Positions 1-64,000 of a stretch of 64,000 nucleotides of DNA are shown here, one piece after another. Both the position numbers and the translations under genes were made by a program. The stretch lies in contig JANXSF010000103.1 in NCBI GenBank assembly GCA_025352795.1, positions 1 through 64,000 on the forward strand, given 5' to 3'. How positions within the stretch are numbered: the stretch's first letter is position 1; every line of letters starts with the position of its first letter. This DNA is from Acidobacteriota bacterium. Its GTDB lineage: Bacteria; Acidobacteriota; Terriglobia; Bryobacterales; Bryobacteraceae. The notes beneath the pieces are model-generated. The model did not search any database, was not told the DNA's origin, and worked only from the letters and a program-made list of their open reading frames with translations.

Positions 1-158
1 AACTTGCCGCATTGCTGTTCACTGAATTCATCGAACCGGTTCTCATCCAAGATCTGGTTCAATCCTTCGTAAAAGGGATGGCTGGCCGCTTGCACCAGCG
101 ATGTCCTCTCGATCCAGAAACCATCCTGCTGGTTTCTCCTACGTTTGCCTAACGCCAT
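1..158 (-). CDS. IS1182-like transposase, N-terminal part (cut by window edge)
   Basis: Only the first 52 codons are visible; the rest lies left of the window. Reading the minus strand from the ATG at 158, the product begins MALGKRRRNQQ, continues with DGFWIERTSL and then HPFYEGLNQILDENRFDEF. This basic start, the W-I/V-x-x-x-x-L stretch and the HPFY-x-x-LN-x-x-L-x-E-x-x-F-D segment are the usual N-terminus of IS1182-type (DDE) transposases, which cut and join DNA to move the element. The frame stays open to the window edge. The neighbouring plus-strand frame is also open over these bases but resembles nothing. The IS end should lie between 159 and about 270. Whether the transposase is complete cannot be seen. 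Confidence 0.75.
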   Translation of the reverse strand, partial: MALGKRRRNQQDGFWIERTSLVQAASHPFYEGLNQILDENRFDEFSEQQCGK

Positions 159-250
159 AAACTACTCTGACGTTGCACAGCTTTCGAAGGTCACTTCGCC
201 CCACACTTTTTCTCGATTTTCACCACGGGCTGCTAGGGCGGTCATTTTCA

Positions 251-268
251 GTTATAGAAGTTATAGAA
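251..268. repeat. 9-bp tandem duplication just upstream of the hydrolase gene
   Basis: The nonamer GTTATAGAA occurs twice in direct tandem (251-259 and 260-268), between the transposase start and the ATG of the next gene at 277. It is AT-rich and could supply a -10 box for the downstream gene or mark the edge of the insertion element. Neither role can be proven from one end of the element. Confidence 0.5.
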
Positions 269-276
269 TAAGACCC

Positions 277-1500
277 ATGCGAAATGTTGTTTTTGCCATT
301 GGCCTTGCCTCTATTCTTACGGCTGCCTCCCCTGTTGTAATCGTGAAAGACCCTGTGAAGACTGGCCTTGACGCAGACCGTCTAGCCAAAATTCCAGTAA
401 GACTAAAGTCTTTCGTGGATCAGGGAACCGCTGCCGGTTTCGTCACCTTGATCGCACGACATGGGCAAGTTGCATCGATTGATGCGGTGGGTTATACCGA
501 CATGGAAACAAAGCAACCCATGCGCACCGATGCTATATTTCAACTTCATTCCATGACTAAGCCCGTGGTCGCAATGGCCATTTTAATGTTGGCAGAAGAA
601 GGCTTGCTTTCCATTTCAGATCCCGTGGAAAAGTATTTACCGGAGTTCCGTGGGCAATCAGTGGGTGAACTAAATGCCGATAAATCCATCACGTTAGTGA
701 AGCCCATTCGACCCGTGCAGATTCGTGACTTGATGACGCACACTTCCGGCATGATGCAAAATCCACCACCCGGTATTGGGGAATTGCATGGAGCGCTTCA
801 CAAGACATTGGCAGAAGTGATCCTTGTGGCCTCTCAGCAACCGCTACTATTTCAACCGGGAACCAAATGGTCCTACAGCAACATGGGTGTGGCCGCGCTC
901 GGTCGTATCATTGAAGTGCTTTCCGGCATGCCTTTTGAAAAATATCTGGAGGCGAAGATTTTCAAGCCACTAGGAATGAACGACACGTTTATTTATCCGC
1001 CTAAAGAAAAGTTCAACCGCATGCCCACGGCTTACATCCTGAAAGATGGCAAGACGTTGAAGTATACATCGGACCCGTTGGGCGAAGGTGCAATGAAATT
1101 TCGTGAAAACGCCAAGTATCCACTACCTGAAGGCGGTTTATATTCCACCGTCAGTGACCTATTCCCGCTGTATCAACTGATGCTCAATGGGGGCCAATAT
1201 CAGGGCGTGCGCTTGCTGTCAAAGGCATCGGTCGACTTGATTACAACCAATCACACAGGGGATCTAAAGACCAGTGGTTCTGGGTACGGATGGGGTCTAG
1301 GAGTTTCAGTCGTAAAAGATGCAGCCGGTGAATCACAACTGATGTCCATTGGAACCTACGGTCATGGCGGACGCTTTGGCACGTACTGTTTCATTGATCC
1401 CAAGCGCGACATGATCGGTATTTTCATGATTCATCGCGAAGGCGGCAGTGATGAAAAGAATGCCTTCGTGGAAATGGCGATTGCTGCTGCTTTGGATTAG
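277..1500 (+). CDS. Serine beta-lactamase-fold hydrolase (class C/esterase-like), secreted
   Basis: 407 residues of the beta-lactamase/DD-peptidase-like family (PF00144), which acts through an acyl-enzyme on amide or ester substrates; many members are esterases rather than true beta-lactamases. Residues 1-18 form a signal peptide, placing the enzyme in the periplasm or outside. The catalytic SxxK is S92-M-T-K95, the YxN motif is Y200-S-N202 and the third motif is H363-G-G. The start at 277 is chosen because it gives a clean signal peptide; an in-frame TTG at 145 would add 44 residues and overlap the transposase. The gene meets the SDR gene tail to tail with a 4-base overlap. All motifs are present, so it is probably active; the substrate is unknown. 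Confidence 0.88.
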   Translation: MRNVVFAIGLASILTAASPVVIVKDPVKTGLDADRLAKIPVRLKSFVDQGTAAGFVTLIARHGQVASIDAVGYTDMETKQPMRTDAIFQLHSMTKPVVAMAILMLAEEGLLSISDPVEKYLPEFRGQSVGELNADKSITLVKPIRPVQIRDLMTHTSGMMQNPPPGIGELHGALHKTLAEVILVASQQPLLFQPGTKWSYSNMGVAALGRIIEVLSGMPFEKYLEAKIFKPLGMNDTFIYPPKEKFNRMPTAYILKDGKTLKYTSDPLGEGAMKFRENAKYPLPEGGLYSTVSDLFPLYQLMLNGGQYQGVRLLSKASVDLITTNHTGDLKTSGSGYGWGLGVSVVKDAAGESQLMSIGTYGHGGRFGTYCFIDPKRDMIGIFMIHREGGSDEKNAFVEMAIAAALD

Positions 1501-2267
1501 ACTACGGTTTCCACAAACTGCAAGGTCCCGGAGCGTCCGTCTACCACGCAGAATCTCCCGCTCATTTCATCCATTTGTCCGGACGACATTTGGTATATAA
1601 ACTCTGCGGCTTGGGACGCTGGAATATCGAGTCCTTGGGTGAAGATGTCTTCCAGCCATGGGATCCATTTTTTCGCATCGCTTGATTGCATGGTACTCGT
1701 AGCGAGTGACGTTCGGACCGTGCCGGGTTCGATGGCAAATACTTTAATGCCCCGATGCGCCACTTCTTTCGCCAATACCTCAGAGAATCGAATCAAGGCG
1801 CACTTGCTGGTAACATATGCAGAAAAATATGGAATCGCAAATGTGCCCGCGCCACTTGCCACGTTGATGATTCTTCCTTCCGTCATCAACGCCAGTGCGG
1901 CTTGAGCGAACATAACAGGTGCCCTCAGATTTACTTCCAAGCACCGCCACCACGCTTCCATGTCCGTATCAGCAACTGGCCCAATGGGCCCCGCCACACC
2001 GGCATTATTCACCAGTATGTCCAGCCGTCCAAACTTGTCCCGCACTTGATCCATTACGCGTTGCGCGCGACCATCTTCCGTAACATCGGCCACAAGCACA
2101 AGCGACTGTCCACCGTGGGTTTCAATAACAGCCGCAGTCTGGGCCAACTCATCCGCATTACGAGAAACCAGTACGATATCGGCACCGGCTCGCGCCAACC
2201 GAATCGCTGTTTCGCGTCCGATCCCCCGACCTGCACCGGTAATCAAAATCACTTTACCTTGAAGCAT
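1497..2267 (-). CDS. SDR-family NAD(P)-dependent oxidoreductase
   Basis: 256 residues, a classical short-chain dehydrogenase. The Rossmann motif TGAGRGIG is at residues 10-17, NNAG lies near residue 87, the catalytic Ser is in VASGAG and the Tyr/Lys pair is in YVTSK. It should oxidise or reduce a hydroxyl/keto group of a small molecule in the cytoplasm with NAD(P). An AGAGGG ribosome site precedes the ATG at 2267. It stands alone between the hydrolase (convergent) and the lactonase gene (same strand, about 90 bases upstream). The substrate cannot be told from the sequence. Confidence 0.9.
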   Translation of the reverse strand: MLQGKVILITGAGRGIGRETAIRLARAGADIVLVSRNADELAQTAAVIETHGGQSLVLVADVTEDGRAQRVMDQVRDKFGRLDILVNNAGVAGPIGPVADTDMEAWWRCLEVNLRAPVMFAQAALALMTEGRIINVASGAGTFAIPYFSAYVTSKCALIRFSEVLAKEVAHRGIKVFAIEPGTVRTSLATSTMQSSDAKKWIPWLEDIFTQGLDIPASQAAEFIYQMSSGQMDEMSGRFCVVDGRSGTLQFVETVV

Positions 2268-2354
2268 CGGCCCTCTTTTTCGTGGCTGCTAGCAAGCGCC
2301 TTGAATATGAACTGAGTGCCCGCCATTGCCATTGCTGCAATCAAGCGGAACACG

Positions 2355-3533
2355 TTATTTCAAGGCGAGAAAGCGAATGGAAACAGGCGCGCCAACTTCC
2401 AGTTGCTTGCCCATGGGCGTCAGTTTGCCGTTGCTCTGGTCAATACGAAACATCACAATATTGTCAGAATTCTGATTCGCAGCAAACAAATAATTTCCCG
2501 TCGGATCAATGCGAAAGTTACGCGGAACCTTGCCTTGTGTTGAGGTATGATCGACGGCGGTTAACGTACCGTCCATTTGATTAATTTTGAACAGCGCAAT
2601 GGTATTGTGGCCTCGGTTTGAACCATACAACCACTTGCCCGATGGATGCACCAACACCTCCGCCGTAGATGCACCTGTTCGATCCGCATCTTTCGGCAAG
2701 GTAGAAATTGTTTGAATTTCTTTCAGAGTGCCTAGTTTGGCGTTCCATTGGAATGCCGTAACGGTCAACGCCATTTCATTGATCACATAGCCATACTTTC
2801 CCGATGGATGAAAGCTGAAGTGGCGCGGACCACTGCCAGGGGCCATTTTGGTGAAGGGAGGATCGTTTGCCGCAATGGTCCCATTCATGACATTCAGCTT
2901 GTAGACCATCACCTGATCCAGCCCCAAATCACCCACAATCAGAAATCGGTTGTCCTTCGATAAATTCACAGAATGAGCGTGCGGACCCGCTTGCCGCTGC
3001 TTATCCACACTCGATCCTTTGTGTTGATCAATGGTTGCAGCGGGCTTCAGGGAGCCATCTGCATTGATCGGGAACGACGCAACACTTCCCGTGCCATAGT
3101 TCGCTACCAGCAATGTCTTACCGGTCTTATCCACCACCAGATGGCAAGGCCCACCACCACCGGCGAGCACATCGTTTATCTTGGTCAACTTGCCAGATTG
3201 CTTGTCAATTGTGTAAGCAGTAACGAACCCATCCCGCTTGGCTGCAATTGAAGAACTTTCGCTGACGGCATACAGATTTTTGCCATTGGGATGAATGGCA
3301 ACAAACGATGGATTATCTACCTCTGCGGCTAAACCCAGCTCTTTAACATACCCAGTGGCGGCGTCAAACTGGTAGGCATAAATGCCTTTACTTTTATCCC
3401 TGGTGTAAGTTCCCACATACATCAGAAACTTACCCTTGGCAGGCTTGGCCGTGAGTGTTAAGGGCAAGAGCAAACTGGCGCACAAGGCGAACGGAACTGC
3501 TAGACGACTGGCAATAGGCATGGATTCCATCAT
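2355..3533 (-). CDS. Secreted lactonase-family (6-phosphogluconolactonase-like) beta-propeller
   Basis: About 392 residues of the lactonase family PF10282, a seven-bladed propeller related to YbhE-type 6-phosphogluconolactonase and muconate-lactonizing enzymes. Repeated blade motifs with HPSGK, NYGTGS and DPTGNYLFAANQ are visible, and the family start MYVGTYT follows the leader. A signal peptide ending near TLTA points to export, so a cytoplasmic pentose-phosphate role is unlikely; hydrolysis of an extracellular lactone is more plausible. Start choice is uncertain: a GTG at 3560, ATGs at 3533/3530 or an ATG at 3521 are all in frame, the last directly before the hydrophobic leader. It is divergent from the esterase gene, sharing roughly 90 bases of promoter region. 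Confidence 0.85.
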   Translation of the reverse strand: MMESMPIASRLAVPFALCASLLLPLTLTAKPAKGKFLMYVGTYTRDKSKGIYAYQFDAATGYVKELGLAAEVDNPSFVAIHPNGKNLYAVSESSSIAAKRDGFVTAYTIDKQSGKLTKINDVLAGGGGPCHLVVDKTGKTLLVANYGTGSVASFPINADGSLKPAATIDQHKGSSVDKQRQAGPHAHSVNLSKDNRFLIVGDLGLDQVMVYKLNVMNGTIAANDPPFTKMAPGSGPRHFSFHPSGKYGYVINEMALTVTAFQWNAKLGTLKEIQTISTLPKDADRTGASTAEVLVHPSGKWLYGSNRGHNTIALFKINQMDGTLTAVDHTSTQGKVPRNFRIDPTGNYLFAANQNSDNIVMFRIDQSNGKLTPMGKQLEVGAPVSIRFLALK

Positions 3534-3621
3534 AATGCTTTTACGAAAAATAAGTGACACCGAAGATTACTCGTTGCCAGGCTCAGCAATCAAGTTCACG
3601 ATTCGTGACATAATCCGCCTC

Positions 3622-5628
3622 ATGCGCGCTTTCTTTATTCTGCTGGCAATCCCACTTTCAGCTCAACCAGATCAAGAGGCTTTTCAGCGCATGCTCGAAA
3701 GTAAACAGGCGGTAACTCAGTATTTGGTCAACCGGGCATCGGTCATTACGAAGAAAGCGGTCACCGAATTAGCTTCGCCACAAACGTGGGAACCGGTCAG
3801 GGCCAAGCGCTTAGAAGAAATGCGCGACATGCTAGGACTGTTGCCTTGGCCTGCACGAACGCCTTTGAACGTCCGCATCACAGGCACTTTGGACAAGGGC
3901 GATTACACCGTTGAGAAAATTGTGTTTGAGAGCATGCCCAAGATTTATGTCACCGGCAATCTGTATCTCCCCAAGAAACATAAAGGAAAGCTACCAGCCA
4001 TTGTCTATGTTTGTGGCCACGCCTATTCGCCCCACGGCGACAAGACCATCTATCAGCGTCATGGCATTTCGTTTGCCAAGAATGGCTATGTGGCCATTAT
4101 TCTTGATTCCATTCAGATTTCTGAAACATTTGCATTGCATCATGGTGTTGGCTGGCAGGAAATGCCCGATTGGTATGCCCGCGGATATACCCCAGCAGGA
4201 GTGGAAGTGTGGAACGCCATGCGTGCCATTGACTATCTGGAAACGCGGTCTGAGGTGGATAAAAACCGCATCGGAATGACCGGCCGATCCGGTGGTGCGG
4301 CAATGAGTTGGTTCACAGCCGCAGTGGATCAACGGGTGCAAGCAGTGGCTCCCGTAATGGGCATCAGCACCTATGAGGCGAACGTGAAAAACAATACGCA
4401 GCGGCTGCATTGTGATTGTATGTTTGCCATTAACAGTTACATGCACGACATGATGCATCAAGGCGCACTCATTGCCCCAAAGCCTTTGTTAATGGCCCAT
4501 GGCAAGAAGGATGACCTGTTCCCCGTAGTCGGTTACGAAGACTTTGAACATCGTATCAGTTCTTTGTACACCGGATATGGCAAGCAGGAATTCTTTTCTA
4601 ATGTGGTGGTTGATACGGGGCACGAAGACTCCACATTCCTCCGTGAAAAAGTCATCCGTTTTTTCGACAAACAGTTTCTGCAAAAAGAGAATCGTAATTT
4701 GGACATGGACTATTCCGATGCGCCAGAAGACCAATTGGACGTGTTCGCAGGCAATGTTCCTGCCGATGCGATGAACTTCAGGGTTCATGAAACCTTCACT
4801 ACACCAGCAGTAAAAACCTACCGATCTGCATCAGAGTGGCAAGCGCGTGCAGCGCAATTGCTTCCCACACTGCGTGAGAAAGTATTCGCCGGTGTAAAGG
4901 CACCATCCACCGCACCGCAATGGAAAGTCCAAGGGAAAACCAATGGGTTTGATGTTCTGCAATGGCAATCGGAACCAGGCATTCTGCTGCGCGGATTGAT
5001 GCGCAGCCCAACCCAAGCTTCGGGCAAAGCGGCCGCAGTGTTATATATTGCCAGCGATGGCGATGACCCGCAAGCTGTGCAGGCCTTATTCTACGGTGTC
5101 AGCGCGCGAACCAAGGCCATTCAATTTGTTGTGTATCCACGCGGAATCGGTGAGATTGGTTGGCCCAAAAGTTTCGCCAAGGACACACTGCGCAACGCGA
5201 TGCACACAGGTCAGACAATTGACTCCATGCGATTAACCGATGTGCTGAGTGCCATTGCCGTGCTGCGCCAGCAACCAAATGTTGACCCGCTAAGAATCAT
5301 GATTCTTGGCCGTGGCGTAGCGGGTGCCATTGGCCTTTACGCAGCTCTGCTTGATCCGCGCATTGAACAGGTGACACTTTTAGATCCCCCGTCCTCACAT
5401 GTAGAAGGTCCTATTTTTTTGAACGTACTTCGGCACACTGACATCACCGAAGCCGCTGCTCTACTGGCACCCAGACGGTTGAATTTTTATGGGCGTATGC
5501 CTGCTGCGTTTGAACGCACCAAAAACTTATATGCACTGTTAGGCCTGGCAGACCATGTGTTTCTTACGATGAGTTTGGAAGGGCCGCTGCTGGGCAAGTA
5601 TGATCACAGGTTTGCATCTGGCCTTTGA
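3622..5628 (+). CDS. Secreted two-part alpha/beta hydrolase (acetyl-xylan-esterase-like)
   Basis: 668 residues. After a short signal peptide (about 15 residues, ending LSAQ), the first half is an alpha/beta hydrolase of the acetyl xylan esterase/dienelactone type: the nucleophile elbow is G221-R-S223-G-G, and D in HGKKDDLFP and H in DTGHED can complete the triad. The second half (about 400-668) resembles another hydrolase domain, but its elbow reads G563-R-G565-V-A-G with Gly in place of Ser, so it is probably non-catalytic. The ATG at 3622 is chosen over an upstream in-frame start at 3436 because it begins the signal peptide. The stop overlaps the start region of the sialidase-like gene, implying an operon. 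Likely role: deacetylation or ester removal from plant or microbial polysaccharide. Confidence 0.85.
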   Translation: MRAFFILLAIPLSAQPDQEAFQRMLESKQAVTQYLVNRASVITKKAVTELASPQTWEPVRAKRLEEMRDMLGLLPWPARTPLNVRITGTLDKGDYTVEKIVFESMPKIYVTGNLYLPKKHKGKLPAIVYVCGHAYSPHGDKTIYQRHGISFAKNGYVAIILDSIQISETFALHHGVGWQEMPDWYARGYTPAGVEVWNAMRAIDYLETRSEVDKNRIGMTGRSGGAAMSWFTAAVDQRVQAVAPVMGISTYEANVKNNTQRLHCDCMFAINSYMHDMMHQGALIAPKPLLMAHGKKDDLFPVVGYEDFEHRISSLYTGYGKQEFFSNVVVDTGHEDSTFLREKVIRFFDKQFLQKENRNLDMDYSDAPEDQLDVFAGNVPADAMNFRVHETFTTPAVKTYRSASEWQARAAQLLPTLREKVFAGVKAPSTAPQWKVQGKTNGFDVLQWQSEPGILLRGLMRSPTQASGKAAAVLYIASDGDDPQAVQALFYGVSARTKAIQFVVYPRGIGEIGWPKSFAKDTLRNAMHTGQTIDSMRLTDVLSAIAVLRQQPNVDPLRIMILGRGVAGAIGLYAALLDPRIEQVTLLDPPSSHVEGPIFLNVLRHTDITEAAALLAPRRLNFYGRMPAAFERTKNLYALLGLADHVFLTMSLEGPLLGKYDHRFASGL

Positions 5629-5630
5629 AC

Positions 5631-6860
5631 ATGAATCGACGAATTTTTTTAAGTAGCGCAGTTTTCGCCGTCGCCCAATCTCGCGACATCACCAAAGAAG
5701 TCTTTTTGCGCTCCCCTGGCAAGGGTACAGCGGTGATGGGCATTGCCCATTACACCCAAAAGGCGGGCGGTGCGATGACTTCGGTGGAACAACATTGGAG
5801 CCGATCGGACACCATCGACATCGCTTATACCCGTCATTCAAACGACTACGGAGCCACCTGGAGTGCATCGCAGAAAGTTATCACCGGTGAAAAGCGCACC
5901 ACTGGAATGTGGCGTAAACATCTTCGACCAGGATGGATAGATCAGCGCACCGGTCGTTATATTAATTTATGGGTCGAAGGCGTGTTGCCCAGCGATGATC
6001 CGCTGGAAGGCATGCGGCAGTGGAATATTTTCTATTCTGTCAACGGTGGCAAGTCGCAACAGATAATCCATAAAGGTGCTGAATACAATGCCGGGCATGC
6101 GCTTCCTGAAGTGTATCGTGGCAAGAATTCGGTGATGCTGGGCGATAGCACCTGCACACCTGTAAGTGCGCCAGACGGCTCTATTCTGTTGCCTACCAGC
6201 GTTGCTCCTCTTGGTCACGATGGAAAACTCTACAACCCCGCTGGAGCGTATACTTTCCACGACGCAGCAATTCTGCATGGCCGTTGGAAGGGTGATCGAT
6301 TGGAATGGGAAACTGGAGATCGCATTAGGGCCGACCCTGAACGTGCTACCCGTGGCATGGACGAACCAACGCTTGCACGGATGGCCAATGGCAAATGGAT
6401 TTGCATTCTGCGTGGGTCCAACGACAAGAAACCAAATCTGCCAAGCTACCGTTGGATTTCTTACTCAAACGATGGCGGCTGGAATTGGTCTAAGCCTGCA
6501 CCCTGGACTTACAACGATGGGGAACCATTCTTTTCCCCCAGCGCCTGTTCGCAACTCATACCTCATTCAAATGGCCGTGTTTATTGGGCTGGAAACATTA
6601 CTCCGGTGAATCCGCGCGGCAATCGTCCACGATATCCATTCGTCATTGGAGAAGTGGATCAAGATACTGGCTTGCTGATTCGAAGCAGCATTCGAGTAGT
6701 AGATGATAAGCAGGCCGAGGACGACCCAATCCTGTCGCTCTCCAATTTCTATGCTCGACAAGATCGCAAAACTGGGGGCATTGCCATCCACATGACAAGA
6801 TTATTCACGCTTGAAAGCGGCTGGCTGGGCGACGCTTATTTGTACCGGATACCCATCTAA
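5631..6860 (+). CDS. Sialidase-fold (BNR repeat) exo-hydrolase-like protein, secreted
   Basis: 409 residues. An N-terminal signal (MNRRIFLSSAVFAVAQS) is followed by a six-bladed-propeller type sequence with two clear Asp-boxes, SNDYGATW (residues 70-77) and SNDGGWNW (near 280). Such proteins are exo-alpha-sialidase/neuraminidase-like and usually cleave terminal sugars. A TTG at 5625 is also in frame, but the ATG at 5631 sits right after the stop of the esterase gene (three bases apart), so translation is probably coupled. It meets the sulfatase gene tail to tail with a 4-base overlap. True sialidase activity is not assured; many acidobacterial and planctomycete homologues have unknown sugars as substrate. 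Confidence 0.8.
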   Translation: MNRRIFLSSAVFAVAQSRDITKEVFLRSPGKGTAVMGIAHYTQKAGGAMTSVEQHWSRSDTIDIAYTRHSNDYGATWSASQKVITGEKRTTGMWRKHLRPGWIDQRTGRYINLWVEGVLPSDDPLEGMRQWNIFYSVNGGKSQQIIHKGAEYNAGHALPEVYRGKNSVMLGDSTCTPVSAPDGSILLPTSVAPLGHDGKLYNPAGAYTFHDAAILHGRWKGDRLEWETGDRIRADPERATRGMDEPTLARMANGKWICILRGSNDKKPNLPSYRWISYSNDGGWNWSKPAPWTYNDGEPFFSPSACSQLIPHSNGRVYWAGNITPVNPRGNRPRYPFVIGEVDQDTGLLIRSSIRVVDDKQAEDDPILSLSNFYARQDRKTGGIAIHMTRLFTLESGWLGDAYLYRIPI

Positions 6861-8293
6861 CTTCTGCTGCGCCCTTCACTTTTATATTGATCTAATAAAT
6901 CGGTAAGCCGTTTCACAACCTCGGGATGCTTCAAATAAAGATTGTCGGCTTCCGTTGGATCTTTGATCAAATGATACAGTTCGCCTTCCGCTTCACCAGG
7001 CTTGGGTTTGATTTTCTTCGGTAGCGTAAATCCGCCAGACCCTCTACCAACAATAAGCTTCCACTCGCCTTGTCGAATGGCAAACAAGCCTTCTGACGAA
7101 TGATGGACCACTGCGGGCCGTGTGGTTTTTCCCCCGCGCATGGCAGGCAACAACGAAAAGCTGTCTTCGCCGGCATCGTGCGGTAAGGTAATCGAATGCA
7201 GATCGGCAAGCGTCGCCATGAAGTCTGTCAGACAACATGTTTCATCACTTATGGAATTGGGTTTCACTTTGCCGGGCCATCGTACCAGAAAGGGAATCCG
7301 ATGCCCGGCATCGTGGATATCTGCTTTCTGACCACGCCAATCAGCATTCGCTCGATGCTTCGGAAATTTCTCCTTATCTTCCGGAGTCCAGTGCGCGCCA
7401 TTGTCACTTGTGAAAATCAGCAACGTATTTTTCGCCTTTCCAGATTGTTCCACTGCGCGCAAAATCTGACCCAGAATATTATCCACTTGAACCACAAAAT
7501 CCCCATAGATTCCTGCCTTCGATTTCCCTTGAAACTGCGGCAGAGGAAGCCATGGAGTATGAGGACCAGTGAGCGGCAGGTAAAGAAAATATGGCTTTTC
7601 ACCACGCGACCGAGTGTTGATGAAATCCACAGCTTTGCTGGTGATGGTGGGCAAAGTCTGTTCCATCTTGAAGTTGGGACCAATGGGACCAGCACGCCAG
7701 AAAACGCCGCGTGGTTCGTTCATGCCAGCAGTTTCTGCAGAAGGTTGTTCAGTGGCCCGGTCATTCTCTACGAACAAATACGGAGCCATATCAAGTGAAG
7801 CGGGGATGCCGTAAAAATAATCGAATCCATGGTAGTTGGGGCAAGGATGCAAAGGCTTAGAGTAATCCGTCTTATCCTCCGTACCCAATCCCAGATGCCA
7901 TTTCCCGATGCAGCCCGTTGTGTAGCCTTGATCCTTAAGCAACGCGGCTACGGTCATTCTTCCTGGCTCAATCAAGTTGGGAGAATAGCCTTGCAGCACG
8001 CCACTTTTCAATCGACTTCGCCAGCAATACCGACCAGTGAGGATGCCATAGCGCGTCGGAGTGCAGACCGCTGAAGGCGAGTGCATATCGTTGAACCTCA
8101 TCCCTTCACTGGCAAGCCGTGCGGCATTGGGCATGGGCACTTGGGTCTTTGGGTTGTAGCAGGAAAGATCTCCCCATCCAAGATCGTCGGCCAGTATGTA
8201 TACGATATTCGGCTTTTCTGCTGCTCCAAATAAAGCAGGGAGTGATGCGGCACCAAGGCCCATGGATCGGGCAAAATCGCGACGTGATTGCAT
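6857..8293 (-). CDS. Sulfatase (formylglycine-dependent arylsulfatase family), Tat-exported
   Basis: 478 residues. The N-terminus SRRDFARSMGLGAAS is a twin-arginine-type signal. The type I sulfatase signature C77-T-P-T-R81 is intact, so Cys77 can be converted to formylglycine by a sulfatase-maturating enzyme encoded elsewhere. The metal-binding ADDLGWGD motif is at residues 35-42 and a second sulfatase signature GKWHLG is present, with the DNG of FTSDNGAHW near the middle. The enzyme hydrolyses sulfate esters, probably on polysaccharides, in the periplasm or outside. Its neighbours (esterase, sialidase-like protein, LacI regulator) fit glycan degradation. Length is normal for the family. Confidence 0.93.
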   Translation of the reverse strand: MQSRRDFARSMGLGAASLPALFGAAEKPNIVYILADDLGWGDLSCYNPKTQVPMPNAARLASEGMRFNDMHSPSAVCTPTRYGILTGRYCWRSRLKSGVLQGYSPNLIEPGRMTVAALLKDQGYTTGCIGKWHLGLGTEDKTDYSKPLHPCPNYHGFDYFYGIPASLDMAPYLFVENDRATEQPSAETAGMNEPRGVFWRAGPIGPNFKMEQTLPTITSKAVDFINTRSRGEKPYFLYLPLTGPHTPWLPLPQFQGKSKAGIYGDFVVQVDNILGQILRAVEQSGKAKNTLLIFTSDNGAHWTPEDKEKFPKHRANADWRGQKADIHDAGHRIPFLVRWPGKVKPNSISDETCCLTDFMATLADLHSITLPHDAGEDSFSLLPAMRGGKTTRPAVVHHSSEGLFAIRQGEWKLIVGRGSGGFTLPKKIKPKPGEAEGELYHLIKDPTEADNLYLKHPEVVKRLTDLLDQYKSEGRSRS

Positions 8294-8362
8294 GGCCGCT
8301 ATTGTGTCGCGAGTGAGGGATAGAGCGCAACTATGCGATTATATAAATTCCCACTTGGTTGA

Positions 8363-9331
8363 ATGGCAACGATGGAATATCGCGAAATTGGATGTACGGA
8401 TTTAAGAGTTTCGATTCTCGGATTTGGGGCCGCCCCTTTAGGTAACGCTTATGGAGAAACGAATCCTGAAGACGCTACACGGGCCGTTCACCATGCTATT
8501 CATCAGGGCATCAACTTCTTTGACGTCTCTCCTTATTACGGCTTGACACTGGCTGAAGAAAGGCTTGGTGTGGCACTGAAAGGCCATCGTAACGAAGTTG
8601 TGCTGATGACAAAGTGCGGTCGTTATGGTTTAGATAATTTCGATTTCTCTGCTGCTCGTCTGCACCATAGCATTGATGAATCTCTAACTCGTCTGCGCAC
8701 GGATCACGTGGATATTCTCTTGGCGCACGATATTGAATTCGGCGACATGCAGCAGATTCTGGAAGAAACAATTCCTGCTCTTCGCAAAATCCAGCAACAG
8801 GGTAAGACGCGTTATATTGGCGTATCGGGCTTGCCATTAGGTGTGTTGAAGCAAGCCGTAGAAACAAAACTACTAGATGTTGTTCTTTCCTATTGCCGCT
8901 ACAATTTGATGATTCAGGACCTGGACCGCTACTTGACTCCGGTGGCAAAGAAATTGAATGTTGGCTTAATCAACGCCTCACCTTTGCACATGGGTATGCT
9001 CACAAAATCGGGTGCACCTGATTGGCATCCAGCCCCGCAGGCATTAAAAAAAGTGAGCCACGATGCGTTTGAATATTGCCAAAAACTTGGTGGTTCACTT
9101 CCCGAAGTTGCATTGCGTTTTGCACTGGATTACCTGCCCGTTGCGTCCACACTCGTCGGTATGAGATCAGTTGCTGAAGTGGATCGCAATTTGAAAACAG
9201 TAGCTAGCACGAATGATCCCGCGCTACTGGAAGCAGTGCAACACGTGATTGGAAGCATGATGAACCGTACTTGGCCTAGTGGTCGTCTGGAAAACAGCGA
9301 TGCACTACTTCTGGGCATTCCGCAAAGTTGA
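8363..9331 (+). CDS. Aldo/keto reductase (sugar dehydrogenase-like)
   Basis: 322 residues of the aldo/keto reductase family, similar in style to L-galactose/L-fucose dehydrogenases (start EYREIGCTDLRVSILGFGAAPLG). The catalytic tetrad is present: D54, Y59, K84 and H122. Likely reaction: NAD(P)-dependent oxidation of a free sugar at C1 or reduction of an aldehyde, in the cytoplasm. ATG at 8363 and ATG at 8372 are both possible starts. The gene is divergent from the sulfatase gene and its 3' end overlaps the convergent LacI gene by 27 bases. Next to an enolase-superfamily sugar-acid dehydratase candidate this suggests a non-phosphorylative sugar pathway; the exact sugar is inference. Confidence 0.9.
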   Translation: MATMEYREIGCTDLRVSILGFGAAPLGNAYGETNPEDATRAVHHAIHQGINFFDVSPYYGLTLAEERLGVALKGHRNEVVLMTKCGRYGLDNFDFSAARLHHSIDESLTRLRTDHVDILLAHDIEFGDMQQILEETIPALRKIQQQGKTRYIGVSGLPLGVLKQAVETKLLDVVLSYCRYNLMIQDLDRYLTPVAKKLNVGLINASPLHMGMLTKSGAPDWHPAPQALKKVSHDAFEYCQKLGGSLPEVALRFALDYLPVASTLVGMRSVAEVDRNLKTVASTNDPALLEAVQHVIGSMMNRTWPSGRLENSDALLLGIPQS

Positions 9332-10318
9332 AGTGCGGATAACCAATTTCGGTTCCAACAAAACTTTTTTGGGACGTGAAGTGACCTTCGCTTCAATCAA
9401 CCGAAGAGCCATTTTCGCAGCCTCTTCACCCAGTGCTGAACTATCCTGATCCACACTGCTCAAGGGGACGCGAAGCAATCCGGCATAGTGAAGATTTCCC
9501 ACGCCGATGACTGCGATTTCATCTGGAATCTTCACCCCGGCATCCAGCAGCGCTGTCAAAGCTCCAATCGCATTGGGGTCATTGAAGCAGAACACTCCAT
9601 CGGGACGCGGCGAAAGTTCCAGCAAAGTATTCATGGCATCATAGCCGCGGGCGTCGGCTTGGTCATCCATGGATGCGCTAGCCACCACAATTTCTTCCTG
9701 TCCAGCTTCCTTCACCGCGTGACGATACCCCAATTCGCGGCCCAATGCGGAGCTGCCCTGTGGACCGCGAATATGAGCGATGCGCTTGCAACCTTGTTCA
9801 ATCAAATGTCGGGTGGCCATGTACCCAGCCTTTTCGTCATCCACTCCAATAAAATTTGCCGAAAGGCCTTCAAAGAAACGATCAATCAAAACGAATGGAG
9901 TTTTCTGTTCTTCTGCTTGGGCGAAACTATTGGCATTGACTTGAGTAGAAGCAACAATCAACGCGTCCACACGTCTGGCAAGTAGATGTTCAATTTCCTG
10001 CTTTTCCAATTCTGGATCTTCTTCTGAAGAAGCAATCACCAGACAATAGCCTCTTTTGCGAAGAATCTTGGTTAGCCCTTTGGCCACTTCGGCAAAAAAC
10101 GGATGCAACAAATCGGGAACCACAAAACCAATCATGTTGGTCTTGCCGGTAACCAAAGCTCGTGCAGCAAGATTGGGGCGATAGTTCAACTGTTTCATCC
10201 GCTCCAACACGCGATTGCGAGTTTCCAAGCTAATGTCGCTATGGTTTCGCAGCACTTTGGAGACGGTCACCACCGAAACCCCAAGTTCAACAGCAATATC
10301 TTTTAACCGCACTGGCAT
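9305..10318 (-). CDS. LacI/GalR-family transcriptional regulator
   Basis: 337 residues. The N-terminal helix-turn-helix is typical (VRLKDIAVELGVSVVTVSKV, residues 3-22) with hinge NYRPNLAARAL, followed by a periplasmic-binding-protein-like sensor domain (GFVVPDLLHPFF..., final VDQDSSALGEEAAKMALRLI). It should repress or activate a sugar-use operon in response to a small effector. It lies 9 bases downstream of the enolase-superfamily gene on the same strand, so the two are probably co-transcribed. It overlaps the convergent aldo/keto reductase gene by 27 bases. The operator was not identified. Confidence 0.95.
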   Translation of the reverse strand: MPVRLKDIAVELGVSVVTVSKVLRNHSDISLETRNRVLERMKQLNYRPNLAARALVTGKTNMIGFVVPDLLHPFFAEVAKGLTKILRKRGYCLVIASSEEDPELEKQEIEHLLARRVDALIVASTQVNANSFAQAEEQKTPFVLIDRFFEGLSANFIGVDDEKAGYMATRHLIEQGCKRIAHIRGPQGSSALGRELGYRHAVKEAGQEEIVVASASMDDQADARGYDAMNTLLELSPRPDGVFCFNDPNAIGALTALLDAGVKIPDEIAVIGVGNLHYAGLLRVPLSSVDQDSSALGEEAAKMALRLIEAKVTSRPKKVLLEPKLVIRTSTLRNAQK

Positions 10319-10327
10319 AACCGCTTA

Positions 10328-11533
10328 TTATCTCACTATGTCTTTACGAAGAGCCTCCTCATTCACAGTGACTCCAAGCCCAGGTGCGTCCGTCAGCCTG
10401 TAATTCGCTCCCTCCACTGCAATTGCTTGCGACGAATAACGGTTGGCAATTTCCACCACAGCCGGGTTGTATTCACAAATACGGCAAGCAGGTGCGGCAG
10501 CGGCGAAATGCAGAGCTGCTGCAATTTGGGGTGCCATGGCAATGCTGACGTGGGGTACAACTTCCATGCCCAGTTCAGCCGCCCGAGCCGCTAAACGCAA
10601 GCCGCCGGTAATGCCCGTGCGACCCAAATCGGGCTGTAGAAATTTGAAGGCACCACGTTCAAAGAACGGCTCCATTTCAAAGGTAGTCCTGTAGGATTCC
10701 CCCAGCGCCAGTGGAGTTCTGGTGAAGTCATTCAGATCCTTGTGGGCAACAGCATCTTCAGGCATCAGCGGAGCTTCAAACCAATACGCATTTCGCGTTT
10801 CCAATTCGCGATCAAACGAACAAGCAGCATGCCAATCCAATCGCCAAAGTGCATCCACTGCGAATTGCGCATCGGGCCCCAGTTGTGCCCGAAGAGAGTC
10901 CATCAGTTCAAAAAGTGAAGATACGTCGCTATCGTGAAAGAGTTTGAATAGGCGGAACCCTGCGCTATAGTGCTTCGCGGCAAATTCCAACTTGTCGTTC
11001 AACGTGGCCCCGGTCAGTCCGCTCAAATAAGCGGGAACAATTTGCTGCGCCGCATCCCCAGCAATCAGCCGCGAAACGGACTTGCCATGAAGTTTACCGG
11101 CAAGGTCCCAAAGCGCAATATCAACACCAGCCATGGCGTCCAACATGAATCCACCAGTTTGCCCACGCACTCGCATGCTGGCATACATTTCATCCCACAA
11201 CCATTCCATTTTTTCGCGGGTTCCATCAAATGGTTGGCCGATTAAGATCGGACGCAACAGGTCCTCAACAATCGTCGCCGCAACGCGTGGAGCAAGCGGA
11301 GCCTGTGCTTCGCCCCAACCCACCAAGCCATTGGAGAGTTCCACTTTAACCAGACACGTTTCAAAATAAGTTGAGTACAGCGCGCGAACGGTGGATGACC
11401 AACGATAAGCGAATTCGCCTGGCTGCAATACCGAAGGAGAACCAGCCGACCCCGTAGCCGACTTCAGATCGCGAGGAAGCCGCACAGGAATCGCATTCAG
11501 CGAGACAATAGCGGGTGGAGAGGAAAGAGACAT
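10328..11533 (-). CDS. Mandelate racemase/muconate-lactonizing (enolase superfamily) enzyme
   Basis: About 401 residues. The enolase-superfamily barrel shows the usual acidic metal ligands: D in FAVDALWRLD, E in WFEAPLMPED and E in LALGESYRTT, plus a candidate catalytic His in VVPHVSIAMAPQ. ALWDLAGKLHGK marks the loop before the barrel. Members abstract a proton alpha to a carboxylate; in this setting a sugar-acid dehydratase is likely. The start at 11533 is preferred because GGAAAG lies 6 bases upstream; an open extension reaches 11638 but would run through the divergent VOC gene. Co-directional with the LacI gene 9 bases downstream. The substrate is not determined. Confidence 0.88.
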   Translation of the reverse strand: MSLSSPPAIVSLNAIPVRLPRDLKSATGSAGSPSVLQPGEFAYRWSSTVRALYSTYFETCLVKVELSNGLVGWGEAQAPLAPRVAATIVEDLLRPILIGQPFDGTREKMEWLWDEMYASMRVRGQTGGFMLDAMAGVDIALWDLAGKLHGKSVSRLIAGDAAQQIVPAYLSGLTGATLNDKLEFAAKHYSAGFRLFKLFHDSDVSSLFELMDSLRAQLGPDAQFAVDALWRLDWHAACSFDRELETRNAYWFEAPLMPEDAVAHKDLNDFTRTPLALGESYRTTFEMEPFFERGAFKFLQPDLGRTGITGGLRLAARAAELGMEVVPHVSIAMAPQIAAALHFAAAAPACRICEYNPAVVEIANRYSSQAIAVEGANYRLTDAPGLGVTVNEEALRKDIVR

Positions 11534-11554
11534 GAATCTTTCCATCATACTTTG

Positions 11555-12034
11555 ATGAATACAATTTCCCCAGCAACCCGAATTGGACACGTCCATTTGA
11601 AAGTAGCCAATCTGGAACGATCCATTGGCTTCTATCATGGCGTGCTAGGTTTCACCATCATGCAACGCCTGGGCGATTCGGCAGCGTTCCTTTCCGCCGG
11701 TGGATATCATCATCACATTGGCCTGAATACTTGGGAAAGTTTCGGAGGATCGCCACCTCCACTAGAATGCACGGGACTCTATCACACAGCGATTCTGTAT
11801 CCCACCCGGGGGGATTTGGCAGATGCCTTACGACGTGTGCTTGCCGCCGAAATTCCGCTGGATGGTGCTGCCGATCATGGTGTCAGCCAAGCGCTCTACC
11901 TGCGCGATCCCGACCAGAACGGCGTGGAGTTGTATTGGGATCGTCCCCAGGCAGAGTGGCCTCGAACTGCTTCTGGAGAGTTGGCAATGTATACGAAGGC
12001 GCTCGACTTGGATAGTCTACTGCAGGCACAATAG
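11555..12034 (+). CDS. VOC-superfamily (glyoxalase/extradiol dioxygenase-like) protein
   Basis: 159 residues. GHVHLKVANLERSIGFY is the classic first betaalphabetabetabeta module with a metal His, HHIGLNTWES holds the second His and DPDQNGVELYWDR the Glu. The style is that of CatE-type catechol 2,3-dioxygenase/glyoxalase proteins of Gram-positives and acidobacteria. It could open aromatic rings or act on a glutathione-free aldehyde; the sequence does not decide. The ATG at 11555 is used rather than the TTG at 11552. Its start is only 21 bases from the divergent enolase-superfamily start, so the promoters must reach into the coding regions. It is followed 4 bases later by the cupin gene. Confidence 0.88.
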   Translation: MNTISPATRIGHVHLKVANLERSIGFYHGVLGFTIMQRLGDSAAFLSAGGYHHHIGLNTWESFGGSPPPLECTGLYHTAILYPTRGDLADALRRVLAAEIPLDGAADHGVSQALYLRDPDQNGVELYWDRPQAEWPRTASGELAMYTKALDLDSLLQAQ

Positions 12035-12038
12035 AAGG

Positions 12039-12407
12039 ATGCCCACGCACATTGCAAGCCCTTCGCGAATCACCGCTGCAGGAAATAAACCCAAGCTGAT
12101 TGATGAATACATTGGTCGAGTAAACTCCAAAACTGAAGCATTGAGTGTGGCTCACATGCGCTCACCCGGCGGATGGGTGGAACCAGGTCAGCGCCCGGAT
12201 TTTGACGAATACACCATTGTCCTGAAAGGCGCTTTGCGTGTGGAATTTGAAGGCGGTGAGATGCTGGTGAACGCTGGCCAAGCGGTCATCACAAACAAAG
12301 GCGAGTGGATCCGCTACAGCACTCCAGGTGATGAAGGTGCGGAATATATCGCCGTCTGCCTACCAGCGTTTGCCATGGGAACAGTTCATCGCGATCCCAA
12401 CGCTTAA
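12039..12407 (+). CDS. Cupin-domain protein
   Basis: 122 residues forming one small beta-barrel: DFDEYTIVLKGALRVEFEGG and VNAGQAVITNKGEWIRYSTP correspond to the two cupin motifs. The usual two His of motif 1 are replaced (RPDFDE), so metal binding, if any, uses acidic residues. AGAAGG sits immediately before the ATG, which is unusually close. The gene follows the VOC gene by 4 bases, so both are probably one transcript and may act on the same small molecule. Function is unknown; cupins of this size act as sugar-binding, isomerase or quercetin-dioxygenase-like proteins. Confidence 0.8.
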   Translation: MPTHIASPSRITAAGNKPKLIDEYIGRVNSKTEALSVAHMRSPGGWVEPGQRPDFDEYTIVLKGALRVEFEGGEMLVNAGQAVITNKGEWIRYSTPGDEGAEYIAVCLPAFAMGTVHRDPNA

Positions 12408-12444
12408 CTGAAAGCGGAAGTTTAATCTTTACTGAATCGATTCA

Positions 12445-13187
12445 ATGCAATTTCAGACCAAGCTGTTCAGATCAATTCTTGTTCTAGTTTCCAGTGTGGC
12501 CGTTGCGCAATCCCTTCCCGATGTGGATAAAGGGCAAGCACTGTTTGAAACTCATTGCACTTTATGCCATGGCATCAACGGCAAGGGTAGCCGTGGCCCC
12601 AGTTTAACCCGCGCGAAATTGGCAAAAGCACCCGACGATGCCGCCTTGAAGAAGCTCATTGAAAGTGGACTGGAACCGGAAATGCCTGGCAGTTGGTTTC
12701 TTCCGAGCAGGATCTGACACACCTCATTAGCTATGTTCGAAGCCTCGGCAAGATTCCGCCAGAACCGATAGTTGGCGATGCTGCACGCGGGTCTAAAATC
12801 TATGCCCAGAACAAATGTTCCGCCTGCCACATTGTTGCAGGCCAAGGGTCTGGCTTCGGTCCGGAGCTTACAGAGATCGCCTCACGCCGCAGCGTGTCTT
12901 ATCTTCGTGATTCCATCACTAGGCCGGCGGCAGCGCTGCCAGAAGGATTCCTGATGATAGAAGCGAAGTTACAATCACGGCAAACGATTCGCGGCATCCG
13001 TGCCAACGAAGACCCGTTTACGATTCAGATCAAAGATTCTGCAGGTCATTTTCATAGCTTGAGAAAATCAAACATCACCACGCTCAACAAGCTGCGAGGC
13101 CAAAGCCCCATGCCCGCCTACAAAATGCCTGTCGCCGATCTGGACGATCTGGTTACTTACATTGCATCCCTTGGAGCCAAACCATGA
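12445..13187 (+). pseudogene. Diheme c-type cytochrome gene with one frameshift
   Basis: The first frame (12445-12717) has a signal peptide and CTLCH (C38/C41/H42) and ends abruptly after EMPGSW. The second frame (12693-13187) resumes with SSEQDLTHLISYVRSLGK, which is the missing C-terminal helix of the first cytochrome domain, and carries the second haem site CSACH. So the two frames are one diheme protein broken near 12690-12700 by a one-base indel. Such exported diheme cytochromes of the PVC/acidobacterial type pass electrons from a partner dehydrogenase in the periplasm. The second frame has only a TTG start and no signal peptide, so it is unlikely to be a separate working gene. Either a real mutation or a sequencing error. 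Confidence 0.8.
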
Positions 13188-13240
13188 AATGGTGGTCTTT
13201 GTTTTTGTGCGTCTAAACGCCCTTGCGCAAGTACCCTACG
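13184..13240 (+). pseudogene. Remnant start of a secreted protein gene after the cytochrome
   Basis: An ATG at 13184 overlaps the cytochrome stop (ATGA), as for a coupled gene, and encodes MKWWSLFLCV before a stop. In the next frame the leader continues with LNALAQVPYA, an evident signal-peptide cleavage region. Homology to any family ends by about 13240, where an unrelated gene begins on the other strand. In related genomes such cytochromes are often followed by a PQQ-type dehydrogenase, so this may be all that is left of one; that identity is inference. Confidence 0.4.
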
Positions 13241-13699
13241 CTATTTGGGTATTTCAGCACATTGCGGTTTTTTGGGGAATCTCTTGAACCCACCAGTGAT
13301 TGCCCAAGCTTCATTTCGCTTGACCAACGTGATTGGATTGGAATCAACAAATCGATGCCAGTCTTCCCAGCCGCTTGAACTAGTCCATAATCGAGAAAGA
13401 CTGTACCGAATGGAACTCAGTGCTTTAAACTCGACGCCATTTGCAAGATCAATGGCAGTTAGCTCTATTGTTTGAAAATTTATTCCACCAATGAGCCCTG
13501 CAACTATTGCGGACTCTTCAGAATTCATGTACCACACGTCGCCGAAGCGAGGGTGGGTACAGGAAGTGTACCGCTCACCCCAATATGCATCCGCCTTCTG
13601 CGCCGCATCTGTAAGATCACTTCCCCAACTAAGAGTCGAAAAAATAAACATAAAACCTCTCGTACCAAACCCAACGCGCCAACAAAGTTTTTTCACCAT
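13241..13699 (-). CDS. Secreted protein of unknown function
   Basis: 152 residues with an N-terminal hydrophobic leader (about residues 8-25, ending near TLSWGS). The remainder is Trp/Ser-rich with short beta-type stretches (DVWYMNSEESAIVAGLIGG, EDWHRFVDSNPITLVKRN). A good GAGGAG ribosome site stands 7 bases before the ATG at 13699, which supports a real gene. I do not recognise the family. It sits immediately against the remnant of a plus-strand gene, so its arrival or a deletion there probably destroyed that neighbour. Confidence 0.6.
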   Translation of the reverse strand: MVKKLCWRVGFGTRGFMFIFSTLSWGSDLTDAAQKADAYWGERYTSCTHPRFGDVWYMNSEESAIVAGLIGGINFQTIELTAIDLANGVEFKALSSIRYSLSRLWTSSSGWEDWHRFVDSNPITLVKRNEAWAITGGFKRFPKKPQCAEIPK

Positions 13700-13992
13700 T
13701 GGAATCTCCTCATTTTGAAGAGAACTGCTTCAAACAGACGCAGCATTGATCGCTACCTAAAGGACAGCGATAAATTTTTTATTACGTTCCAATGGTACCA
13801 AGACATCTTGGAACAAATAGTAATTCTTAGGTGGGTCAATCAGGAAGGTATGATAATTCTGAAGAGGAATCCCTTGTCTTCCCAACTGGGCGATCAGGAG
13901 TGCAATTGGTCTACGAGTCGAGTCTGTCACTCCAGCCACACTGAACTAAAGACTTGATGGGGCTAGGTAATGGATACATGAACGACTAACCG

Positions 13993-16900
13993 CTATACTT
14001 CGACAGTTTCGCGAATCGGGACAGGAACTGTTTTCTTGCGCCGCAACATGTCCTGAAGCGCCGCCATGTACGTATAAACCACAGGCGTCAAATACAAAGT
14101 CACCAGTTGCGAGAACATCAACCCGCCAACAACCACCAACCCCAACGGTTGGCGTGCTTCCCCACCTGCGCCGTAACCCATGGCGATGGGCACCGCGCCC
14201 AGCAGTGCGGCCATGGTGGTCATCATGATCGGTCGGAAACGCGTCAGGCAGCCTTGGTAGATGGCTTCCTTGGGCGTGGCACCTTCCCGTTCTGCATCCA
14301 GCGCAAAATCAATTTGCATGATGGCGTTTTTCTTCACAATGCCAATCAGCATAATCAGGCCTACAAAGGCGTAAATGCTAAGATCCATCTTAAACAGGAA
14401 CAGAGTAATTAAAGCGCCGAATCCAGCGGAAGGAAGTCCGCTCAAAATCGTCAGTGGATGTACGTAGCTTTCATACAGAATGCCCAGCACAATATAGACG
14501 ACCAAGATCGCAACAACCAGCAAGACCCACAGGTTGCCTAACGATCCTTGGAAAGCCTTTGCCGCACCTTGGAAAGTGGAACTGACGTCTGCAGGCAAAG
14601 TCTCGGCCGCAAGCTCACCCACCTGGTGAACCACATCTCCCAAGGCTGCCCCCGACTTCAAGTTGAAGGAAATAGTAACAGCAGGCAACTGTCCGTAGTG
14701 GTTAATCGTTTGAGGACCCGTCTGTTCCGTAATGTCGGCTAAAGTATCCAGCGGAATCAGTTTTCCTCCGCCAGACTTGAAGTAAAGCAAAGACAACGCA
14801 TGCGGATCTTGCTGGTACTTCGGCATCAGCTCCAGCAGCACCTTGTATTCATTGATCGCTGCGTAAATTGTCGAAACCCAGCGCGGGCCATAAGCGTCGT
14901 AAAGCGAATTTTCAATCTGGTTGGCATTCACTTGAACAGCTGCGGCTTTGTCACGATTGATCTTCACGTGCACTTGCGGCGTGGCGATAGCAAGATCACT
15001 TGTAACATCCTCGACGCCATCTAGTTGTTCGATCTTAGCTCGCAATTCCTCAGAGGCCGCATATAGCTTTTGCTCATCCGTGGACTGCATGGAAAGCTGG
15101 TAGATACTCTTGGTCACCTGACCACCAAGCCGGATAGTGGGCGGATTTTGAATGTACACTTTCATGCCCGGAATGTGTGCCAATTGCGGTCGCAAACCGG
15201 CAATCACTTGGTCCACTGCTAACTTGCGCTTCACGCGGGGTTTTAAGTGAACTACTAACTGCCCGTAGTTGGGACCACCCATCGATGAAGCAGCCGCACC
15301 GCCAACACTCGACACCAAGGCCTCAATATTTTCGTCGTTACGGAAGATGTCGGAAATCTCTTTCTGATACTTCACCATCTGAATAAACGAAGTTCCTTGC
15401 GCCGCCTCCGTCACCGCGAAAATCTGGTCTGTATCCTGATCGGGAATGAAGCCCTTGGGGATGTGAATGAACATCCAGCCGGTAGCTCCCAGCACCAGAA
15501 AAAAACTAGCCATGGTGAGCACACGCCGCTCCAAAACCCATTTCAAAGACACATCGTAACCATGAAGCAGGCCGACGAAAAACCTTTCCGTAATGCGATA
15601 AAACCAACCGTGCTCACTATGTCCGCCGCGCAGAAATCGACTGCACAACATGGGCGTCAACGTAACCGACACAACACCTGATATCAGAATCGCCACGGTG
15701 ATGGTTACAGCAAACTCTTTGAACAAACGACCCAAAACGCCACCCATGAACAACACTGGGATGAACACGGCGGCAAGGGAAATGGTCATGGAAACGATCG
15801 TAAAACCAATTTCGCGCGAACCCTTTAATGCCGCCTGCATTGGTTTTTCGCCCATCTCAATGTGACGGACAATGTTCTCAAGCATGACAATCGCATCGTC
15901 CACCACGAACCCGATCGACAAAATCAACGCCATCATCGAAAGGTTATCCAAACTGTAGTTCAGCAAGTACATCACGGCAAACGTTCCGATAATCGAAAAG
16001 GGTAATGCCAAGCTGGGAATCAAGGTTGCAGAGAAACTGCGCAGGAAAACGAAAATAACCATTACCACGAGGCCCAAGGTGAGTGCCATGGTGAACAGAA
16101 CATCGTCGTAGGATTCTCGAATCGATTCCGAACGGTCATACAAAATGTCCATCGAAACAGTTGGTGGAAGTTCTGTCTTGAACGAAGGAAGCAGTTTCTT
16201 GATGCCTTCGGTGACGTCGATTGTATTGGTGCCTGGCTGACGTTGAACCGCCAACACGATGGACCGCGCGCCGCTTTCCTTTTTGTAGAACCAGGATGCG
16301 GTCTTATCGTCTTCCACTCCGTCCGTCACATTGGCGAGTTCATCCAATCGAATGGGCGATCCACGACGATAAGCCACCACCAGCGACTGGTATTGCGCTG
16401 CATTCATCAACTGACCCGACGCCTGCAATGTAAACGCGCGCTGCGGACCAGAAATAGTTCCCGTCGGTAGGTTCACGTTCCAACTCTTTAACGACGTTTC
16501 GATTTCGTTCAAACCGACTTGGCGGGAAGCCAGTGCATGAGGATCAACCTGCACGTGGACAGAATATTTTTGAGCACCCAACACCTGGACCTGCGCCACG
16601 CCTGTAACCATGGAAATGCGCTGCGCAATGCGAGTTTGTGCGTACTCATCCAAAGTGTACAAAGGAACAGTGGGGGACGTAAGTGCCAAGTACAACACCG
16701 GCTGATCAGCAGGATTCACCTTGGTGAACGTTGGAGGAGTCGGCATCCCTGGAGGCAGCAGGCGTGATGCTTGCGTAATTGCCGCTTGGACATCTACAGC
16801 TGCACCATCCAAGCTGCGGCTCAAATCAAACTCCAAAGTGATTTGGGTTGAGCCCAGCGAATTCGAAGAGGTCATCGCGTTCAACCCGGCGATCATGGAA

Positions 16901-17112
16901 AATTGATTTTCCAACGGCTTGGCCACAGCCGATGCCATGTTCTCTGGACTGGCACCTGGCAGACTTGCCGTGACTAACAAAGTCGGAAAGTCGACGTTCG
17001 GCAAATCGCTCACAGGCAACTCGCGATATGCCACCAAACCAAACATCCCGATGGCCAGCATCAGCAATGTGGTGGCAATAGGCCTCTCAATAAAACTCTG
17101 CGAAATATTCAC
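13993..17112 (-). CDS. RND efflux pump, inner-membrane transporter (second pump of the operon)
   Basis: 1039 residues, the normal length for HAE1-type RND pumps. It starts with NISQSFIERPIATTLLMLAIGMFGL, has the paired Asp of TM4 in GFVVDDAIVMLENIV, and the typical repeats of two halves, each with a large periplasmic loop and six membrane helices. RND pumps exchange protons for drugs, lipids or metals and work with an adaptor and an outer-membrane channel. The gene lies 8 bases behind a second, paralogous pump gene, as in MdtBC-type pairs that form mixed trimers. No outer-membrane channel gene is nearby. Confidence 0.96.
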   Translation of the reverse strand: MNISQSFIERPIATTLLMLAIGMFGLVAYRELPVSDLPNVDFPTLLVTASLPGASPENMASAVAKPLENQFSMIAGLNAMTSSNSLGSTQITLEFDLSRSLDGAAVDVQAAITQASRLLPPGMPTPPTFTKVNPADQPVLYLALTSPTVPLYTLDEYAQTRIAQRISMVTGVAQVQVLGAQKYSVHVQVDPHALASRQVGLNEIETSLKSWNVNLPTGTISGPQRAFTLQASGQLMNAAQYQSLVVAYRRGSPIRLDELANVTDGVEDDKTASWFYKKESGARSIVLAVQRQPGTNTIDVTEGIKKLLPSFKTELPPTVSMDILYDRSESIRESYDDVLFTMALTLGLVVMVIFVFLRSFSATLIPSLALPFSIIGTFAVMYLLNYSLDNLSMMALILSIGFVVDDAIVMLENIVRHIEMGEKPMQAALKGSREIGFTIVSMTISLAAVFIPVLFMGGVLGRLFKEFAVTITVAILISGVVSVTLTPMLCSRFLRGGHSEHGWFYRITERFFVGLLHGYDVSLKWVLERRVLTMASFFLVLGATGWMFIHIPKGFIPDQDTDQIFAVTEAAQGTSFIQMVKYQKEISDIFRNDENIEALVSSVGGAAASSMGGPNYGQLVVHLKPRVKRKLAVDQVIAGLRPQLAHIPGMKVYIQNPPTIRLGGQVTKSIYQLSMQSTDEQKLYAASEELRAKIEQLDGVEDVTSDLAIATPQVHVKINRDKAAAVQVNANQIENSLYDAYGPRWVSTIYAAINEYKVLLELMPKYQQDPHALSLLYFKSGGGKLIPLDTLADITEQTGPQTINHYGQLPAVTISFNLKSGAALGDVVHQVGELAAETLPADVSSTFQGAAKAFQGSLGNLWVLLVVAILVVYIVLGILYESYVHPLTILSGLPSAGFGALITLFLFKMDLSIYAFVGLIMLIGIVKKNAIMQIDFALDAEREGATPKEAIYQGCLTRFRPIMMTTMAALLGAVPIAMGYGAGGEARQPLGLVVVGGLMFSQLVTLYLTPVVYTYMAALQDMLRRKKTVPVPIRETVEV

Positions 17113-17120
17113 TGGCCTGG

Positions 17121-20100
17121 TTAATCTCCCGTACTCGTCGCCGGAGTCATCGGCTTTCGTCTACCAGTCAACAATCGGTAGATACGTTCTTTCATCGCAT
17201 CCATGTAGGTGTAAACCACTGGCGTCAAATACAGTGTGATCAACTGCGAAAAAACAAGTCCGCCAACCACCGCAAGACCCAGCGGACGTCGCGATTCTCC
17301 ACCCGCACCGAATCCAATTGCCATTGGAATCGATCCCAGCAGCGCAGCCAAGGTCGTCATCATAATGGGGCGGAAGCGAACCATGCAACCTTGAAAAATC
17401 GCCTCTTCAGGACTTAGCCCCAGCTTACGCTCTGCATCCAAAGCAAAGTCGATTTGCATGATCGCGTTCTTCTTCACAATGCCGATCAACATCATCAAAC
17501 CCACAAACGCGTAGATATTCAGTTCGACATTGAAAATCAAGAGCGTCAGCAAGGCACCGAACACTGCCGAAGGTAAGCCCGAAAGAATCGTCAACGGCTG
17601 TACAAAGCTTTCGTACAAGATGCCCAGCACGATGTAGACAATCGCCACTGCGATCAGCAGCAGCAGTCCTAGATTCTTCAATGAACTCTGGAATGCTTTC
17701 GCCGTACCTTGGAAGCTGGTGGTGATTGTTGGAGGCAGTACTTGGTCTGCAACTTCCTGCACCTGCTCAACAGCATCGCCAAGCGCAACGCCCGGCTTCA
17801 GATTGAACGAAATCGTCACCGACGGAACCTGCCCGGAATGATTGATGCTCTGTGGCATCGCATCCTGATTCAAGCTGGTAAACGAATCCATCGGTACTAA
17901 GCCGCCCTTCGACGTTTTGAAATAGAGCAAAGACAAAAGGTCAGCGTGTTCCTGATATTGTGGCTCCAACTCCAGGAGGACGCGATATTGATTGTTGTCC
18001 CCGTAAATAGTGGAAACCCACTTAGGCCCATAAGCACCGTAAATCACCGATTCAATTTCTTCGGCATTCAGACCTAGGGAAGCCGCTCGGTCACGGTCTA
18101 TAGTTACGTTCACCCGTGGATTGCGAACTTGGATATCACTGGTAATCTCAGCCAGCGCGGGCACTTTCGCCAGCTCTTTTTCCAACTTTTGTCCCTGACG
18201 ATAAAGCTCCAGAGTGTCTGGACCCTGCAGAGTAAACTCGTATTGGCTCTTCGAGCTTCGTCCGCCTAATCGAACCATTTGTGGAGCAGACATGAAAGCG
18301 CGAATGCCAGGGAGTTGATTCAATTTGGGACGCAGCTTGCCGATAATTTCTGTAACGCTCAACTCACGTTCCTTACGTGGCTTCAACGATACATACATAC
18401 GCCCCGTATTCGATCCGCCAGCGCCGAACATAGATCCGCCACCAGAACTCGACATGAAATTATCCACGTTTGGATCGTCTGCAACTATTCGTGCGATCCG
18501 CTGCTGCATTTCGTTCATCCTGGGATAGGAGGTGCCCTGAAGCGCTTCCGTGTTCACGGACATCTGATCACTGTCCTGATCAGGAATGAACCCTTTGGGC
18601 ACGCGATCAAATAAGTACACTGTTGACACCAGAATGCCCGCAAACACAACACCCATAATTGGCCGATAGCGAAGTACCCATCGTAAACTTCCACCGTAAA
18701 TCCGAACCATGAATTCCAAAACTCGTTCCATGAAGTTGTACAAAAATCCATGTTTTTCATGCGGTGTGTAGCGCAACAAACGACTGCACAACATCGGCGT
18801 AAGCGTTACGGATACTAAGCCTGAAATCAAAACAGCGACCGTGATGGTGACCGCAAATTCACGAAAGAGTCTGCCTAAAATTCCACCCATGAACAGCACT
18901 GGGATGAATACTGCGGCCAAGGAAAGAGTCATGGAAACAATCGTGAAGCTGATTTCTTTTGATCCCTTCAGCGCAGCCTCCATTGGCGGAACACCCAGTT
19001 CAATATGACGAACAATGTTTTCCAACATTACAATGGCATCGTCAACCACGAACCCAATCGAAAGAATCAACGCCATCATCGAAAGGTTATCCAGGCTATA
19101 CCCCAAAAGATACATCACAGCGAACGTGCCAATAAGCGAAACCGGCAAAGCTAAAGATGGAATCAATGTGGCTGAAAAATTCCGCAAAAACAGGAAAATC
19201 ACCATGATAACCAGCATGGCCGTCACGCCCATGGTGACTTGGATATCGTGGAAAGAGTCCCGAATATTCTTAGACCGATCACCACGAATCCACAGTTCGG
19301 TTGACGGTGGAAGTTGAGCCTTGAAATTCGGCATTAACTCTTTAATCTTGTCGATCACTTCAATTGTGTTGCTGCTCGGTTGACGCATCACCATCAGGTT
19401 GATGCCGCGCATCTCGTAGTTCTTCGCGTAAGCCCAAGAGGATGTCTTATCGTCTTCAACGCCGTCCAGAATCTTGCCTAGATCCTCCAACCTCACGGCC
19501 GCCCCATTCCGATAGGCAACAATCGCTTTCTTGTACCCTTCAGCATTCATCAACTGCCCGTCAGCCTGAATGCTATACGATTTCGTTTGCCCGAACAAAG
19601 CACCAGTGGGCATGTTGACGTTCCAATCCCTAATGGCTTGGTCAACTTCATTGATGCCGATCTTGCGAGCCGCCAATTTATTGGGATCCAGTTGAATGTG
19701 AACCGCATATTTCTGCGAACTCATCACCATCACCTGCGCCACGCCTGGAACCGTCGAAACCTGCTGAGCAATCATCGTCTCGGCATATTCGCTAAGTTTG
19801 TACATCGGCATGGTGGAACTGGTCAGTCCCAGAAACATGATGGGCGATTCTGCAGGATTCACTTTACGGAAGGAGGGAGGACTGGGCATTCCGCCCGGCA
19901 ACAGCGGCATCGCAGCGCTGATGGCGGTTTGCACGTCTACGGAAGCTCCGTCCAATTCACGACTGAGGTCGAACTGAAGGGTAATCTGCGCAGAGCCCAT
20001 CGAACTGACAGAGGTCATCGAATCCAAGCCTGAAATCGTGGTGAACTGCCGTTCCAAAGGAGTTGCCACGGAAGAGGCCATCGTTTCCGGATTCGCTCCA

Positions 20101-20255
20101 GGCAAACTAGCGGACACAACAAGTGTAGGGAAATTGACGTTTGGCAGATCTGCCACGGGCAACGCATTGTAGGCCAACACTCCGAACAAAGTGATGGCGG
20201 CCATAATCAAACTGGTTGCGATTGGCCTGTTAATGAACGTTGCCGAAAAGTTCAT
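17121..20255 (-). CDS. RND efflux pump, inner-membrane transporter (first pump of the operon)
   Basis: 1044 residues, again full length. MNFSATFINRPIATSLIM opens the first helix and GFVVDDAIVMLENIVRHIE carries the proton-relay Asp pair. It is clearly a paralogue of the downstream pump, sharing long near-identical blocks in the membrane helices while the periplasmic loops differ. Its ATG overlaps the stop of the adaptor gene (20252-20255), so adaptor and pump are translationally coupled. Together the three genes have the MdtABC arrangement (adaptor, pump, pump). The exported substrate cannot be inferred. Confidence 0.96.
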   Translation of the reverse strand: MNFSATFINRPIATSLIMAAITLFGVLAYNALPVADLPNVNFPTLVVSASLPGANPETMASSVATPLERQFTTISGLDSMTSVSSMGSAQITLQFDLSRELDGASVDVQTAISAAMPLLPGGMPSPPSFRKVNPAESPIMFLGLTSSTMPMYKLSEYAETMIAQQVSTVPGVAQVMVMSSQKYAVHIQLDPNKLAARKIGINEVDQAIRDWNVNMPTGALFGQTKSYSIQADGQLMNAEGYKKAIVAYRNGAAVRLEDLGKILDGVEDDKTSSWAYAKNYEMRGINLMVMRQPSSNTIEVIDKIKELMPNFKAQLPPSTELWIRGDRSKNIRDSFHDIQVTMGVTAMLVIMVIFLFLRNFSATLIPSLALPVSLIGTFAVMYLLGYSLDNLSMMALILSIGFVVDDAIVMLENIVRHIELGVPPMEAALKGSKEISFTIVSMTLSLAAVFIPVLFMGGILGRLFREFAVTITVAVLISGLVSVTLTPMLCSRLLRYTPHEKHGFLYNFMERVLEFMVRIYGGSLRWVLRYRPIMGVVFAGILVSTVYLFDRVPKGFIPDQDSDQMSVNTEALQGTSYPRMNEMQQRIARIVADDPNVDNFMSSSGGGSMFGAGGSNTGRMYVSLKPRKERELSVTEIIGKLRPKLNQLPGIRAFMSAPQMVRLGGRSSKSQYEFTLQGPDTLELYRQGQKLEKELAKVPALAEITSDIQVRNPRVNVTIDRDRAASLGLNAEEIESVIYGAYGPKWVSTIYGDNNQYRVLLELEPQYQEHADLLSLLYFKTSKGGLVPMDSFTSLNQDAMPQSINHSGQVPSVTISFNLKPGVALGDAVEQVQEVADQVLPPTITTSFQGTAKAFQSSLKNLGLLLLIAVAIVYIVLGILYESFVQPLTILSGLPSAVFGALLTLLIFNVELNIYAFVGLMMLIGIVKKNAIMQIDFALDAERKLGLSPEEAIFQGCMVRFRPIMMTTLAALLGSIPMAIGFGAGGESRRPLGLAVVGGLVFSQLITLYLTPVVYTYMDAMKERIYRLLTGRRKPMTPATSTGD

Positions 20256-21523
20256 GGTGCGCCTTGTTTTCCTTTTTCCTTGCCTTTCTCTTCCCCGCCC
20301 TTCTTCTTGCCACCCTTGGTGCGCTCTTGAACTTTCATACCAGGAGCCACTCGCAAATGGCCGTCTAACACTACCGTTTCGCCTGCTTCCAACCCACTAA
20401 GAATTACCAAACTCTCGCCCACGCGTGCGCCTGTTTTCACAGTACGCATCTCCGCTGTCCGGTCTTCCTTCACTACGTAAACGAAAAGCCCTTCCTGTCC
20501 AGTTTGAACAGCCTGGTTAGGAACAACCAAGGAATCCTTCATAGTCGTCAGCCGCAGAGTGACACGAACAAATTGCCCAGGCCACAACTTGCGATCAGCG
20601 TTGGTGAATGTGCCCTTTAACTTAATGGTTCCAGTGGTGGGATCAACGGAATTGTCGACGAAAGTCAGCACCCCGGTCTGTGGCGTGGCCGTATCGTCCT
20701 GTGGCGCTGCCACCACTTGCAACTTGCCCTGTGCCATGTAACGTTTCACATCGCCCAAGATATCTTCAGGAACGGAAAAAGTTACGTAAATCGGTTGTAC
20801 TTGGTTGATGGTCACTAACTCTGGAGTGGTCGCGGAAATCACGTTGCCTTGTTTGACAGTGACATTGCCGGTACGACCGTCAATTGGTGAATAAATTTCC
20901 GTGTAGTTCAACTGCGTCTTCGCATTTTGGACCGTTGCCTTGCCCGCTTCCACCGAAGCCTGGGCGCTGGCGATGGCCGCACGGTCAGCACTGATGGACG
21001 AACCAATCACATCGGCATTTGTCCGAAACAGTTCCGCCTGATCCTTAGATGCCAATCCTTCCTTGAAAAGATTCGCGTAGCGGTCTGCCTGGCTGCGCAC
21101 ATACTTTTCCTGCGCCAACTCCCGAGCCAGATTGGCTTCTGCCTGCCCTTGCATGGCCACATCTTTCAGTAAATTGGCTTCCGCTTGTTTCAGCATTCCT
21201 TCGGTAGGGCGGCGATCAATGGAAAACAATTTGTCTCCCCTTTTCACGTAATCGCCTTCGTTGAAACTAACCTTGGTTAGTTCCCCGCCAACTTGAGCCT
21301 TCACCGTAATAGTTGAAAGCGCTTCCACGTTTCCAATCACCTGGACTTCTAACGGGACGTCCTTCAGCGACACTTTGGTCAAGGTGACGGGTGCGTCGCC
21401 GCCGCCCTTCTTTCCTGAACCAGGTCCAGTAGCCGATCCCGCAGGTTTCGCACAGCCCCAATAGCTGGCCGAAGCCCCGATTAAAAAGAGAAGGAAATAC
21501 TTCTCTCGAAACTGCAAGCTCAT
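20252..21523 (-). CDS. RND periplasmic adaptor (membrane fusion protein), lipoprotein
   Basis: 423 residues. A signal peptide ends in a lipobox-like segment with Cys in SYWGCAKP, so it is probably lipid-anchored. Then come the biotinyl-lipoyl-like motif (VKAQVGGELTKVSFNEGDYVKRGD), a long alpha-hairpin rich in Ala/Glu/Gln, the beta-barrel and a C-terminal Lys/Gly-rich tail (KKGGEEKGKEKGKQ). GGAGG stands 4 bases before the ATG at 21523, which decides the start over an in-frame start at 21541. It links the RND pumps to an outer-membrane channel. First gene of the operon. Confidence 0.95.
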   Translation of the reverse strand: MSLQFREKYFLLFLIGASASYWGCAKPAGSATGPGSGKKGGGDAPVTLTKVSLKDVPLEVQVIGNVEALSTITVKAQVGGELTKVSFNEGDYVKRGDKLFSIDRRPTEGMLKQAEANLLKDVAMQGQAEANLARELAQEKYVRSQADRYANLFKEGLASKDQAELFRTNADVIGSSISADRAAIASAQASVEAGKATVQNAKTQLNYTEIYSPIDGRTGNVTVKQGNVISATTPELVTINQVQPIYVTFSVPEDILGDVKRYMAQGKLQVVAAPQDDTATPQTGVLTFVDNSVDPTTGTIKLKGTFTNADRKLWPGQFVRVTLRLTTMKDSLVVPNQAVQTGQEGLFVYVVKEDRTAEMRTVKTGARVGESLVILSGLEAGETVVLDGHLRVAPGMKVQERTKGGKKKGGEEKGKEKGKQGAP

Positions 21524-21681
21524 CAAGCCTCCACACACCACTTTCGCCCACGGAAAGACGCTGTAAGCTCCGTGAAATTAAACATCTTAGGGGGGACAAA
21601 GCGCAACTTAGGCGCTGTGCGTACAATGCACCTGCTTGTATCGGCGTCCTCAACCAGGAAAACGTTACCGTTCTAGGAGGA

Positions 21682-22011
21682 CTACTCCTTTAGCGCTAAA
21701 TAAATCATTATTTTGGCGCTGGAGCTGGCTCGCGCAAACTCGCCCCTCAGTCTTAACCAGTTCCCAAAGTCCCGTAAGGAAAGAGTATACAATCCCTTGT
21801 CGCGAACCACCATGGGTACCTTCTCATCATCGCACCAGAAAAGTCCGTCCGGGGAGAGTTGCGGCGTCAAAGTCAGTTGCCCGTCCAGTTCCAAAACCCT
21901 GACAAACCAACGAGCTTCCTCAGCCCACCCCGTTTCGTAGGGCTCCGTCTCAAAAGGTGCCGAGAAAGTCGCGTTTTTTTCGATTACAGCGGTGAACGAT
22001 CTTCTAACCAT
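21682..22011 (-). CDS. Small protein of unknown function, last gene of the GMC operon
   Basis: 109 residues without signal peptide or membrane helix. The sequence alternates short beta-type stretches (WFVRVLELDGQLTLTPQL, KVPMVVRDKGLYTLSLRD) and ends LALKE. The ATG at 22011 lies two bases after the stop of the preceding gene, so it is co-translated with it. I do not recognise a family. The coupling to a predicted secreted protein and an esterase suggests a shared metabolic role; that is inference. Confidence 0.6.
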   Translation of the reverse strand: MVRRSFTAVIEKNATFSAPFETEPYETGWAEEARWFVRVLELDGQLTLTPQLSPDGLFWCDDEKVPMVVRDKGLYTLSLRDFGNWLRLRGEFARASSSAKIMIYLALKE

Positions 22012-22013
22012 CG

Positions 22014-23024
22014 TCAGGCATCCACAGACACCAACACCGAATCGATGAACAAAAAATTGCGCACGCTTTTATGAGTCCGCACATCCACCAACAGATTTAA
22101 CAAATGGTTCAAGGAACGGTAGCCCTGATCATAAACTGGAACAGGAATGTTACGCAGATCCATGGTCAGTTCATTCACCTGCAATTCCACATTGCGACGG
22201 GTCTGAATATCAAACACCCAACGCAAATAGTGCCAGTTCACTTTGGTCGCGATTTCGTTGAAACAAAGGGGCTGATACCCGCCCGGAACGTCGGCCCAAT
22301 CGGTGGTTTTTAGCACGTGATAGTCATCCGTTTGCGCGGTGATTCCTTGCCGTTCCATTTTCGTTGTGGCATGCAACGAAGTTTTATACATCCACTTTTG
22401 CAACGACTTCCCTTCCAAATCAGTATTCATGTAACGCAGCGCGCACTGATAGCGCGGACCAGCCTCACCTTCGCTGACGTCGTTGCTGATGGTGAAATCG
22501 CCGAAATTCAGTTCCGATGGGGAAACGTTCCCATCCCAGTTGCCATCGCCATCAAAGGTCTGTTCCGCCTTGTAGGTGAACCACATTTCCATTTGCACTT
22601 TGCAAGGTTTTGCATACGTGAAGCGCTTCACTCCGACGGCTGTGTGAAATGGCTTGGGCCGAGTGGCCAGCTTCAGCGAATAGGTCCCGCTCAGCGACCC
22701 ATGCGTTCCCAAATCGAAGAAAGTGCAACTGCTCAGTTGCGGGGGCCGCATGTCTTTCAACAAAGGACGCAAATCATCCAGGTTGCCGTTATGATTCGCC
22801 TGCAATTCTGCCCAACCGTTGATGCCGTTATCGAAATCGTCATGAAACAAAATCCGTTTCAGGGGATTGAAGCGGGCCAGCTCCGGGTTCCCTGCCAAGT
22901 AGGGAAGCGGTCCAGTTGGAACGGATGTTGGCGTTGGTGCGTTCGTGCGTCGAGGGGCTTGTCCGCCACTCGCGGAAGCAGCAGCCACCATGCCCGCGCT
23001 GAACAGCCTGCGATCCATGCTCAT
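22014..23024 (-). CDS. Secreted protein of unknown function (possible DUF6772-like beta-sandwich)
   Basis: 336 residues. The start ATG at 23024 overlaps the stop of the esterase gene (ATGA). A leader RRLFSAGMVAAASASG resembles a weak Tat/Sec signal and is followed by a Pro/Thr linker. The rest is rich in aromatic residues and Asn/Asp in a pattern seen in carbohydrate-binding or lyase-like beta-sandwiches: HDDFDNGINGWAEL near the start and DFDGDGNWDGN-like turns in the middle. The resemblance to DUF6772 proteins is from memory and unverified. It is coupled to an esterase and a GMC oxidoreductase, so a role in extracellular plant-matter breakdown is plausible. Confidence 0.7.
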   Translation of the reverse strand: MSMDRRLFSAGMVAAASASGGQAPRRTNAPTPTSVPTGPLPYLAGNPELARFNPLKRILFHDDFDNGINGWAELQANHNGNLDDLRPLLKDMRPPQLSSCTFFDLGTHGSLSGTYSLKLATRPKPFHTAVGVKRFTYAKPCKVQMEMWFTYKAEQTFDGDGNWDGNVSPSELNFGDFTISNDVSEGEAGPRYQCALRYMNTDLEGKSLQKWMYKTSLHATTKMERQGITAQTDDYHVLKTTDWADVPGGYQPLCFNEIATKVNWHYLRWVFDIQTRRNVELQVNELTMDLRNIPVPVYDQGYRSLNHLLNLLVDVRTHKSVRNFLFIDSVLVSVDA

Positions 23025-23878
23025 CGGTTGCGAAGCCAATCGGCCAGGCGTGGTCCCCAACTGGAAAGCACCAAATCGGTGGGCGCCAATCCTACGCCGT
23101 GTGGGCCTTTTTCGTAAATGTGAAGTTCCGCTGGAACTCCGGCTTTGCGCAGCGCCAAATAGTAATAAATACTATTCTCCGGAGGAACGCCGGTATCGGC
23201 ATTGGTATGAAACAAAAACGTTGGAGGGGTGGTTGCGGTGACCTGATTTTCACTGGACAAATACTCCATCAACTTCGGATCGGCATTGTCACCTAATAAG
23301 TTTTTGCGTGACCCTTTATGAACGAACTCCTCTTTGGTGAACGTGATCACAGGGTAGGAAAGCACAGCAAAGTCGGGTCGCGAACTCATTCGATCCACTG
23401 CGTCTTTGGCATTGGAATCGCCGCTATCGAAATGGGTGGAAATGGACGATGCCAAATGCCCGCCTGCAGAGAATCCCCAGACTCCAATTTTATCTGGCTG
23501 CACTTTCCACTTCACCGCATTGGCCCGAACCATGCGCACTGCCCGTTGTGCATCGTTCAATTCCATTGGATGATGGTATTTCGGTCCCAGCCTGTACTTC
23601 AGCACAAATGCCGAAATCCCTTGCGAATTCAGCCACTGGGCAATCTGTTTGCCTTCATGATCTATGGCCAATGCACCGTATCCGCCACCCGGAAACACGA
23701 CGATGCATTTCCCATTGGGCTGCCCCGCCAAATACGGAGTTATGGAAGGCTTGTCGACCTCTCCCTGCCCCATCGCACCAGGAGCGCCATCGGCCCACAA
23801 CAGTTCGGGTGTGGGCTCTTTGCGCTGCTGTGCTACAGCCGTCAAGGCTATCAAACCTACTAACAGAATTTGCTTCAT
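23021..23878 (-). CDS. Secreted alpha/beta hydrolase, acetyl esterase/BD-FAE-like
   Basis: 285 residues. A signal peptide (MKQILLVGLIALTAVAQ) is followed by an esterase/lipase fold: the oxyanion-hole motif is VVFPGGGYGALA, the nucleophile elbow GFSAGGHLAS, and D in HTNADTGVPPENS with H in KGPHGVG complete a triad. This pattern is common in acetyl xylan or feruloyl esterases that remove acyl groups from polysaccharide. AAGGA lies 8 bases before the ATG at 23878, which decides the start over an in-frame start at 23896. The gene follows the subunit-3 gene by 10 bases and overlaps the next gene by 4. Confidence 0.88.
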   Translation of the reverse strand: MKQILLVGLIALTAVAQQRKEPTPELLWADGAPGAMGQGEVDKPSITPYLAGQPNGKCIVVFPGGGYGALAIDHEGKQIAQWLNSQGISAFVLKYRLGPKYHHPMELNDAQRAVRMVRANAVKWKVQPDKIGVWGFSAGGHLASSISTHFDSGDSNAKDAVDRMSSRPDFAVLSYPVITFTKEEFVHKGSRKNLLGDNADPKLMEYLSSENQVTATTPPTFLFHTNADTGVPPENSIYYYLALRKAGVPAELHIYEKGPHGVGLAPTDLVLSSWGPRLADWLRNR

Positions 23879-23888
23879 CGTCGTTCCT

Positions 23889-24605
23889 TTAAGCAAATGG
23901 CGAACGCTTCATGGCGTAGTCCAGACTTTGCTTGGGCACTTCGTATTTTGAATACGCCCCGTTGCCCATAAAACCCAAGTCCTTAATTCCAATTGGACTC
24001 GTATAGAAAGCGTCAACCGTCATTTTGCGAACCCAATCGAAAAACTTGGCCCCTGCCGCTTGCGGATGTGGTTGCTTGAATGTGTAGTCGCTAAAATCGC
24101 GAAAATCGGACTTCTTCACCACTGCCGATTCGTCCATCCTAGCCCGTTCCGATTTGTCCGCTTCCACCAATAAATCCAACATTGCGGTTTGCTGCTCAAC
24201 CGTGGCGTTGACGAAACTCTTGCTGAACTTGCGATTCATCTCCGCATCCAGCCAAGCCAACCCGCCATGATAGGTGGTCGCCAGTTGTTTGTTCTGGCTG
24301 CAGAGCAGGTCGATGAAAGCTGGGGCGCCGGCATCCAGCGCGCTACCGGAAACATCATCGGCGGGAACAATCAATTCCGCCAGCTTTCCTAGAGTCTTAA
24401 ACTCTGCTGCCGACATCTCTTTCGCCGTATAAATACCAGTAGCTTTCTGCGCGCTCACCGCTTCGGCGTGGACGTGCTGCGCCGCTTCAACATCTTCCAC
24501 TAAGCCGCCAGTAGCCACAACAGCAAAGGCAACTGCTTTGATCAATTCCCGACGTCCGGGTCTGCCATCAGGCGATGCTGGCGCGATATTTAGTAAGTTA
24601 GACAT
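23889..24605 (-). CDS. Gluconate 2-dehydrogenase subunit 3-like protein
   Basis: 238 residues with a Tat-like leader (GRRELIKAVAFAVVATGG). The body matches the subunit 3 family of membrane-bound flavin dehydrogenases: LGKLAELIVPADDVSGSALDAG is the hallmark region, with a C-terminal GYT-like DLGFMGNGAYSKYEVPKQS. In the known systems the small subunit is exported with its flavoprotein partner as a folded complex. It overlaps the GMC gene by 8 bases, the usual pairing, so both probably form one periplasmic dehydrogenase. No cytochrome subunit is adjacent. Confidence 0.88.
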   Translation of the reverse strand: MSNLLNIAPASPDGRPGRRELIKAVAFAVVATGGLVEDVEAAQHVHAEAVSAQKATGIYTAKEMSAAEFKTLGKLAELIVPADDVSGSALDAGAPAFIDLLCSQNKQLATTYHGGLAWLDAEMNRKFSKSFVNATVEQQTAMLDLLVEADKSERARMDESAVVKKSDFRDFSDYTFKQPHPQAAGAKFFDWVRKMTVDAFYTSPIGIKDLGFMGNGAYSKYEVPKQSLDYAMKRSPFA

Positions 24606-26313
24606 TGCCCTTCCTCATCTCTTCTGAAAGATAATCGCAAGCGCGCCACGAAAGCGCATTGATGGTCAGGGTGGGGTTCTTATCAGGATTGCTCACAAAC
24701 GAACCGCCATCCACCACAAACAAATTCTTCACTTCATGGGCCTGCGTGAAGCCATTCAGTACTGAATTTTTGGCGTTCAAACCCATCTTCACCGTACCTA
24801 CTTCGTGAATGATTGTCCCTGGAACAGAAATGCCACCGCTTTCCCGTTGCGCATTATTCAAGCCCAACACTTTGCCGCCCATACCTTCAATAATCTGGGT
24901 AAAAGTGCGCTCCATATGACGTGCCTGCCGCCATTCATGATCGCTCCACTTGAAGTGGAATTTCAGCACTGGTATGCCCCATTGATCCACCACTGTCGGG
25001 TCAATTTCGGTATAGCTGAGGGCATTGGGAATCATTTCCCCACGCCCAGAAAATCCGACAGCCGCCCCATAGCGCTGGCGGATATTCTGCTTCATGTCCT
25101 TTCCGTAACCGTAGGTCCGCGCAGCCCCATGGTAACTTCCCACACCTGGCATGCCGTACCCGCCGCCAATTTCAATGTGATAACCACGCGGGAAATCCAG
25201 TTTGTTGTGCTTTTCCCAATCCCACCATGGCATGTAAAGATGAGCACCGCCGTAGCCTTCCGTATCGTAATGCGGCATGCCTTCCAGTGCCGGAACGTAA
25301 CCGCTCAACCCGAAGCCCACCGTATCCATCAAGTAGCGTCCCACCAAACCAGAGCCATTGGCCAGGCCGTTGGGAAATTCCTTCGATTTGGAGTTCAACA
25401 AAATTCTTGCCGATTCACAAGCGCTGGCCGCCAGAATGACCGCCTTGCCCCGAATCACACGGTGTTCCCGCGTTCGCTTATCGACATACAACACACCGTT
25501 CACTTTGCCATTGCCATTGGACAAGACTTCGCGCACCATGGCGTTATCAAACACTTTCACCAGGCCAGTTTTCATGGCCGGGAAGATTTCCACTTGGCTG
25601 GAACTATACGCTGAAGCCGTCTGACAGCCACGCCCACACTGTCCACAGTAGTGACAAGGAGCGCGACCATTGATTGACTTAGTGATCACGGCACGACGAT
25701 TGGGAATGCACGGGATGCCCAGTTTATCGCACGATTTCTTGATGAGTGTCTCATGGACTTTAGGTGGTGGGGGTGTATGAAACTTGCCGTCTGGTGCAGA
25801 ACGAATGCCTTCAATACTGCCGCAGACGCCGATGAATTCTTCAGCCTTATCGTAATAGGGGGAAATGTCTTCGTAGCTGATCGGCCAATCGAAACCCAGA
25901 CCATCGCGAGTATAAGGTTTGAAATCGAAATCGGAAAACCGGAAAGACATGCGCCCGTAATGATTGGTTCTGCCGCCCACAATCCGCGACCGGAACCACT
26001 CAAACTTGCTGCCTTCGCCTACGGTATAAGGCTCGCCTTCCAGTTGCCAACCGCCGCTAGTGGTGGAAAAGAATCCGAACGGCTTACCTTTACCGAAGTA
26101 AGAAGCTCCACCTTCTTCGGCGCCGCGATGATCATAATCAGCGGGCATCTTATGTTCTAGAAATTCTTTAAAAGGGTCCAACATGGGTCCGGCTTCCAGC
26201 AAGGCAACTTTCATGCCTTTGCTGGTAAGGACACGAGTCGCCGTGCCACCACCTGCGCCGGAACCAACCACGATCACGTCGTAGACTTCTTGACTATTGG
26301 GAATCTGCGCCAT
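24598..26313 (-). CDS. GMC-family flavoprotein oxidoreductase (large dehydrogenase subunit)
   Basis: 571 residues. The FAD-binding motif VVGSGAGGGTATRVL is at residues 15-29, and the C-terminal FAD/active-site block is HEVGTVKMG followed by NPTLTINALSWR. A Cys-rich stretch near the middle (CHYCGQCGRGCQT) is typical for the acidobacterial/gluconate-dehydrogenase type and may hold a disulfide or metal. It should oxidise a sugar, sugar acid or alcohol and hand electrons to a quinone or cytochrome. No signal peptide of its own; export would rely on the Tat leader of the partner subunit. First gene of a five-gene coupled operon. Confidence 0.93.
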   Translation of the reverse strand: MAQIPNSQEVYDVIVVGSGAGGGTATRVLTSKGMKVALLEAGPMLDPFKEFLEHKMPADYDHRGAEEGGASYFGKGKPFGFFSTTSGGWQLEGEPYTVGEGSKFEWFRSRIVGGRTNHYGRMSFRFSDFDFKPYTRDGLGFDWPISYEDISPYYDKAEEFIGVCGSIEGIRSAPDGKFHTPPPPKVHETLIKKSCDKLGIPCIPNRRAVITKSINGRAPCHYCGQCGRGCQTASAYSSSQVEIFPAMKTGLVKVFDNAMVREVLSNGNGKVNGVLYVDKRTREHRVIRGKAVILAASACESARILLNSKSKEFPNGLANGSGLVGRYLMDTVGFGLSGYVPALEGMPHYDTEGYGGAHLYMPWWDWEKHNKLDFPRGYHIEIGGGYGMPGVGSYHGAARTYGYGKDMKQNIRQRYGAAVGFSGRGEMIPNALSYTEIDPTVVDQWGIPVLKFHFKWSDHEWRQARHMERTFTQIIEGMGGKVLGLNNAQRESGGISVPGTIIHEVGTVKMGLNAKNSVLNGFTQAHEVKNLFVVDGGSFVSNPDKNPTLTINALSWRACDYLSEEMRKGNV

Positions 26314-26360
26314 GTGATTATTGCATCACAAATGGTAGGGGCTTGCAGCAAAACTTTAAC

Positions 26361-26404
26361 GCCGCAGATGGATTCAGATGCGCATCTCTGCGTCCATCTG
26401 CGGC
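26361..26404. repeat. Nested inverted repeat (12-bp arms around a 12-bp palindrome)
   Basis: GCCGCAGATGGA at 26361-26372 is the exact reverse complement of TCCATCTGCGGC at 26393-26404, and the loop contains the perfect palindrome AGATGCGCATCT. It lies between the 3' end of the TonB receptor gene and the start of the GMC gene (both minus strand). It could stop receptor transcription, but no T-run follows; similar palindromes are scattered between genes in acidobacteria and may be mobile repeats. Confidence 0.75.
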
Positions 26405-26419
26405 TATTAAACGACGTGC

Positions 26420-29374
26420 CTAAAAAGTAAGCCGTAACGCTACCTGCAAAATTCGCGGGTCTGACGTGTTGGTTGGTGCCAGGAAGGTTGCCACTGGTAC
26501 AAACACCTTGGTGGCCGCCGTGTAATTAAACGCCGTCTGATTGATGGTTGTAAAATTCGTCCGATTCAAAGCGTTGAAAGCTTCAAAGATCAGACGCAGC
26601 TTGGCACGCTCGGTATAAATTGGCAAGTCCTTGGACACACGAAGATCGACGGCAGCAAAGCCTGGACCTTCAATTGTGTTCCGACCGAAGCCGGGTGAGC
26701 GGTCACTGGCGCGATTGCCGTCGTTATTCAAATCAGCATTCGTTCGGGCTGAAAAACGGCGTCCGGATTGTGCGCTCCCAATGATGGAAAACTGGTAGCC
26801 GCCAAGAATATACTGCGCCGGTTTAGATGCCAGGCGATTGGCATAATTGATGTCCCATACGGTGGATACGACAAAGCGATGCGGGATGTGAGCATCACCC
26901 AGACCACGGTCGGCATTGGGGTTCAGCGTATCTTGCGCTACCTTGGCGTCGTCACTGCCAATAACTACTGAGGTCTGGTCTGGCAGGCTGTCAATAGCTT
27001 TTGAGAACGTGTAGCTAGCCTGCAACTGGAAGTTGCGGGAATAGCGTTTGGTGACTTGGAAGAAGGCACCGTGGTAAACGGAATCGCCGCCGGAATCGTC
27101 GAGGGTGATGCGGCCGAAGCTGGGGTTAGGACGACCTGCGGGGTGCGCATAAAAAGAAGTCGCCGTGCCGTTTGCGAAGCTGGCCTGAACTAGTGCGGCG
27201 GGAAACAAATTGATGTCCCGAGCTCTGGTTAAATGCACACCCCGAACGCCCAGATAGCCCAGCGTGATGGCCAAATCTTTGCCGATCTGGCGTTCCAGGT
27301 TGAAGTTCCATTGATGTGTTTGCGGCTGCACGTAGCCTGGGTCCACCACATAAATATCAGGCGTACGTCCAATGGTAGGAGGTGCGGAAAGCACAGCAGG
27401 ATACTTAGGAATTACGGGTGCTTGGACGGCGTTGGCAGCGCTTAAAGTGTAGGTCTGCACTTGAATGCCATTCTGTGAATGAGCTGTGCCGATAAGGATA
27501 GTAGCGGTGCGTCCGTAAAAGACACCGTAACCACCGCGCACTACCGTCTTGCCTGCTTCATCTAAGCGATAGGCGAAGCCAAAGCGAGGGGCGAGATTGT
27601 TACGATCGCGATTGATGCGCGATGTGTCTAACTTGGCTGCGGCAAGCAGCGCATCGGGATTCTTCACCAGCGGCTGCGCGTAACTAAACAAGTCGTAGCG
27701 AATGCCCAGGTTCAAAGTCAGCCGACTGGATACACGCCACGCGTCTTGAGCGAAAAAGGCGTATTCACTGCTGTTCGGATACGTGGTTGCGCCGTTGGTG
27801 CCTGCTCCGGCAAAGCCTTGCACAAAGGTAGATGGCTTGCTGTTGGCCCAATCAATCAACGTGTCAAAGGTATAGGCACCAGAAAAGTTGCCGGGAAAGT
27901 AATTGGCAATGCGATCAAATTCCAGATCGGCACCCACTTTGAAGGTATGTTTGCCGTGGGTATAGGAGACGGAATTAATGGCATTGTACTTTTTGCCATT
28001 GGTAAAACGAGGGGAAAAGTTATTGCGTCCAATGGTCAGCAACGTGTTGCCCGATTGACGGATGATAGCTTCCGGATTGGTGGAGTTGGCTTCACCCGGC
28101 GCTTCGTCTTTAAGGAAAATGAAGCGGGAATCAAAGACCATGTTGGCACCAATCACCTTGGCATATTGCAGCGCCAAATTGTCGGTATTGTTCTGTGCAT
28201 TGCCCGTATGTTCTGACGCCGACTGGTTGCCAGCGTTTTCAAAGTTCTTGCCAGTGAAACGGTGATAGTTATATCGAACATTGAATACTTGCGATTTGGG
28301 CAGGTTCCAATCAATTTTGATGGTGTTGATATTGTTTACAAAACCGGTGGTGTAAGCATTTTGATACTGCTTCAGGCTGGCCACTGCGGCTTGGGATACA
28401 GCGTCTGTAGGAAGGGTAACGTTGGGCGGAAAGAAGACGGCATTGGGCAACGTATTGCGCTGGCCATCAAAGTTGTAAAAGAAGAATAACGTGTTCTTCT
28501 TTATGGGACCAGAAAAGTTACCGCCAAATTGATTGAAGTGATAAGGCTGCTTTAGGCGGCCCACAGAGTTGTTGAAAAACGTATTGGCGTTGAGCGCTTT
28601 GTCGCGAAAGAACCAGAATCCGGTACCGTGAAAATCATTGTTTCCAGACTTTGTAATGACGTTGATCACACCGCCACCGGCACGACCGGTTTCCGCATTG
28701 TAGCCTGCGGAATTCACTTGAAATTCCTGAACGGCTTCTTGCGAGTAAGTATAGGGATTGCGCACACCGGCGCGACCGGAAGATTGACCGAAGAAAAGAT
28801 TATTGGAATCGCCACCGTCTACCAGGACGCTGTTGGCGGTGCCCCGCTGACCGGCAAAGGATAGATCGCCACCACGAGGATCGCGAACCACACCGGGTGT
28901 GAGCACAGTGAAATCAAGAAAATTGCGACCATTGATGGGAAGATCGCGAACGAACTTTTCGTTTACGGCAGTGGCTGTCTGGGACCGTGTGGATTCGACT
29001 AGCGGAAGTTCCCCAGTGACGTTGACAGTTTCCTGAGTAGAGCCGATTTCAAGGGCGACATCTAAAGTAGCCACGGCGCCAACAGCAAGTAAGATGCCTG
29101 AACGCTTTGCGGTTTTGAATCCCGGCGATTCGAAGCTTAAATCGTACTTGCCTGGAGTTAAGCGCACAAGGCTGAAGTTTCCAGTTTGACTGGTCTCAAT
29201 CATCCGAGTAAGGCCAGTGTCTTGCTTGAGGGCAGTGATTTTGGCACCGGAGATTGATGCACCGGTTGGATCAGTTACAGTTCCATTGAGGGTAGCGCCG
29301 CCGGCTTCCGATTGAGGGAAGGCAGAAGGGCTAAGAAGGAGCGAGAAGAAGAAGGTGGTTACCCTGAGTCTCAT
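26420..29374 (-). CDS. TonB-dependent receptor, Oar-like with carboxypeptidase-regulatory domain
   Basis: 984 residues. After a signal peptide (ending AFPQS) comes a carboxypeptidase-regulatory-like domain (GATLNGTVTDPTGASISGAK, about 25-110), then a plug-like region (DLPINGRNFLDFTVLTPGV) with a Gly/Asn-rich stretch, and a long outer-membrane barrel ending in aromatic Phe (LQVALRLTF). Such receptors import large substrates with TonB energy; most acidobacterial ones are assigned to glycan or peptide uptake. It sits upstream of the GMC operon on the same strand, separated by about 105 bases with an inverted repeat. A second one is at 57946-61362. Confidence 0.93.
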   Translation of the reverse strand: MRLRVTTFFFSLLLSPSAFPQSEAGGATLNGTVTDPTGASISGAKITALKQDTGLTRMIETSQTGNFSLVRLTPGKYDLSFESPGFKTAKRSGILLAVGAVATLDVALEIGSTQETVNVTGELPLVESTRSQTATAVNEKFVRDLPINGRNFLDFTVLTPGVVRDPRGGDLSFAGQRGTANSVLVDGGDSNNLFFGQSSGRAGVRNPYTYSQEAVQEFQVNSAGYNAETGRAGGGVINVITKSGNNDFHGTGFWFFRDKALNANTFFNNSVGRLKQPYHFNQFGGNFSGPIKKNTLFFFYNFDGQRNTLPNAVFFPPNVTLPTDAVSQAAVASLKQYQNAYTTGFVNNINTIKIDWNLPKSQVFNVRYNYHRFTGKNFENAGNQSASEHTGNAQNNTDNLALQYAKVIGANMVFDSRFIFLKDEAPGEANSTNPEAIIRQSGNTLLTIGRNNFSPRFTNGKKYNAINSVSYTHGKHTFKVGADLEFDRIANYFPGNFSGAYTFDTLIDWANSKPSTFVQGFAGAGTNGATTYPNSSEYAFFAQDAWRVSSRLTLNLGIRYDLFSYAQPLVKNPDALLAAAKLDTSRINRDRNNLAPRFGFAYRLDEAGKTVVRGGYGVFYGRTATILIGTAHSQNGIQVQTYTLSAANAVQAPVIPKYPAVLSAPPTIGRTPDIYVVDPGYVQPQTHQWNFNLERQIGKDLAITLGYLGVRGVHLTRARDINLFPAALVQASFANGTATSFYAHPAGRPNPSFGRITLDDSGGDSVYHGAFFQVTKRYSRNFQLQASYTFSKAIDSLPDQTSVVIGSDDAKVAQDTLNPNADRGLGDAHIPHRFVVSTVWDINYANRLASKPAQYILGGYQFSIIGSAQSGRRFSARTNADLNNDGNRASDRSPGFGRNTIEGPGFAAVDLRVSKDLPIYTERAKLRLIFEAFNALNRTNFTTINQTAFNYTAATKVFVPVATFLAPTNTSDPRILQVALRLTF

Positions 29375-29506
29375 ATCCTATTTTATAAACATTTTTATGA
29401 CTTTGGGATGACAAGGGAACGATTTGCTGAGGGAACATCTCATCCTTAGTTGCATCAGCTATTCTAAAGAGGTAGCTGAACCTTCAATATGGAGTGCTAA
29501 ACAATC

Positions 29507-29728
29507 ATGCTAACCATTGCCCTTGAAGGCATACCCAAAGCAATCGAGGAAAGACTCCTGGCGGACGCACAGTCTGGCGGGGTGCCAATTGCAGAGTACT
29601 TGCATGACTTCATCATTGAGCACTTTGACGAAGCAGAAGACCGGCAGATTGCCGAATCCAGTTTAGATGATCGACGTTTACCTATCAGCGGACTTCAGAT
29701 GCGGCGCGAACTTGGTTTGAAAGGTTGA
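29507..29728 (+). CDS. Small antitoxin-like protein (RelB-type)
   Basis: 73 residues, acidic, with no signal. An N-terminal region LTIALEGIPKAIEERLLADAQ and a C-terminal helix ending RRELGL resemble RelB-like antitoxins, whose tail binds the toxin. It directly precedes a RelE-type frame (shared junction around 29721-29728), which is the usual order. The toxin partner is broken, so the antitoxin would be left alone. Family assignment is moderate; the gene itself is well supported by its context. Confidence 0.6.
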   Translation: MLTIALEGIPKAIEERLLADAQSGGVPIAEYLHDFIIEHFDEAEDRQIAESSLDDRRLPISGLQMRRELGLKG

Positions 29729-29981
29729 GTATGATCCGCGAGTTGCGCAAGATCTGAAAAAGTTGGATCGAAGCACCCAGCAAGATCTTCTTGACTATCT
29801 TGACTCGCACATTGCTGTAGTGGATGATCCCAAAAGATTTGGTAAGGCCTTGCGTCATAGCAAACGGGGATTGTGGCGCTATCGGATACGTGATTACAGA
29901 ATCATATGTCAAATTCAATAAGCGCGGTTCATTGTACTTGTTGTGGCAATAGGAAACCGTAGCTCAGTTTACACCTCATAA
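29721..29981 (+). pseudogene. RelE-family toxin remnant (no start codon, internal stop)
   Basis: The frame reads EYDPRVAQDLKKLDRST, DDPKRFGKALRH and LWRYRIRDYRIICQIQ, the signature of a RelE mRNA interferase, then meets TAA at 29919-29921 and continues in the same frame with ARFIVLVVAIGNRSSVYTS to a second stop at 29979-29981. RelE proteins normally have this last strand and the final Tyr. Upstream the frame is closed by TGA at 29718-29720 and no ATG, GTG or TTG precedes the conserved part. So both start and C-terminus are lost and the toxin is almost certainly inactive. Confidence 0.78.
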
Positions 29982-30006
29982 AAAAGCCAGCCCGTGAGGG
30001 GCTGGC
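29980..30006 (-). terminator. Rho-independent terminator of rpoD
   Basis: On the minus strand an 8-bp stem (GCCAGCCC/GGGCTGGC, arms 29986-29993 and 29999-30006) with a 5-base loop is followed by six T. It lies 22 bases after the rpoD stop codon, where a terminator is expected. Confidence 0.9.
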
Positions 30007-30027
30007 GGATTCGGAGGTCTAACTAGC

Positions 30028-31587
30028 CTACCTGGCAGCCAGCAGCGCGCGCAAATGACGGGCACGTTCGGGCGACCGGAGTTGACGAAGGGCCTTGGCT
30101 TCTATTTGCCTGATCCGTTCCCTGGTGACGTCGAATTCCTGACCAATTTCTTCCAAAGTATGTTCCCGTTCGCAGCCGATACCGAAGCGAAGGCGGATCA
30201 CCTTTTCTTCCTTGGGCGAAAGTGTCTTCAGAATGTTGGCAGTCTCATCACGAACGTTCGATTCAATGACCGCATCCACTGGAGAACCGACCCAACGATC
30301 TTCGATTAGATCGCCAAGTGCCGATTCCCCATCGCGACCAACTGGGGTTTCCAAAGAAACAGGATCGCGGGAGATTGTCTTCAGCTTCTGGACCTTTTCC
30401 ACAGGAATGTCCATACGACGGCTGATTTCTTCGTTGGTCGGAGCGCGGCCCAGTTCCTTTTCCAACTCACGAGTGGCGCGCAGAAACTTATTCATACTCT
30501 CGTTCATGTGAACAGGAATGCGAATCGTCCGGGATTGATCGGCAATGGCGCGAGTGATCGCCTGGCGAATCCACCAGGTGGCGTAAGTCGAAAATTTGTA
30601 TCCGCGACGATATTCAAATTTATCGGCAGCGCGCATTAAACCAATGTTGCCTTCCTGAATCAGATCCAGCAAATGCAATCCACGGTTAACGTATTTCTTG
30701 GCCACCGAAACAACCAGGCGAAGATTGGCTTCCACCAAATCTTTCTTGGCCCGTTCGGCTTCCGTTTCACCGTGACGAATTACAGTGATGGTGTGGCGTA
30801 AATCACTGAGGGAAGCCCCAGCCAGCAACTCACGACGCTTGATTTCTTTCTTCAGATCGCGAATACGAGCTTGATTCTGAGCTCCACCGCGCTCTTCCAG
30901 ACGTCGGTTTTCAATATCAAGGTGGGTAATCTCTTCCACCGCTCGGTCGATTTCCTTGCCGAAATGCTTCCACTTGCTGTTGAGAAACGGCATGGCCCGA
31001 ATGGCCCGGCTCACTTCCACAACGGAGCGGGAATACTTGCCAATGGCCCGTCGACGCGCTTTTTTACCTGCGGGAGTCTTGGCTGCTGGACCTTTGATGG
31101 CAATAGCCTGCTGCATTTTTTCAGAAAGCTGATGTTGCTTTTTGTGAACGGAAGCAATGTCCAGAAACTGTTGTAAGACTTCTTTGCGATGTTTCAGGTC
31201 GGCGGAACTGCCTTCTTCGCTATCACCTAGATCGACAAAGTTGTCCAGCTCTTCTTCACCTTTGCGAATGGCTTCGGAAAAACCTACCACAAGATTTTGG
31301 ATAAGCGCGGAGCGGCTGATGGCTTTCTGCATGCGAAACTTGCCCCGTTCCATGCGGCGGGCCAATTCCACTTCGCCTTCACGGGTTAAAAGTGGCACAG
31401 AACCCATTTCACGTAAGTACACGCGTACGGGATCATCCGTGTAGATGGACTCTTCTACTTGGGCAGTTGCCTGGAAGTCGTCACCCTCGTGAACCTCTTC
31501 GGGATGGAAGAAATTAGCTTCCTCGTCGAAAGGCAACCCGAGCGGCTCGGCGGCGTCGGTCAAAAATTGGTCTTCAAAATGATCCAT
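30028..31587 (-). CDS. rpoD: RNA polymerase primary sigma factor (sigma-70)
   Basis: 519 residues. Region 1.2 reads [22 protein letters not shown], region 2 contains the RpoD box [37 protein letters not shown] (shown here only by its key words DLIQEGN, YKFSTYA and WWIRQAI), region 3 follows ([13 protein letters not shown]), and region 4 carries [23 protein letters not shown]. It guides RNA polymerase to housekeeping promoters with -35 and -10 boxes. The acidic N-terminus ([12 protein letters not shown]) is region 1.1-like but short. A matching -35/-10 promoter is about 120 bases upstream and a terminator follows. Single gene transcript likely. Confidence 0.98.
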
Positions 31588-31701
31588 CTAATATTTATTC
31601 CCGCTGCAACTCTAACATAACAATGAGTTTATAAACTGAGGGGCTACAGGCACAGCGCTATCTCGGCGATATTCGTCTGGACGCGCTTTAGTACCTTGAT
31701 G

Positions 31702-31730
31702 AGTATAGCACCGACTTTGTCTTTTGTTAA
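31702..31730 (-). promoter_or_regulatory. Sigma-70 promoter of rpoD
   Basis: On the minus strand TTAACA (-35, 31725-31730) and TATACT (-10, 31702-31707) are separated by exactly 17 bases. Each box differs from consensus by one base. It is about 115 bases upstream of the rpoD start at 31587 with no other gene between. Confidence 0.75.
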
Positions 31731-31828
31731 TAACTGATTTCAGAGGTGGAAGCCTTTTTTCCAGCTTTCTTATGGCGGGTCCTCCTACTCTATTCGATGC
31801 AGCCCGCCCCAATAGGTTACGAAATGTG

Positions 31829-31856
31829 AAAAATAAGCGCACCATACCGGTGGTGC
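31829..31856 (-). terminator. Probable terminator downstream of nrdR
   Basis: On the minus strand a 6-bp stem (GCACCA/TGGTGC, arms 31851-31856 and 31839-31844) with a 6-base loop is followed by GCTTATTTTT. It lies about 70 bases after the nrdR stop. The rest of the 337-base gap 31588-31924 holds the rpoD promoter and nothing else recognisable. Confidence 0.6.
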
Positions 31857-31924
31857 TTTGTCAATTGTATTGCAATCAAAAAGTTACGAAGATGTTGTCT
31901 ATAGTAAAGTGGAATTTCGGCAAT

Positions 31925-32392
31925 TTATTTCTCAGGTCGTTTGGCACGAATTAACTCCTTTAACTCGGACAGAAAGGCTTCTTCGTCATCAAAATTGCGG
32001 TAAACAGACGCAAACCGCACATATGCGATTTTATCGAGAATTCGCAGCTCGTCCATTAGCATCTCGCCGACCTCAGTTGTAGATAGTTCTCGTTCTGCGC
32101 TATCAGACAACTTTGACTCCACCTTGTCAACAATTGCGGCCAGGCGGCTCATGGGGATGGGCCTTTTTTCAGCAGCTTTGATTAATCCGTTGAGAATCTT
32201 CTGTCGGTCGAATTTTTCCCGACGACCATCTTTTTTAATGATCATGTAGGGGATTTCGTCGATCTTTTCGTACGTCGTAAAACGCCGGTCACAGGATAAG
32301 CATTGCCGACGGCGGCGGATGGAATCCCCTTCTTTTGACTCTCGCGAGTCGATTACTTTATCTTCCCGATAGGCGCAAAACGGACAGGTCAC
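31925..32392 (-). CDS. nrdR: Transcriptional regulator NrdR
   Basis: 155 residues, the standard length. A Zn-ribbon with C3, C6, C31 and C34 is followed by an ATP-cone (DGRREKFDRQKILNGL onward). NrdR senses dNTP/ATP state and represses ribonucleotide reductase genes by binding paired NrdR boxes. The start is GTG at 32392 (reads TCPFC directly after it), with AAGGAG about 10 bases upstream. It follows the flippase-like gene by 14 bases on the same strand, so both are likely one operon; a terminator-like hairpin lies about 70 bases downstream. Confidence 0.97.
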   Translation of the reverse strand: MTCPFCAYREDKVIDSRESKEGDSIRRRRQCLSCDRRFTTYEKIDEIPYMIIKKDGRREKFDRQKILNGLIKAAEKRPIPMSRLAAIVDKVESKLSDSAERELSTTEVGEMLMDELRILDKIAYVRFASVYRNFDDEEAFLSELKELIRAKRPEK

Positions 32393-32406
32393 TGTGGGAA
32401 AGCTCC

Positions 32407-33459
32407 TTATTTTACTTTTTCATTCAGATGCTTGAGGGATCGCCATTCCAACCCTTCGCGCATGGCCAACAGTAAACCAAACGGCACAATGGTAACCCAA
32501 GTTGTAGCCCAAATAGAGATGGCCAGAGCACTGGCTTGTTCCAGGGGCAATTGAAACAGTTCGTTGAGCACGGCAGCGGCCACCACCTGCACACCACCGC
32601 CGACCCCCGGAAGTTGCACAATGCTGCCAAAAGCCACAAATCCCAGGAATACAAAGACGTCCAGAATGGTGAACTGGGCAGTAAACGGGAAGGCTAGGAA
32701 TAGGCAGATATAGCAGCCGATGATGATTCCCCATTCGAAGATCGTATAGAAAATCAGCTTGGCGACTGCTTTGAGACTACGGCAGGATTCCATTCCAGCC
32801 AGAAAGGAATGCAGCAAATTAAGGAGACTGGCTTTGGCCAAGTGCGGCAATGGAATTTTTTCGACGATGAGTTCCATGCGCTGCGGGGAAATCCAGCGGG
32901 CCGCAACCAGAAAGGCTAAGCAGCCGATGCCCAGAGCGAAGACAAGTTTTCCGCCGGTATTGAACACCCATTGCATGCCTTTGCTCAATACGGTTTCCGG
33001 CGGCTCAAAAAATGCCAGGGCGAACCCGAAGATAACTAAGACAATCAGCAGATCGTAAACCCGTTCCAGGAACCAGGCGGCCATTTGAGAGGAGAAGGAT
33101 ACTTGTTCCTTTTTGGCAATCAAGTAGGGACGGACAATTTCGCCGGGTCGGCCGAACAAAACTATGGCTGTAAAACCCACGGCGGTTGCTACAAAAATGC
33201 CCCAAAACTTGGATTTAGGCCTTTGTGGGGCCAACATTACCTGCCAGCGCAGCACTCGACCCGCGTAAGTGGAAAGGGCCAAAACCCAACTGGCTATCAT
33301 CCAACGCCAATCCACACTGGAAAAAGTGGTACGGAACATGGCCCAGTCGAAAGTAGCCATTCGTCGCAGTAGAACTGGCAGCAGAAAGGCTGCTATCACA
33401 GCAAAAGTGAGCCAGATCAGTGATTTGCGAGAAATGAATCGTGAAATAGTCTCTCCCAC
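32407..33459 (-). CDS. Flippase-like integral membrane protein (UPF0104/LPG-synthase TM type)
   Basis: 350 residues with about eight hydrophobic helices. The signature GRPGEIVRPYLIAKKEQVSFSSQ, a charged loop between helices, and the later GFVAFGSIVQLPGVGGGVQ region define the lysylphosphatidylglycerol synthetase TM-region family (AglD/UPF0104). Members lacking the synthase domain, as here, are thought to flip lipid-linked intermediates. It lies upstream of nrdR in the same transcript and is divergent from the ECF sigma gene about 160 bases away. The lipid handled is unknown. Confidence 0.9.
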   Translation of the reverse strand: MGETISRFISRKSLIWLTFAVIAAFLLPVLLRRMATFDWAMFRTTFSSVDWRWMIASWVLALSTYAGRVLRWQVMLAPQRPKSKFWGIFVATAVGFTAIVLFGRPGEIVRPYLIAKKEQVSFSSQMAAWFLERVYDLLIVLVIFGFALAFFEPPETVLSKGMQWVFNTGGKLVFALGIGCLAFLVAARWISPQRMELIVEKIPLPHLAKASLLNLLHSFLAGMESCRSLKAVAKLIFYTIFEWGIIIGCYICLFLAFPFTAQFTILDVFVFLGFVAFGSIVQLPGVGGGVQVVAAAVLNELFQLPLEQASALAISIWATTWVTIVPFGLLLAMREGLEWRSLKHLNEKVK

Positions 33460-33616
33460 AGGGGGTTCAATAAGGCTAGAATAGTGAGTTCCGGCGCTCT
33501 TCGGGAGTTAACATTTCCCAAGTAATCAGTCGAACTTATTATGCCAGATCCTCGTAAGAAGTTGTGTAAGCCGTCTGGGAAGCATTCTCCCGAGGGCCAT
33601 CAGAGTGAGGAAATTC

Positions 33617-34294
33617 ATGGCTTTGGTTGCGACAATCGGAGAATTTCAGAATGGATCTTGGCATTTGGGCTTAGGTTCAAAGGTTCTATCTTCGCCAGCG
33701 GGCTGGGGTGCGCGATTGGAAAATAGCTTCGACCTTGATCAAAGTCTGGTGGAGCGTTGTCTATCCGGGGACGAAACCGGCTGGGAGGACTTGGTCAAAG
33801 TTCATTCCCGGCGCGTCTTTGGGATCTGCTACCGCTTTACTGGAAAGGAGAGCGAGGCGCAGGATTTGACGCAGGAAGTGTTCCTCAGAATTTTCAAAAC
33901 TTTAAAGTCTTTTCGCGCGGGGGAGGGTTCCTTCACTGTATGGATGTCCCGCTTGACGCGAAATTTGTTGATTGACCACTATCGACGCACTAAAATGGAC
34001 CGGGCCTCCGATTCAATTGAGGATCAGTTGCCAATGTTGGAACAGCGTCCGACATCTTCCAACCGTGCCGATGGATTGTTGGCAGGCCGTGAGGCTTCCG
34101 AACTATTGCAAGGTGCCTTGGCCCGGCTGTCCCCGGAGTTGCGGGAAACTGTTATCTTGCGGGATCTGGAAGAATTAGAATATAGGGAAATTGCCAGTAT
34201 TCTGGCGGTACCTGAGGGAACAGTGAAATCGCGGTTGAACCGTGGGCGAGCGGAACTGGCACGAGTGTTGCGGAAACAAAACGTGATGATTTAA
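33617..34294 (+). CDS. ECF-type RNA polymerase sigma factor
   Basis: 225 residues. Region 2 is DLTQEVFLRIFKTLKSFR with a following VWMSRLTRNLLIDHYRR, and region 4 is LSPELRETVILRDLEELEYREIA with EGTVKSRLNRGRAELARVL. It lacks regions 1 and 3, as ECF sigmas do. GAGGAAA sits 4-5 bases before the ATG at 33617, which decides the start over the GTG at 33605. The following gene encodes a zinc-binding anti-sigma factor, so activity is probably controlled from the membrane. It is the first gene of a five-gene operon of envelope proteins. Confidence 0.95.
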   Translation: MALVATIGEFQNGSWHLGLGSKVLSSPAGWGARLENSFDLDQSLVERCLSGDETGWEDLVKVHSRRVFGICYRFTGKESEAQDLTQEVFLRIFKTLKSFRAGEGSFTVWMSRLTRNLLIDHYRRTKMDRASDSIEDQLPMLEQRPTSSNRADGLLAGREASELLQGALARLSPELRETVILRDLEELEYREIASILAVPEGTVKSRLNRGRAELARVLRKQNVMI

Positions 34295-34317
34295 AACAGG
34301 ATGAATTGAAGGATAAG

Positions 34318-34929
34318 ATGACGCAGTTGGAATGTAACGAATTCGAGATTTTGCTTTGCGACTACGTAGATAACACGTTGCACGCCGAAGGGCGGGTTAG
34401 AGTGGAAGCGCATGCTTCTGCTTGCCCAAACTGTGCGGCGATGATGGCTGACGTGTGCGGCGCAACGGCATTTCTGGAACGCGTTTCCCCGGTGGAAGTG
34501 CCCAACCATCTGGTTACAAAAATCCTGTTCGATAGACCTGCCATGGAAAAGCGCAGCGGCGTGACGGGTTGGATTCGTGGTTTATTGCAGCCGATCCTGC
34601 AACCGAAATTCGCAATGGGAATGGCGATGACCATTCTTTCGTTCTCCATGTTGGGTAGGATTACCGGCATTAATACGCAGTTGAAACCCTCCGACTTAGA
34701 TCCAGTGAAGGTGTACCATGCCTTTGACGATAGCCTGCATCGCGGTTGGGAGCGGGCGGTGAAGTATTACGACAACCTTCGGGTTGTTTACGAAATTCAA
34801 ACACGCTTGCGAGAGTGGAATGATCAGGACGAAGAAGAACGCCGCGTGCAGCAGTTGAAAACAGACCAAGCTGGAGGAACTCCTGCCGCAACAGAAAGTG
34901 GCATGATTCCCAGCGAAAGTAAGAAGTAA
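34318..34929 (+). CDS. Anti-sigma factor with zinc-binding (ZAS) domain, membrane-anchored
   Basis: 203 residues. The N-terminal anti-sigma zinc motif is H32-x3-C36-x2-C39 (HASACPNC). A hydrophobic segment (FAMGMAMTILSFSMLGRI, about 105-122) forms a membrane span, followed by a polar outside-facing domain rich in Arg/Glu/Gln. It should hold the ECF sigma inactive until a signal releases it. AAGGA precedes the ATG at 34318; the TTG at 34306 is less likely. It begins 23 bases after the sigma gene. Confidence 0.9.
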   Translation: MTQLECNEFEILLCDYVDNTLHAEGRVRVEAHASACPNCAAMMADVCGATAFLERVSPVEVPNHLVTKILFDRPAMEKRSGVTGWIRGLLQPILQPKFAMGMAMTILSFSMLGRITGINTQLKPSDLDPVKVYHAFDDSLHRGWERAVKYYDNLRVVYEIQTRLREWNDQDEEERRVQQLKTDQAGGTPAATESGMIPSESKK

Positions 34930-34949
34930 TTTACGGGGGAGTATAAATC

Positions 34950-35582
34950 ATGGAAAACCCAACCACAGCTTCGGTTTCGTATTGCCGGTCATGCGGCAAG
35001 CAATTACAGCCGGAAGAGCAAAAGACGGTGCGCGGAATCGTTTACTGCGCAGAGCACGTTCCCGCCACAAGTACCGCTGATTCACCCTGGACCGCTGCCC
35101 CCAACGGAACAGGAATTTCTCCGGCAGGTTCAGCCATTTCACCAGGACTGGCATTCATTCTGGGATTGATTCCCGGGGTTGGTGCCATCTACAACGGGCA
35201 GTACGCCAAGGGTCTGATTCATGTGGTTATTTTCGGCACATTGATCAGCATTGCCAATTCCCATGAGATCCAGGATATGACTCCGGTGTTCGTCATACTT
35301 TGCATCGCCTGGGTTCCTTATATGGCTTTTGAGGCTTATCACACCGCATTGCGCCGTTTGAACGGCGGATCCCCAGATGAATTTTCGAGTCTATTCCCAA
35401 TGAAAAACAATTCCGGATTTCCTATTGGACCCGTGCTGCTGATGTCGCTGGGCGTGCTGTTTTTATTGAATAACTTCGAGGTTTTCCGGTTCTATCAAAT
35501 CGTCAAATTCTGGCCAGTGGCTTTGATTGGAGCAGGGGCATACATGCTATTTGAACGTTCGCAAGCAGGAGGCCCCCAATGA
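34950..35582 (+). CDS. Membrane protein with N-terminal zinc motif and LiaF-like helices
   Basis: 210 residues. The N-terminus carries C12-R-S-C15 and C32 with H36, a B-box/zinc-ribbon-like module (YCRSCGKQLQPEEQKTVRG). A Pro/Ser linker leads to two hydrophobic pairs: ISPGLAFILGLIPGVGAIYNGQYAKG, which has the NG-x-Y-x-K-G pattern of TM2-like proteins, and LLMSLGVLFLLNNFEVF, the LiaI/LiaF transmembrane type. The gene overlaps the next by 4 bases. Likely part of an envelope-stress module under the upstream ECF sigma; no biochemical activity can be assigned. Confidence 0.85.
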   Translation: MENPTTASVSYCRSCGKQLQPEEQKTVRGIVYCAEHVPATSTADSPWTAAPNGTGISPAGSAISPGLAFILGLIPGVGAIYNGQYAKGLIHVVIFGTLISIANSHEIQDMTPVFVILCIAWVPYMAFEAYHTALRRLNGGSPDEFSSLFPMKNNSGFPIGPVLLMSLGVLFLLNNFEVFRFYQIVKFWPVALIGAGAYMLFERSQAGGPQ

Positions 35583-35857
35583 GCGACGGCGCTGCATTCG
35601 TACCACCCAAGGCTGCGCCGACTCCGCCGCCCATGCCGACAGTGCAACCGGCGTACTCTCCTTACACACCGCCATCGGGAACTTTGCTGCAAGCGGTGCG
35701 CGGTCCTTTGATGTTGATCACGTTGGGGGTCTTATTGACCATGGATTCCATGGGTGGCTTTAACATTAACCACACTTGGCCAGTGCTGCTGATTGTTTTC
35801 GGAATATTGCGGTTGTTAGAACGAATGGAGGGAACTCCCTCTGTAATGAATTCGTAA
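35579..35857 (+). CDS. Small membrane protein with LiaI/LiaF-like transmembrane domain
   Basis: 92 residues: a Pro-rich cytoplasmic N-terminus (about 35 residues) followed by two hydrophobic helices (LMLITLGVLLTMDSMGG and WPVLLIVFGILRLLERM). The motif WPVLLIVFGILR, with Trp-Pro before the second helix, is the LiaI-LiaF/DUF5668-type signature also present in both flanking genes. It overlaps the preceding gene (ATGA). Probably a membrane partner in the same complex. Confidence 0.85.
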   Translation: MSDGAAFVPPKAAPTPPPMPTVQPAYSPYTPPSGTLLQAVRGPLMLITLGVLLTMDSMGGFNINHTWPVLLIVFGILRLLERMEGTPSVMNS

Positions 35858-35879
35858 TATGGGCAGGGAGAATACATAC

Positions 35880-37301
35880 ATGAGACCACGCTCAATTGTT
35901 GGACCGATACTGTTGATTGGCTTTGGGACTTTGTTTCTTGTAAACAACATTCGTCCCGACCTGCCCATTCTGAGTGTGTTCAGTACTTATTGGCCGTTCC
36001 TACTGATTGGTTGGGGAATCATGCGATTGGCAGAAATTCTTAACTGGCACACGCAGGGCCGCCCCTTGCCCCGCTTTGGAATTTCCGGCGGCGAATGGAC
36101 GTTAGCAATCTGCCTCAGCGTACTTGGAACCAGTGCACTTTATGGTGGACGGATGAGCCACAATTGGCCACGATTCCGCATGAAGGGTTTGGAAATGTTG
36201 GGAGAACCTTTCGACTATCCGCTATCTGGTTCAACCATGTCTAAAACAAATTCGCCCCGTATTGTTATTGAATCGTTTCGCGGGAATGTAAGGATTGCTG
36301 GTGGCGATTCAAACGAAGTGAAGTTGGCGGGCAGCAAGCAGATTCGCACGTACAATCGCACTGAAGCGGATAAGAGTGATAAAAACAGCCCATTGGAAAT
36401 TGTGGATCAAGGCAACGTGATCATTATCCGAATGAATCATGACCGGGTAGTGGATTCAGCGCAATTGAAAGCCGATTTCGATTTGAAGGTTCCCAAAGGA
36501 TCGTCCATTGAAGCTCGCGGACGTTACGGCGATTTTGACATCAATGACATTCAAGGCGGCATAGAAATAACTTCCGACAATGCCGGAGTGCGGATGGCAA
36601 ACATTGGCGGACCCGTTCGTTTGGACTTACGACGCAGCGATACAGTGCGCGTGTCCAACGCGAAAAGCTCTGTGGAAGTGAAGAGTCCGCGTGGGCAGGA
36701 TCTGGAATTTGAAAATATTGAGGGTCCGCTTACAGTGAACGGGAATTATTCGGGCGATATGCAATTTCGTGGAGTACAAAAAGTGTTCCGGTTTGAAAGC
36801 TCACGCACAACTTTCCGTATTGAAAAGATGCCTGGTTCGGTACGCATCAGTTCAGGAAATATCAGCGGATCAAATCTTACTGGCCCGATCCTGCTGACAT
36901 CGAACTCGAAAGATGTGGAGTTGAGTGACTTTACGAATTCATTGGAAGTAACGGTGGATCGTGGCGATCTGGAGATCCGTCCAGGGCGCATGCCGCTGGG
37001 CAAGATCGACGCTACAACCAAATCGGGACGGGTGGACATTGCCCTTCCACCATCGGCAAAGTTTGAAATGAACGCCACCACGGACAAGGGCGAAGTGGAT
37101 AACGAATGGGGCGACCCTTTGAAATCGGAAGAACAGGGTCGGCGAGGTAAGCTGACCGGATCTACCGGGCAAGGACCTGGTATCACGGCGCACACCAATC
37201 GTGGGAACGTGATTATCCGTAAGGCATCGGCGGAGGTTGTGGCACCTGCGGCACCGGCGCCACCGAAGGCTCCAAAGGCTCCTGGCGAAGCTCAGTTATA
37301 A
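35880..37301 (+). CDS. LiaF-like membrane anchor plus DUF4097 beta-helix domain
   Basis: 473 residues. Two N-terminal helices (GPILLIGFGTLFLVNNI and YWPFLLIGWGIMRLAEI) match the preceding proteins, then a third hydrophobic stretch leads to a long beta-helix-like DUF4097 domain (about 125-450) with repeated turns such as IVIESFRGNVRIAGGDSNEV and VRLDLRRSDTVRVSNAKSS. The C-terminus is a Pro/Ala tail (APAPPKAPKAPGEAQL). AGGGAG lies about 9 bases before the ATG at 35880; the ATG at 35859 would add seven polar residues. It closes the ECF operon. DUF4097 proteins are found with envelope-stress regulators; the ligand is unknown. Confidence 0.88.
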   Translation: MRPRSIVGPILLIGFGTLFLVNNIRPDLPILSVFSTYWPFLLIGWGIMRLAEILNWHTQGRPLPRFGISGGEWTLAICLSVLGTSALYGGRMSHNWPRFRMKGLEMLGEPFDYPLSGSTMSKTNSPRIVIESFRGNVRIAGGDSNEVKLAGSKQIRTYNRTEADKSDKNSPLEIVDQGNVIIIRMNHDRVVDSAQLKADFDLKVPKGSSIEARGRYGDFDINDIQGGIEITSDNAGVRMANIGGPVRLDLRRSDTVRVSNAKSSVEVKSPRGQDLEFENIEGPLTVNGNYSGDMQFRGVQKVFRFESSRTTFRIEKMPGSVRISSGNISGSNLTGPILLTSNSKDVELSDFTNSLEVTVDRGDLEIRPGRMPLGKIDATTKSGRVDIALPPSAKFEMNATTDKGEVDNEWGDPLKSEEQGRRGKLTGSTGQGPGITAHTNRGNVIIRKASAEVVAPAAPAPPKAPKAPGEAQL

Positions 37302-37372
37302 GTGTCTTGTCGATCAACCCATAGTGTCGAGGGCTGGGAACAAACGAAGAAACTGGATTTTGCGTGAGGGTC

Positions 37373-37473
37373 GCCAAAGGGGGACACGCTGATCTAGCCA
37401 CTCGCTGATTACCGTTGGGCAGTTTGGGGAAGAATTCAGTTGCTCGGGCCAGACCAACATGTCCCCCTTTGGC
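37373..37473. repeat. MITE-like element: 14-bp perfect terminal inverted repeats, 101 bp
   Basis: GCCAAAGGGGGACA (37373-37386) and its exact reverse complement TGTCCCCCTTTGGC (37460-37473) bound a 73-base spacer with no ORF. It lies between two convergent genes. The G-rich CAAAGGGGGACA sequence is a type I associate from memory with REP/MITE repeats of acidobacteria and other soil bacteria, but copy number cannot be checked here. Could also form a long hairpin acting as terminator for either neighbour. Confidence 0.65.
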
Positions 37474-37540
37474 TTGCATGGTTCCTATCCAGTCGCTTGA
37501 GATTCTTCGACTGCCGTTTCCAAAACTTCGGAATTCTGTC

Positions 37541-38854
37541 TTAACCAAGTAGAACGATTCGCACATCCATTACGTTAGTATTCGTAGGACCGGTGATCAG
37601 CAGGTCACCTAGTTTTTCGAAGAAGGAGAACGAATCATTGCGGGCTAGAAAATCGCTGGCGTTCATTCCCAATGCATCCGCTCTTGCCAATGTCGTTGTA
37701 TCGGCGAAGGCACCGGCTGCTATCGTTGGGCCATCGCTTCCATCGGTGCCAGCGGATAGAACCAGAGTATTGGGGACGTCGGCAAGGTGTAGTGCTGCAG
37801 CAAGGGAGAACTCCTGATTGCGCCCACCTTTGCCCTGGCCACGGAGAGTCACCGTAGTTTCACCACCGGAAAGCAGGCAGGCCGGGGCGCGTAAAGGTTG
37901 GCCGGAAGCGCGAACTTCCCTGGCGATAGCGACATGCATCCCAGCTATATCGCGCGTTTCCCCTTCTATGGTGGTGGAAAGAACCAGTGGTTTGTAACCC
38001 AACTGGCGAGCTGTTTTTGCAGCCGCTTCCATCGCCTGGCGGTTGCTGCCAACGATGATGGTTTGAGATTTACGAAACAGCGGATCGGCTGGCTTGGGGG
38101 TTTCCTGTTTGGCCGCTTGGAGAATACGCAGGGCGCGAGCAGGAATCTTTTTGAGTAAGTCGTACTTGAGTAAAATGTTGAGCGCATCGGCGAAGGTTGA
38201 CGGGTCTGGCACGGTGGGGCCGCTGCCGATTACCGAAAGATCGTCACCGATGACGTCGCTTAGTATGAGTGTTAGTAAAGTGGCGGGGAACACGGCCTGG
38301 GCCAGTTGACCGCCCTTGATAGAGGAAAGATGTTTACGGACCGCATTGATTTCGTGAATCGTCGCACCACAGGCAAGCAGCAGGGCAGTAACCCTCTGCT
38401 TATCGTTGAGTGTGAGCCCATCAGTGGGAGCGGGAAGCAGCGCCGAAGCACCGCCGCTGATAAGGCAGATGACCAGGTCACGAGGACCGGCCGCCCGAGC
38501 TATCTCCAAAATCTGGAGCGCGCCATCGACCCCATTTTGATTGGGAAGCGGATGGCTCGCCTGGTAAAGACGGATGCGACGCAACGGGGCGAGATGGCCG
38601 TCTTTGATATTGATGAGGCCGTCCGATATCTTCTTGCCAAGTAGTTTTTCAATAGCGGAAGACATGGACGTACCGGCCTTCCCTGCCCCGATGACGTAGA
38701 TGTTATTGAAGCTTGAAAGATCATAGCGACGACGCCCGGCGATTAAGGTGTCCTTTGCTAGGCGGAGGTGAGATAGGACCGCCTGAGTAGGGTCAGCAGC
38801 GGTGACAGCGGCGCGAAATATTTTCTGCGCGTCAGAACGTAAGTTTCGTTTCAT
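37541..38854 (-). CDS. Glycerate 2-kinase (MOFRL/TtuD-GckA family)
   Basis: 437 residues. The N-terminal glycerate-kinase domain shows VIGAGKAGTSM, the catalytic loop region ISGGASALLPAPTDG and HLSSIKGGQLA; the C-terminal MOFRL domain shows LLSGGETTVTLRGQGKGGRNQEF and SAGTDGSDGPT. It phosphorylates D-glycerate to 2-phosphoglycerate, feeding glyoxylate, serine or sugar-acid degradation into glycolysis. It overlaps the shikimate kinase gene by 4 bases (ATGA), so the two are co-translated, although their pathways are unrelated. Full length for the family. Confidence 0.95.
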   Translation of the reverse strand: MKRNLRSDAQKIFRAAVTAADPTQAVLSHLRLAKDTLIAGRRRYDLSSFNNIYVIGAGKAGTSMSSAIEKLLGKKISDGLINIKDGHLAPLRRIRLYQASHPLPNQNGVDGALQILEIARAAGPRDLVICLISGGASALLPAPTDGLTLNDKQRVTALLLACGATIHEINAVRKHLSSIKGGQLAQAVFPATLLTLILSDVIGDDLSVIGSGPTVPDPSTFADALNILLKYDLLKKIPARALRILQAAKQETPKPADPLFRKSQTIIVGSNRQAMEAAAKTARQLGYKPLVLSTTIEGETRDIAGMHVAIAREVRASGQPLRAPACLLSGGETTVTLRGQGKGGRNQEFSLAAALHLADVPNTLVLSAGTDGSDGPTIAAGAFADTTTLARADALGMNASDFLARNDSFSFFEKLGDLLITGPTNTNVMDVRIVLLG

Positions 38855-39390
38855 TGGAAAAACTCGAGTGCAAGAATGGCTTCTACGGTTGGGTTAACAT
38901 CGTCCGATGTGATGGAAATACGTTCGTCTGCTTCAGCGTAAGCATGGCGACGAGTGTCAAACAGAGTTCGGAATTTTTCAGGATCGCGGGCCAAGGGACG
39001 ATGCCCAAAACCGGCCACCCGGCGCTCCACCATTTTAAAAGGAACATCCAGCCAAATGGTCAGCCCGGCATCCCGCAGTGCCAATCGATTGGCACGTTGC
39101 GCAAATGTCCCACCACCCAAGGCAATCACCAACTGTTGCCCTGCTTTCACTTCGGCAATGCGACGAGCAAGCATGTCTGATTCAATGTGTCGAAATACGG
39201 TTTCCCCATCCTGATCAAAAACTTCGGGAATTGTTTTATGGGCATGGGCTTCAATATCGTGATCCAGGTCGACAAATCGCCAGCCAATACTGGATGCCAG
39301 TTTACGACCAATGGTACTTTTGCCCGAACCCATGAAGCCAACTAAATAAATTCCAGGAGTTTGTTTCGCTTTCAGATTCGATGTTTTCAT
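38851..39390 (-). CDS. aroK: Shikimate kinase
   Basis: 179 residues. The P-loop is G18-FMGSGKS25, the shikimate-binding Asp/Arg region reads FVDLDHDIEAHAHKTI, RHIES and IALGGGTF, and the LID has HRPLA. It transfers phosphate from ATP to shikimate in aromatic amino acid biosynthesis. The ATG at 39390 is chosen because the family begins about 15 residues before the P-loop; the open frame extends to 39486 without similarity. Divergent from the Lon-N gene, with starts only 22 bases apart. Followed by the glycerate kinase with 4-base overlap. Confidence 0.95.
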   Translation of the reverse strand: MKTSNLKAKQTPGIYLVGFMGSGKSTIGRKLASSIGWRFVDLDHDIEAHAHKTIPEVFDQDGETVFRHIESDMLARRIAEVKAGQQLVIALGGGTFAQRANRLALRDAGLTIWLDVPFKMVERRVAGFGHRPLARDPEKFRTLFDTRRHAYAEADERISITSDDVNPTVEAILALEFFQ

Positions 39391-39412
39391 GCAAGAACGC
39401 CATAATAGTAAC

Positions 39413-40045
39413 ATGCGTGAAGCGATATTGCCGCTGTTCCCTTTAACTCTGGTTCTGCTTCCGCGGACTCCTCTTCCCCTGCACATTTTCGAGGAACGCT
39501 ACAAGGAAATGATCGGCGAAGCATTGGATGCCGATACTGAGTTTGGCATTGTGCTGGTGATGAAGCGGGGTCTGGCGGGCATTGGTTGTTCAGCTAGAAT
39601 CAGAGAATTACTCCGAAAATTAGAAGATGGCCGGATGGATATTCTGGCCGAAGGTCGGTACCGGTTCGAGATCGCCGGAACGGACAATGAGCGCAACTTT
39701 CTGCGCGGCCGGGTGCGCTATTTCGACGATGACCCAGGCCTGCAACCACCACCAGAAGAGCTGATAGCCAAGGTGTTGCGGCAATACTATACGTTGCGAA
39801 ATCTGGATGAAACGTTACCTGAACCAAGGTTGAACGAATCCCAACTGAGCTTTCAATTAGGGCAGGCCACCGATGATTTGAGCGTGCGGCAGCATTTATT
39901 GCAATCGCGCAGCGAGGAAGAACGGCTGGTGCGGTTGGAGGAACATTTTCCATCGTTGATTGAAGAGCGTCGTCAAACGGCTCAGTTGAAGCGCGTGATT
40001 CCGACGAATGGACATGGCAAGTTGCCAACCAACGGACACCAATGA
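39413..40045 (+). CDS. LON substrate-binding (N-terminal) domain protein
   Basis: 210 residues. The sequence LPLFPLTLVLLPRTPLPLHIFEERYKEMI is the hallmark of the Lon N-domain (shown in two parts: LPLFPLTLVLLP and PLHIFEERY), and RYRFEIAGT and helical C-terminal half complete the fold; no ATPase or protease part follows. Such free-standing Lon-N proteins may bind unfolded proteins or act in proteolysis control. The ATG at 39413 is preferred because it starts at the domain edge; the ATG at 39389 would overlap the shikimate kinase start. Overlaps the HAD gene by 4 bases. Confidence 0.9.
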   Translation: MREAILPLFPLTLVLLPRTPLPLHIFEERYKEMIGEALDADTEFGIVLVMKRGLAGIGCSARIRELLRKLEDGRMDILAEGRYRFEIAGTDNERNFLRGRVRYFDDDPGLQPPPEELIAKVLRQYYTLRNLDETLPEPRLNESQLSFQLGQATDDLSVRQHLLQSRSEEERLVRLEEHFPSLIEERRQTAQLKRVIPTNGHGKLPTNGHQ

Positions 40046-40728
40046 GCTGGCATCTGATTATTGATGCAGACGATACCTTGTGGGAGAACAACATCTACTT
40101 TGAAGACGCGTTCGACCGCTTCGTGGAGTTTCTAGATCTGCCTAAACTGACCGGGGCCGAGATACGGGAACACTTGAATTTAATTGAAATTGAAAATGCC
40201 AAGACTTTCGGATATGGTTCGGTGAGCTTTGGTCGCAATATGGTGGAGTGCCTGCACCAGTTGTCACAGCGTCCGGTGGCGGCACAAGATGAGGAGGCAG
40301 TTCGCGAATTCGCACACGTGATTCTGGATCATCCAATGGTGATTCTTCCTGATGTCGTCGAGACTTTGGAATATTTATCCGGAAAATATGAACTGACCCT
40401 GTTCACTAAGGGGAGCCACGCCGAACAAGTGGCGAAGGTGGATAGGTCTGGGCTGGCTCGTTACTTTACGCACGTCGAGGTGACCAAAGAAAAGCATCGT
40501 GAGGCGTATCACGGTTTGACACAGTTACGCGGCATGGATCGGGAACGGGCGTGGATGGTGGGGAACTCACCCAAATCGGACATCAATCCGGCGTTGGCAG
40601 CCGGGTTGAACGCGGCATACATACCCCATTCGCGCACATGGGTGTTGGAACGTGAGGATTTGCGTCCGGCTGGACCGGGAAAGTTGTTGGTATTGGAGAG
40701 TTTCGCGGGGTTGCGGGAGCATTTTTAG
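40042..40728 (+). CDS. HAD-superfamily hydrolase
   Basis: 228 residues. Motif I is D8-A-D10-D-T12 (nucleophile D8, acid/base D10), motif II is the Thr in LFTKGS, the motif III Lys is K in VTKEKH, and motif IV acidic residues are in MVGNSPKSDINPA. A helical cap lies between motifs I and II. It is likely a phosphatase (phosphoglycolate- or nucleotide-type) in the cytoplasm; the substrate is undetermined. The 4-base overlap with the Lon-N gene implies translational coupling. Confidence 0.92.
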   Translation: MSWHLIIDADDTLWENNIYFEDAFDRFVEFLDLPKLTGAEIREHLNLIEIENAKTFGYGSVSFGRNMVECLHQLSQRPVAAQDEEAVREFAHVILDHPMVILPDVVETLEYLSGKYELTLFTKGSHAEQVAKVDRSGLARYFTHVEVTKEKHREAYHGLTQLRGMDRERAWMVGNSPKSDINPALAAGLNAAYIPHSRTWVLEREDLRPAGPGKLLVLESFAGLREHF

Positions 40729-40781
40729 GTTGAATATGTTGGGCGAATAGTGTTACTCTTACCAGTAGGAGTGTTACCGAA

Positions 40782-41021
40782 ATGGGAGTTACCACGAAAG
40801 GGCAAGTTACAATTCCGCAGAACATGCGGATACAATTGGGGCTAATGCCGTACACAAAGGTCCAATTCCAGATTGTTGGTGACGCGGTGCAAATTCGCAA
40901 GGCTAAGCAACCAGCCAGCAGCTCGGCCCGAGGTCAAGCGGTTTTGAATGCCCTACGGGGTACGGCTGATTGTGGATTAAGCACCAATGAAATTATGGCT
41001 ATGACTCGCGGAGACGAATGA
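40782..41021 (+). CDS. vapB: VapB-type antitoxin (AbrB/MazE swapped-hairpin)
   Basis: 79 residues. The N-terminus VTTKGQVTIPQNMRIQLGL is the canonical AbrB/SpoVT DNA-binding fold. The C-terminal part (STNEIMAMTRGDE) should wrap the toxin. AGGAG stands about 10 bases before the ATG. Upstream, GTGTTAC occurs twice (about 40750 and 40772) as a direct repeat, a candidate operator for autoregulation. It overlaps vapC by 4 bases. Confidence 0.92.
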   Translation: MGVTTKGQVTIPQNMRIQLGLMPYTKVQFQIVGDAVQIRKAKQPASSSARGQAVLNALRGTADCGLSTNEIMAMTRGDE

Positions 41022-41440
41022 GCACAGCCCAGTTTCTGGGCGTATTAGTGGATAGCAATATTCTGATTGATATTGCTACCAACGATCCTGAATGGAGCGA
41101 ATGGTCAGCCAATGCCCTGGCCGAAGCTGCTGAAAGTCACGTTTTAATTATCAACCCAATTATTTATAGCGAAGTATCCATAGGGTACTCCACGATTGAA
41201 GGGTTGAACATTGCATTGCCATCACAAATCTATCGGCGAGACCAACTTCCTTGGGAAGCTGGATTCTTGGCGGGTAGATGCTTCAGTGCCTATCGGAAAC
41301 GAGGTGGGACAAGAAGATCTCCACTACCAGACTTCTATATTGGAGCTCACGCAGCGATTGGGAGACTGGCGTTATTGACACGGGATGCGAGTCTGTATCG
41401 GACGTATTTTCCGAAGATCCATTTGATTGCACCGGAGTAA
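41018..41440 (+). CDS. vapC: VapC-type PIN-domain ribonuclease toxin
   Basis: 140 residues. The four acidic residues of the PIN active site are present: D12 (in VLVDSNILID), E52, D105 (in SPLPDFYIGAHA) and D123 (in LLTRDASLY). PIN toxins cleave RNA, often tRNA or rRNA, when free of their antitoxin. Its ATG overlaps the vapB stop (ATGA), the normal coupling. Both genes look intact, unlike the neighbouring brnTA and relBE loci. Confidence 0.94.
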   Translation: MSTAQFLGVLVDSNILIDIATNDPEWSEWSANALAEAAESHVLIINPIIYSEVSIGYSTIEGLNIALPSQIYRRDQLPWEAGFLAGRCFSAYRKRGGTRRSPLPDFYIGAHAAIGRLALLTRDASLYRTYFPKIHLIAPE

Positions 41441-41446
41441 CGCGAA

Positions 41447-41623
41447 TCAACCGTCTTCGGGACCTTCCAGGTATTCGAGAAGCTTGGAAACACTATCAAT
41501 TCCTACACTCAGTGGTAAGCCCAGTGCTCGAGGCGTTACAAAAAAAAGCTTCTTCGGTCGTGTTTCATCTGGCTCCAAGCCAATCAACGAATCGTCATCG
41601 TCAATACTGGATTTTACTGGCAC
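41447..41623 (-). CDS. Possible small acidic protein, unknown function
   Basis: A 58-codon frame starting GTG at 41623 and ending TGA at 41447. The product begins PVKSSIDDDDSLIGLE and ends VSKLLEYLEGPEDG, with a central FFVTPRALGLPLSVG stretch; composition is protein-like and it ends cleanly 7 bases past vapC on the other strand. Against it: no clear ribosome site, only a GTG start, and an 8-T run within. It lies in the toxin-antitoxin cluster, so a small antitoxin or regulator is possible but unsupported. Confidence 0.35.
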   Translation of the reverse strand: MPVKSSIDDDDSLIGLEPDETRPKKLFFVTPRALGLPLSVGIDSVSKLLEYLEGPEDG

Positions 41624-41700
41624 ATTTTGAGGCTATCACGCTTGGCGACTCTCAATATAGGAATAGTTTGTCTCATGCAAGATGAGCCTGGAGCGGTGGT

Positions 41701-41978
41701 CTAACCGATAGCCTTGTCTTTCTCCAACGAAGAGTGCAAGATCATCTGGATGTAGGTCTGATACAGTAACCCTTTGCGATCAGCGTTGGCTTTGGCAATC
41801 GTAAGATCCGTGACCGGCAGGCGAATTGTTACCGTTTGCAAGGGGATTTTTGGGCGGCCGTACCAGCCTTGAGCGCCTTGCTCATTAATGCAGTAGCCAC
41901 ATTGGGATTGGCGTCCCACCAAGCGGCTTCATCCGCCTCTTTTCTGAAGGCAGGAATGGTGATTCGCTTCAGTGACAT
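41701..41978 (-). pseudogene. brnA: BrnA-type antitoxin, frameshifted
   Basis: The ATG at 41978 opens with MSLKRITIPAFRKEADEAAWWDANPNVATALM, given here in parts as ITIPAFRKEADEAAWW and the following helix: the characteristic BrnA (CopG-like) start. That frame stops early after KSPCKR. The expected rest (TVTIRLPVTDLTIAKANA, GLLYQTYIQMILHSSLE) is in the next frame and ends at 41701. One base is missing around 41850. Length 278 bases is not a multiple of three. BrnA normally binds the toxin and its own operator through its C-terminal helices, which here would not be made. Confidence 0.82.
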
Positions 41979-41980
41979 CG

Positions 41981-42249
41981 TCAGACCCCTTTTAGATAAA
42001 GTTCTACGTGCTGTTTTGACATATCGTAAGCCGTGGCCACACGCACTTTCCCTTTACGCATGGCATATAAAGGATAGTCAACAGCCTTCCTGACCGAGTG
42101 CGACCGAAGCAAAGCACGCGAGCTTCCGATTCATGATCCTGAATATACATCTCCAAGGGTTCGATAAGAATAGCATCTTCGGCCTCAGTCGGAGTTACGT
42201 TGTTTCTGGCTATGTGCGAAACATTGCCAGCGTAGCAATCAAAACTCAC
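41981..42249 (-). pseudogene. brnT: BrnT-type toxin, frameshifted
   Basis: The GTG at 42249 starts SFDCYAGNVSHIARNNVTP, EAEDAILIEPLEM and RVLCFGRTRSGRLLTILY, the BrnT ribonuclease signature. The frame is then lost near 42068; the correct tail (AMRKGKVRVATAYDMSKQHVELYLKGV) lies in the adjacent frame and ends at 41981, two bases before the brnA start, as in intact operons. The 269-base length is not a multiple of three. A truncated BrnT lacks the catalytic C-terminal residues, so the toxin should be inactive. Confidence 0.82.
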
Positions 42250-42264
42250 ATTTACATTGTAAAT
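42250..42264 (-). promoter_or_regulatory. Palindromic operator/promoter of the brnTA locus
   Basis: ATTTACATTGTAAAT is a 7+1+7 perfect inverted repeat directly abutting the brnT start. Read on the minus strand it contains TACAAT, a good -10 box. BrnA antitoxins bind inverted repeats at this position to repress their own operon, so this is very probably the operator, still intact although both genes are broken. Confidence 0.7.
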
Positions 42265-42315
42265 ACAAATTGAAGGGAGAGCGACAATGTTACCTTTTGG
42301 AGGCTGCCGAGGTAT

Positions 42316-43776
42316 TTACTTCCCCAGTGTAGAAGACTGCGTGGCGAAGCCGAGAATCAAGCCGGGGAAGATTCCCAGCGCGATGGTACCTAGCGTCGTC
42401 ACCAGCATAGCCACTCGCAACGTCCCGGCCACAGGCGGCAAATTGACTGTGGACGCGCCTGGTTCGCGGAAGTACATCACTACCAGCACTCGCAGATAGT
42501 AATACGCGGCCACGGCGCTGTTCAAAAGACCTAGGATTGCGAGCCACATCAAATGGCTGTCAATGGCTGCTTTGAACACCAAAAACTTGCCGAAGAATCC
42601 ACCGGTTAACGGGACACCTACCAGACTGAGGATCAGCACGGTGAGGATGGCTGTCACGAATGGCTGCTTCTGGGCGAGGCCAGAAAAATCGTCAACTTCC
42701 ACAAACTTTTCACCATCGCGAGCCATCCAGGTGACAACCGCGAATGCCCCGATGTTCATCAGACAATAACTGGCTAGATAGAACATAACGGCTGCTGTTC
42801 CGACTGCCGAATGGGACGTCACCGCTACCATCACATACCCGGCATGGGCGATGGATGAATAGGCCAACATACGCTTGATGTTCCGCTGCTGTAACGCGGC
42901 GAAATTACCGATGACCATTGTGGCCAGCGACATGATCCAGAACACTGGCTCCCATTGGTTGGAAATGGAATCGAAGGATGTGTAGAAGACTCTGACCATG
43001 ACGGCGAAGGCTGCGGCTTTGGGTCCGGCGCTCATGAAGGCACTAATAGGAGCAGACGAACCTTGGTACACATCAGGTGCCCATACTTGAAACGGTGCTG
43101 CGGAAACTTTGAAGGCCAGGCCAACTAACATAAGTGCGGCGGAAATGCCCACCATCGCCGTGGGGGCTGTGCCATGGCTCAGCACGGTCCGAATCTCTCC
43201 CAAATTAGTAGAACCGGTAAGACCGTAGATCCAGGCCACGCCATAAAGCAGGAAGGCTGTAGCGAAAGATCCCATCAGGAAATACTTCAAAGCGCTTTCG
43301 TTATTGCGGCGATCGTCACGTAAATATCCAGCCAGAATGTAACTGGCGATGGACGAGATTTCAATGCCGATGAAGATCATGATCAGTTCGTTGGCGCAAG
43401 CCATCAAGCTTTGGCCGACCACTGAAAACAGGATCAACGCGTAGAAATCGCCGCTGTTGGCCTTTGCTTCCGATAGATAGTTGGTGGAGACTAGAATGGT
43501 CAGCATGCCAACACCAAGCACTAAGACGCGGAAGAAGGTAGCGAAGCCGTCGACAATGATCATAGACTGGAAGGCCAAGCCAGGATCGTTGTTGGCGGCT
43601 ACTGCAGCAGCCATGGCCGCTGCTAAACCCAGTAGGGAAACATAGCCCAGTGACGACTTATCACGATCCCCCGTCATGGCTTCAAGAATCATTACCAATG
43701 TGCCGACTATGGTGAGAATAATTTCCGGAGCGAACCGAAAGTATTCCGCAGCGCTGGGCATGAAGTTAGCGGGCAT
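42316..43776 (-). CDS. nuoN: NADH-quinone oxidoreductase subunit N
   Basis: 486 residues with about 14 membrane helices, one of three antiporter-like subunits that drive proton pumping in complex I. The conserved half-channel helices show KYFLMGSFATAFLLYGVAWIYG and FKVSAAPFQVWAPDVYQGSS with the key Lys, and the discontinuous helix HAGYVM. AAGGAG lies 7 bases before the ATG at 43776, which overlaps the end of nuoM by 11 bases. Last gene of the operon, followed by the brnTA cluster on the same strand. Confidence 0.96.
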   Translation of the reverse strand: MPANFMPSAAEYFRFAPEIILTIVGTLVMILEAMTGDRDKSSLGYVSLLGLAAAMAAAVAANNDPGLAFQSMIIVDGFATFFRVLVLGVGMLTILVSTNYLSEAKANSGDFYALILFSVVGQSLMACANELIMIFIGIEISSIASYILAGYLRDDRRNNESALKYFLMGSFATAFLLYGVAWIYGLTGSTNLGEIRTVLSHGTAPTAMVGISAALMLVGLAFKVSAAPFQVWAPDVYQGSSAPISAFMSAGPKAAAFAVMVRVFYTSFDSISNQWEPVFWIMSLATMVIGNFAALQQRNIKRMLAYSSIAHAGYVMVAVTSHSAVGTAAVMFYLASYCLMNIGAFAVVTWMARDGEKFVEVDDFSGLAQKQPFVTAILTVLILSLVGVPLTGGFFGKFLVFKAAIDSHLMWLAILGLLNSAVAAYYYLRVLVVMYFREPGASTVNLPPVAGTLRVAMLVTTLGTIALGIFPGLILGFATQSSTLGK

Positions 43777-45256
43777 TAGCAATCTCCTTGCTCTGAACTT
43801 GCCCAAGCATGTGGGTATTGGAAGCGGAAATCGATGGCAGGAACGTTTGCGTGTAAATGCCCATCCAAACCATCAGCGCGATCATGGGAATCAACGTCAC
43901 CCATTCCCGTGATGTTAAATCTGTGACGTGATGTTCCACTTCATGCGATACCGGACCGAAGAAGGCGCGTTGATAGAGCCACAACATATAACAGGCGGAT
44001 AGAATCACGCCAAGGCCTGCAAACACTGCCCACCAGATGTTGACTCTGGCAGCACCCTGTAGCACCAGAAATTCTCCAACAAAGTTGTTCAACAAGGGCA
44101 TGCCGACACTGGCCAGTGTCGTAATCAGAAATACAGTGCTAAGGTATGGCGCGCAGGTGGCCACGCCACCGTAATCTTTGATTTCAAGGGAATGGTTCCG
44201 TTCGTAGAGGAAGCCAACCAGCATGAAGAGCGCACCTGTTGAAACGCCATGAGCGATCATCTGATACACTGCGCCGTCCACGCCTGCCTGATCGAAAGTG
44301 AATAAGCCGAGAACCACAAAACCCAAATGACTGACCGATGAATAGGCAACTAGCTTTTTCATATTCGGCTGAACCAATGCTACAAGGGCTCCGTAAATAA
44401 TGCCGATGATGGCCAGCGTGATAATGGGGATGCGGGCATTGTAGGCTGCTTGCGGAAACATGGGCAGACAGAATCGAAGAATGCCATATGTTCCCATTTT
44501 CAGCATGAGAGCCGCCAACATGACGGAACCGGCCGTTGGAGCTTCGACGTGCGCGTCAGGCAACCACGTGTGCAGCGGGAACAATGGGACCTTAATGGCG
44601 AAGGCGATGAAGAACGCAAGGAAGAGCCACATTTGTTCAGCGGGTTCAAAGTGCAACTGACCGTTATGCAGCTTGGCCAGGATCTGAATGTAGTCGAACG
44701 TGCCGCCCGCCTTGCCGTAGATGTAGACAATGGCCACCAGCATCAGCACGGAGCCAGCCATGGTGTACAAGAAAAATTTCACAGCGGCGTAGATGCGACG
44801 GTCGTGCCCATAGATGCCGATCAACAGGAACATGGGCACCAGACACACTTCCCAGAACACATAGAACAGGAAAAGGTCCAGACTCATGAACACACCGATG
44901 AGGCCGAATTCCAGCAGCAATAAGTAAGCGTAGAACTGGGGAACGCGCTCTTTAATGTAGTTCCATGAAATCAGCATGGAGATGGGCGTAAGCAGTGTGG
45001 TCAGCAGAATGAGCCAAATGCTGACGCCGTCAATGCCAGTGTGATAACGAATGGCGGGCGAGTCGATCCAGGCCACGTTCGATTCAAAATTCATTGCGGC
45101 AGGCGCGGCGAGTGTGGGGCCGAGCAATCCGAGTGAAACCAGAAAGATGATTAGCGCAAAGCCGATGGCGGCTTTCTTTGCGGCATCGCCAGACAAGAAA
45201 AGGACTAGAGCGAAGGCCGCCAGAGGAAGAATCAGAGTGATGTCTAGAAGGTTCAT
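43766..45256 (-). CDS. nuoM: NADH-quinone oxidoreductase subunit M
   Basis: 496 residues with about 14 membrane helices of the antiporter-like type. LLEFGLIGVFMSLDLFLFYVFWE has the proton-channel Glu, AFAIKVPLFPLHTWLPDAHVEAPTAGS is the signature broken-helix/Lys region (key words KVPLFPLHTWLPDAHVEAP), and SSVSHLGFVVLG follows. GGAGG is 7 bases upstream of the ATG at 45256; the open frame to 45316 is not used. It overlaps nuoL by 4 bases (ATGA). Confidence 0.97.
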   Translation of the reverse strand: MNLLDITLILPLAAFALVLFLSGDAAKKAAIGFALIIFLVSLGLLGPTLAAPAAMNFESNVAWIDSPAIRYHTGIDGVSIWLILLTTLLTPISMLISWNYIKERVPQFYAYLLLLEFGLIGVFMSLDLFLFYVFWEVCLVPMFLLIGIYGHDRRIYAAVKFFLYTMAGSVLMLVAIVYIYGKAGGTFDYIQILAKLHNGQLHFEPAEQMWLFLAFFIAFAIKVPLFPLHTWLPDAHVEAPTAGSVMLAALMLKMGTYGILRFCLPMFPQAAYNARIPIITLAIIGIIYGALVALVQPNMKKLVAYSSVSHLGFVVLGLFTFDQAGVDGAVYQMIAHGVSTGALFMLVGFLYERNHSLEIKDYGGVATCAPYLSTVFLITTLASVGMPLLNNFVGEFLVLQGAARVNIWWAVFAGLGVILSACYMLWLYQRAFFGPVSHEVEHHVTDLTSREWVTLIPMIALMVWMGIYTQTFLPSISASNTHMLGQVQSKEIANAR

Positions 45257-47106
45257 TTCGCACCTCCGTAAACAGCAAAGCCACCCATGACGAGTAGGAT
45301 TCCTATTAAGACCCAACTGGCGTAAGTGCGTAAGTTACCGGATTGCATCTTTCTGAGGAGACCGCCGAGTGCCATGGATGTGGTTCCGGCACCATTCACA
45401 AGAGCGTCGAACACACCGACGTCGGCACCCTTCCATAAGATTTCACGAGATCCGTTGGCGATGGGTTTCACAATGGAAACATTGTATAATTCATCGACAT
45501 AGTACTTGTCGTAGAGTGTTTGATAGATAGGCGCGAAGGCTGATGCCAGTGCACCGGGAATGCTGGGGACGAAGAGGTAGCAAATGGCGGCAAGCAAAAT
45601 TCCCGCAAGACCGGCAGCGGTAGCAATGGTAGCCAGACTTTCATCGTGAACTCCACCGTGCATTGGAAGCACTGGCGAAAGGAATTCAGGAATGTTGAAG
45701 GCATAGCCGCCGATGAGGCTGAGCACCGCTAACACAGCAAGTGGAACCCACATGACAGCAGGGGATTCGTGCGGATGGGCTTTGCCACGATACTCGCCAA
45801 AGAAGGTAAGGAAGATGGAGCGAAACACATAGAAGGCGGTCATACCAGCAGTCACCACGCCTACCCAGTACATCCAGGGTGCTCGAGCATGGGCGGCCAT
45901 CAGAATGGCATCTTTCGAGTAGTGGCCTGATAGCGGCGGCACACCGGCAATGGCCATAGCTGCAATGAACAGAACAGCGAAGGTGATGGGGATTTTTTTC
46001 ATCAACCCGCCCATCTTTTGCATGTCCTGCTCGCCAGCACAAGCGTGGATTACGGAACCAGCACCAAGGAACAGCAGAGCCTTGAAAAAGGCGTGAGTAA
46101 CAACGTGCCAAATGCCAGCGGAGAACGCGCCGACGCCACAACCAAGGAACATATAACCGAGTTGGGAAACCGTCGAATACGCGTACACTTTTTTGATATC
46201 GTTTTGCACCAGGCCGATGGTGGCAGCCATCACCGCCGTTGCCAAGCCAATGTAGGCCACAACATCCATGGCGATGGGGGCACGCTCAAACAGCGTGGCG
46301 GAGCGGGCGATCATATAGACACCAGCCGTTACCATGGTGGCCGCGTGGATGAGTGCCGATACCGGGGTGGGGCCTTCCATTGCATCTGGTAGCCAGACAT
46401 ACAAGGGAATTTGCGCCGACTTCCCAATGGCCCCTACTAGAAGTAACAAGCAGATAGTGGTTATGGAACCGTATTGCACTTCGGGGGAGATGGTGCTGGC
46501 CTTGGCGAACACCTTTTGAAAATCGAGCGTGCCAAAAGAAATCACAATCAGGAACATGGCCAAGCTGAAACCGAAATCGCCAATGCGATTGACGATGAAG
46601 GCTTTCTTACCAGCATCCGATGCGCTCTTCTTTAGGAAGTAGAAACCGATTAGCAGGTAGCTGCATAATCCCACGCCTTCCCATCCCACGAAGAGCAGCA
46701 CGTAGTTAGCGGCCAGCACCAAAGTGAGCATGAAAAACATGAATAAATTCAGGTAAGCGAAGAAGCGGTAGTAGCCACCTTCATGAGCCATGTAACCAGT
46801 GGCGTACACGTGAATCAGCGAACCAATGCCAGTTACAACCAACAGCATGACCATGGTGAGACGGTCAATCGCAAAATCAAAACCAATGTCCAGTGTGCCC
46901 GAAGAAATCCAAGTGAAATAATGTTCCACGTAGGTTTCGTTCAAGGGGGCCAGGGCGCTGAGGGCTTTGAGCACCCAAAGAAACGACAGCACGACGCTGC
47001 CCACGGCAACGGTGTTAATGACGGTTTTTGAAAACCGTCGGCCTAGCATTCCATTTATGAGGAAGCCGACCAGAGGAAAAATAGGAATTAACCAGAGTGA
47101 GTGCAT
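45253..47106 (-). CDS. nuoL: NADH-quinone oxidoreductase subunit L
   Basis: 617 residues: 14 core helices of the antiporter type plus a C-terminal amphipathic lateral helix and final span (SWVLIGILLVMGGFAVYGGAK). The proton-channel Glu is in LFVGWEGVGLCSYLLIGFYF and the Lys in GKSAQIPLYVWLPDAMEGPTPVSALIHAATMVTAGVYM (core words SAQIPLYVWLPDAMEGPTP). It is the distal proton pump of complex I, coupled through the lateral helix. It lies three bases behind nuoK. Confidence 0.97.
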   Translation of the reverse strand: MHSLWLIPIFPLVGFLINGMLGRRFSKTVINTVAVGSVVLSFLWVLKALSALAPLNETYVEHYFTWISSGTLDIGFDFAIDRLTMVMLLVVTGIGSLIHVYATGYMAHEGGYYRFFAYLNLFMFFMLTLVLAANYVLLFVGWEGVGLCSYLLIGFYFLKKSASDAGKKAFIVNRIGDFGFSLAMFLIVISFGTLDFQKVFAKASTISPEVQYGSITTICLLLLVGAIGKSAQIPLYVWLPDAMEGPTPVSALIHAATMVTAGVYMIARSATLFERAPIAMDVVAYIGLATAVMAATIGLVQNDIKKVYAYSTVSQLGYMFLGCGVGAFSAGIWHVVTHAFFKALLFLGAGSVIHACAGEQDMQKMGGLMKKIPITFAVLFIAAMAIAGVPPLSGHYSKDAILMAAHARAPWMYWVGVVTAGMTAFYVFRSIFLTFFGEYRGKAHPHESPAVMWVPLAVLAVLSLIGGYAFNIPEFLSPVLPMHGGVHDESLATIATAAGLAGILLAAICYLFVPSIPGALASAFAPIYQTLYDKYYVDELYNVSIVKPIANGSREILWKGADVGVFDALVNGAGTTSMALGGLLRKMQSGNLRTYASWVLIGILLVMGGFAVYGGAK

Positions 47107-47109
47107 CGT

Positions 47110-47424
47110 TTAGTTCTTCATGCTGCTGACATCGTCGATGGTCAGAGTGGAGCGGTTCTTAAAGACGGTGAGAATAATTGCCAGTCCGACGGCTGCTTCA
47201 GCAGCAGCCACCACCATAACGAAAAAGCTATAAATGTGGCCGTCCACCTGACGGAACTGATAGGAGAAGGTGACGAAGGTGAGGTTCACTGCGTTCAACA
47301 TCAGTTCAATAGACATGAACACGGTGATGATGTTGCGACGGATGATAAAGCCCGCTGCGCCGATCATAAACAAGATAGCGCTTAATGTAAGGTAGTAATT
47401 CAACGGGACGGGCACATTGGGCAC
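47110..47424 (-). CDS. nuoK: NADH-quinone oxidoreductase subunit K
   Basis: 104 residues, three membrane helices. The second helix holds the conserved Glu of the proton channel ([14 protein letters not shown]), the third [15 protein letters not shown] has the second one. Membrane subunit linking the quinone site to the antiporter subunits. It directly follows nuoJ (1-base junction). Confidence 0.97.
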
Positions 47425-47925
47425 TTAGTCAATCTCCTTGCGGGCCAAAACCATTGCCCCAACGATAGCGATTAAAATCAGGACACTGGTTACTTCAAAT
47501 GGCAGCAGGTACTTGGTGAAAATCGCCATGCCGATTTCCCTTGGACCACCGCCAGTGAAATCTCCGAAAGATACGGAGCGCATTGGAGGAAGAGTAAAGT
47601 TGATCAGGTAGACAAACGCGCCGATCAGGAAAATCACCACCGGACCACCGATGTATGCAACCACAGGAGCCTTCCATGGGTTGCGTTCCTCACCAGCGTT
47701 TAACAACATGATGACGAACAGGAACAGCACCATGATGGCACCAGCATAGACCACTAACTGCGCGGCGGCGATGAACTCGGCACCCAATAACAGATAGAGG
47801 ACAGCCAGTGACCCCATGACGCCAATCAGCGAAAGCGCACTATTGATGGGGTGCGTTTGCAGGATCAGGCCAAGAGCGCTGGCCACCGCGAACATTGCGA
47901 AGACGATGAATAATATCAGGTCCAT
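47425..47925 (-). CDS. nuoJ: NADH-quinone oxidoreductase subunit J
   Basis: 166 residues with five membrane helices (ALSLIGVMGSLAVLYLLLGAEFIAAAQLVVYAGAIMVLFLFVIMLL is the core; key words LGAEFIAAAQLVVYAGAIMVL). Part of the proton-conducting path beside the quinone chamber. It begins 3 bases after nuoH with no nuoI gene between, which is unusual. Confidence 0.97.
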   Translation of the reverse strand: MDLILFIVFAMFAVASALGLILQTHPINSALSLIGVMGSLAVLYLLLGAEFIAAAQLVVYAGAIMVLFLFVIMLLNAGEERNPWKAPVVAYIGGPVVIFLIGAFVYLINFTLPPMRSVSFGDFTGGGPREIGMAIFTKYLLPFEVTSVLILIAIVGAMVLARKEID

Positions 47926-47928
47926 TAG

Positions 47929-49125
47929 TTATCCCTTCAACGCCACAAAGAAGGCGGTAATTAGCATGTTCAGTAGCGCGGCGGGGAACATAAACAGCCA
48001 GGCAAATCGCATGAGTTGGTCATAACGGAAGCGCGGCAGTGTTGCACGAATCCAGATAAATACGAAGAGCAGAATGAACGTTTTGGCACCATACCAAAAT
48101 AACCCATTGATTGCGGCACCTAGGGCTGGCCATACGAAAGCACCTGCCAGGAAGATGGCACCAATGCCGCTGATCACTACACCAAAGACCGGGAACGTTA
48201 TTTTATCGAAAGGCCTAGCGGCGTGCATGGCGTGGAAGAATAACATACCGGCCGCCGCAAAGTGGACCAGCGCAGCGAATACACCAGAGCCTGCTTGACT
48301 GGGAATCGGCGAATGCCAACCACCTAAAAACAAGACCGTAGCGACAGAGCAGACCGTGATCATGTTGGCATATTCGGCCATGAAAAAGCCCGCGAATTTC
48401 ATGGAAGAATATTCGACATGGAACCCAGCCACCAGTTCGTTTTCCGCTTCAGGCAAATCAAACGGGATGCGATTCGTTTCAGCAAAGGCGGCAATCATGA
48501 ACAGGAAGAAGCCGAAAATCTGGCCACCAGTGAAAATATTCCAGTTGGGGATGCCATACCAGTTGCCTGCTTGGGTATCCACAATTTCACGAAGATTCAG
48601 GCTGTTGGATAAAATCAGCGGAGCAGCAATGGCCAGGGCCATGGGCAATTCGTAGCTCACCATTTGAGCAGCGCTGCGCAATCCGCCCATTAAAGAATAT
48701 TTGTTGTTAGACGCCCAGCCAGCCAAAGCTATTCCATAGACACCCAAAGAACTGACTGCCAGGATGAGCAGAATACCTATGTTGATATCGGCCAGACCCA
48801 GATTGGTTTTGATGCCGAATATTTCAACAGCGGGGCCAAATGGAATTACGGAAATGCTGAGCAATGCTAGAAAAACAGCTAGAAACGGTGCCAGAACATA
48901 AAAAACCTTGTTGACGTGATCAGGAATCAAATCTTCTTTGGTCATCAACTTCACAACATCAGCAAGCGGCTGAAGGAGTCCGTGCGGGCCCACTCGATAA
49001 GGACCGACGCGCGCTTGCACGTGAGCGATAACTTTGCGTTCTACCCATTGCAGGTAGGCCAAGGTGGTGAGAAGGATAAAGGCCACCAGGCCTGTTTTCA
49101 CCAAAGTGATTATTATAAATTCCAT
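47929..49125 (-). CDS. nuoH: NADH-quinone oxidoreductase subunit H
   Basis: 398 residues with about eight helices. ERKVIAHVQARVGPYRVGPHGLLQPLADVVKL (key words RVGPYRVGPHGLLQPLAD) and the quinone-site loop ETNRIPFDLPEAENELVAGFHVEYSS (key words RIPFDLPEAENELVAGFHVE) are the family signatures. It holds the membrane end of the quinone channel and anchors the peripheral arm. Somewhat longer than typical (about 330-350), mostly through internal loops. Confidence 0.97.
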   Translation of the reverse strand: MEFIIITLVKTGLVAFILLTTLAYLQWVERKVIAHVQARVGPYRVGPHGLLQPLADVVKLMTKEDLIPDHVNKVFYVLAPFLAVFLALLSISVIPFGPAVEIFGIKTNLGLADINIGILLILAVSSLGVYGIALAGWASNNKYSLMGGLRSAAQMVSYELPMALAIAAPLILSNSLNLREIVDTQAGNWYGIPNWNIFTGGQIFGFFLFMIAAFAETNRIPFDLPEAENELVAGFHVEYSSMKFAGFFMAEYANMITVCSVATVLFLGGWHSPIPSQAGSGVFAALVHFAAAGMLFFHAMHAARPFDKITFPVFGVVISGIGAIFLAGAFVWPALGAAINGLFWYGAKTFILLFVFIWIRATLPRFRYDQLMRFAWLFMFPAALLNMLITAFFVALKG

Positions 49126-49140
49126 GACGTTCGTTAGAGC

Positions 49141-51249
49141 TTAGCCTTTTGAAACGGGTTGCCCATAAAGCTTGCCTGGGGCCTCCATCACTGCATTCAA
49201 CGTTTTTGAGTATCGGCCTAATGTACCTGAAGTAAACAAGGTGTCACCAGTAGTACGAATCGAATCTATTTCCACAAACACCGGAACCCGGCCATTCACA
49301 GGCATGGTTTGCGCCGCCCCACCCGTCATCAAAACTGGCAATGCAACATTATATCCACGGATGGTAGAACGAATCTCTTCAAATACTGCATCCACATTAC
49401 TGGCGCCCATCTTTGAAGTCGCATCTGCGCCCATGGCCCTTGCCAGCAAACCCAGAATCGCCAAATCTGTTTTGGTGCCCATCATTTCAACAGCCTTTTT
49501 CAGGCGCTGCACTTGACCAGTGGTGTTGGTAATGGTGCCGTTCTTTTCATAACCTGAAGCCGAAGGCAGAACCACGTCGGCACGCTGAGCCGTTTCCGTA
49601 AGGAACATATCTTGAACCACAACGAATGCATTTGTTGACGCTAGCTTTGTGTGTACCAGCGGATTTTCACCAATGACCCACAACATGCCAAGCGCGGGAT
49701 CGGCCAGCATGTTCGCCATACTCTTGCCAGGCTTTTCGACAGGCTTGTAACCAGGGTACAAATCAGGCGTGACGCCCATGTCCACGGCACCGCGAGAATT
49801 GGATGCATCCATCAGACAGATATATTTTACAGGGATGCCAAGAGTGTCACCGAAGGCTACCAGTTTGCGAACAGCCTCGCCTTTGACTGATGCGCCGATG
49901 AGAATGATGAGGTCGCCAGCAGCCGCCAGCTTATCTTTCAATCCTTCCACTGCGGTTACTTCCTGACCTTCACTGGCACGCACTGCGACAGCGGCGATAT
50001 CGTCTTCACGAACCGGACCACGAGTGACAGTAAATACTTTGGCTTTGTGATGACGAACATTGGCGCGAATCTGATTGGCAAGCAGCGGATGCTGTTGCGA
50101 CAAATCACTGCCGACAATCAACACACCCTTGGCCTTGTACAGGTCGTCCACAGAGGCTAGAGCATCGGTCTTGCCACTTAACGCGTCCAGCAATGTGACA
50201 ATGTCACCACTGCGCGGATGATCAATATTATTGGTGCCCAGCACTTGCCGAGCGAACTTCTGTAACAAGAAGTTTTCTTCGTTGGAATTGCGAGTGGACC
50301 CGATAACGCCAATGGATCCGCCAGCCGCTTTCACTGAAGTAAACTGCGCTGCCACAGCCTTTAGCGCGTCGGTCCAGGACACAGGCTGCAACTCACCGTT
50401 CATGCGAATCATGGGCGATTGCAAACGCTCTGCATGATGATTGAAATCGAACGCATAGCGGCCTTTGACGCACAGGAACTCTTCGTTAATGCCGCTGCGA
50501 TCACGATTATTAGCGCGTACAATTTCATCGCCACGTGTGCCTAGGGTGGTCTTGCAACCATCGCCGCAATGGGTGCAGATGGTTCCGGTGTGCTCCATTT
50601 CCCACGGGCGGGTTTTATAACGGTAGGCACCGCTGGTGAGCGCTCCCACCGGGCAGATGTCAATACACGCACCGCATTCATCACATTCCAAATGGTCGAC
50701 ATGGCTGGGTGTAATTTCCGAATAGATTCCGCGATTGGTTAAGCCCAGCGCGCCCACTCCCATACCTTCATCGCAAACACGAATGCATCGATAGCAAAGA
50801 ATGCAACGGGGGCTATCGTAAAACACAACTGGGGACCATTGTTTTTCTGGCACATGCTGCTTCACTTCGGTATAACGACTTTCGCCCACACCGTAGCGGA
50901 ACACCATGTCTTGCAGTTCGCATTCGCCACCCTTGTCGCACACTGGGCAATCCAGTGGATGATTGGACAGCAAGAATTCAAGAGTAGTTTTGCGAGCCTT
51001 CACCACGGCGTCGGACTCGGTCTGTACAACCATGCCTTCAGCCACGGGAAGCGTGCAAGCCGTTTGTAGTTTAGGAAACTTTTCTACTTCAACCAGGCAC
51101 ATGCGGCAGGCAGCCTGCAAAGACATTCCTTCGTAGTAGCAGAAGGCTGGAATTTCCGATGCCAACCGTTTGCACGTTTCAATGAGCAGTTCCCCAGTGG
51201 GAGCTTGCACCTGTTTTCCGTTGATTGTTAGCGTTACCTGATCAGCCAT
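49141..51249 (-). CDS. nuoG: NADH-quinone oxidoreductase subunit G (iron-sulfur/molybdopterin-like)
   Basis: 702 residues. The N-terminal [2Fe-2S] ligands are C37, C48, C51 and C65. HPLDCPVCDKGGECELQD binds the next cluster, CILCYRCIRVCDEG and CDECGACIDICPVGAL two [4Fe-4S] clusters, and CTHCGDGC with CVKG the extra N7-type cluster. The molybdopterin-fold part follows (about 215-650) without a bound cofactor. It carries electrons from NuoF toward the quinone. Shorter than the Escherichia coli protein (908) by trimming of the C-terminal part. Seven bases behind nuoF, 15 before nuoH. Confidence 0.96.
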   Translation of the reverse strand: MADQVTLTINGKQVQAPTGELLIETCKRLASEIPAFCYYEGMSLQAACRMCLVEVEKFPKLQTACTLPVAEGMVVQTESDAVVKARKTTLEFLLSNHPLDCPVCDKGGECELQDMVFRYGVGESRYTEVKQHVPEKQWSPVVFYDSPRCILCYRCIRVCDEGMGVGALGLTNRGIYSEITPSHVDHLECDECGACIDICPVGALTSGAYRYKTRPWEMEHTGTICTHCGDGCKTTLGTRGDEIVRANNRDRSGINEEFLCVKGRYAFDFNHHAERLQSPMIRMNGELQPVSWTDALKAVAAQFTSVKAAGGSIGVIGSTRNSNEENFLLQKFARQVLGTNNIDHPRSGDIVTLLDALSGKTDALASVDDLYKAKGVLIVGSDLSQQHPLLANQIRANVRHHKAKVFTVTRGPVREDDIAAVAVRASEGQEVTAVEGLKDKLAAAGDLIILIGASVKGEAVRKLVAFGDTLGIPVKYICLMDASNSRGAVDMGVTPDLYPGYKPVEKPGKSMANMLADPALGMLWVIGENPLVHTKLASTNAFVVVQDMFLTETAQRADVVLPSASGYEKNGTITNTTGQVQRLKKAVEMMGTKTDLAILGLLARAMGADATSKMGASNVDAVFEEIRSTIRGYNVALPVLMTGGAAQTMPVNGRVPVFVEIDSIRTTGDTLFTSGTLGRYSKTLNAVMEAPGKLYGQPVSKG

Positions 51250-51255
51250 TTATTA

Positions 51256-52566
51256 TTAACCTACCGATACCAATTCGTTCTTCGCCAAGGGGTTCTTCGC
51301 AACGTAGGCTTCAAACTCGCCCCTGAATTTTTCCACAAGAGAGATAGTCGGCAATGCCGCTGCGTCTCCGAGTGGACAGAAGGTGCGGCCCAACATATTT
51401 TTTGCCAAATCACCTATTAAATCAATGTCGCGGGTCATGCCTTGGCCATCGGTCACGCGTTGCAGCATTTTGCGCAACCAGGTTGTACCTTCACGGCAAG
51501 GAATGCACCAACCACAACTTTCATGTTGATAGAAGCGCATGATGCGCAGCGCCACTTTCACCATATCTGTGGTCTCATCCATCACCACCATGCCGCCTGA
51601 TCCTAGCATGGACTTCGCCTTGGCCAGCGAATCGTAATCCATGTTTAAGTCGCACTCATCGGCACGTAGAATCGGGCACGACGAACCACCAGGAATCACT
51701 GCTTTCAACTTACGACCATTGGGAATGCCACCAGCTACTTCGTTGATGAACTTCATCATCGGAAAGCCCAGGGGCACTTCGTAAACACCAGGCTTATTCA
51801 CATGACCGGCAATGCAGACCATGCGGGTGCCGCCGGCTTTGGGAATTCCCAGGTCGGCAAAAGCTTTGCCTCCATCTCGGATAATTGCAGGAACAGCGCA
51901 GAAGGTTTCTACGTTATTAAGAACAGTGGGACATTGAAAAGCACCGGAAACAGCGGGGAACGGAGGACGGATACGCGGAATGCCGCGATTGCCTTCCAGC
52001 GATTCCAGCAACGCTGATTCTTCGCCACATTCGTAGGCACCAGCGCCAGTCTGCGTATAAAGATCGAACTTAAATTGCGAGCCAGCAATGCTCTTACCCA
52101 GAAACCCGTGCGCATAGGCTTCGGCCAGAGCCTTGTCCATAATGTCGATCAGGTAGCGGTATTCGCCGCGAATGTAGATCCAACCTTTTTCGGCACCCAC
52201 GGCAAGAGCGGCAATCAGAATTCCTTCAATCAACTGATGAGGATCGAACTCAATCAACAACCTGTCTTTGCAGGTGCCTGGTTCCGATTCATCGGCATTC
52301 ACAACAATGTATTTCGGCTTGTCTAATTGACGGGGCACAAAACCCCATTTCATACCGGTTGGAAATCCTGCTCCACCACGACCGCGCAAGGAAGAAGCTT
52401 TCACTTCGTCAATGATCTGTTCCTGCGACATGCCGATCGCTTTTTTCAAAGCCTCATAGCCTTGGTGCGCAAGATACGTGTCGATTGATTCGGAATTCGG
52501 AAGTCCAAAATTCCGAGTGACTATCTTTACTTCAAGCGGACTGGGTTCGTTATAAAGCCTGCCCAT
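51256..52566 (-). CDS. nuoF: NADH-quinone oxidoreductase subunit F (NADH/FMN site)
   Basis: 436 residues. The NADH/FMN-binding region is GRGGAGFPTGMKWGFVPRQ with NADESEPGTCKDRLLIE, and the [4Fe-4S] ligands are C-G-W-C-I-P-C (HESCGWCIPCREGTTWL) with the last Cys in FCPLGDAA. It oxidises NADH and passes electrons to FMN and the chain of clusters. It overlaps the end of nuoE closely, as in most nuo operons. Confidence 0.97.
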   Translation of the reverse strand: MGRLYNEPSPLEVKIVTRNFGLPNSESIDTYLAHQGYEALKKAIGMSQEQIIDEVKASSLRGRGGAGFPTGMKWGFVPRQLDKPKYIVVNADESEPGTCKDRLLIEFDPHQLIEGILIAALAVGAEKGWIYIRGEYRYLIDIMDKALAEAYAHGFLGKSIAGSQFKFDLYTQTGAGAYECGEESALLESLEGNRGIPRIRPPFPAVSGAFQCPTVLNNVETFCAVPAIIRDGGKAFADLGIPKAGGTRMVCIAGHVNKPGVYEVPLGFPMMKFINEVAGGIPNGRKLKAVIPGGSSCPILRADECDLNMDYDSLAKAKSMLGSGGMVVMDETTDMVKVALRIMRFYQHESCGWCIPCREGTTWLRKMLQRVTDGQGMTRDIDLIGDLAKNMLGRTFCPLGDAAALPTISLVEKFRGEFEAYVAKNPLAKNELVSVG

Positions 52567-52567
52567 T

Positions 52568-53041
52568 TTATTTACACTCCCCTAGTATGGAGTCGAACTT
52601 TTCTGGTGTGACGTAGTGATGAAAAGTGTAGTTCACTTGGATGGCCGGCGCCCAGGAACAAGCACCAATGCATTCCACTTCTTCTAGCGAATAGTGGCCG
52701 TTATGCTGTGTTTCCAGGTGTTTCAGGCCTAGCTTCTTACAAGCATGATCATAAAGTTCCGTGCCGCCCACCAGCATACAAGCCACGTTGGTGCAAACTT
52801 GCACATGATATTTGCCCATCGGTTTGCGATGCAGCATGGAATAGTAGCCCAGCACTTCTTCCACTTCAATCACTTTGATTTTCAGCCGCTTGGCTACTTC
52901 AGCCATGAGCTCCGGCGAGATGGAACCAACCTCGTCCTGCCCATACATCAGCATGGGAATCAGTGCCGCTTTTTGGCGACCCTCTGGGTAATGCGTCACC
53001 ATATCGGCGAAGCGCTTTTCAAGTTCCGGGGAAAATGTCAT
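52568..53041 (-). CDS. nuoE: NADH-quinone oxidoreductase subunit E ([2Fe-2S])
   Basis: 157 residues. The thioredoxin-like fold carries the [2Fe-2S] ligands in CTNVACM (C-x4-C) and CIGACSWAP (C-x3-C). It forms the electron-input module with NuoF. The ATG at 53041 overlaps the nuoD stop (ATGA) and is preferred over an in-frame start at 53050. Length is normal. Confidence 0.96.
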   Translation of the reverse strand: MTFSPELEKRFADMVTHYPEGRQKAALIPMLMYGQDEVGSISPELMAEVAKRLKIKVIEVEEVLGYYSMLHRKPMGKYHVQVCTNVACMLVGGTELYDHACKKLGLKHLETQHNGHYSLEEVECIGACSWAPAIQVNYTFHHYVTPEKFDSILGECK

Positions 53042-54261
53042 CGGTCGCAATCTCCCAGTACAAAGTCTAGACTGCCCATAATGGCGATGGAATCAGCAAT
53101 CATGCGGCCTTCCATAAGTTCAGGCAGCGCTTGAATGTTGCCGAAGCTCGGCGTGCGCATGTGCACTCGTAACGGTTTGGCAGAGCCATCGCTAACTACA
53201 AAATAACCCAACTCACCGCGGGGCGATTCAATGCCCACATACGCTTCCCCTTCAGGAACAGCAAAGCCTTCGGTGACAATCTTGAAGTGATAAATAAGCG
53301 CTTCCATCTGCGTCTTCATCTTTTCGCGATCTGGTAAAACTACTTTGGGGGCGTCGGCTTGCACCGGTCCGCCAGGCATGCCGTCCATTGCTTGCTGAAT
53401 GATTTTGAGCGACTCCCGAAATTCGCCCATGCGCACTTGGTAACGACCCCACACATCGTTATCGGTGGAGGTGCAAACTTTGAAATCGAATTTGTCGTAG
53501 CCCGAATAGGGTTCCATCTTGCGCAGATCATGCGGCAAGCCGCAGGCGCGAATCAGAGGTCCAGTGATGCCCAGGTTGATCATCCGGCTGACTTCCAATG
53601 GCCCAATCCCCTTGGTACGACCAGTCCAAATAGGATTGTTGTTCAGTAGGTCTTCATACTGTTCCACTCTGGAAGGGAATGTTTCCAGGAACTTTTTGAC
53701 AATCCTTTCCCAGCCACGCGGTGCGTCCAGGGCCAGGCCGCCAATGCGGATGTAAGAGGTCATCAAGCGTTGACCGCTGAAGTATTCAAAAATTTTCAGA
53801 AGATCTTCACGCTCGCGGAAGCAGTACATGAACATGGACATTGCGCCAATGTCCAGAGCATGGGTGCCCAACCAAACCAAGTGGCTGCTAATGCGCGAAA
53901 GCTCGCAGAGCATCACTCGGAAATACTGCGCGCGTGCCGGGATTTCCATTTGCAGCAGCTTTTCAACCGATAAACAGTAGGCCAGATTGTTGTTGAGATT
54001 GGAGAGGTAATCTACACGATCTGTCAGCGTGACTACCTGCTGCCAGTTCAAAGCTTCGCACTGTTTTTCAATGCCGGTGTGGAGAAAACCAATATCGGGA
54101 ATAGCGTTCTGGATTGTTTCGCCTTCCAGTTCCAACAGGACGCGCAACACGCCATGGGTGGATGGATGCTGCGGACCCATATTGAGCGTCATGCGACGCG
54201 TGCGTGTTTCCGTAGCTTCGCTAAAGATGTCGTTTTCGACTGGGAGTACAGTTTCGCTCAT
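53038..54261 (-). CDS. nuoD: NADH-quinone oxidoreductase subunit D
   Basis: 407 residues, the 49-kDa hydrogenase-like subunit forming the quinone site with NuoB. MGPQHPSTHGVLRVLLELEGE and IGFLHTGIEKQCE are the signature region, with the C-terminal EAYVGIESPRGELGYFVVSDG and final DFVLGDCDR. The quinone-site His and Tyr are in the first motif. Its direct partner NuoB is not encoded in this operon. Nine bases behind nuoC. Confidence 0.97.
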   Translation of the reverse strand: MSETVLPVENDIFSEATETRTRRMTLNMGPQHPSTHGVLRVLLELEGETIQNAIPDIGFLHTGIEKQCEALNWQQVVTLTDRVDYLSNLNNNLAYCLSVEKLLQMEIPARAQYFRVMLCELSRISSHLVWLGTHALDIGAMSMFMYCFREREDLLKIFEYFSGQRLMTSYIRIGGLALDAPRGWERIVKKFLETFPSRVEQYEDLLNNNPIWTGRTKGIGPLEVSRMINLGITGPLIRACGLPHDLRKMEPYSGYDKFDFKVCTSTDNDVWGRYQVRMGEFRESLKIIQQAMDGMPGGPVQADAPKVVLPDREKMKTQMEALIYHFKIVTEGFAVPEGEAYVGIESPRGELGYFVVSDGSAKPLRVHMRTPSFGNIQALPELMEGRMIADSIAIMGSLDFVLGDCDR

Positions 54262-54270
54262 CGAATATCC

Positions 54271-54747
54271 TTACTCGTTCTGGTAGCTGTACTTGTTGCC
54301 GTGCGTTGGGAAGTCCCTACGAAGAGGGTGACCATCGTACCCTTCGGGCATCAGCAACCGTATCAGGTTGGGGTGGTTCTGGAAAACAATACCGAACAAA
54401 TCAAAAGTTTCGCGCTCATACCAATTGGCACCTTTCCAGATTCCGGTGACCGTATCAATTTTTGGATTGTCGCCATGCAAACGGGCCTTCACCCGCAGGC
54501 GTAAATTTCTGTCCATGGACTGAATTTGGTAGACCACTTCAAACCGCGGTTCCGCTGGATAGCGATCAATGGCGGTGATGGTGCTAAGACGATTGAACTG
54601 TTCTTTATCATGCAGCAATCGCAGCGCAGGGACAATGTTGGCAGCGGATACTTCAACAGTCAGATCCCCGTGTTGCTTGTGTCCGCCGATTACAAACTGG
54701 TTTAGCGCTTGGACTAATGGTTCGGCTTTAATTTCTTCAGGCAGCAT
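54271..54747 (-). CDS. nuoC: NADH-quinone oxidoreductase subunit C
   Basis: 158 residues, 30-kDa subunit. The signature ANWYERETFDLFGIVFQNHPNLIRLLMPEGYDGHPLRRDFP (key words WYERETFDLFGIVF and GYDGHPLRRDFP) is complete. It stabilises the NuoD/NuoB region of the peripheral arm. It overlaps nuoA by 11 bases, leaving no room for the nuoB gene that normally sits between them. Confidence 0.97.
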   Translation of the reverse strand: MLPEEIKAEPLVQALNQFVIGGHKQHGDLTVEVSAANIVPALRLLHDKEQFNRLSTITAIDRYPAEPRFEVVYQIQSMDRNLRLRVKARLHGDNPKIDTVTGIWKGANWYERETFDLFGIVFQNHPNLIRLLMPEGYDGHPLRRDFPTHGNKYSYQNE

Positions 54748-55195
54748 GAGTGACTTTCTCCGATGGCACAGGATCAGCAGGCATCAGGTCCACGTGAATT
54801 TTGTGCTGCACGGGCTTCAGCTCTTCAGCGGTCCAATCGAGTGCGCCTTTCTTATAGATGTAGAAAAAGCCAGCAAGAATTAAAATCACGAAGACCAACA
54901 TTTCGAAGAAGGCGAACATTTTCAGGTCGCGAAAAACGACAGCCCAGGGGTAGAGGAAAATGGCTTCAATGTCGAAAAGGATGAAGAGCATGGCTACCAG
55001 GTAAAACTTCACACTGAAGCGTTCCTTGGCGGTACCATATGGCGTCATGCCGCACTCATAGGCGGTATTTTTGACGGCGTTCCTAACGCGCTTGCCAAGA
55101 ATAGCGGAAGCGCCAATTAAGAGGGTCCCAATAGCGAAAGCAAGAATGGCCTGCAAGACGACAGGGAAGTATCGTTCCAATAAAGTTGTCGGCAT
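54737..55195 (-). CDS. nuoA: NADH-quinone oxidoreductase subunit A
   Basis: 152 residues with three membrane helices. YECGMTPYGTAKERFSVKFYLVAMLFILFDIEAIFLYPWAV (key words YECGMTPYG, RFSVKFYLVAMLFILFD and EAIFLYPW) is the family core, including the conserved Cys in the first loop and the acidic pair of helix 2. It frames the quinone channel entry. First gene of the operon; a longer polar C-terminus (about 30 residues) than usual. Divergent from thiS, 72 bases apart. Confidence 0.96.
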   Translation of the reverse strand: MPTTLLERYFPVVLQAILAFAIGTLLIGASAILGKRVRNAVKNTAYECGMTPYGTAKERFSVKFYLVAMLFILFDIEAIFLYPWAVVFRDLKMFAFFEMLVFVILILAGFFYIYKKGALDWTAEELKPVQHKIHVDLMPADPVPSEKVTHAA

Positions 55196-55267
55196 GAACT
55201 AAAGATTTGAAACTATAATAATAGCTGAAACGGGACCAGAAAGTGGAACGTCTCCGTACTTTTCCCT

Positions 55268-55468
55268 ATGGAAATCACATTGAACGGCGAAAAACATGCG
55301 GTGAAGGAAGCTGGAAGCATCCTGGATCTGCTGCATTCTTTAGGAGTTGACCCGGAAAAAGTGGCGGTGGAACTGGATCGACAGATTGTTCGGACTCCGC
55401 TGTGGGGAAGCACTCCTGTTGGGGCTGGGGCACAGGTGGAGATTGTGCATTTTGTGGGGGGAGGCTAG
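55268..55468 (+). CDS. thiS: Sulfur carrier protein ThiS
   Basis: 66 residues with the ubiquitin-like fold and C-terminal Gly-Gly-Gly (HFVGGG), the adenylated and thiocarboxylated tail. Sequence features match: ITLNGEKHAV at the start, LLHSLGVDPEKVAVELD in the middle. It supplies sulfur for the thiazole ring of thiamine. No other thi gene is adjacent, so the partners (thiF, thiG) are elsewhere. Divergent from nuoA. Confidence 0.92.
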   Translation: MEITLNGEKHAVKEAGSILDLLHSLGVDPEKVAVELDRQIVRTPLWGSTPVGAGAQVEIVHFVGGG

Positions 55469-55504
55469 CTAGGACAAGCCGATTGGCGCTAGAATCAGTG
55501 TATA

Positions 55505-57040
55505 ATGCTTCGATTTTTTCTAGCAGCCCTAGCAATGGTTAGCGCCTGGCAAACAGTGCCTCTTCCATTCAATCTGTTTAGCGGCGAAACCCCCAGAAAA
55601 TATTTACCGGCCACCACGCCTGGCGGCATTGCCGTTTTTGATTACGACGGCGATGGCCGCCTTGACCTTTTTTTCCCCAACGGTGCAGACCTTCCTTCGG
55701 CTCGAAAGACCAAACCGGCTCAATATAATCGCCTCCTGCGAAATATGGGGAATCTTCGGTTTGAGGATCGTACCGCAGAAGCGGGTCTGGCAGGAACTGG
55801 TTACGACATTGCGGCTGCGGTTGGCGATTATGATGGCGATGGCCGGATTGATTTGCTGGTCTGCGGAGTGCGCGGTGTGACACTTTACCGCAACCGGTCA
55901 AACGCCGGGTTTGCTGACGTCACAGCCAAAAGTGGCATCGATAACAAAGGCCGTTGGGCAGTGGGGGCAGCGTGGGTTGACATAGATAATGACGGGGATC
56001 TGGATCTGTTCATCGTCAACTACGTCCGCTGGGATCCGGCCAAGGAGCGCCAATGTTTGGTTGATGGGAAACCGGATTTTTGCCACCCTCGCTTTTACGA
56101 ATCGCAACCCAATGCCTTGTTCCGCAATAACGGAGATGGAACCTTCACCGATATTTCTGCTTCTTCCGGCATTGAGGCACACAAGGGCAAAGGCATGGCC
56201 GCTGGCATCGCTGATTTCGATCAGGATGGATTGGCCGATATCTTTGTCACCAATGATCGGACTTTTAACTTTCTGTTTCACAATCTTGGCGGCGGAAGGT
56301 TTGCTGAGGTGGCATTTGATCGAGGAGTGGCGGCACCGTTGAATGGGGATCCGCCGTCTTCCATGGGCGTGGATGCTCAGGATTTCGATAATGACGGAAA
56401 GCCGGATTTGATCTATTCCGCCCTGCGCGACGAGACGTTTCCGCTGTATCGGAATCAAGGCAGGGAGTTCGAGGAAGTAACTAGCAAAAGTAAGTTGGAT
56501 TTACTGACACGACCAATGGCTGGCTGGGGCATAGCTTTCGCGGATCTGGACAACGACGGCTGGAAGGACATAGCGGTGGCCAGAAGCGGCGTGCTGTCCG
56601 CAACGGGTTCACGAGGCTCCACGCAGCCTGAGCCGGTTTCCTGGCTGCGCAATCTGGTTGGCAAGTCTTTTTCGTCAACTGCAGCTCTACCCGGTTTTGC
56701 CGCGATGAACCGCGGATTAGTAGCAGCAGATCTGAACGGTGATGGTTGCCTGGACTTGGTCGTCACTGCGCTGAATGCACCGGCTAGAGTCCTGCGAAAT
56801 CCCTGTACCGGGAACTGGCTGTCCGTGGACGTCAGTGGGCCCGGAGCCCGCGTCCGCGTGGGTACAAATTGGCGGCATGTTACTTCAACGGTTGGCTATG
56901 CCTCGTCGTGTGCGTGTCCGCTGCATTTCGGATTGGGTTCGCAAGCGGAAGTTGCAGTTGAAGTATTTTGGTCCGATGGCCGCAAGAAGACTATGTTAAA
57001 TGTGAAAGCCAATCAGACCTTGAAGGTTACAGCCCCATGA
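55505..57040 (+). CDS. CRTAC1-type secreted protein with FG-GAP/VCBS repeats
   Basis: 511 residues. A signal peptide precedes a seven-bladed propeller with calcium-loop repeats D-x-[DN]-x-D-G-x-x-D: DYDGDGRLD, DYDGDGRID, DIDNDGDLD, DFDQDGLAD, DFDNDGKPD, DLDNDGWKD and DLNGDGCLD. The C-terminal ASPIC/UnbV-like domain is present (ARVRVGTNWRHVTSTVGYAS and FWSDGRKKTML). These proteins are abundant in acidobacteria and planctomycetes; roles in adhesion or glycan binding are proposed. It overlaps the TPR gene by 4 bases. Confidence 0.93.
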   Translation: MLRFFLAALAMVSAWQTVPLPFNLFSGETPRKYLPATTPGGIAVFDYDGDGRLDLFFPNGADLPSARKTKPAQYNRLLRNMGNLRFEDRTAEAGLAGTGYDIAAAVGDYDGDGRIDLLVCGVRGVTLYRNRSNAGFADVTAKSGIDNKGRWAVGAAWVDIDNDGDLDLFIVNYVRWDPAKERQCLVDGKPDFCHPRFYESQPNALFRNNGDGTFTDISASSGIEAHKGKGMAAGIADFDQDGLADIFVTNDRTFNFLFHNLGGGRFAEVAFDRGVAAPLNGDPPSSMGVDAQDFDNDGKPDLIYSALRDETFPLYRNQGREFEEVTSKSKLDLLTRPMAGWGIAFADLDNDGWKDIAVARSGVLSATGSRGSTQPEPVSWLRNLVGKSFSSTAALPGFAAMNRGLVAADLNGDGCLDLVVTALNAPARVLRNPCTGNWLSVDVSGPGARVRVGTNWRHVTSTVGYASSCACPLHFGLGSQAEVAVEVFWSDGRKKTMLNVKANQTLKVTAP

Positions 57041-57882
57041 TTACCTTACTTTTTGCGTTGGCAATGCTTCAAGACGTGTCGTCTTTATCGCAAGCCGGGG
57101 CTCAGGCAATGCGGGAATCGCGCTTTGCAGACGCGGGCAAGGCTTATCGGCAATTGACGGAAAAAGAACCAGCCAATCCGATGTGGCGGATGAACTTGGG
57201 ACTTGCACAGTATCAAGCCGGTAACTTTCAGGATGCGATTGTGGAGTTTGAGAAGTACTTAAAAGCCAAGCCACAGCCAGGAGCCAATCATTGGATGACT
57301 GGCTTGGCGCGATTGAAGTTGAAGCAACCCTGCGACGCCATTGCACCATTGGAGAAGGCGAAGTTATGGGATGCCTCTAAAAGTTCAATCGATTTAGGCG
57401 ACGCCCTATTTGCTTGTGGGCGTTTTGAAAAGGCAGCACGAGCCTATGAAGGGGCCACCGTGTTTCATTCAAATAGTACAAAGTTACTGCGGCAGGTGGC
57501 GCACAGTTATTGGCGTGCCCGCCTATATCCAGAAGCGAAGAAATTCTTCTCACCACTGGCAGAGCAGTTTGCCAATGAACCTGAATTCCAATTTGAGTAC
57601 GGAGATACGCTGGCACGTTTGGAAGGGCCAGCGGCTGGGTTGCCGTTTCTATTGAGAGCAGAACAGGCAGTACCTGAACTTACAGGGGTTCGAGGCGAAT
57701 TGGGTAAAGCGCTACTGGCAGTAGGTAGAATGGCGGAGGCAATCCCACACCTGGAAGCGGCCTCAGCAAAAGACGCCACCCTGCTTTTGGCACTCTCCCG
57801 AGCTTATCGGAGTATGGGGCGAACTGAAGATGCTGAGCGAGCACAAGCAGAGTACCGGACCAAAGTGGGCACCAAACAATAG
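57037..57882 (+). CDS. TPR-repeat secreted protein
   Basis: 281 residues. A short leader MITLLFALAML is followed by tetratricopeptide repeats (e.g. MWRMNLGLAQYQAGNFQDAIVEFEKYLKAKP, key words NLGLAQYQAGNFQDAIVEFEKYL; and GELGKALLAVGRMAEAIPHLEAA). TPR domains bind partner proteins. The ATG at 57037 overlaps the stop of the CRTAC1 gene, so the two are coupled; this pair recurs in acidobacterial genomes. Ends just before a strong terminator. Confidence 0.9.
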   Translation: MITLLFALAMLQDVSSLSQAGAQAMRESRFADAGKAYRQLTEKEPANPMWRMNLGLAQYQAGNFQDAIVEFEKYLKAKPQPGANHWMTGLARLKLKQPCDAIAPLEKAKLWDASKSSIDLGDALFACGRFEKAARAYEGATVFHSNSTKLLRQVAHSYWRARLYPEAKKFFSPLAEQFANEPEFQFEYGDTLARLEGPAAGLPFLLRAEQAVPELTGVRGELGKALLAVGRMAEAIPHLEAASAKDATLLLALSRAYRSMGRTEDAERAQAEYRTKVGTKQ

Positions 57883-57907
57883 TTTCGCCGAGCCTACCAA
57901 AAGGATC

Positions 57908-57942
57908 AGGGCGGCCGTGCGTTGAGGCCGCCCTGCCTTTTT
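57908..57942 (+). terminator. Strong rho-independent terminator, probably bidirectional
   Basis: A 9-bp perfect stem (AGGGCGGCC at 57908-57916 and GGCCGCCCT at 57926-57934) with a 9-base loop is followed by GCCTTTTT. It separates the TPR gene (plus) from the TonB receptor gene (minus). Read on the minus strand the same hairpin is followed by GATCCTTTT, so it may serve both. Confidence 0.88.
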
Positions 57943-57945
57943 CGG

Positions 57946-60900
57946 CTAGAACTGAAGCCGTAGCCCTAGCTGGATATTGCGCGGACCAACGTTCGTGGTA
58001 CCGGTGACGCGGCCAAAGTCTGGACTGCCCAAGGTGGTATTGGCTCGGCCAAACTGCGGTGTATTCGTTGAGTTAAACATCTCGGCTCGGAACTGCGCTT
58101 TTACCCTTTCAAGGAATCGGAAATTCTTAAGAACGGCGATGTCGGCATGGTTCGTGGGGCCGAAACGAATGGTGGGCACCCATCGAGTGGCGTTACCGAT
58201 TTCATAAGTGCCAGGAGCGGTGAACGCGGAGGTATTGAACCAACGATCCGGCGTGGGGTTATCCAGTTTAGCTACCTGCAAATCCGCCACGTTCGGGCGC
58301 TGAATCTGGAAGCCATAGTTGCCAAGGGAATTAGGTGCAGAGAAGCCCAGAGGGAGGCCGCTGCCGAAGCGCACGATTGAAGAGACCTGCCATCCACCAA
58401 GAACGGCATTGGTGACGGCATTGGCGTTGGACAGAAGTTTCTTACCCTTGCCAACCGGCAACTCATAGACAAGAGCCGTGACGAAGCTTTGGGGAAGATC
58501 GTGTGCGCTGATGGAGCGATCGACCTTCAGGTTGTAGTAGTCGCGCGGGGTGTCCCCCACTTCCCAGCCTTGCCATTCGCTGGCGTTATCGATGGCTTTG
58601 GACCACTGATAGGTGGTTAACAGGTTGAGTCCTGATCCAATCTGCCAGTTGTAACGAACCACCAGCGCGTTGAAGCTGGAACTTGCGCCGGGAGCGTCAG
58701 CGGAAAGGTTGACTCCATTGAATTGTGGATAGGGGCGCAACAGGCGATTACGCGGCACAGTAGCGCCGGAGAGCACGCCGGTTTTGAGTATGCCAAAGAA
58801 GGGATTTGGCACCTGCGCATCAAGCCCCGCGCCGAGGTTCAGGAATTTGGGGTCCAACTGATTTGCCTGTTGACCGGTGCCAAAAAGCAACTTGCGGCCC
58901 TGCGAACCGGTATAGCCAAGTTCCAAGACCATGCCTTTTTTTAGCTCATATTGAAAATCCGCCGAGAAGTTTTGAACGTAGCTGAGCGGATGCAGCCGGG
59001 AGAAGGCATTGACGCTTTCACCAGCCAGCGTGGCGAGACCTTGCGTGTTGCCGACTGGTTGTACTAATCCGCTGGGGAACGGATTGCTTAACAGGGCACC
59101 CCGATTGGGGTTGATGCCGTCGCCGCCGATCGTGGAGACCCACGTCGTGGTTGTGGAAAAGCCCTGGTTCGCACCGCCGCCGGTTTGCGGATAGAAGATG
59201 CCATAGCCGCCACGGAAGACTAACTTATCGGTGAGCTTATAGGCCATGCCGAAACGGGGAGCGAGGTTCAACTTGTCGGTATCCCAGGCACCTCGGTTCT
59301 GCGGAGTGACGAAGACCAAGCCGCCTTTGAGTGGCAAGCCGGTGGCGGCAGCCAGAGGGCTGATGGCATTGAAGTCAAAGTTGTTGAAGCGGTTGTAGCG
59401 CTCTGTGCGGGCTTGTTGCACCTCCCAACGCATTCCCAGGTGCAGGGTCAAGCGACGATTCACCCGCCACGAATCCTGCAGGTACAAGCCGTGGTACATG
59501 GCCGTGATGGCGGTGGCTGCGTTGATGGGGGCAGAGCCGCTGGCTCCGACACCGAGCAATAACGATGCGACGCCGTCGCCGCTGGTGGCGCTGGTGACCG
59601 CAGCCGTAGGGCCGGAAGTGAGGCCGCGGGTGAAGTTAAAAGTTGGCGTCTGGAAGTTTGTGGCGTTCAGCCGGGCAAGTTCGCCCAACCAGCCGAACTT
59701 GAGGCTATGTTTGCCGAGTTCCTTGGTGACGTTGGCTTGGAGGTTGTGGGTCTCGCGTGGACCGTTAAAGTAGTTGGCGTTGGCGAAAGTATTGTAACCC
59801 TGGGTGGTGATAGCCGGATAGTTAATAGTCTGGAACTGCGAGACCAAAGCAGCGGGGTAGCCAAGGGTGGTGGGGTTTAGTCCGCTGGAGGGCGAGTTCT
59901 GATTCTCGCGCCATCGGCCGGAGCCGAGCAGGACATTAAGGACCCAGGTGGGAGAGGGAGTCCAGGTGCTGCCGATCACCACGTGGCTGCGGGGGTTGAC
60001 GTCGGAAAAGTTGGTATCAGCGCCGTTGCCGAAGAATTGAGGTGCGACGTTCTCTTGAATGGCCTTGGTGAAGCGGCCGAACATTGTCAATTTTTCACTC
60101 TTGGCCCAATCGATGCGGCCATCGAAGCGTTCGTTGGCGGTGACAGTGTTACCTTGAGCGGCGAAGTTGAGCGCGTTGGTGAGGGGGGCACCGGGAGTGT
60201 TCGGCTTAGGGAAGAGCGCGAGAACCTTGACGGCCACGGGATCGAAGAGGTTGCTGGGAATCCTGTTATCCGGAAAAGCATCGCGGATCGAACCGGCGCC
60301 ATTAGGATTGGGGCGCGTGGTGAAGGGGTCGAAGATTACCGATTGCGTGCCATTGGCGTTGAAGGTTCTGGAGAAGTCGCCAGAAATTTGTTGAGCTGTT
60401 GGCACGTTCTGAATGCTGGTGCCGGGTGTGCCCTGGCGGACCCCTTCGTAGCCACCGAAGAAGAAGAGCCGTTTTGACTTCGAGATTGCTCCAGAGAAGT
60501 TGCCGCCAAATTGATTGCGTTGGAACGAAGTACGTCGCAAACCGGAGCGATTGTTTCCCCAGCTATTGGCATCCAGTTTGTCATTGCGCAGGAACTCGAA
60601 CAGGGTACCGTGGAATTGATTTGCGCCACCACGGGTGATCATATTGACAGCGCCGCCATCTGATTTACCGAATTGTGCGTCGAACTGGTTCCGCTGAATG
60701 TTTACTTCGGCAACCGAGTCAACGCCGGGAGATGCAATGAGTCCGCCCCAATCGACGGCCGAGGCTGGCGTGCCGTCAATCAAAGTGAGGCCGGCTTGGC
60801 CACGCCCGCCGTTCATGGAGAAACGGTTATGGTTTTGGTCCTGCGTGGCTTGCGAGATGCCGGTGCGCACGGCGATAACGCCGGCGTTGACGTGAACCAT

Positions 60901-61362
60901 GGCGAACGGATTGCGCGCATTCACGGGCAGGTCGAGCACGGCTTGCTGGTCTAAGGTGACGGCGCGGTTTGCGGTTTGGGTGTCAAGCAAAGAGACGCCG
61001 GCAGTAATTTCGACGGTCTGGGTGACTTCTCCAATTTGCATCTTGAAATTTACTTCTAAGGTCTGATTGACGCGCAGGACGGCTCCATTGGTGACGCTCT
61101 TGCGGAAGCCGGCGAGTTCAACGCTCACCTCATAGGAACCAGGCAAAATTTGCGAGAAAATGTAGTTGCCATCGCTGCCGGAAGTGACCTGTTTAGGTTC
61201 ACTGGTGGCCTCGTTTTTGAGACGGACGATGGCGGCGGACACTGGGGCGCCGCTTGGGTCGGTAACCACGCCGGTGATGGTTCCGGTGAAAACCTGGGCC
61301 AGGATAGGCAGGTTGGTAAGGAGCAACGCAAAGCCGACGGAAACGAATTTGAGATTTCTCAT
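57946..61362 (-). CDS. TonB-dependent receptor, Oar-like with carboxypeptidase-regulatory domain
   Basis: 1138 residues. Signal peptide (ending LPILAQ), a carboxypeptidase-regulatory-like domain (FTGTITGVVTDPSGAPVSAA), a plug-like section (DLPVNARNPFAMVHVNAG, GGRGQAGLTLIDGTPASAVDWGG) and a large outer-membrane barrel ending PRNIQLGLRLQF. Function as in the receptor at 26420-29374: TonB-driven uptake of an unknown, probably complex, substrate. It is divergent from the multihaem cytochrome gene with starts only 36 bases apart, so the two may be co-regulated. Confidence 0.94.
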   Translation of the reverse strand: MRNLKFVSVGFALLLTNLPILAQVFTGTITGVVTDPSGAPVSAAIVRLKNEATSEPKQVTSGSDGNYIFSQILPGSYEVSVELAGFRKSVTNGAVLRVNQTLEVNFKMQIGEVTQTVEITAGVSLLDTQTANRAVTLDQQAVLDLPVNARNPFAMVHVNAGVIAVRTGISQATQDQNHNRFSMNGGRGQAGLTLIDGTPASAVDWGGLIASPGVDSVAEVNIQRNQFDAQFGKSDGGAVNMITRGGANQFHGTLFEFLRNDKLDANSWGNNRSGLRRTSFQRNQFGGNFSGAISKSKRLFFFGGYEGVRQGTPGTSIQNVPTAQQISGDFSRTFNANGTQSVIFDPFTTRPNPNGAGSIRDAFPDNRIPSNLFDPVAVKVLALFPKPNTPGAPLTNALNFAAQGNTVTANERFDGRIDWAKSEKLTMFGRFTKAIQENVAPQFFGNGADTNFSDVNPRSHVVIGSTWTPSPTWVLNVLLGSGRWRENQNSPSSGLNPTTLGYPAALVSQFQTINYPAITTQGYNTFANANYFNGPRETHNLQANVTKELGKHSLKFGWLGELARLNATNFQTPTFNFTRGLTSGPTAAVTSATSGDGVASLLLGVGASGSAPINAATAITAMYHGLYLQDSWRVNRRLTLHLGMRWEVQQARTERYNRFNNFDFNAISPLAAATGLPLKGGLVFVTPQNRGAWDTDKLNLAPRFGMAYKLTDKLVFRGGYGIFYPQTGGGANQGFSTTTTWVSTIGGDGINPNRGALLSNPFPSGLVQPVGNTQGLATLAGESVNAFSRLHPLSYVQNFSADFQYELKKGMVLELGYTGSQGRKLLFGTGQQANQLDPKFLNLGAGLDAQVPNPFFGILKTGVLSGATVPRNRLLRPYPQFNGVNLSADAPGASSSFNALVVRYNWQIGSGLNLLTTYQWSKAIDNASEWQGWEVGDTPRDYYNLKVDRSISAHDLPQSFVTALVYELPVGKGKKLLSNANAVTNAVLGGWQVSSIVRFGSGLPLGFSAPNSLGNYGFQIQRPNVADLQVAKLDNPTPDRWFNTSAFTAPGTYEIGNATRWVPTIRFGPTNHADIAVLKNFRFLERVKAQFRAEMFNSTNTPQFGRANTTLGSPDFGRVTGTTNVGPRNIQLGLRLQF

Positions 61363-61398
61363 AGCCCCGTGAGCATATCATAAAGAATAATAGGAGGG

Positions 61399-62994
61399 GT
61401 GCTGAAATTTCACTTAGGCATTTTCGTAACCGTCGCTCTTGCGCAAGACGCCGAAGTGGGTAGCGGCGCGTGCGCGGGGTGCCATGCGGAGATCTTTGCC
61501 AAATATCAGCAAACGGGCATGGCGCGGAGTGCGGGTCTGGTGGGCGCCGCGGGCTTCAAGGAGAGTTTTGCTCATGCAGAGTTTACTGACCCAGCATCAG
61601 AGGCGGACTATCGCATCAGCGACGCCTATCAATTCAACTTCTCTCGCGCGGGCATTGAAGGCCAAAGGTTGCTGCGTTGGTTTATCGGTTCCGGCAATGT
61701 GGGGCGGAGCTACCTGTTTGGAGTCGACGGATTCCTGTTTCAAGCACCGGTGTCTTATTATTCGGAATCGCAGAAGTGGGATGTATCGCCGGGCTACCAA
61801 AGGAAACGAACCGTCGAACTGACCCGAGGTGTTGAGACGGCCTGCCTGCAGTGCCATGCCAGCCGTATGCAGACCTTGGCCGGAATGACGAACCGTTTTG
61901 CGGCGGTACCCTTTCTGGAAGGCGGCGTGAGTTGTGAGCGGTGCCATGGCGGGGGGCGAGAGCATGTTCAGAGAATGACCTCAAAAGTGCGTTCGGTGTC
62001 TGTGGGGATTTTGAATCCAGCAAAACTGGAGCCGGCCCGGCGAGATAGTGTTTGCGCGCAGTGCCACCTGACTGGGGCTGCGCGGGTGGCTAAAGCTGGC
62101 CGACAGCGGTACCGAGTCGGCGACCTGTTGGCGAATTCGTTGGCAGTGTTTATGTGGGCGGGAGCGCGCGGCGGAACGGCCGATGCGACAAGTCATTACG
62201 AAAAATTAGAGCAGAGTAAGTGCAAGCAATCCAGTGGCGAGAAGCTGTGGTGTGCAACGTGTCATGATCCGCACGAGGCGGTGCCAGCAGCGCAGCGTGC
62301 CGGCCACTATCGGCAAGCCTGCCTGGCATGCCACGCGAAGAAACCTTGCACAAATGATGAGGCGTTACTCTCGAAGGCTGGCAACGACTGTGCTGGGTGT
62401 CACCTGCCGAAGCGGCAGACGCGGTCAGTGGATCATTTGGCTTATACGGACCATTCGATTGCGCGAAGGCCGGGGGTAAGTGAACGCTTGCAGCCGGAGA
62501 TGAGACTGGAAAGCTTCTGGAAGAATCAGGCGGACGATCGGGATTTGGCTTTGGGTTATGCGGTGGTAGCGCCGATGGAGCCGAGCGTGCGTCAGCGGAC
62601 GCTGGGGTTATTAGAAGCGGCGGCGGCGAAGAATCCAAATGATGCGCCGATACTTGCACAATTGGCGCAATTCTATGATCGGCTGGGCCGTGAAGAGCAG
62701 GCGATGGAAGTGTGCGAGCGTTTGGTCCGGCTGGATGGGACACAGACTGGTGCGATGGTGAATTTAGGGATCTACCGGATGAAGCGCGGGCGGGCGGCGG
62801 AGGCGATCGCGCTATGGGAAGGTAGCCTGCTGCGGAATCCCGGCTTGACTGGCGCACGGATGAACCTCGCGGTGGCGAAGTATCGAGAGGGGGATCGCGC
62901 GGCAGCGGAGTCCGCATTGCTGAAGGCGCTGGAGTACGAGCCAGATCTGGAGGCTGCGCGGCGTCTGTTGCTGGAGATCCGCGCGACGAAGTAG
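61399..62994 (+). CDS. Seven-haem c-type cytochrome with C-terminal TPR repeats
   Basis: 531 residues. Seven CxxCH haem motifs at C25, C149, C179, C219, C285, C308 and C331 (first Cys of each). The C-terminal third carries TPR repeats (PNDAPILAQLAQFYDRLGREEQAMEV, RGRAAEAIALWEGSLLRNP). Multihaem cytochromes with TPR occur next to SusD-like or TonB systems in acidobacteria and may move electrons across the periplasm. The leader LKFHLGIFVTVALAQ is short. AGGAGG stands directly before the GTG at 61399 (one-base gap), so translation may instead start at the CTG three bases later, an unusual codon. Confidence 0.9.
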   Translation: MLKFHLGIFVTVALAQDAEVGSGACAGCHAEIFAKYQQTGMARSAGLVGAAGFKESFAHAEFTDPASEADYRISDAYQFNFSRAGIEGQRLLRWFIGSGNVGRSYLFGVDGFLFQAPVSYYSESQKWDVSPGYQRKRTVELTRGVETACLQCHASRMQTLAGMTNRFAAVPFLEGGVSCERCHGGGREHVQRMTSKVRSVSVGILNPAKLEPARRDSVCAQCHLTGAARVAKAGRQRYRVGDLLANSLAVFMWAGARGGTADATSHYEKLEQSKCKQSSGEKLWCATCHDPHEAVPAAQRAGHYRQACLACHAKKPCTNDEALLSKAGNDCAGCHLPKRQTRSVDHLAYTDHSIARRPGVSERLQPEMRLESFWKNQADDRDLALGYAVVAPMEPSVRQRTLGLLEAAAAKNPNDAPILAQLAQFYDRLGREEQAMEVCERLVRLDGTQTGAMVNLGIYRMKRGRAAEAIALWEGSLLRNPGLTGARMNLAVAKYREGDRAAAESALLKALEYEPDLEAARRLLLEIRATK

Positions 62995-63340
62995 TTGTTA
63001 CAAAAACTTGCCCATAACTTTCACTCTCGTCTATGGTATGGTGTATCTTACAATCAGCTTGGAATTTCAAATCTGGTTCTGCTAATTCTTTCCAGTGCAT
63101 CTCTTTCCAGTGCATCTGAAATTAACCTGTTTGGAGCGAAGCTAACCACTCACCAACTGATTCCAGTCCACAATCATATCTACTCCATCACTCCATCACT
63201 CCTACATCACCAATTGCAAAGAATTGATTTGACGAATCAAATCCAGTTGGCCATTATTACCCCCGTATTACAACCAAACTTAGTTGTGGGCATTTTGTGG
63301 CTGGCGCCGAAAAAGGCATTAAAAACTTATGCGATAATCG
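62995..63340. other. Intergenic stretch with short tandem repeats
   Basis: No convincing gene on either strand. It contains a 15-bp tandem duplication (TCTTTCCAGTGCATC at 63087-63101 and 63102-63116) and 2.5 copies of CTCCATCA (63183-63202). A 136-codon plus-strand frame opening with TTG at 62995 runs through these repeats but shows no protein-like conservation pattern. Confidence 0.5.
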
Positions 63341-63603
63341 TCAGACTGCGGCACCAGGCAAGTGCCACTTCTCATCCTTGTACCACTCAATGCCCACAGC
63401 AATAGCGTAACGTCCTGCTCGGATCACCTGAGATCGGCACTCGCTGCCTCTGTGATGAAGTCGCTATTGCGCATGTAATTGCAGATTAATCTATCATTGA
63501 GGGTGCGTAGTAAGCCATATCGGTATCGTCTGATTGTAACCGAGCCGCGCGCGAGCAGGCCGTGCTTTCCGATGGATTGGGGTAAAACTACCGGGCTACT
63601 CAT
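63341..63603 (-). pseudogene. Possible small protein gene, frameshifted
   Basis: The ATG at 63603 opens a 59-codon frame starting SSPVVLPQSIGKHGLLARG and ending ITEAASADLR at 63424. In the next frame the sequence continues with SQVIRAGRYAIAVGIEWYKDEKW up to a stop at 63341, a protein-like stretch that joins naturally to it. Together they would give about 88 residues with one missing base near 63430. No family recognised and no clear ribosome site; it overlaps the structured stretch at its 5' end. Confidence 0.3.
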
Positions 63604-63748
63604 CGCGGTGAACTAAACCGCGAGCGGTAAAACACCCCGTAAACTCCGCAGCCTGCGTGACGCAAGCAACGATAGGGTGGCGTGCGAGCGGTAAGCGAGT
63701 CAAACTGGACGCGGCCTTATGCAAGGCCTAATCCGACTCAAGGAGTCG
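63579..63748. ncRNA. Candidate structured RNA (hairpin-rich, strand undetermined)
   Basis: A nested three-layer stem: GGGGT (63579-63583) with ACCCC (63634-63638), ACCG (63590-63593) with CGGT (63625-63628), and TCGCGGT (63603-63609) with ACCGCGA (63617-63623). Then a hairpin CTGCG-TGA-CGCAG-like around 63654, GGCCTT-ATGC-AAGGCC (63713-63728) and CGACTC-AAG-GAGTCG (63734-63748). On the plus strand GGTAAAAC occurs twice. No coding frame fits. It could be a regulatory RNA or the RNA part of a small mobile element (for example an IscB-type guide RNA), but no protein partner is in view. Confidence 0.4.
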
Positions 63749-63849
63749 TCAACACACAACTTCTCATTCCATGTTTCCAGCCGCTTTATCCAACTCCCAA
63801 GGCGAACAAAACCCATACCCTGAGCCTTACGGTGCGCTTTAGCCTTTAG

Positions 63850-64000
63850 CTAGTGATCTTGACGAAATCGGATGCGATCCTGCTCAACAATCCACAGTTC
63901 ACCGCTGGGATCTCGAATTGGCAGTACACGAATCACCCGATTCAGTAGCGCAACAATGGTTGCTTTGTCCTGTAGTTTGGTTCGAAGGACAATAATACCT
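63850..64000 (-). CDS. DUF5615-type PIN-like toxin, C-terminus only (cut by window edge)
   Basis: The open frame entering from the right edge reads GIIVLRTKL, ATIVALLNRVIRVLP and ELWIVEQDRIRFRQDH before its stop at 63850-63852. The ending V-E-x-x-R-I-R-x-R and the preceding LLNRV helix are the usual C-terminus of the DUF5615 (Mut7-C-like) predicted toxin nuclease. If so, a DUF433-type antitoxin should lie just upstream, outside the window. The catalytic N-terminus cannot be seen. Confidence 0.6.
   Translation of the reverse strand, partial: GIIVLRTKLQDKATIVALLNRVIRVLPIRDPSGELWIVEQDRIRFRQDH

Follow-up and report, generated by a model that had tools for sequence, protein, structure and literature searches.

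The locus considered here raises the question of how a cytochrome gene that is open in one reading frame and then in another, followed by a gene that stops almost as soon as it has begun, should be interpreted. Both lie within a window of 64,000 bases (the whole stretch of DNA that was analysed), which corresponds to the first 64,000 bases of contig C73. Very probably, the locus is a pseudogene, a degraded copy without function of an electron-transfer unit of the periplasm that is widespread among relatives, the dehydrogenase having been lost by deletion or rearrangement. This interpretation follows from the intact frames found in relatives, the point at which homology stops, and the absence of any further piece of the dehydrogenase in the window or the assembly. 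What is seen is ordinary gene decay and not a new system. The features are collected in Table 1.

Table 1. Positions and properties of the features at and around the break; + and − denote the strand.
Feature	Position	Strand	Properties or basis
Cytochrome, 5′ half	12445–12717	+	ORF of 90 aa; signal-peptide-like start; CTLCH; stop 12715–12717
Cytochrome, 3′ half	12693–13187	+	ORF of 164 aa; CSACH; TIGR02603-type domain
Frame overlap holding the cytochrome frame change	12693–12717	+	ORFs, heptamer scan, alignment
Start of the coupled gene	13184–13216	+	ATGA overlap with the cytochrome stop; ten-codon leader MKWWSLFLCV; stop 13214–13216
Leader end, other frame	13216–13240	+	NALAQVPY (13216–13239); last recognisable dehydrogenase remnant
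Small secreted-type protein gene	13241–13699	−	152 aa; apparently complete; stop codon 13241–13243 at the break; no known family
RND efflux pump gene, right-hand neighbour	13993–17112	−	Open

The 3′ half of the cytochrome gene lies in the −1 frame relative to the 5′ half. Both halves match cytochrome c domain models; the 5′ half is recognised by PF13442 (36.5 bits; cut-off 27) and PF00034 (33.3 bits; cut-off 21.3), and the 3′ half by PF00034 (54.8 bits) and, for this second domain, also by the NCBIfam model TIGR02603 (78.9 bits, over the cut-off of 68.15). Both CxxCH haem motifs are present, though in different frames (5′ half, CTLCH; 3′ half, CSACH). When the halves are aligned as separate rows with ten intact relatives, they run consecutively and join at MPGSW / SSEQDL, and both haem motifs as well as most of the conserved residues are retained. 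The identity of the 3′ half to its three nearest relatives is 50–52%. The claim of the sequence-only reading that a dihaem cytochrome is split by an indel is thus borne out, with one frame change between 12693 and 12717. As the haem domain of the 5′ half lacks its end and there is no signal peptide on the 3′ half, neither should yield a working secreted cytochrome. Judged by its sequence, the gene is best regarded as a pseudogene of the dihaem c-type family and not as a working member.

The codon usage of the 3′ half is in keeping with this. Its codon fit is 0.016 bits per codon, compared with 0.217 and 0.178 for two paralogous cytochromes of the same genome; the neighbouring sulfatase gene has a value of 0.074. 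The low fit weakly supports drift after inactivation. The value still falls just inside the range of 147 sense stretches from 17 window genes (minimum −0.008), so that the decay is either recent or not proven by composition. Only one of the relatives' genomes is congeneric; its best match is at 38%, and hence it provides no close outgroup for a substitution-rate test.

The intact form of the unit can be studied in relatives. A search with the 3′ half against 60 relatives and the own genome (E up to 0.001) gave matches in 55 of the 61 genomes, the own one included and thus 54 relatives. The best locus per genome was examined for 24 of these 54 relatives, five of them being re-read from longer stretches. 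Comparison with these genomes confirms the split; in all 24 copies, the counterparts of the 5′ and 3′ halves lie in one continuous open frame, which is absent from the window cytochrome. Two CxxCH motifs are found in 23 of the 24 copies; the remaining one (G035) sits at a contig edge and shows one motif. In two genomes, G014 and G026, the single cytochrome frame is far longer (739 and 933 aa, respectively).

In 21 of the 24 copies, a dehydrogenase-like frame starts between −14 and +1 bases from the cytochrome stop, while in G021 there is no frame downstream of the cytochrome in the stretch read, which is near the contig end. These downstream frames, most of which are read only to the end of the locus, start in a dehydrogenase-like manner; the signal peptide is typically followed by A-Q-V-P-Y-E-R or a similar sequence. 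One such partner, that of G023 (L058), was scored; it reaches 526.9 bits against TIGR03075 (PQQ-dependent methanol/ethanol dehydrogenase; cut-off 480.05) and 515.8 bits against TIGR04528 ('acido-empty-quinoprotein group A'), which is under the cut-off of 650. Its closest solved structure is that of a quinoprotein ethanol dehydrogenase (pdb 6zcv). The proposal of the sequence-only reading that the window holds the remains of a periplasmic dehydrogenase–cytochrome system agrees both with the frequency of the downstream frames and with the score of the G023 partner.

Quinoprotein ethanol dehydrogenase (6zcv) and the MxaF/XoxF methanol dehydrogenases with their cytochromes belong to a superfamily in which a periplasmic enzyme passes electrons to a c-type cytochrome, and the G023 partner falls into the same superfamily. 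Unlike these systems, the pair in the relatives has a dihaem cytochrome, the gene for which precedes that of the enzyme. The substrate of such cytochrome–dehydrogenase pairs is an alcohol or aldehyde, which they oxidise in the periplasm, with the electrons going to cytochrome c. By analogy with these families, the intact form in the relatives is predicted to be a periplasmic cytochrome–dehydrogenase pair; its PQQ-type β-propeller dehydrogenase would oxidise a substrate, probably an alcohol or aldehyde, and would hand the electrons to the dihaem cytochrome c, which is encoded just upstream and presumably translated in a coupled fashion. The window resembles this pair (TIGR02603/PF00034 for the cytochrome; TIGR03075, related to TIGR04528, for the dehydrogenase) in its cytochrome domains, in the coupled order, and in the leader as far as A-Q-V-P-Y. 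It differs in that the cytochrome and the leader are both frame-split and in that the dehydrogenase is gone after the leader. The XoxF3 systems of Acidobacteria constitute a different dehydrogenase cluster, according to PMC10875860.

The piece of the dehydrogenase gene that remains in the window is a leader of about 18 residues. It carries its own frame change, the second in the region, which the sequence-only reading did not mention. Recognisable dehydrogenase sequence ends after 'VPY', within the motif typical of the leader end in relatives. Over 19 bases (13222–13240), the DNA is identical to the end of the dehydrogenase leader in L059 (G050), and then diverges completely. The translated match comprises 7 identical residues and on its own has a tblastn E value of 0.48, while spurious hits from that stretch go as low as E 0.07; the assignment is convincing because of the position of the remnant at the end of a start-coupled leader and not because of the match score. 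Beyond 13240, the coupled PQQ-type dehydrogenase expected directly downstream is absent. No remnant is found in the whole window at E 0.01 with ten dehydrogenase queries (eight from relatives and two from the own genome); at E 1, the same queries give only two 20-residue matches, both far away. The cytochrome half served as a positive control for this search and was found.

Other parts of the sequence-only reading concern this break. That the coupled gene keeps only its start and the end of its signal peptide is corroborated by the ATGA start at 13184 and the stop of homology at 13240, and a minus-strand gene does follow, its stop codon lying directly at the break. The further statement that the system was cut by a deletion or insertion holds as far as the truncation at 13240 is concerned; deletion, insertion and mis-join are indistinguishable. 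Besides a deletion or an insertion, some other rearrangement or a join made during assembly may have produced the break, and the data are compatible with each of these. The arrangement before the break was not found in any of the relatives' stretches examined. A mobile element was considered as a cause and rejected; there are no direct repeats in 12400–14100 and there is no repeat at the junction. The same interval contains two inverted-repeat pairs, namely a palindrome at 12555–12584 and a pair with 12-base arms at 13514 and 13855, neither of which is at the break.

The missing part of the dehydrogenase might also be sought elsewhere in the genome. Searches with a partner protein and with TIGR04528 return nine own dehydrogenases that cover most of the query. 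All nine are full-length paralogues that read without inner stops, and the genes on C103 and C115 pass the TIGR04528 cut-off. In a tree of 30 dehydrogenases, 19 of the relatives' partners fall on one side of a branch with support of 96/98, and none of the nine own proteins is inside this group; the partners of G009 and G028 are outside it as well and group with the own protein from C63. The tree omits four partial own matches of lower similarity (C86, C77, C9 and another site on C93; E 8.5e-32 to 4.9e-46). Identity to the G023 partner is 48% for the best own dehydrogenase but 53–69% for the partners of 13 other units, several of these sequences being cut at locus ends. From the placement in the tree and this gap in identity it follows that the missing part is not found elsewhere in the assembly, and a move of the partner to another place in the genome is ruled against by the position of the nine nearest own dehydrogenases outside the partner group. 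As the assembly (6.05 Mb) is 96.58% complete and in 140 contigs, the missing dehydrogenase could lie in unassembled DNA.

A protein with two CxxCH motifs is found beside, or in frame with, six of the nine own dehydrogenases (C118, C63, C57, C26, C44 and C115, the last being a weak match), so that the loss of the window unit was probably tolerated. On C118, C26 and C57 (L002, L005 and L004), the dihaem cytochrome and the dehydrogenase form a single open frame of 750–788 aa; these are fusions.

In principle, the defects could belong to the contig and not to the organism. Sequencing errors could account for the two frame changes and a mis-join for 13240/13241, in which case the organism would have an intact pair and the contig two indel errors together with a chimeric join. 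Short homopolymer runs do lie close to both frame changes, none of the stretches examined in relatives has this junction, and the 60 relatives lack the minus-strand gene on its far side. Such errors would, however, have had to produce three defects (two frame changes and a truncation) within about 0.55 kb of a genome in which nine dehydrogenases read without inner stops, which makes a general sequencing error unlikely. In addition, the adjoining efflux genes of 1039 and 1044 aa are open, the broken region is present in a single copy in the own genome, and the assembly yielded no orphan dehydrogenase belonging to the partner group. An artefact of assembly or sequencing is therefore quite improbable. 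The probability is smaller still that the cytochrome is still made by ribosomal frameshifting and serves another of the own dehydrogenases, of which there are at least nine. The retention of the conserved residues of both haem domains would be in accord with continued synthesis, but neither frame change is accompanied by a slippery heptamer of the type X-XXY-YYZ (scanned over 12680–12720 for the cytochrome), and programmed frameshifting was rejected as the main reading on this ground. Moreover, relatives manage with a single frame in every copy examined, most of the own dehydrogenases already have a two-CxxCH protein adjoining or in frame, and the leader of the missing gene has been hit by a frame change as well.

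A further aspect is the cofactor, PQQ. An adjacent pair of cysteines is typical of PQQ alcohol dehydrogenases. The pair is missing in seven of 21 relatives' partner dehydrogenases (L056, L011, L012, L013, L015, L064 and L021), among them the partners from the three units closest to the window cytochrome (G004, G033 and G023). This absence would fit a broader reading in which the wreck marks one stage of an ongoing erosion or conversion of PQQ enzymes, the host either having to import PQQ or running these proteins without it; this reading is rather unlikely. No protein of the own genome exceeds the cut-off for PqqE (best score 66.2 against 381.35 bits), even though this genome retains at least nine dehydrogenases of quinoprotein-like type. 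The cut-off is passed in four of the 41 genomes searched, the own one and 40 relatives (G007, G022, G039 and G047), and in none of 14 named control genomes. For PqqC, there is no match in the own genome, and the control genomes are equally silent. According to PMC12124388, PQQ synthesis is lacking in many Gram-negative bacteria that possess PQQ enzymes, and among Acidobacteria, PQQ importers are reported only for the class Vicinamibacteria.

For the preferred interpretation, decay of a single unit, a plausible course can be outlined. A deletion or rearrangement with its end at 13240/13241 would have severed the dehydrogenase gene immediately behind the part for the signal peptide. The likeliest order is that the enzyme was lost first and that the cytochrome, now without a partner, then decayed neutrally. 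The window locus thus represents the routine decay of one of about ten related units in its own genome. For annotation, this means that the two hypothetical proteins given here should become one cytochrome pseudogene. The locus also provides one data point on the loss of quinoprotein units in a lineage that yielded no PqqE gene. Among open-licence PMC papers, the name 'acido-empty-quinoprotein' was not found, nor was the decay of such units the subject of any of the titles listed. A plasmid search with the 3′ half of the cytochrome gave just four distant matches (25–32%).

On the far side of the break, the minus-strand protein of 152 aa has no match in Pfam or NCBIfam, none among plasmids or viruses, and none in the 60 relatives. 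A single distant relative (in G206; 28% identity, E 2.5e-8) is present in a set of 256 further genomes of the order; it is similar through the C-terminal end of the protein (CAEIP / CSEVP). As this alignment reaches the last residues, the gene looks complete. Its codon fit of −0.103 bits per codon is under that of all 147 sense stretches and within the antisense range. A frame of at least 152 codons occurs in 0.65% of 2000 simulated sequences of the same composition; this rarity, together with the relative in G206, suggests that the gene is probably real and perhaps acquired. The G+C content is 0.458 for the stretch of the gene and 0.433 for 13700–13992, as opposed to 0.516 for the window. The DNA is present as a single copy in the own genome, and the predicted structure of the protein has a mean pLDDT of 48.9.

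The surroundings were also compared. DNA homology does not extend past the stop of the efflux gene (13993 in the window) in any of eight relatives, and their stretches beside the efflux counterpart gave no match to either cytochrome half or to the minus-strand protein. The upstream glyoxalase-like gene has good relatives in G033 and G037, on contigs other than those of their cytochromes. Within 13993–20255 on the minus strand, the window contains two tandem RND efflux genes, those with open frames of 1039 and 1044 aa, which share 60% identity. A comparable pair of neighbouring RND efflux genes occurs in several relatives.
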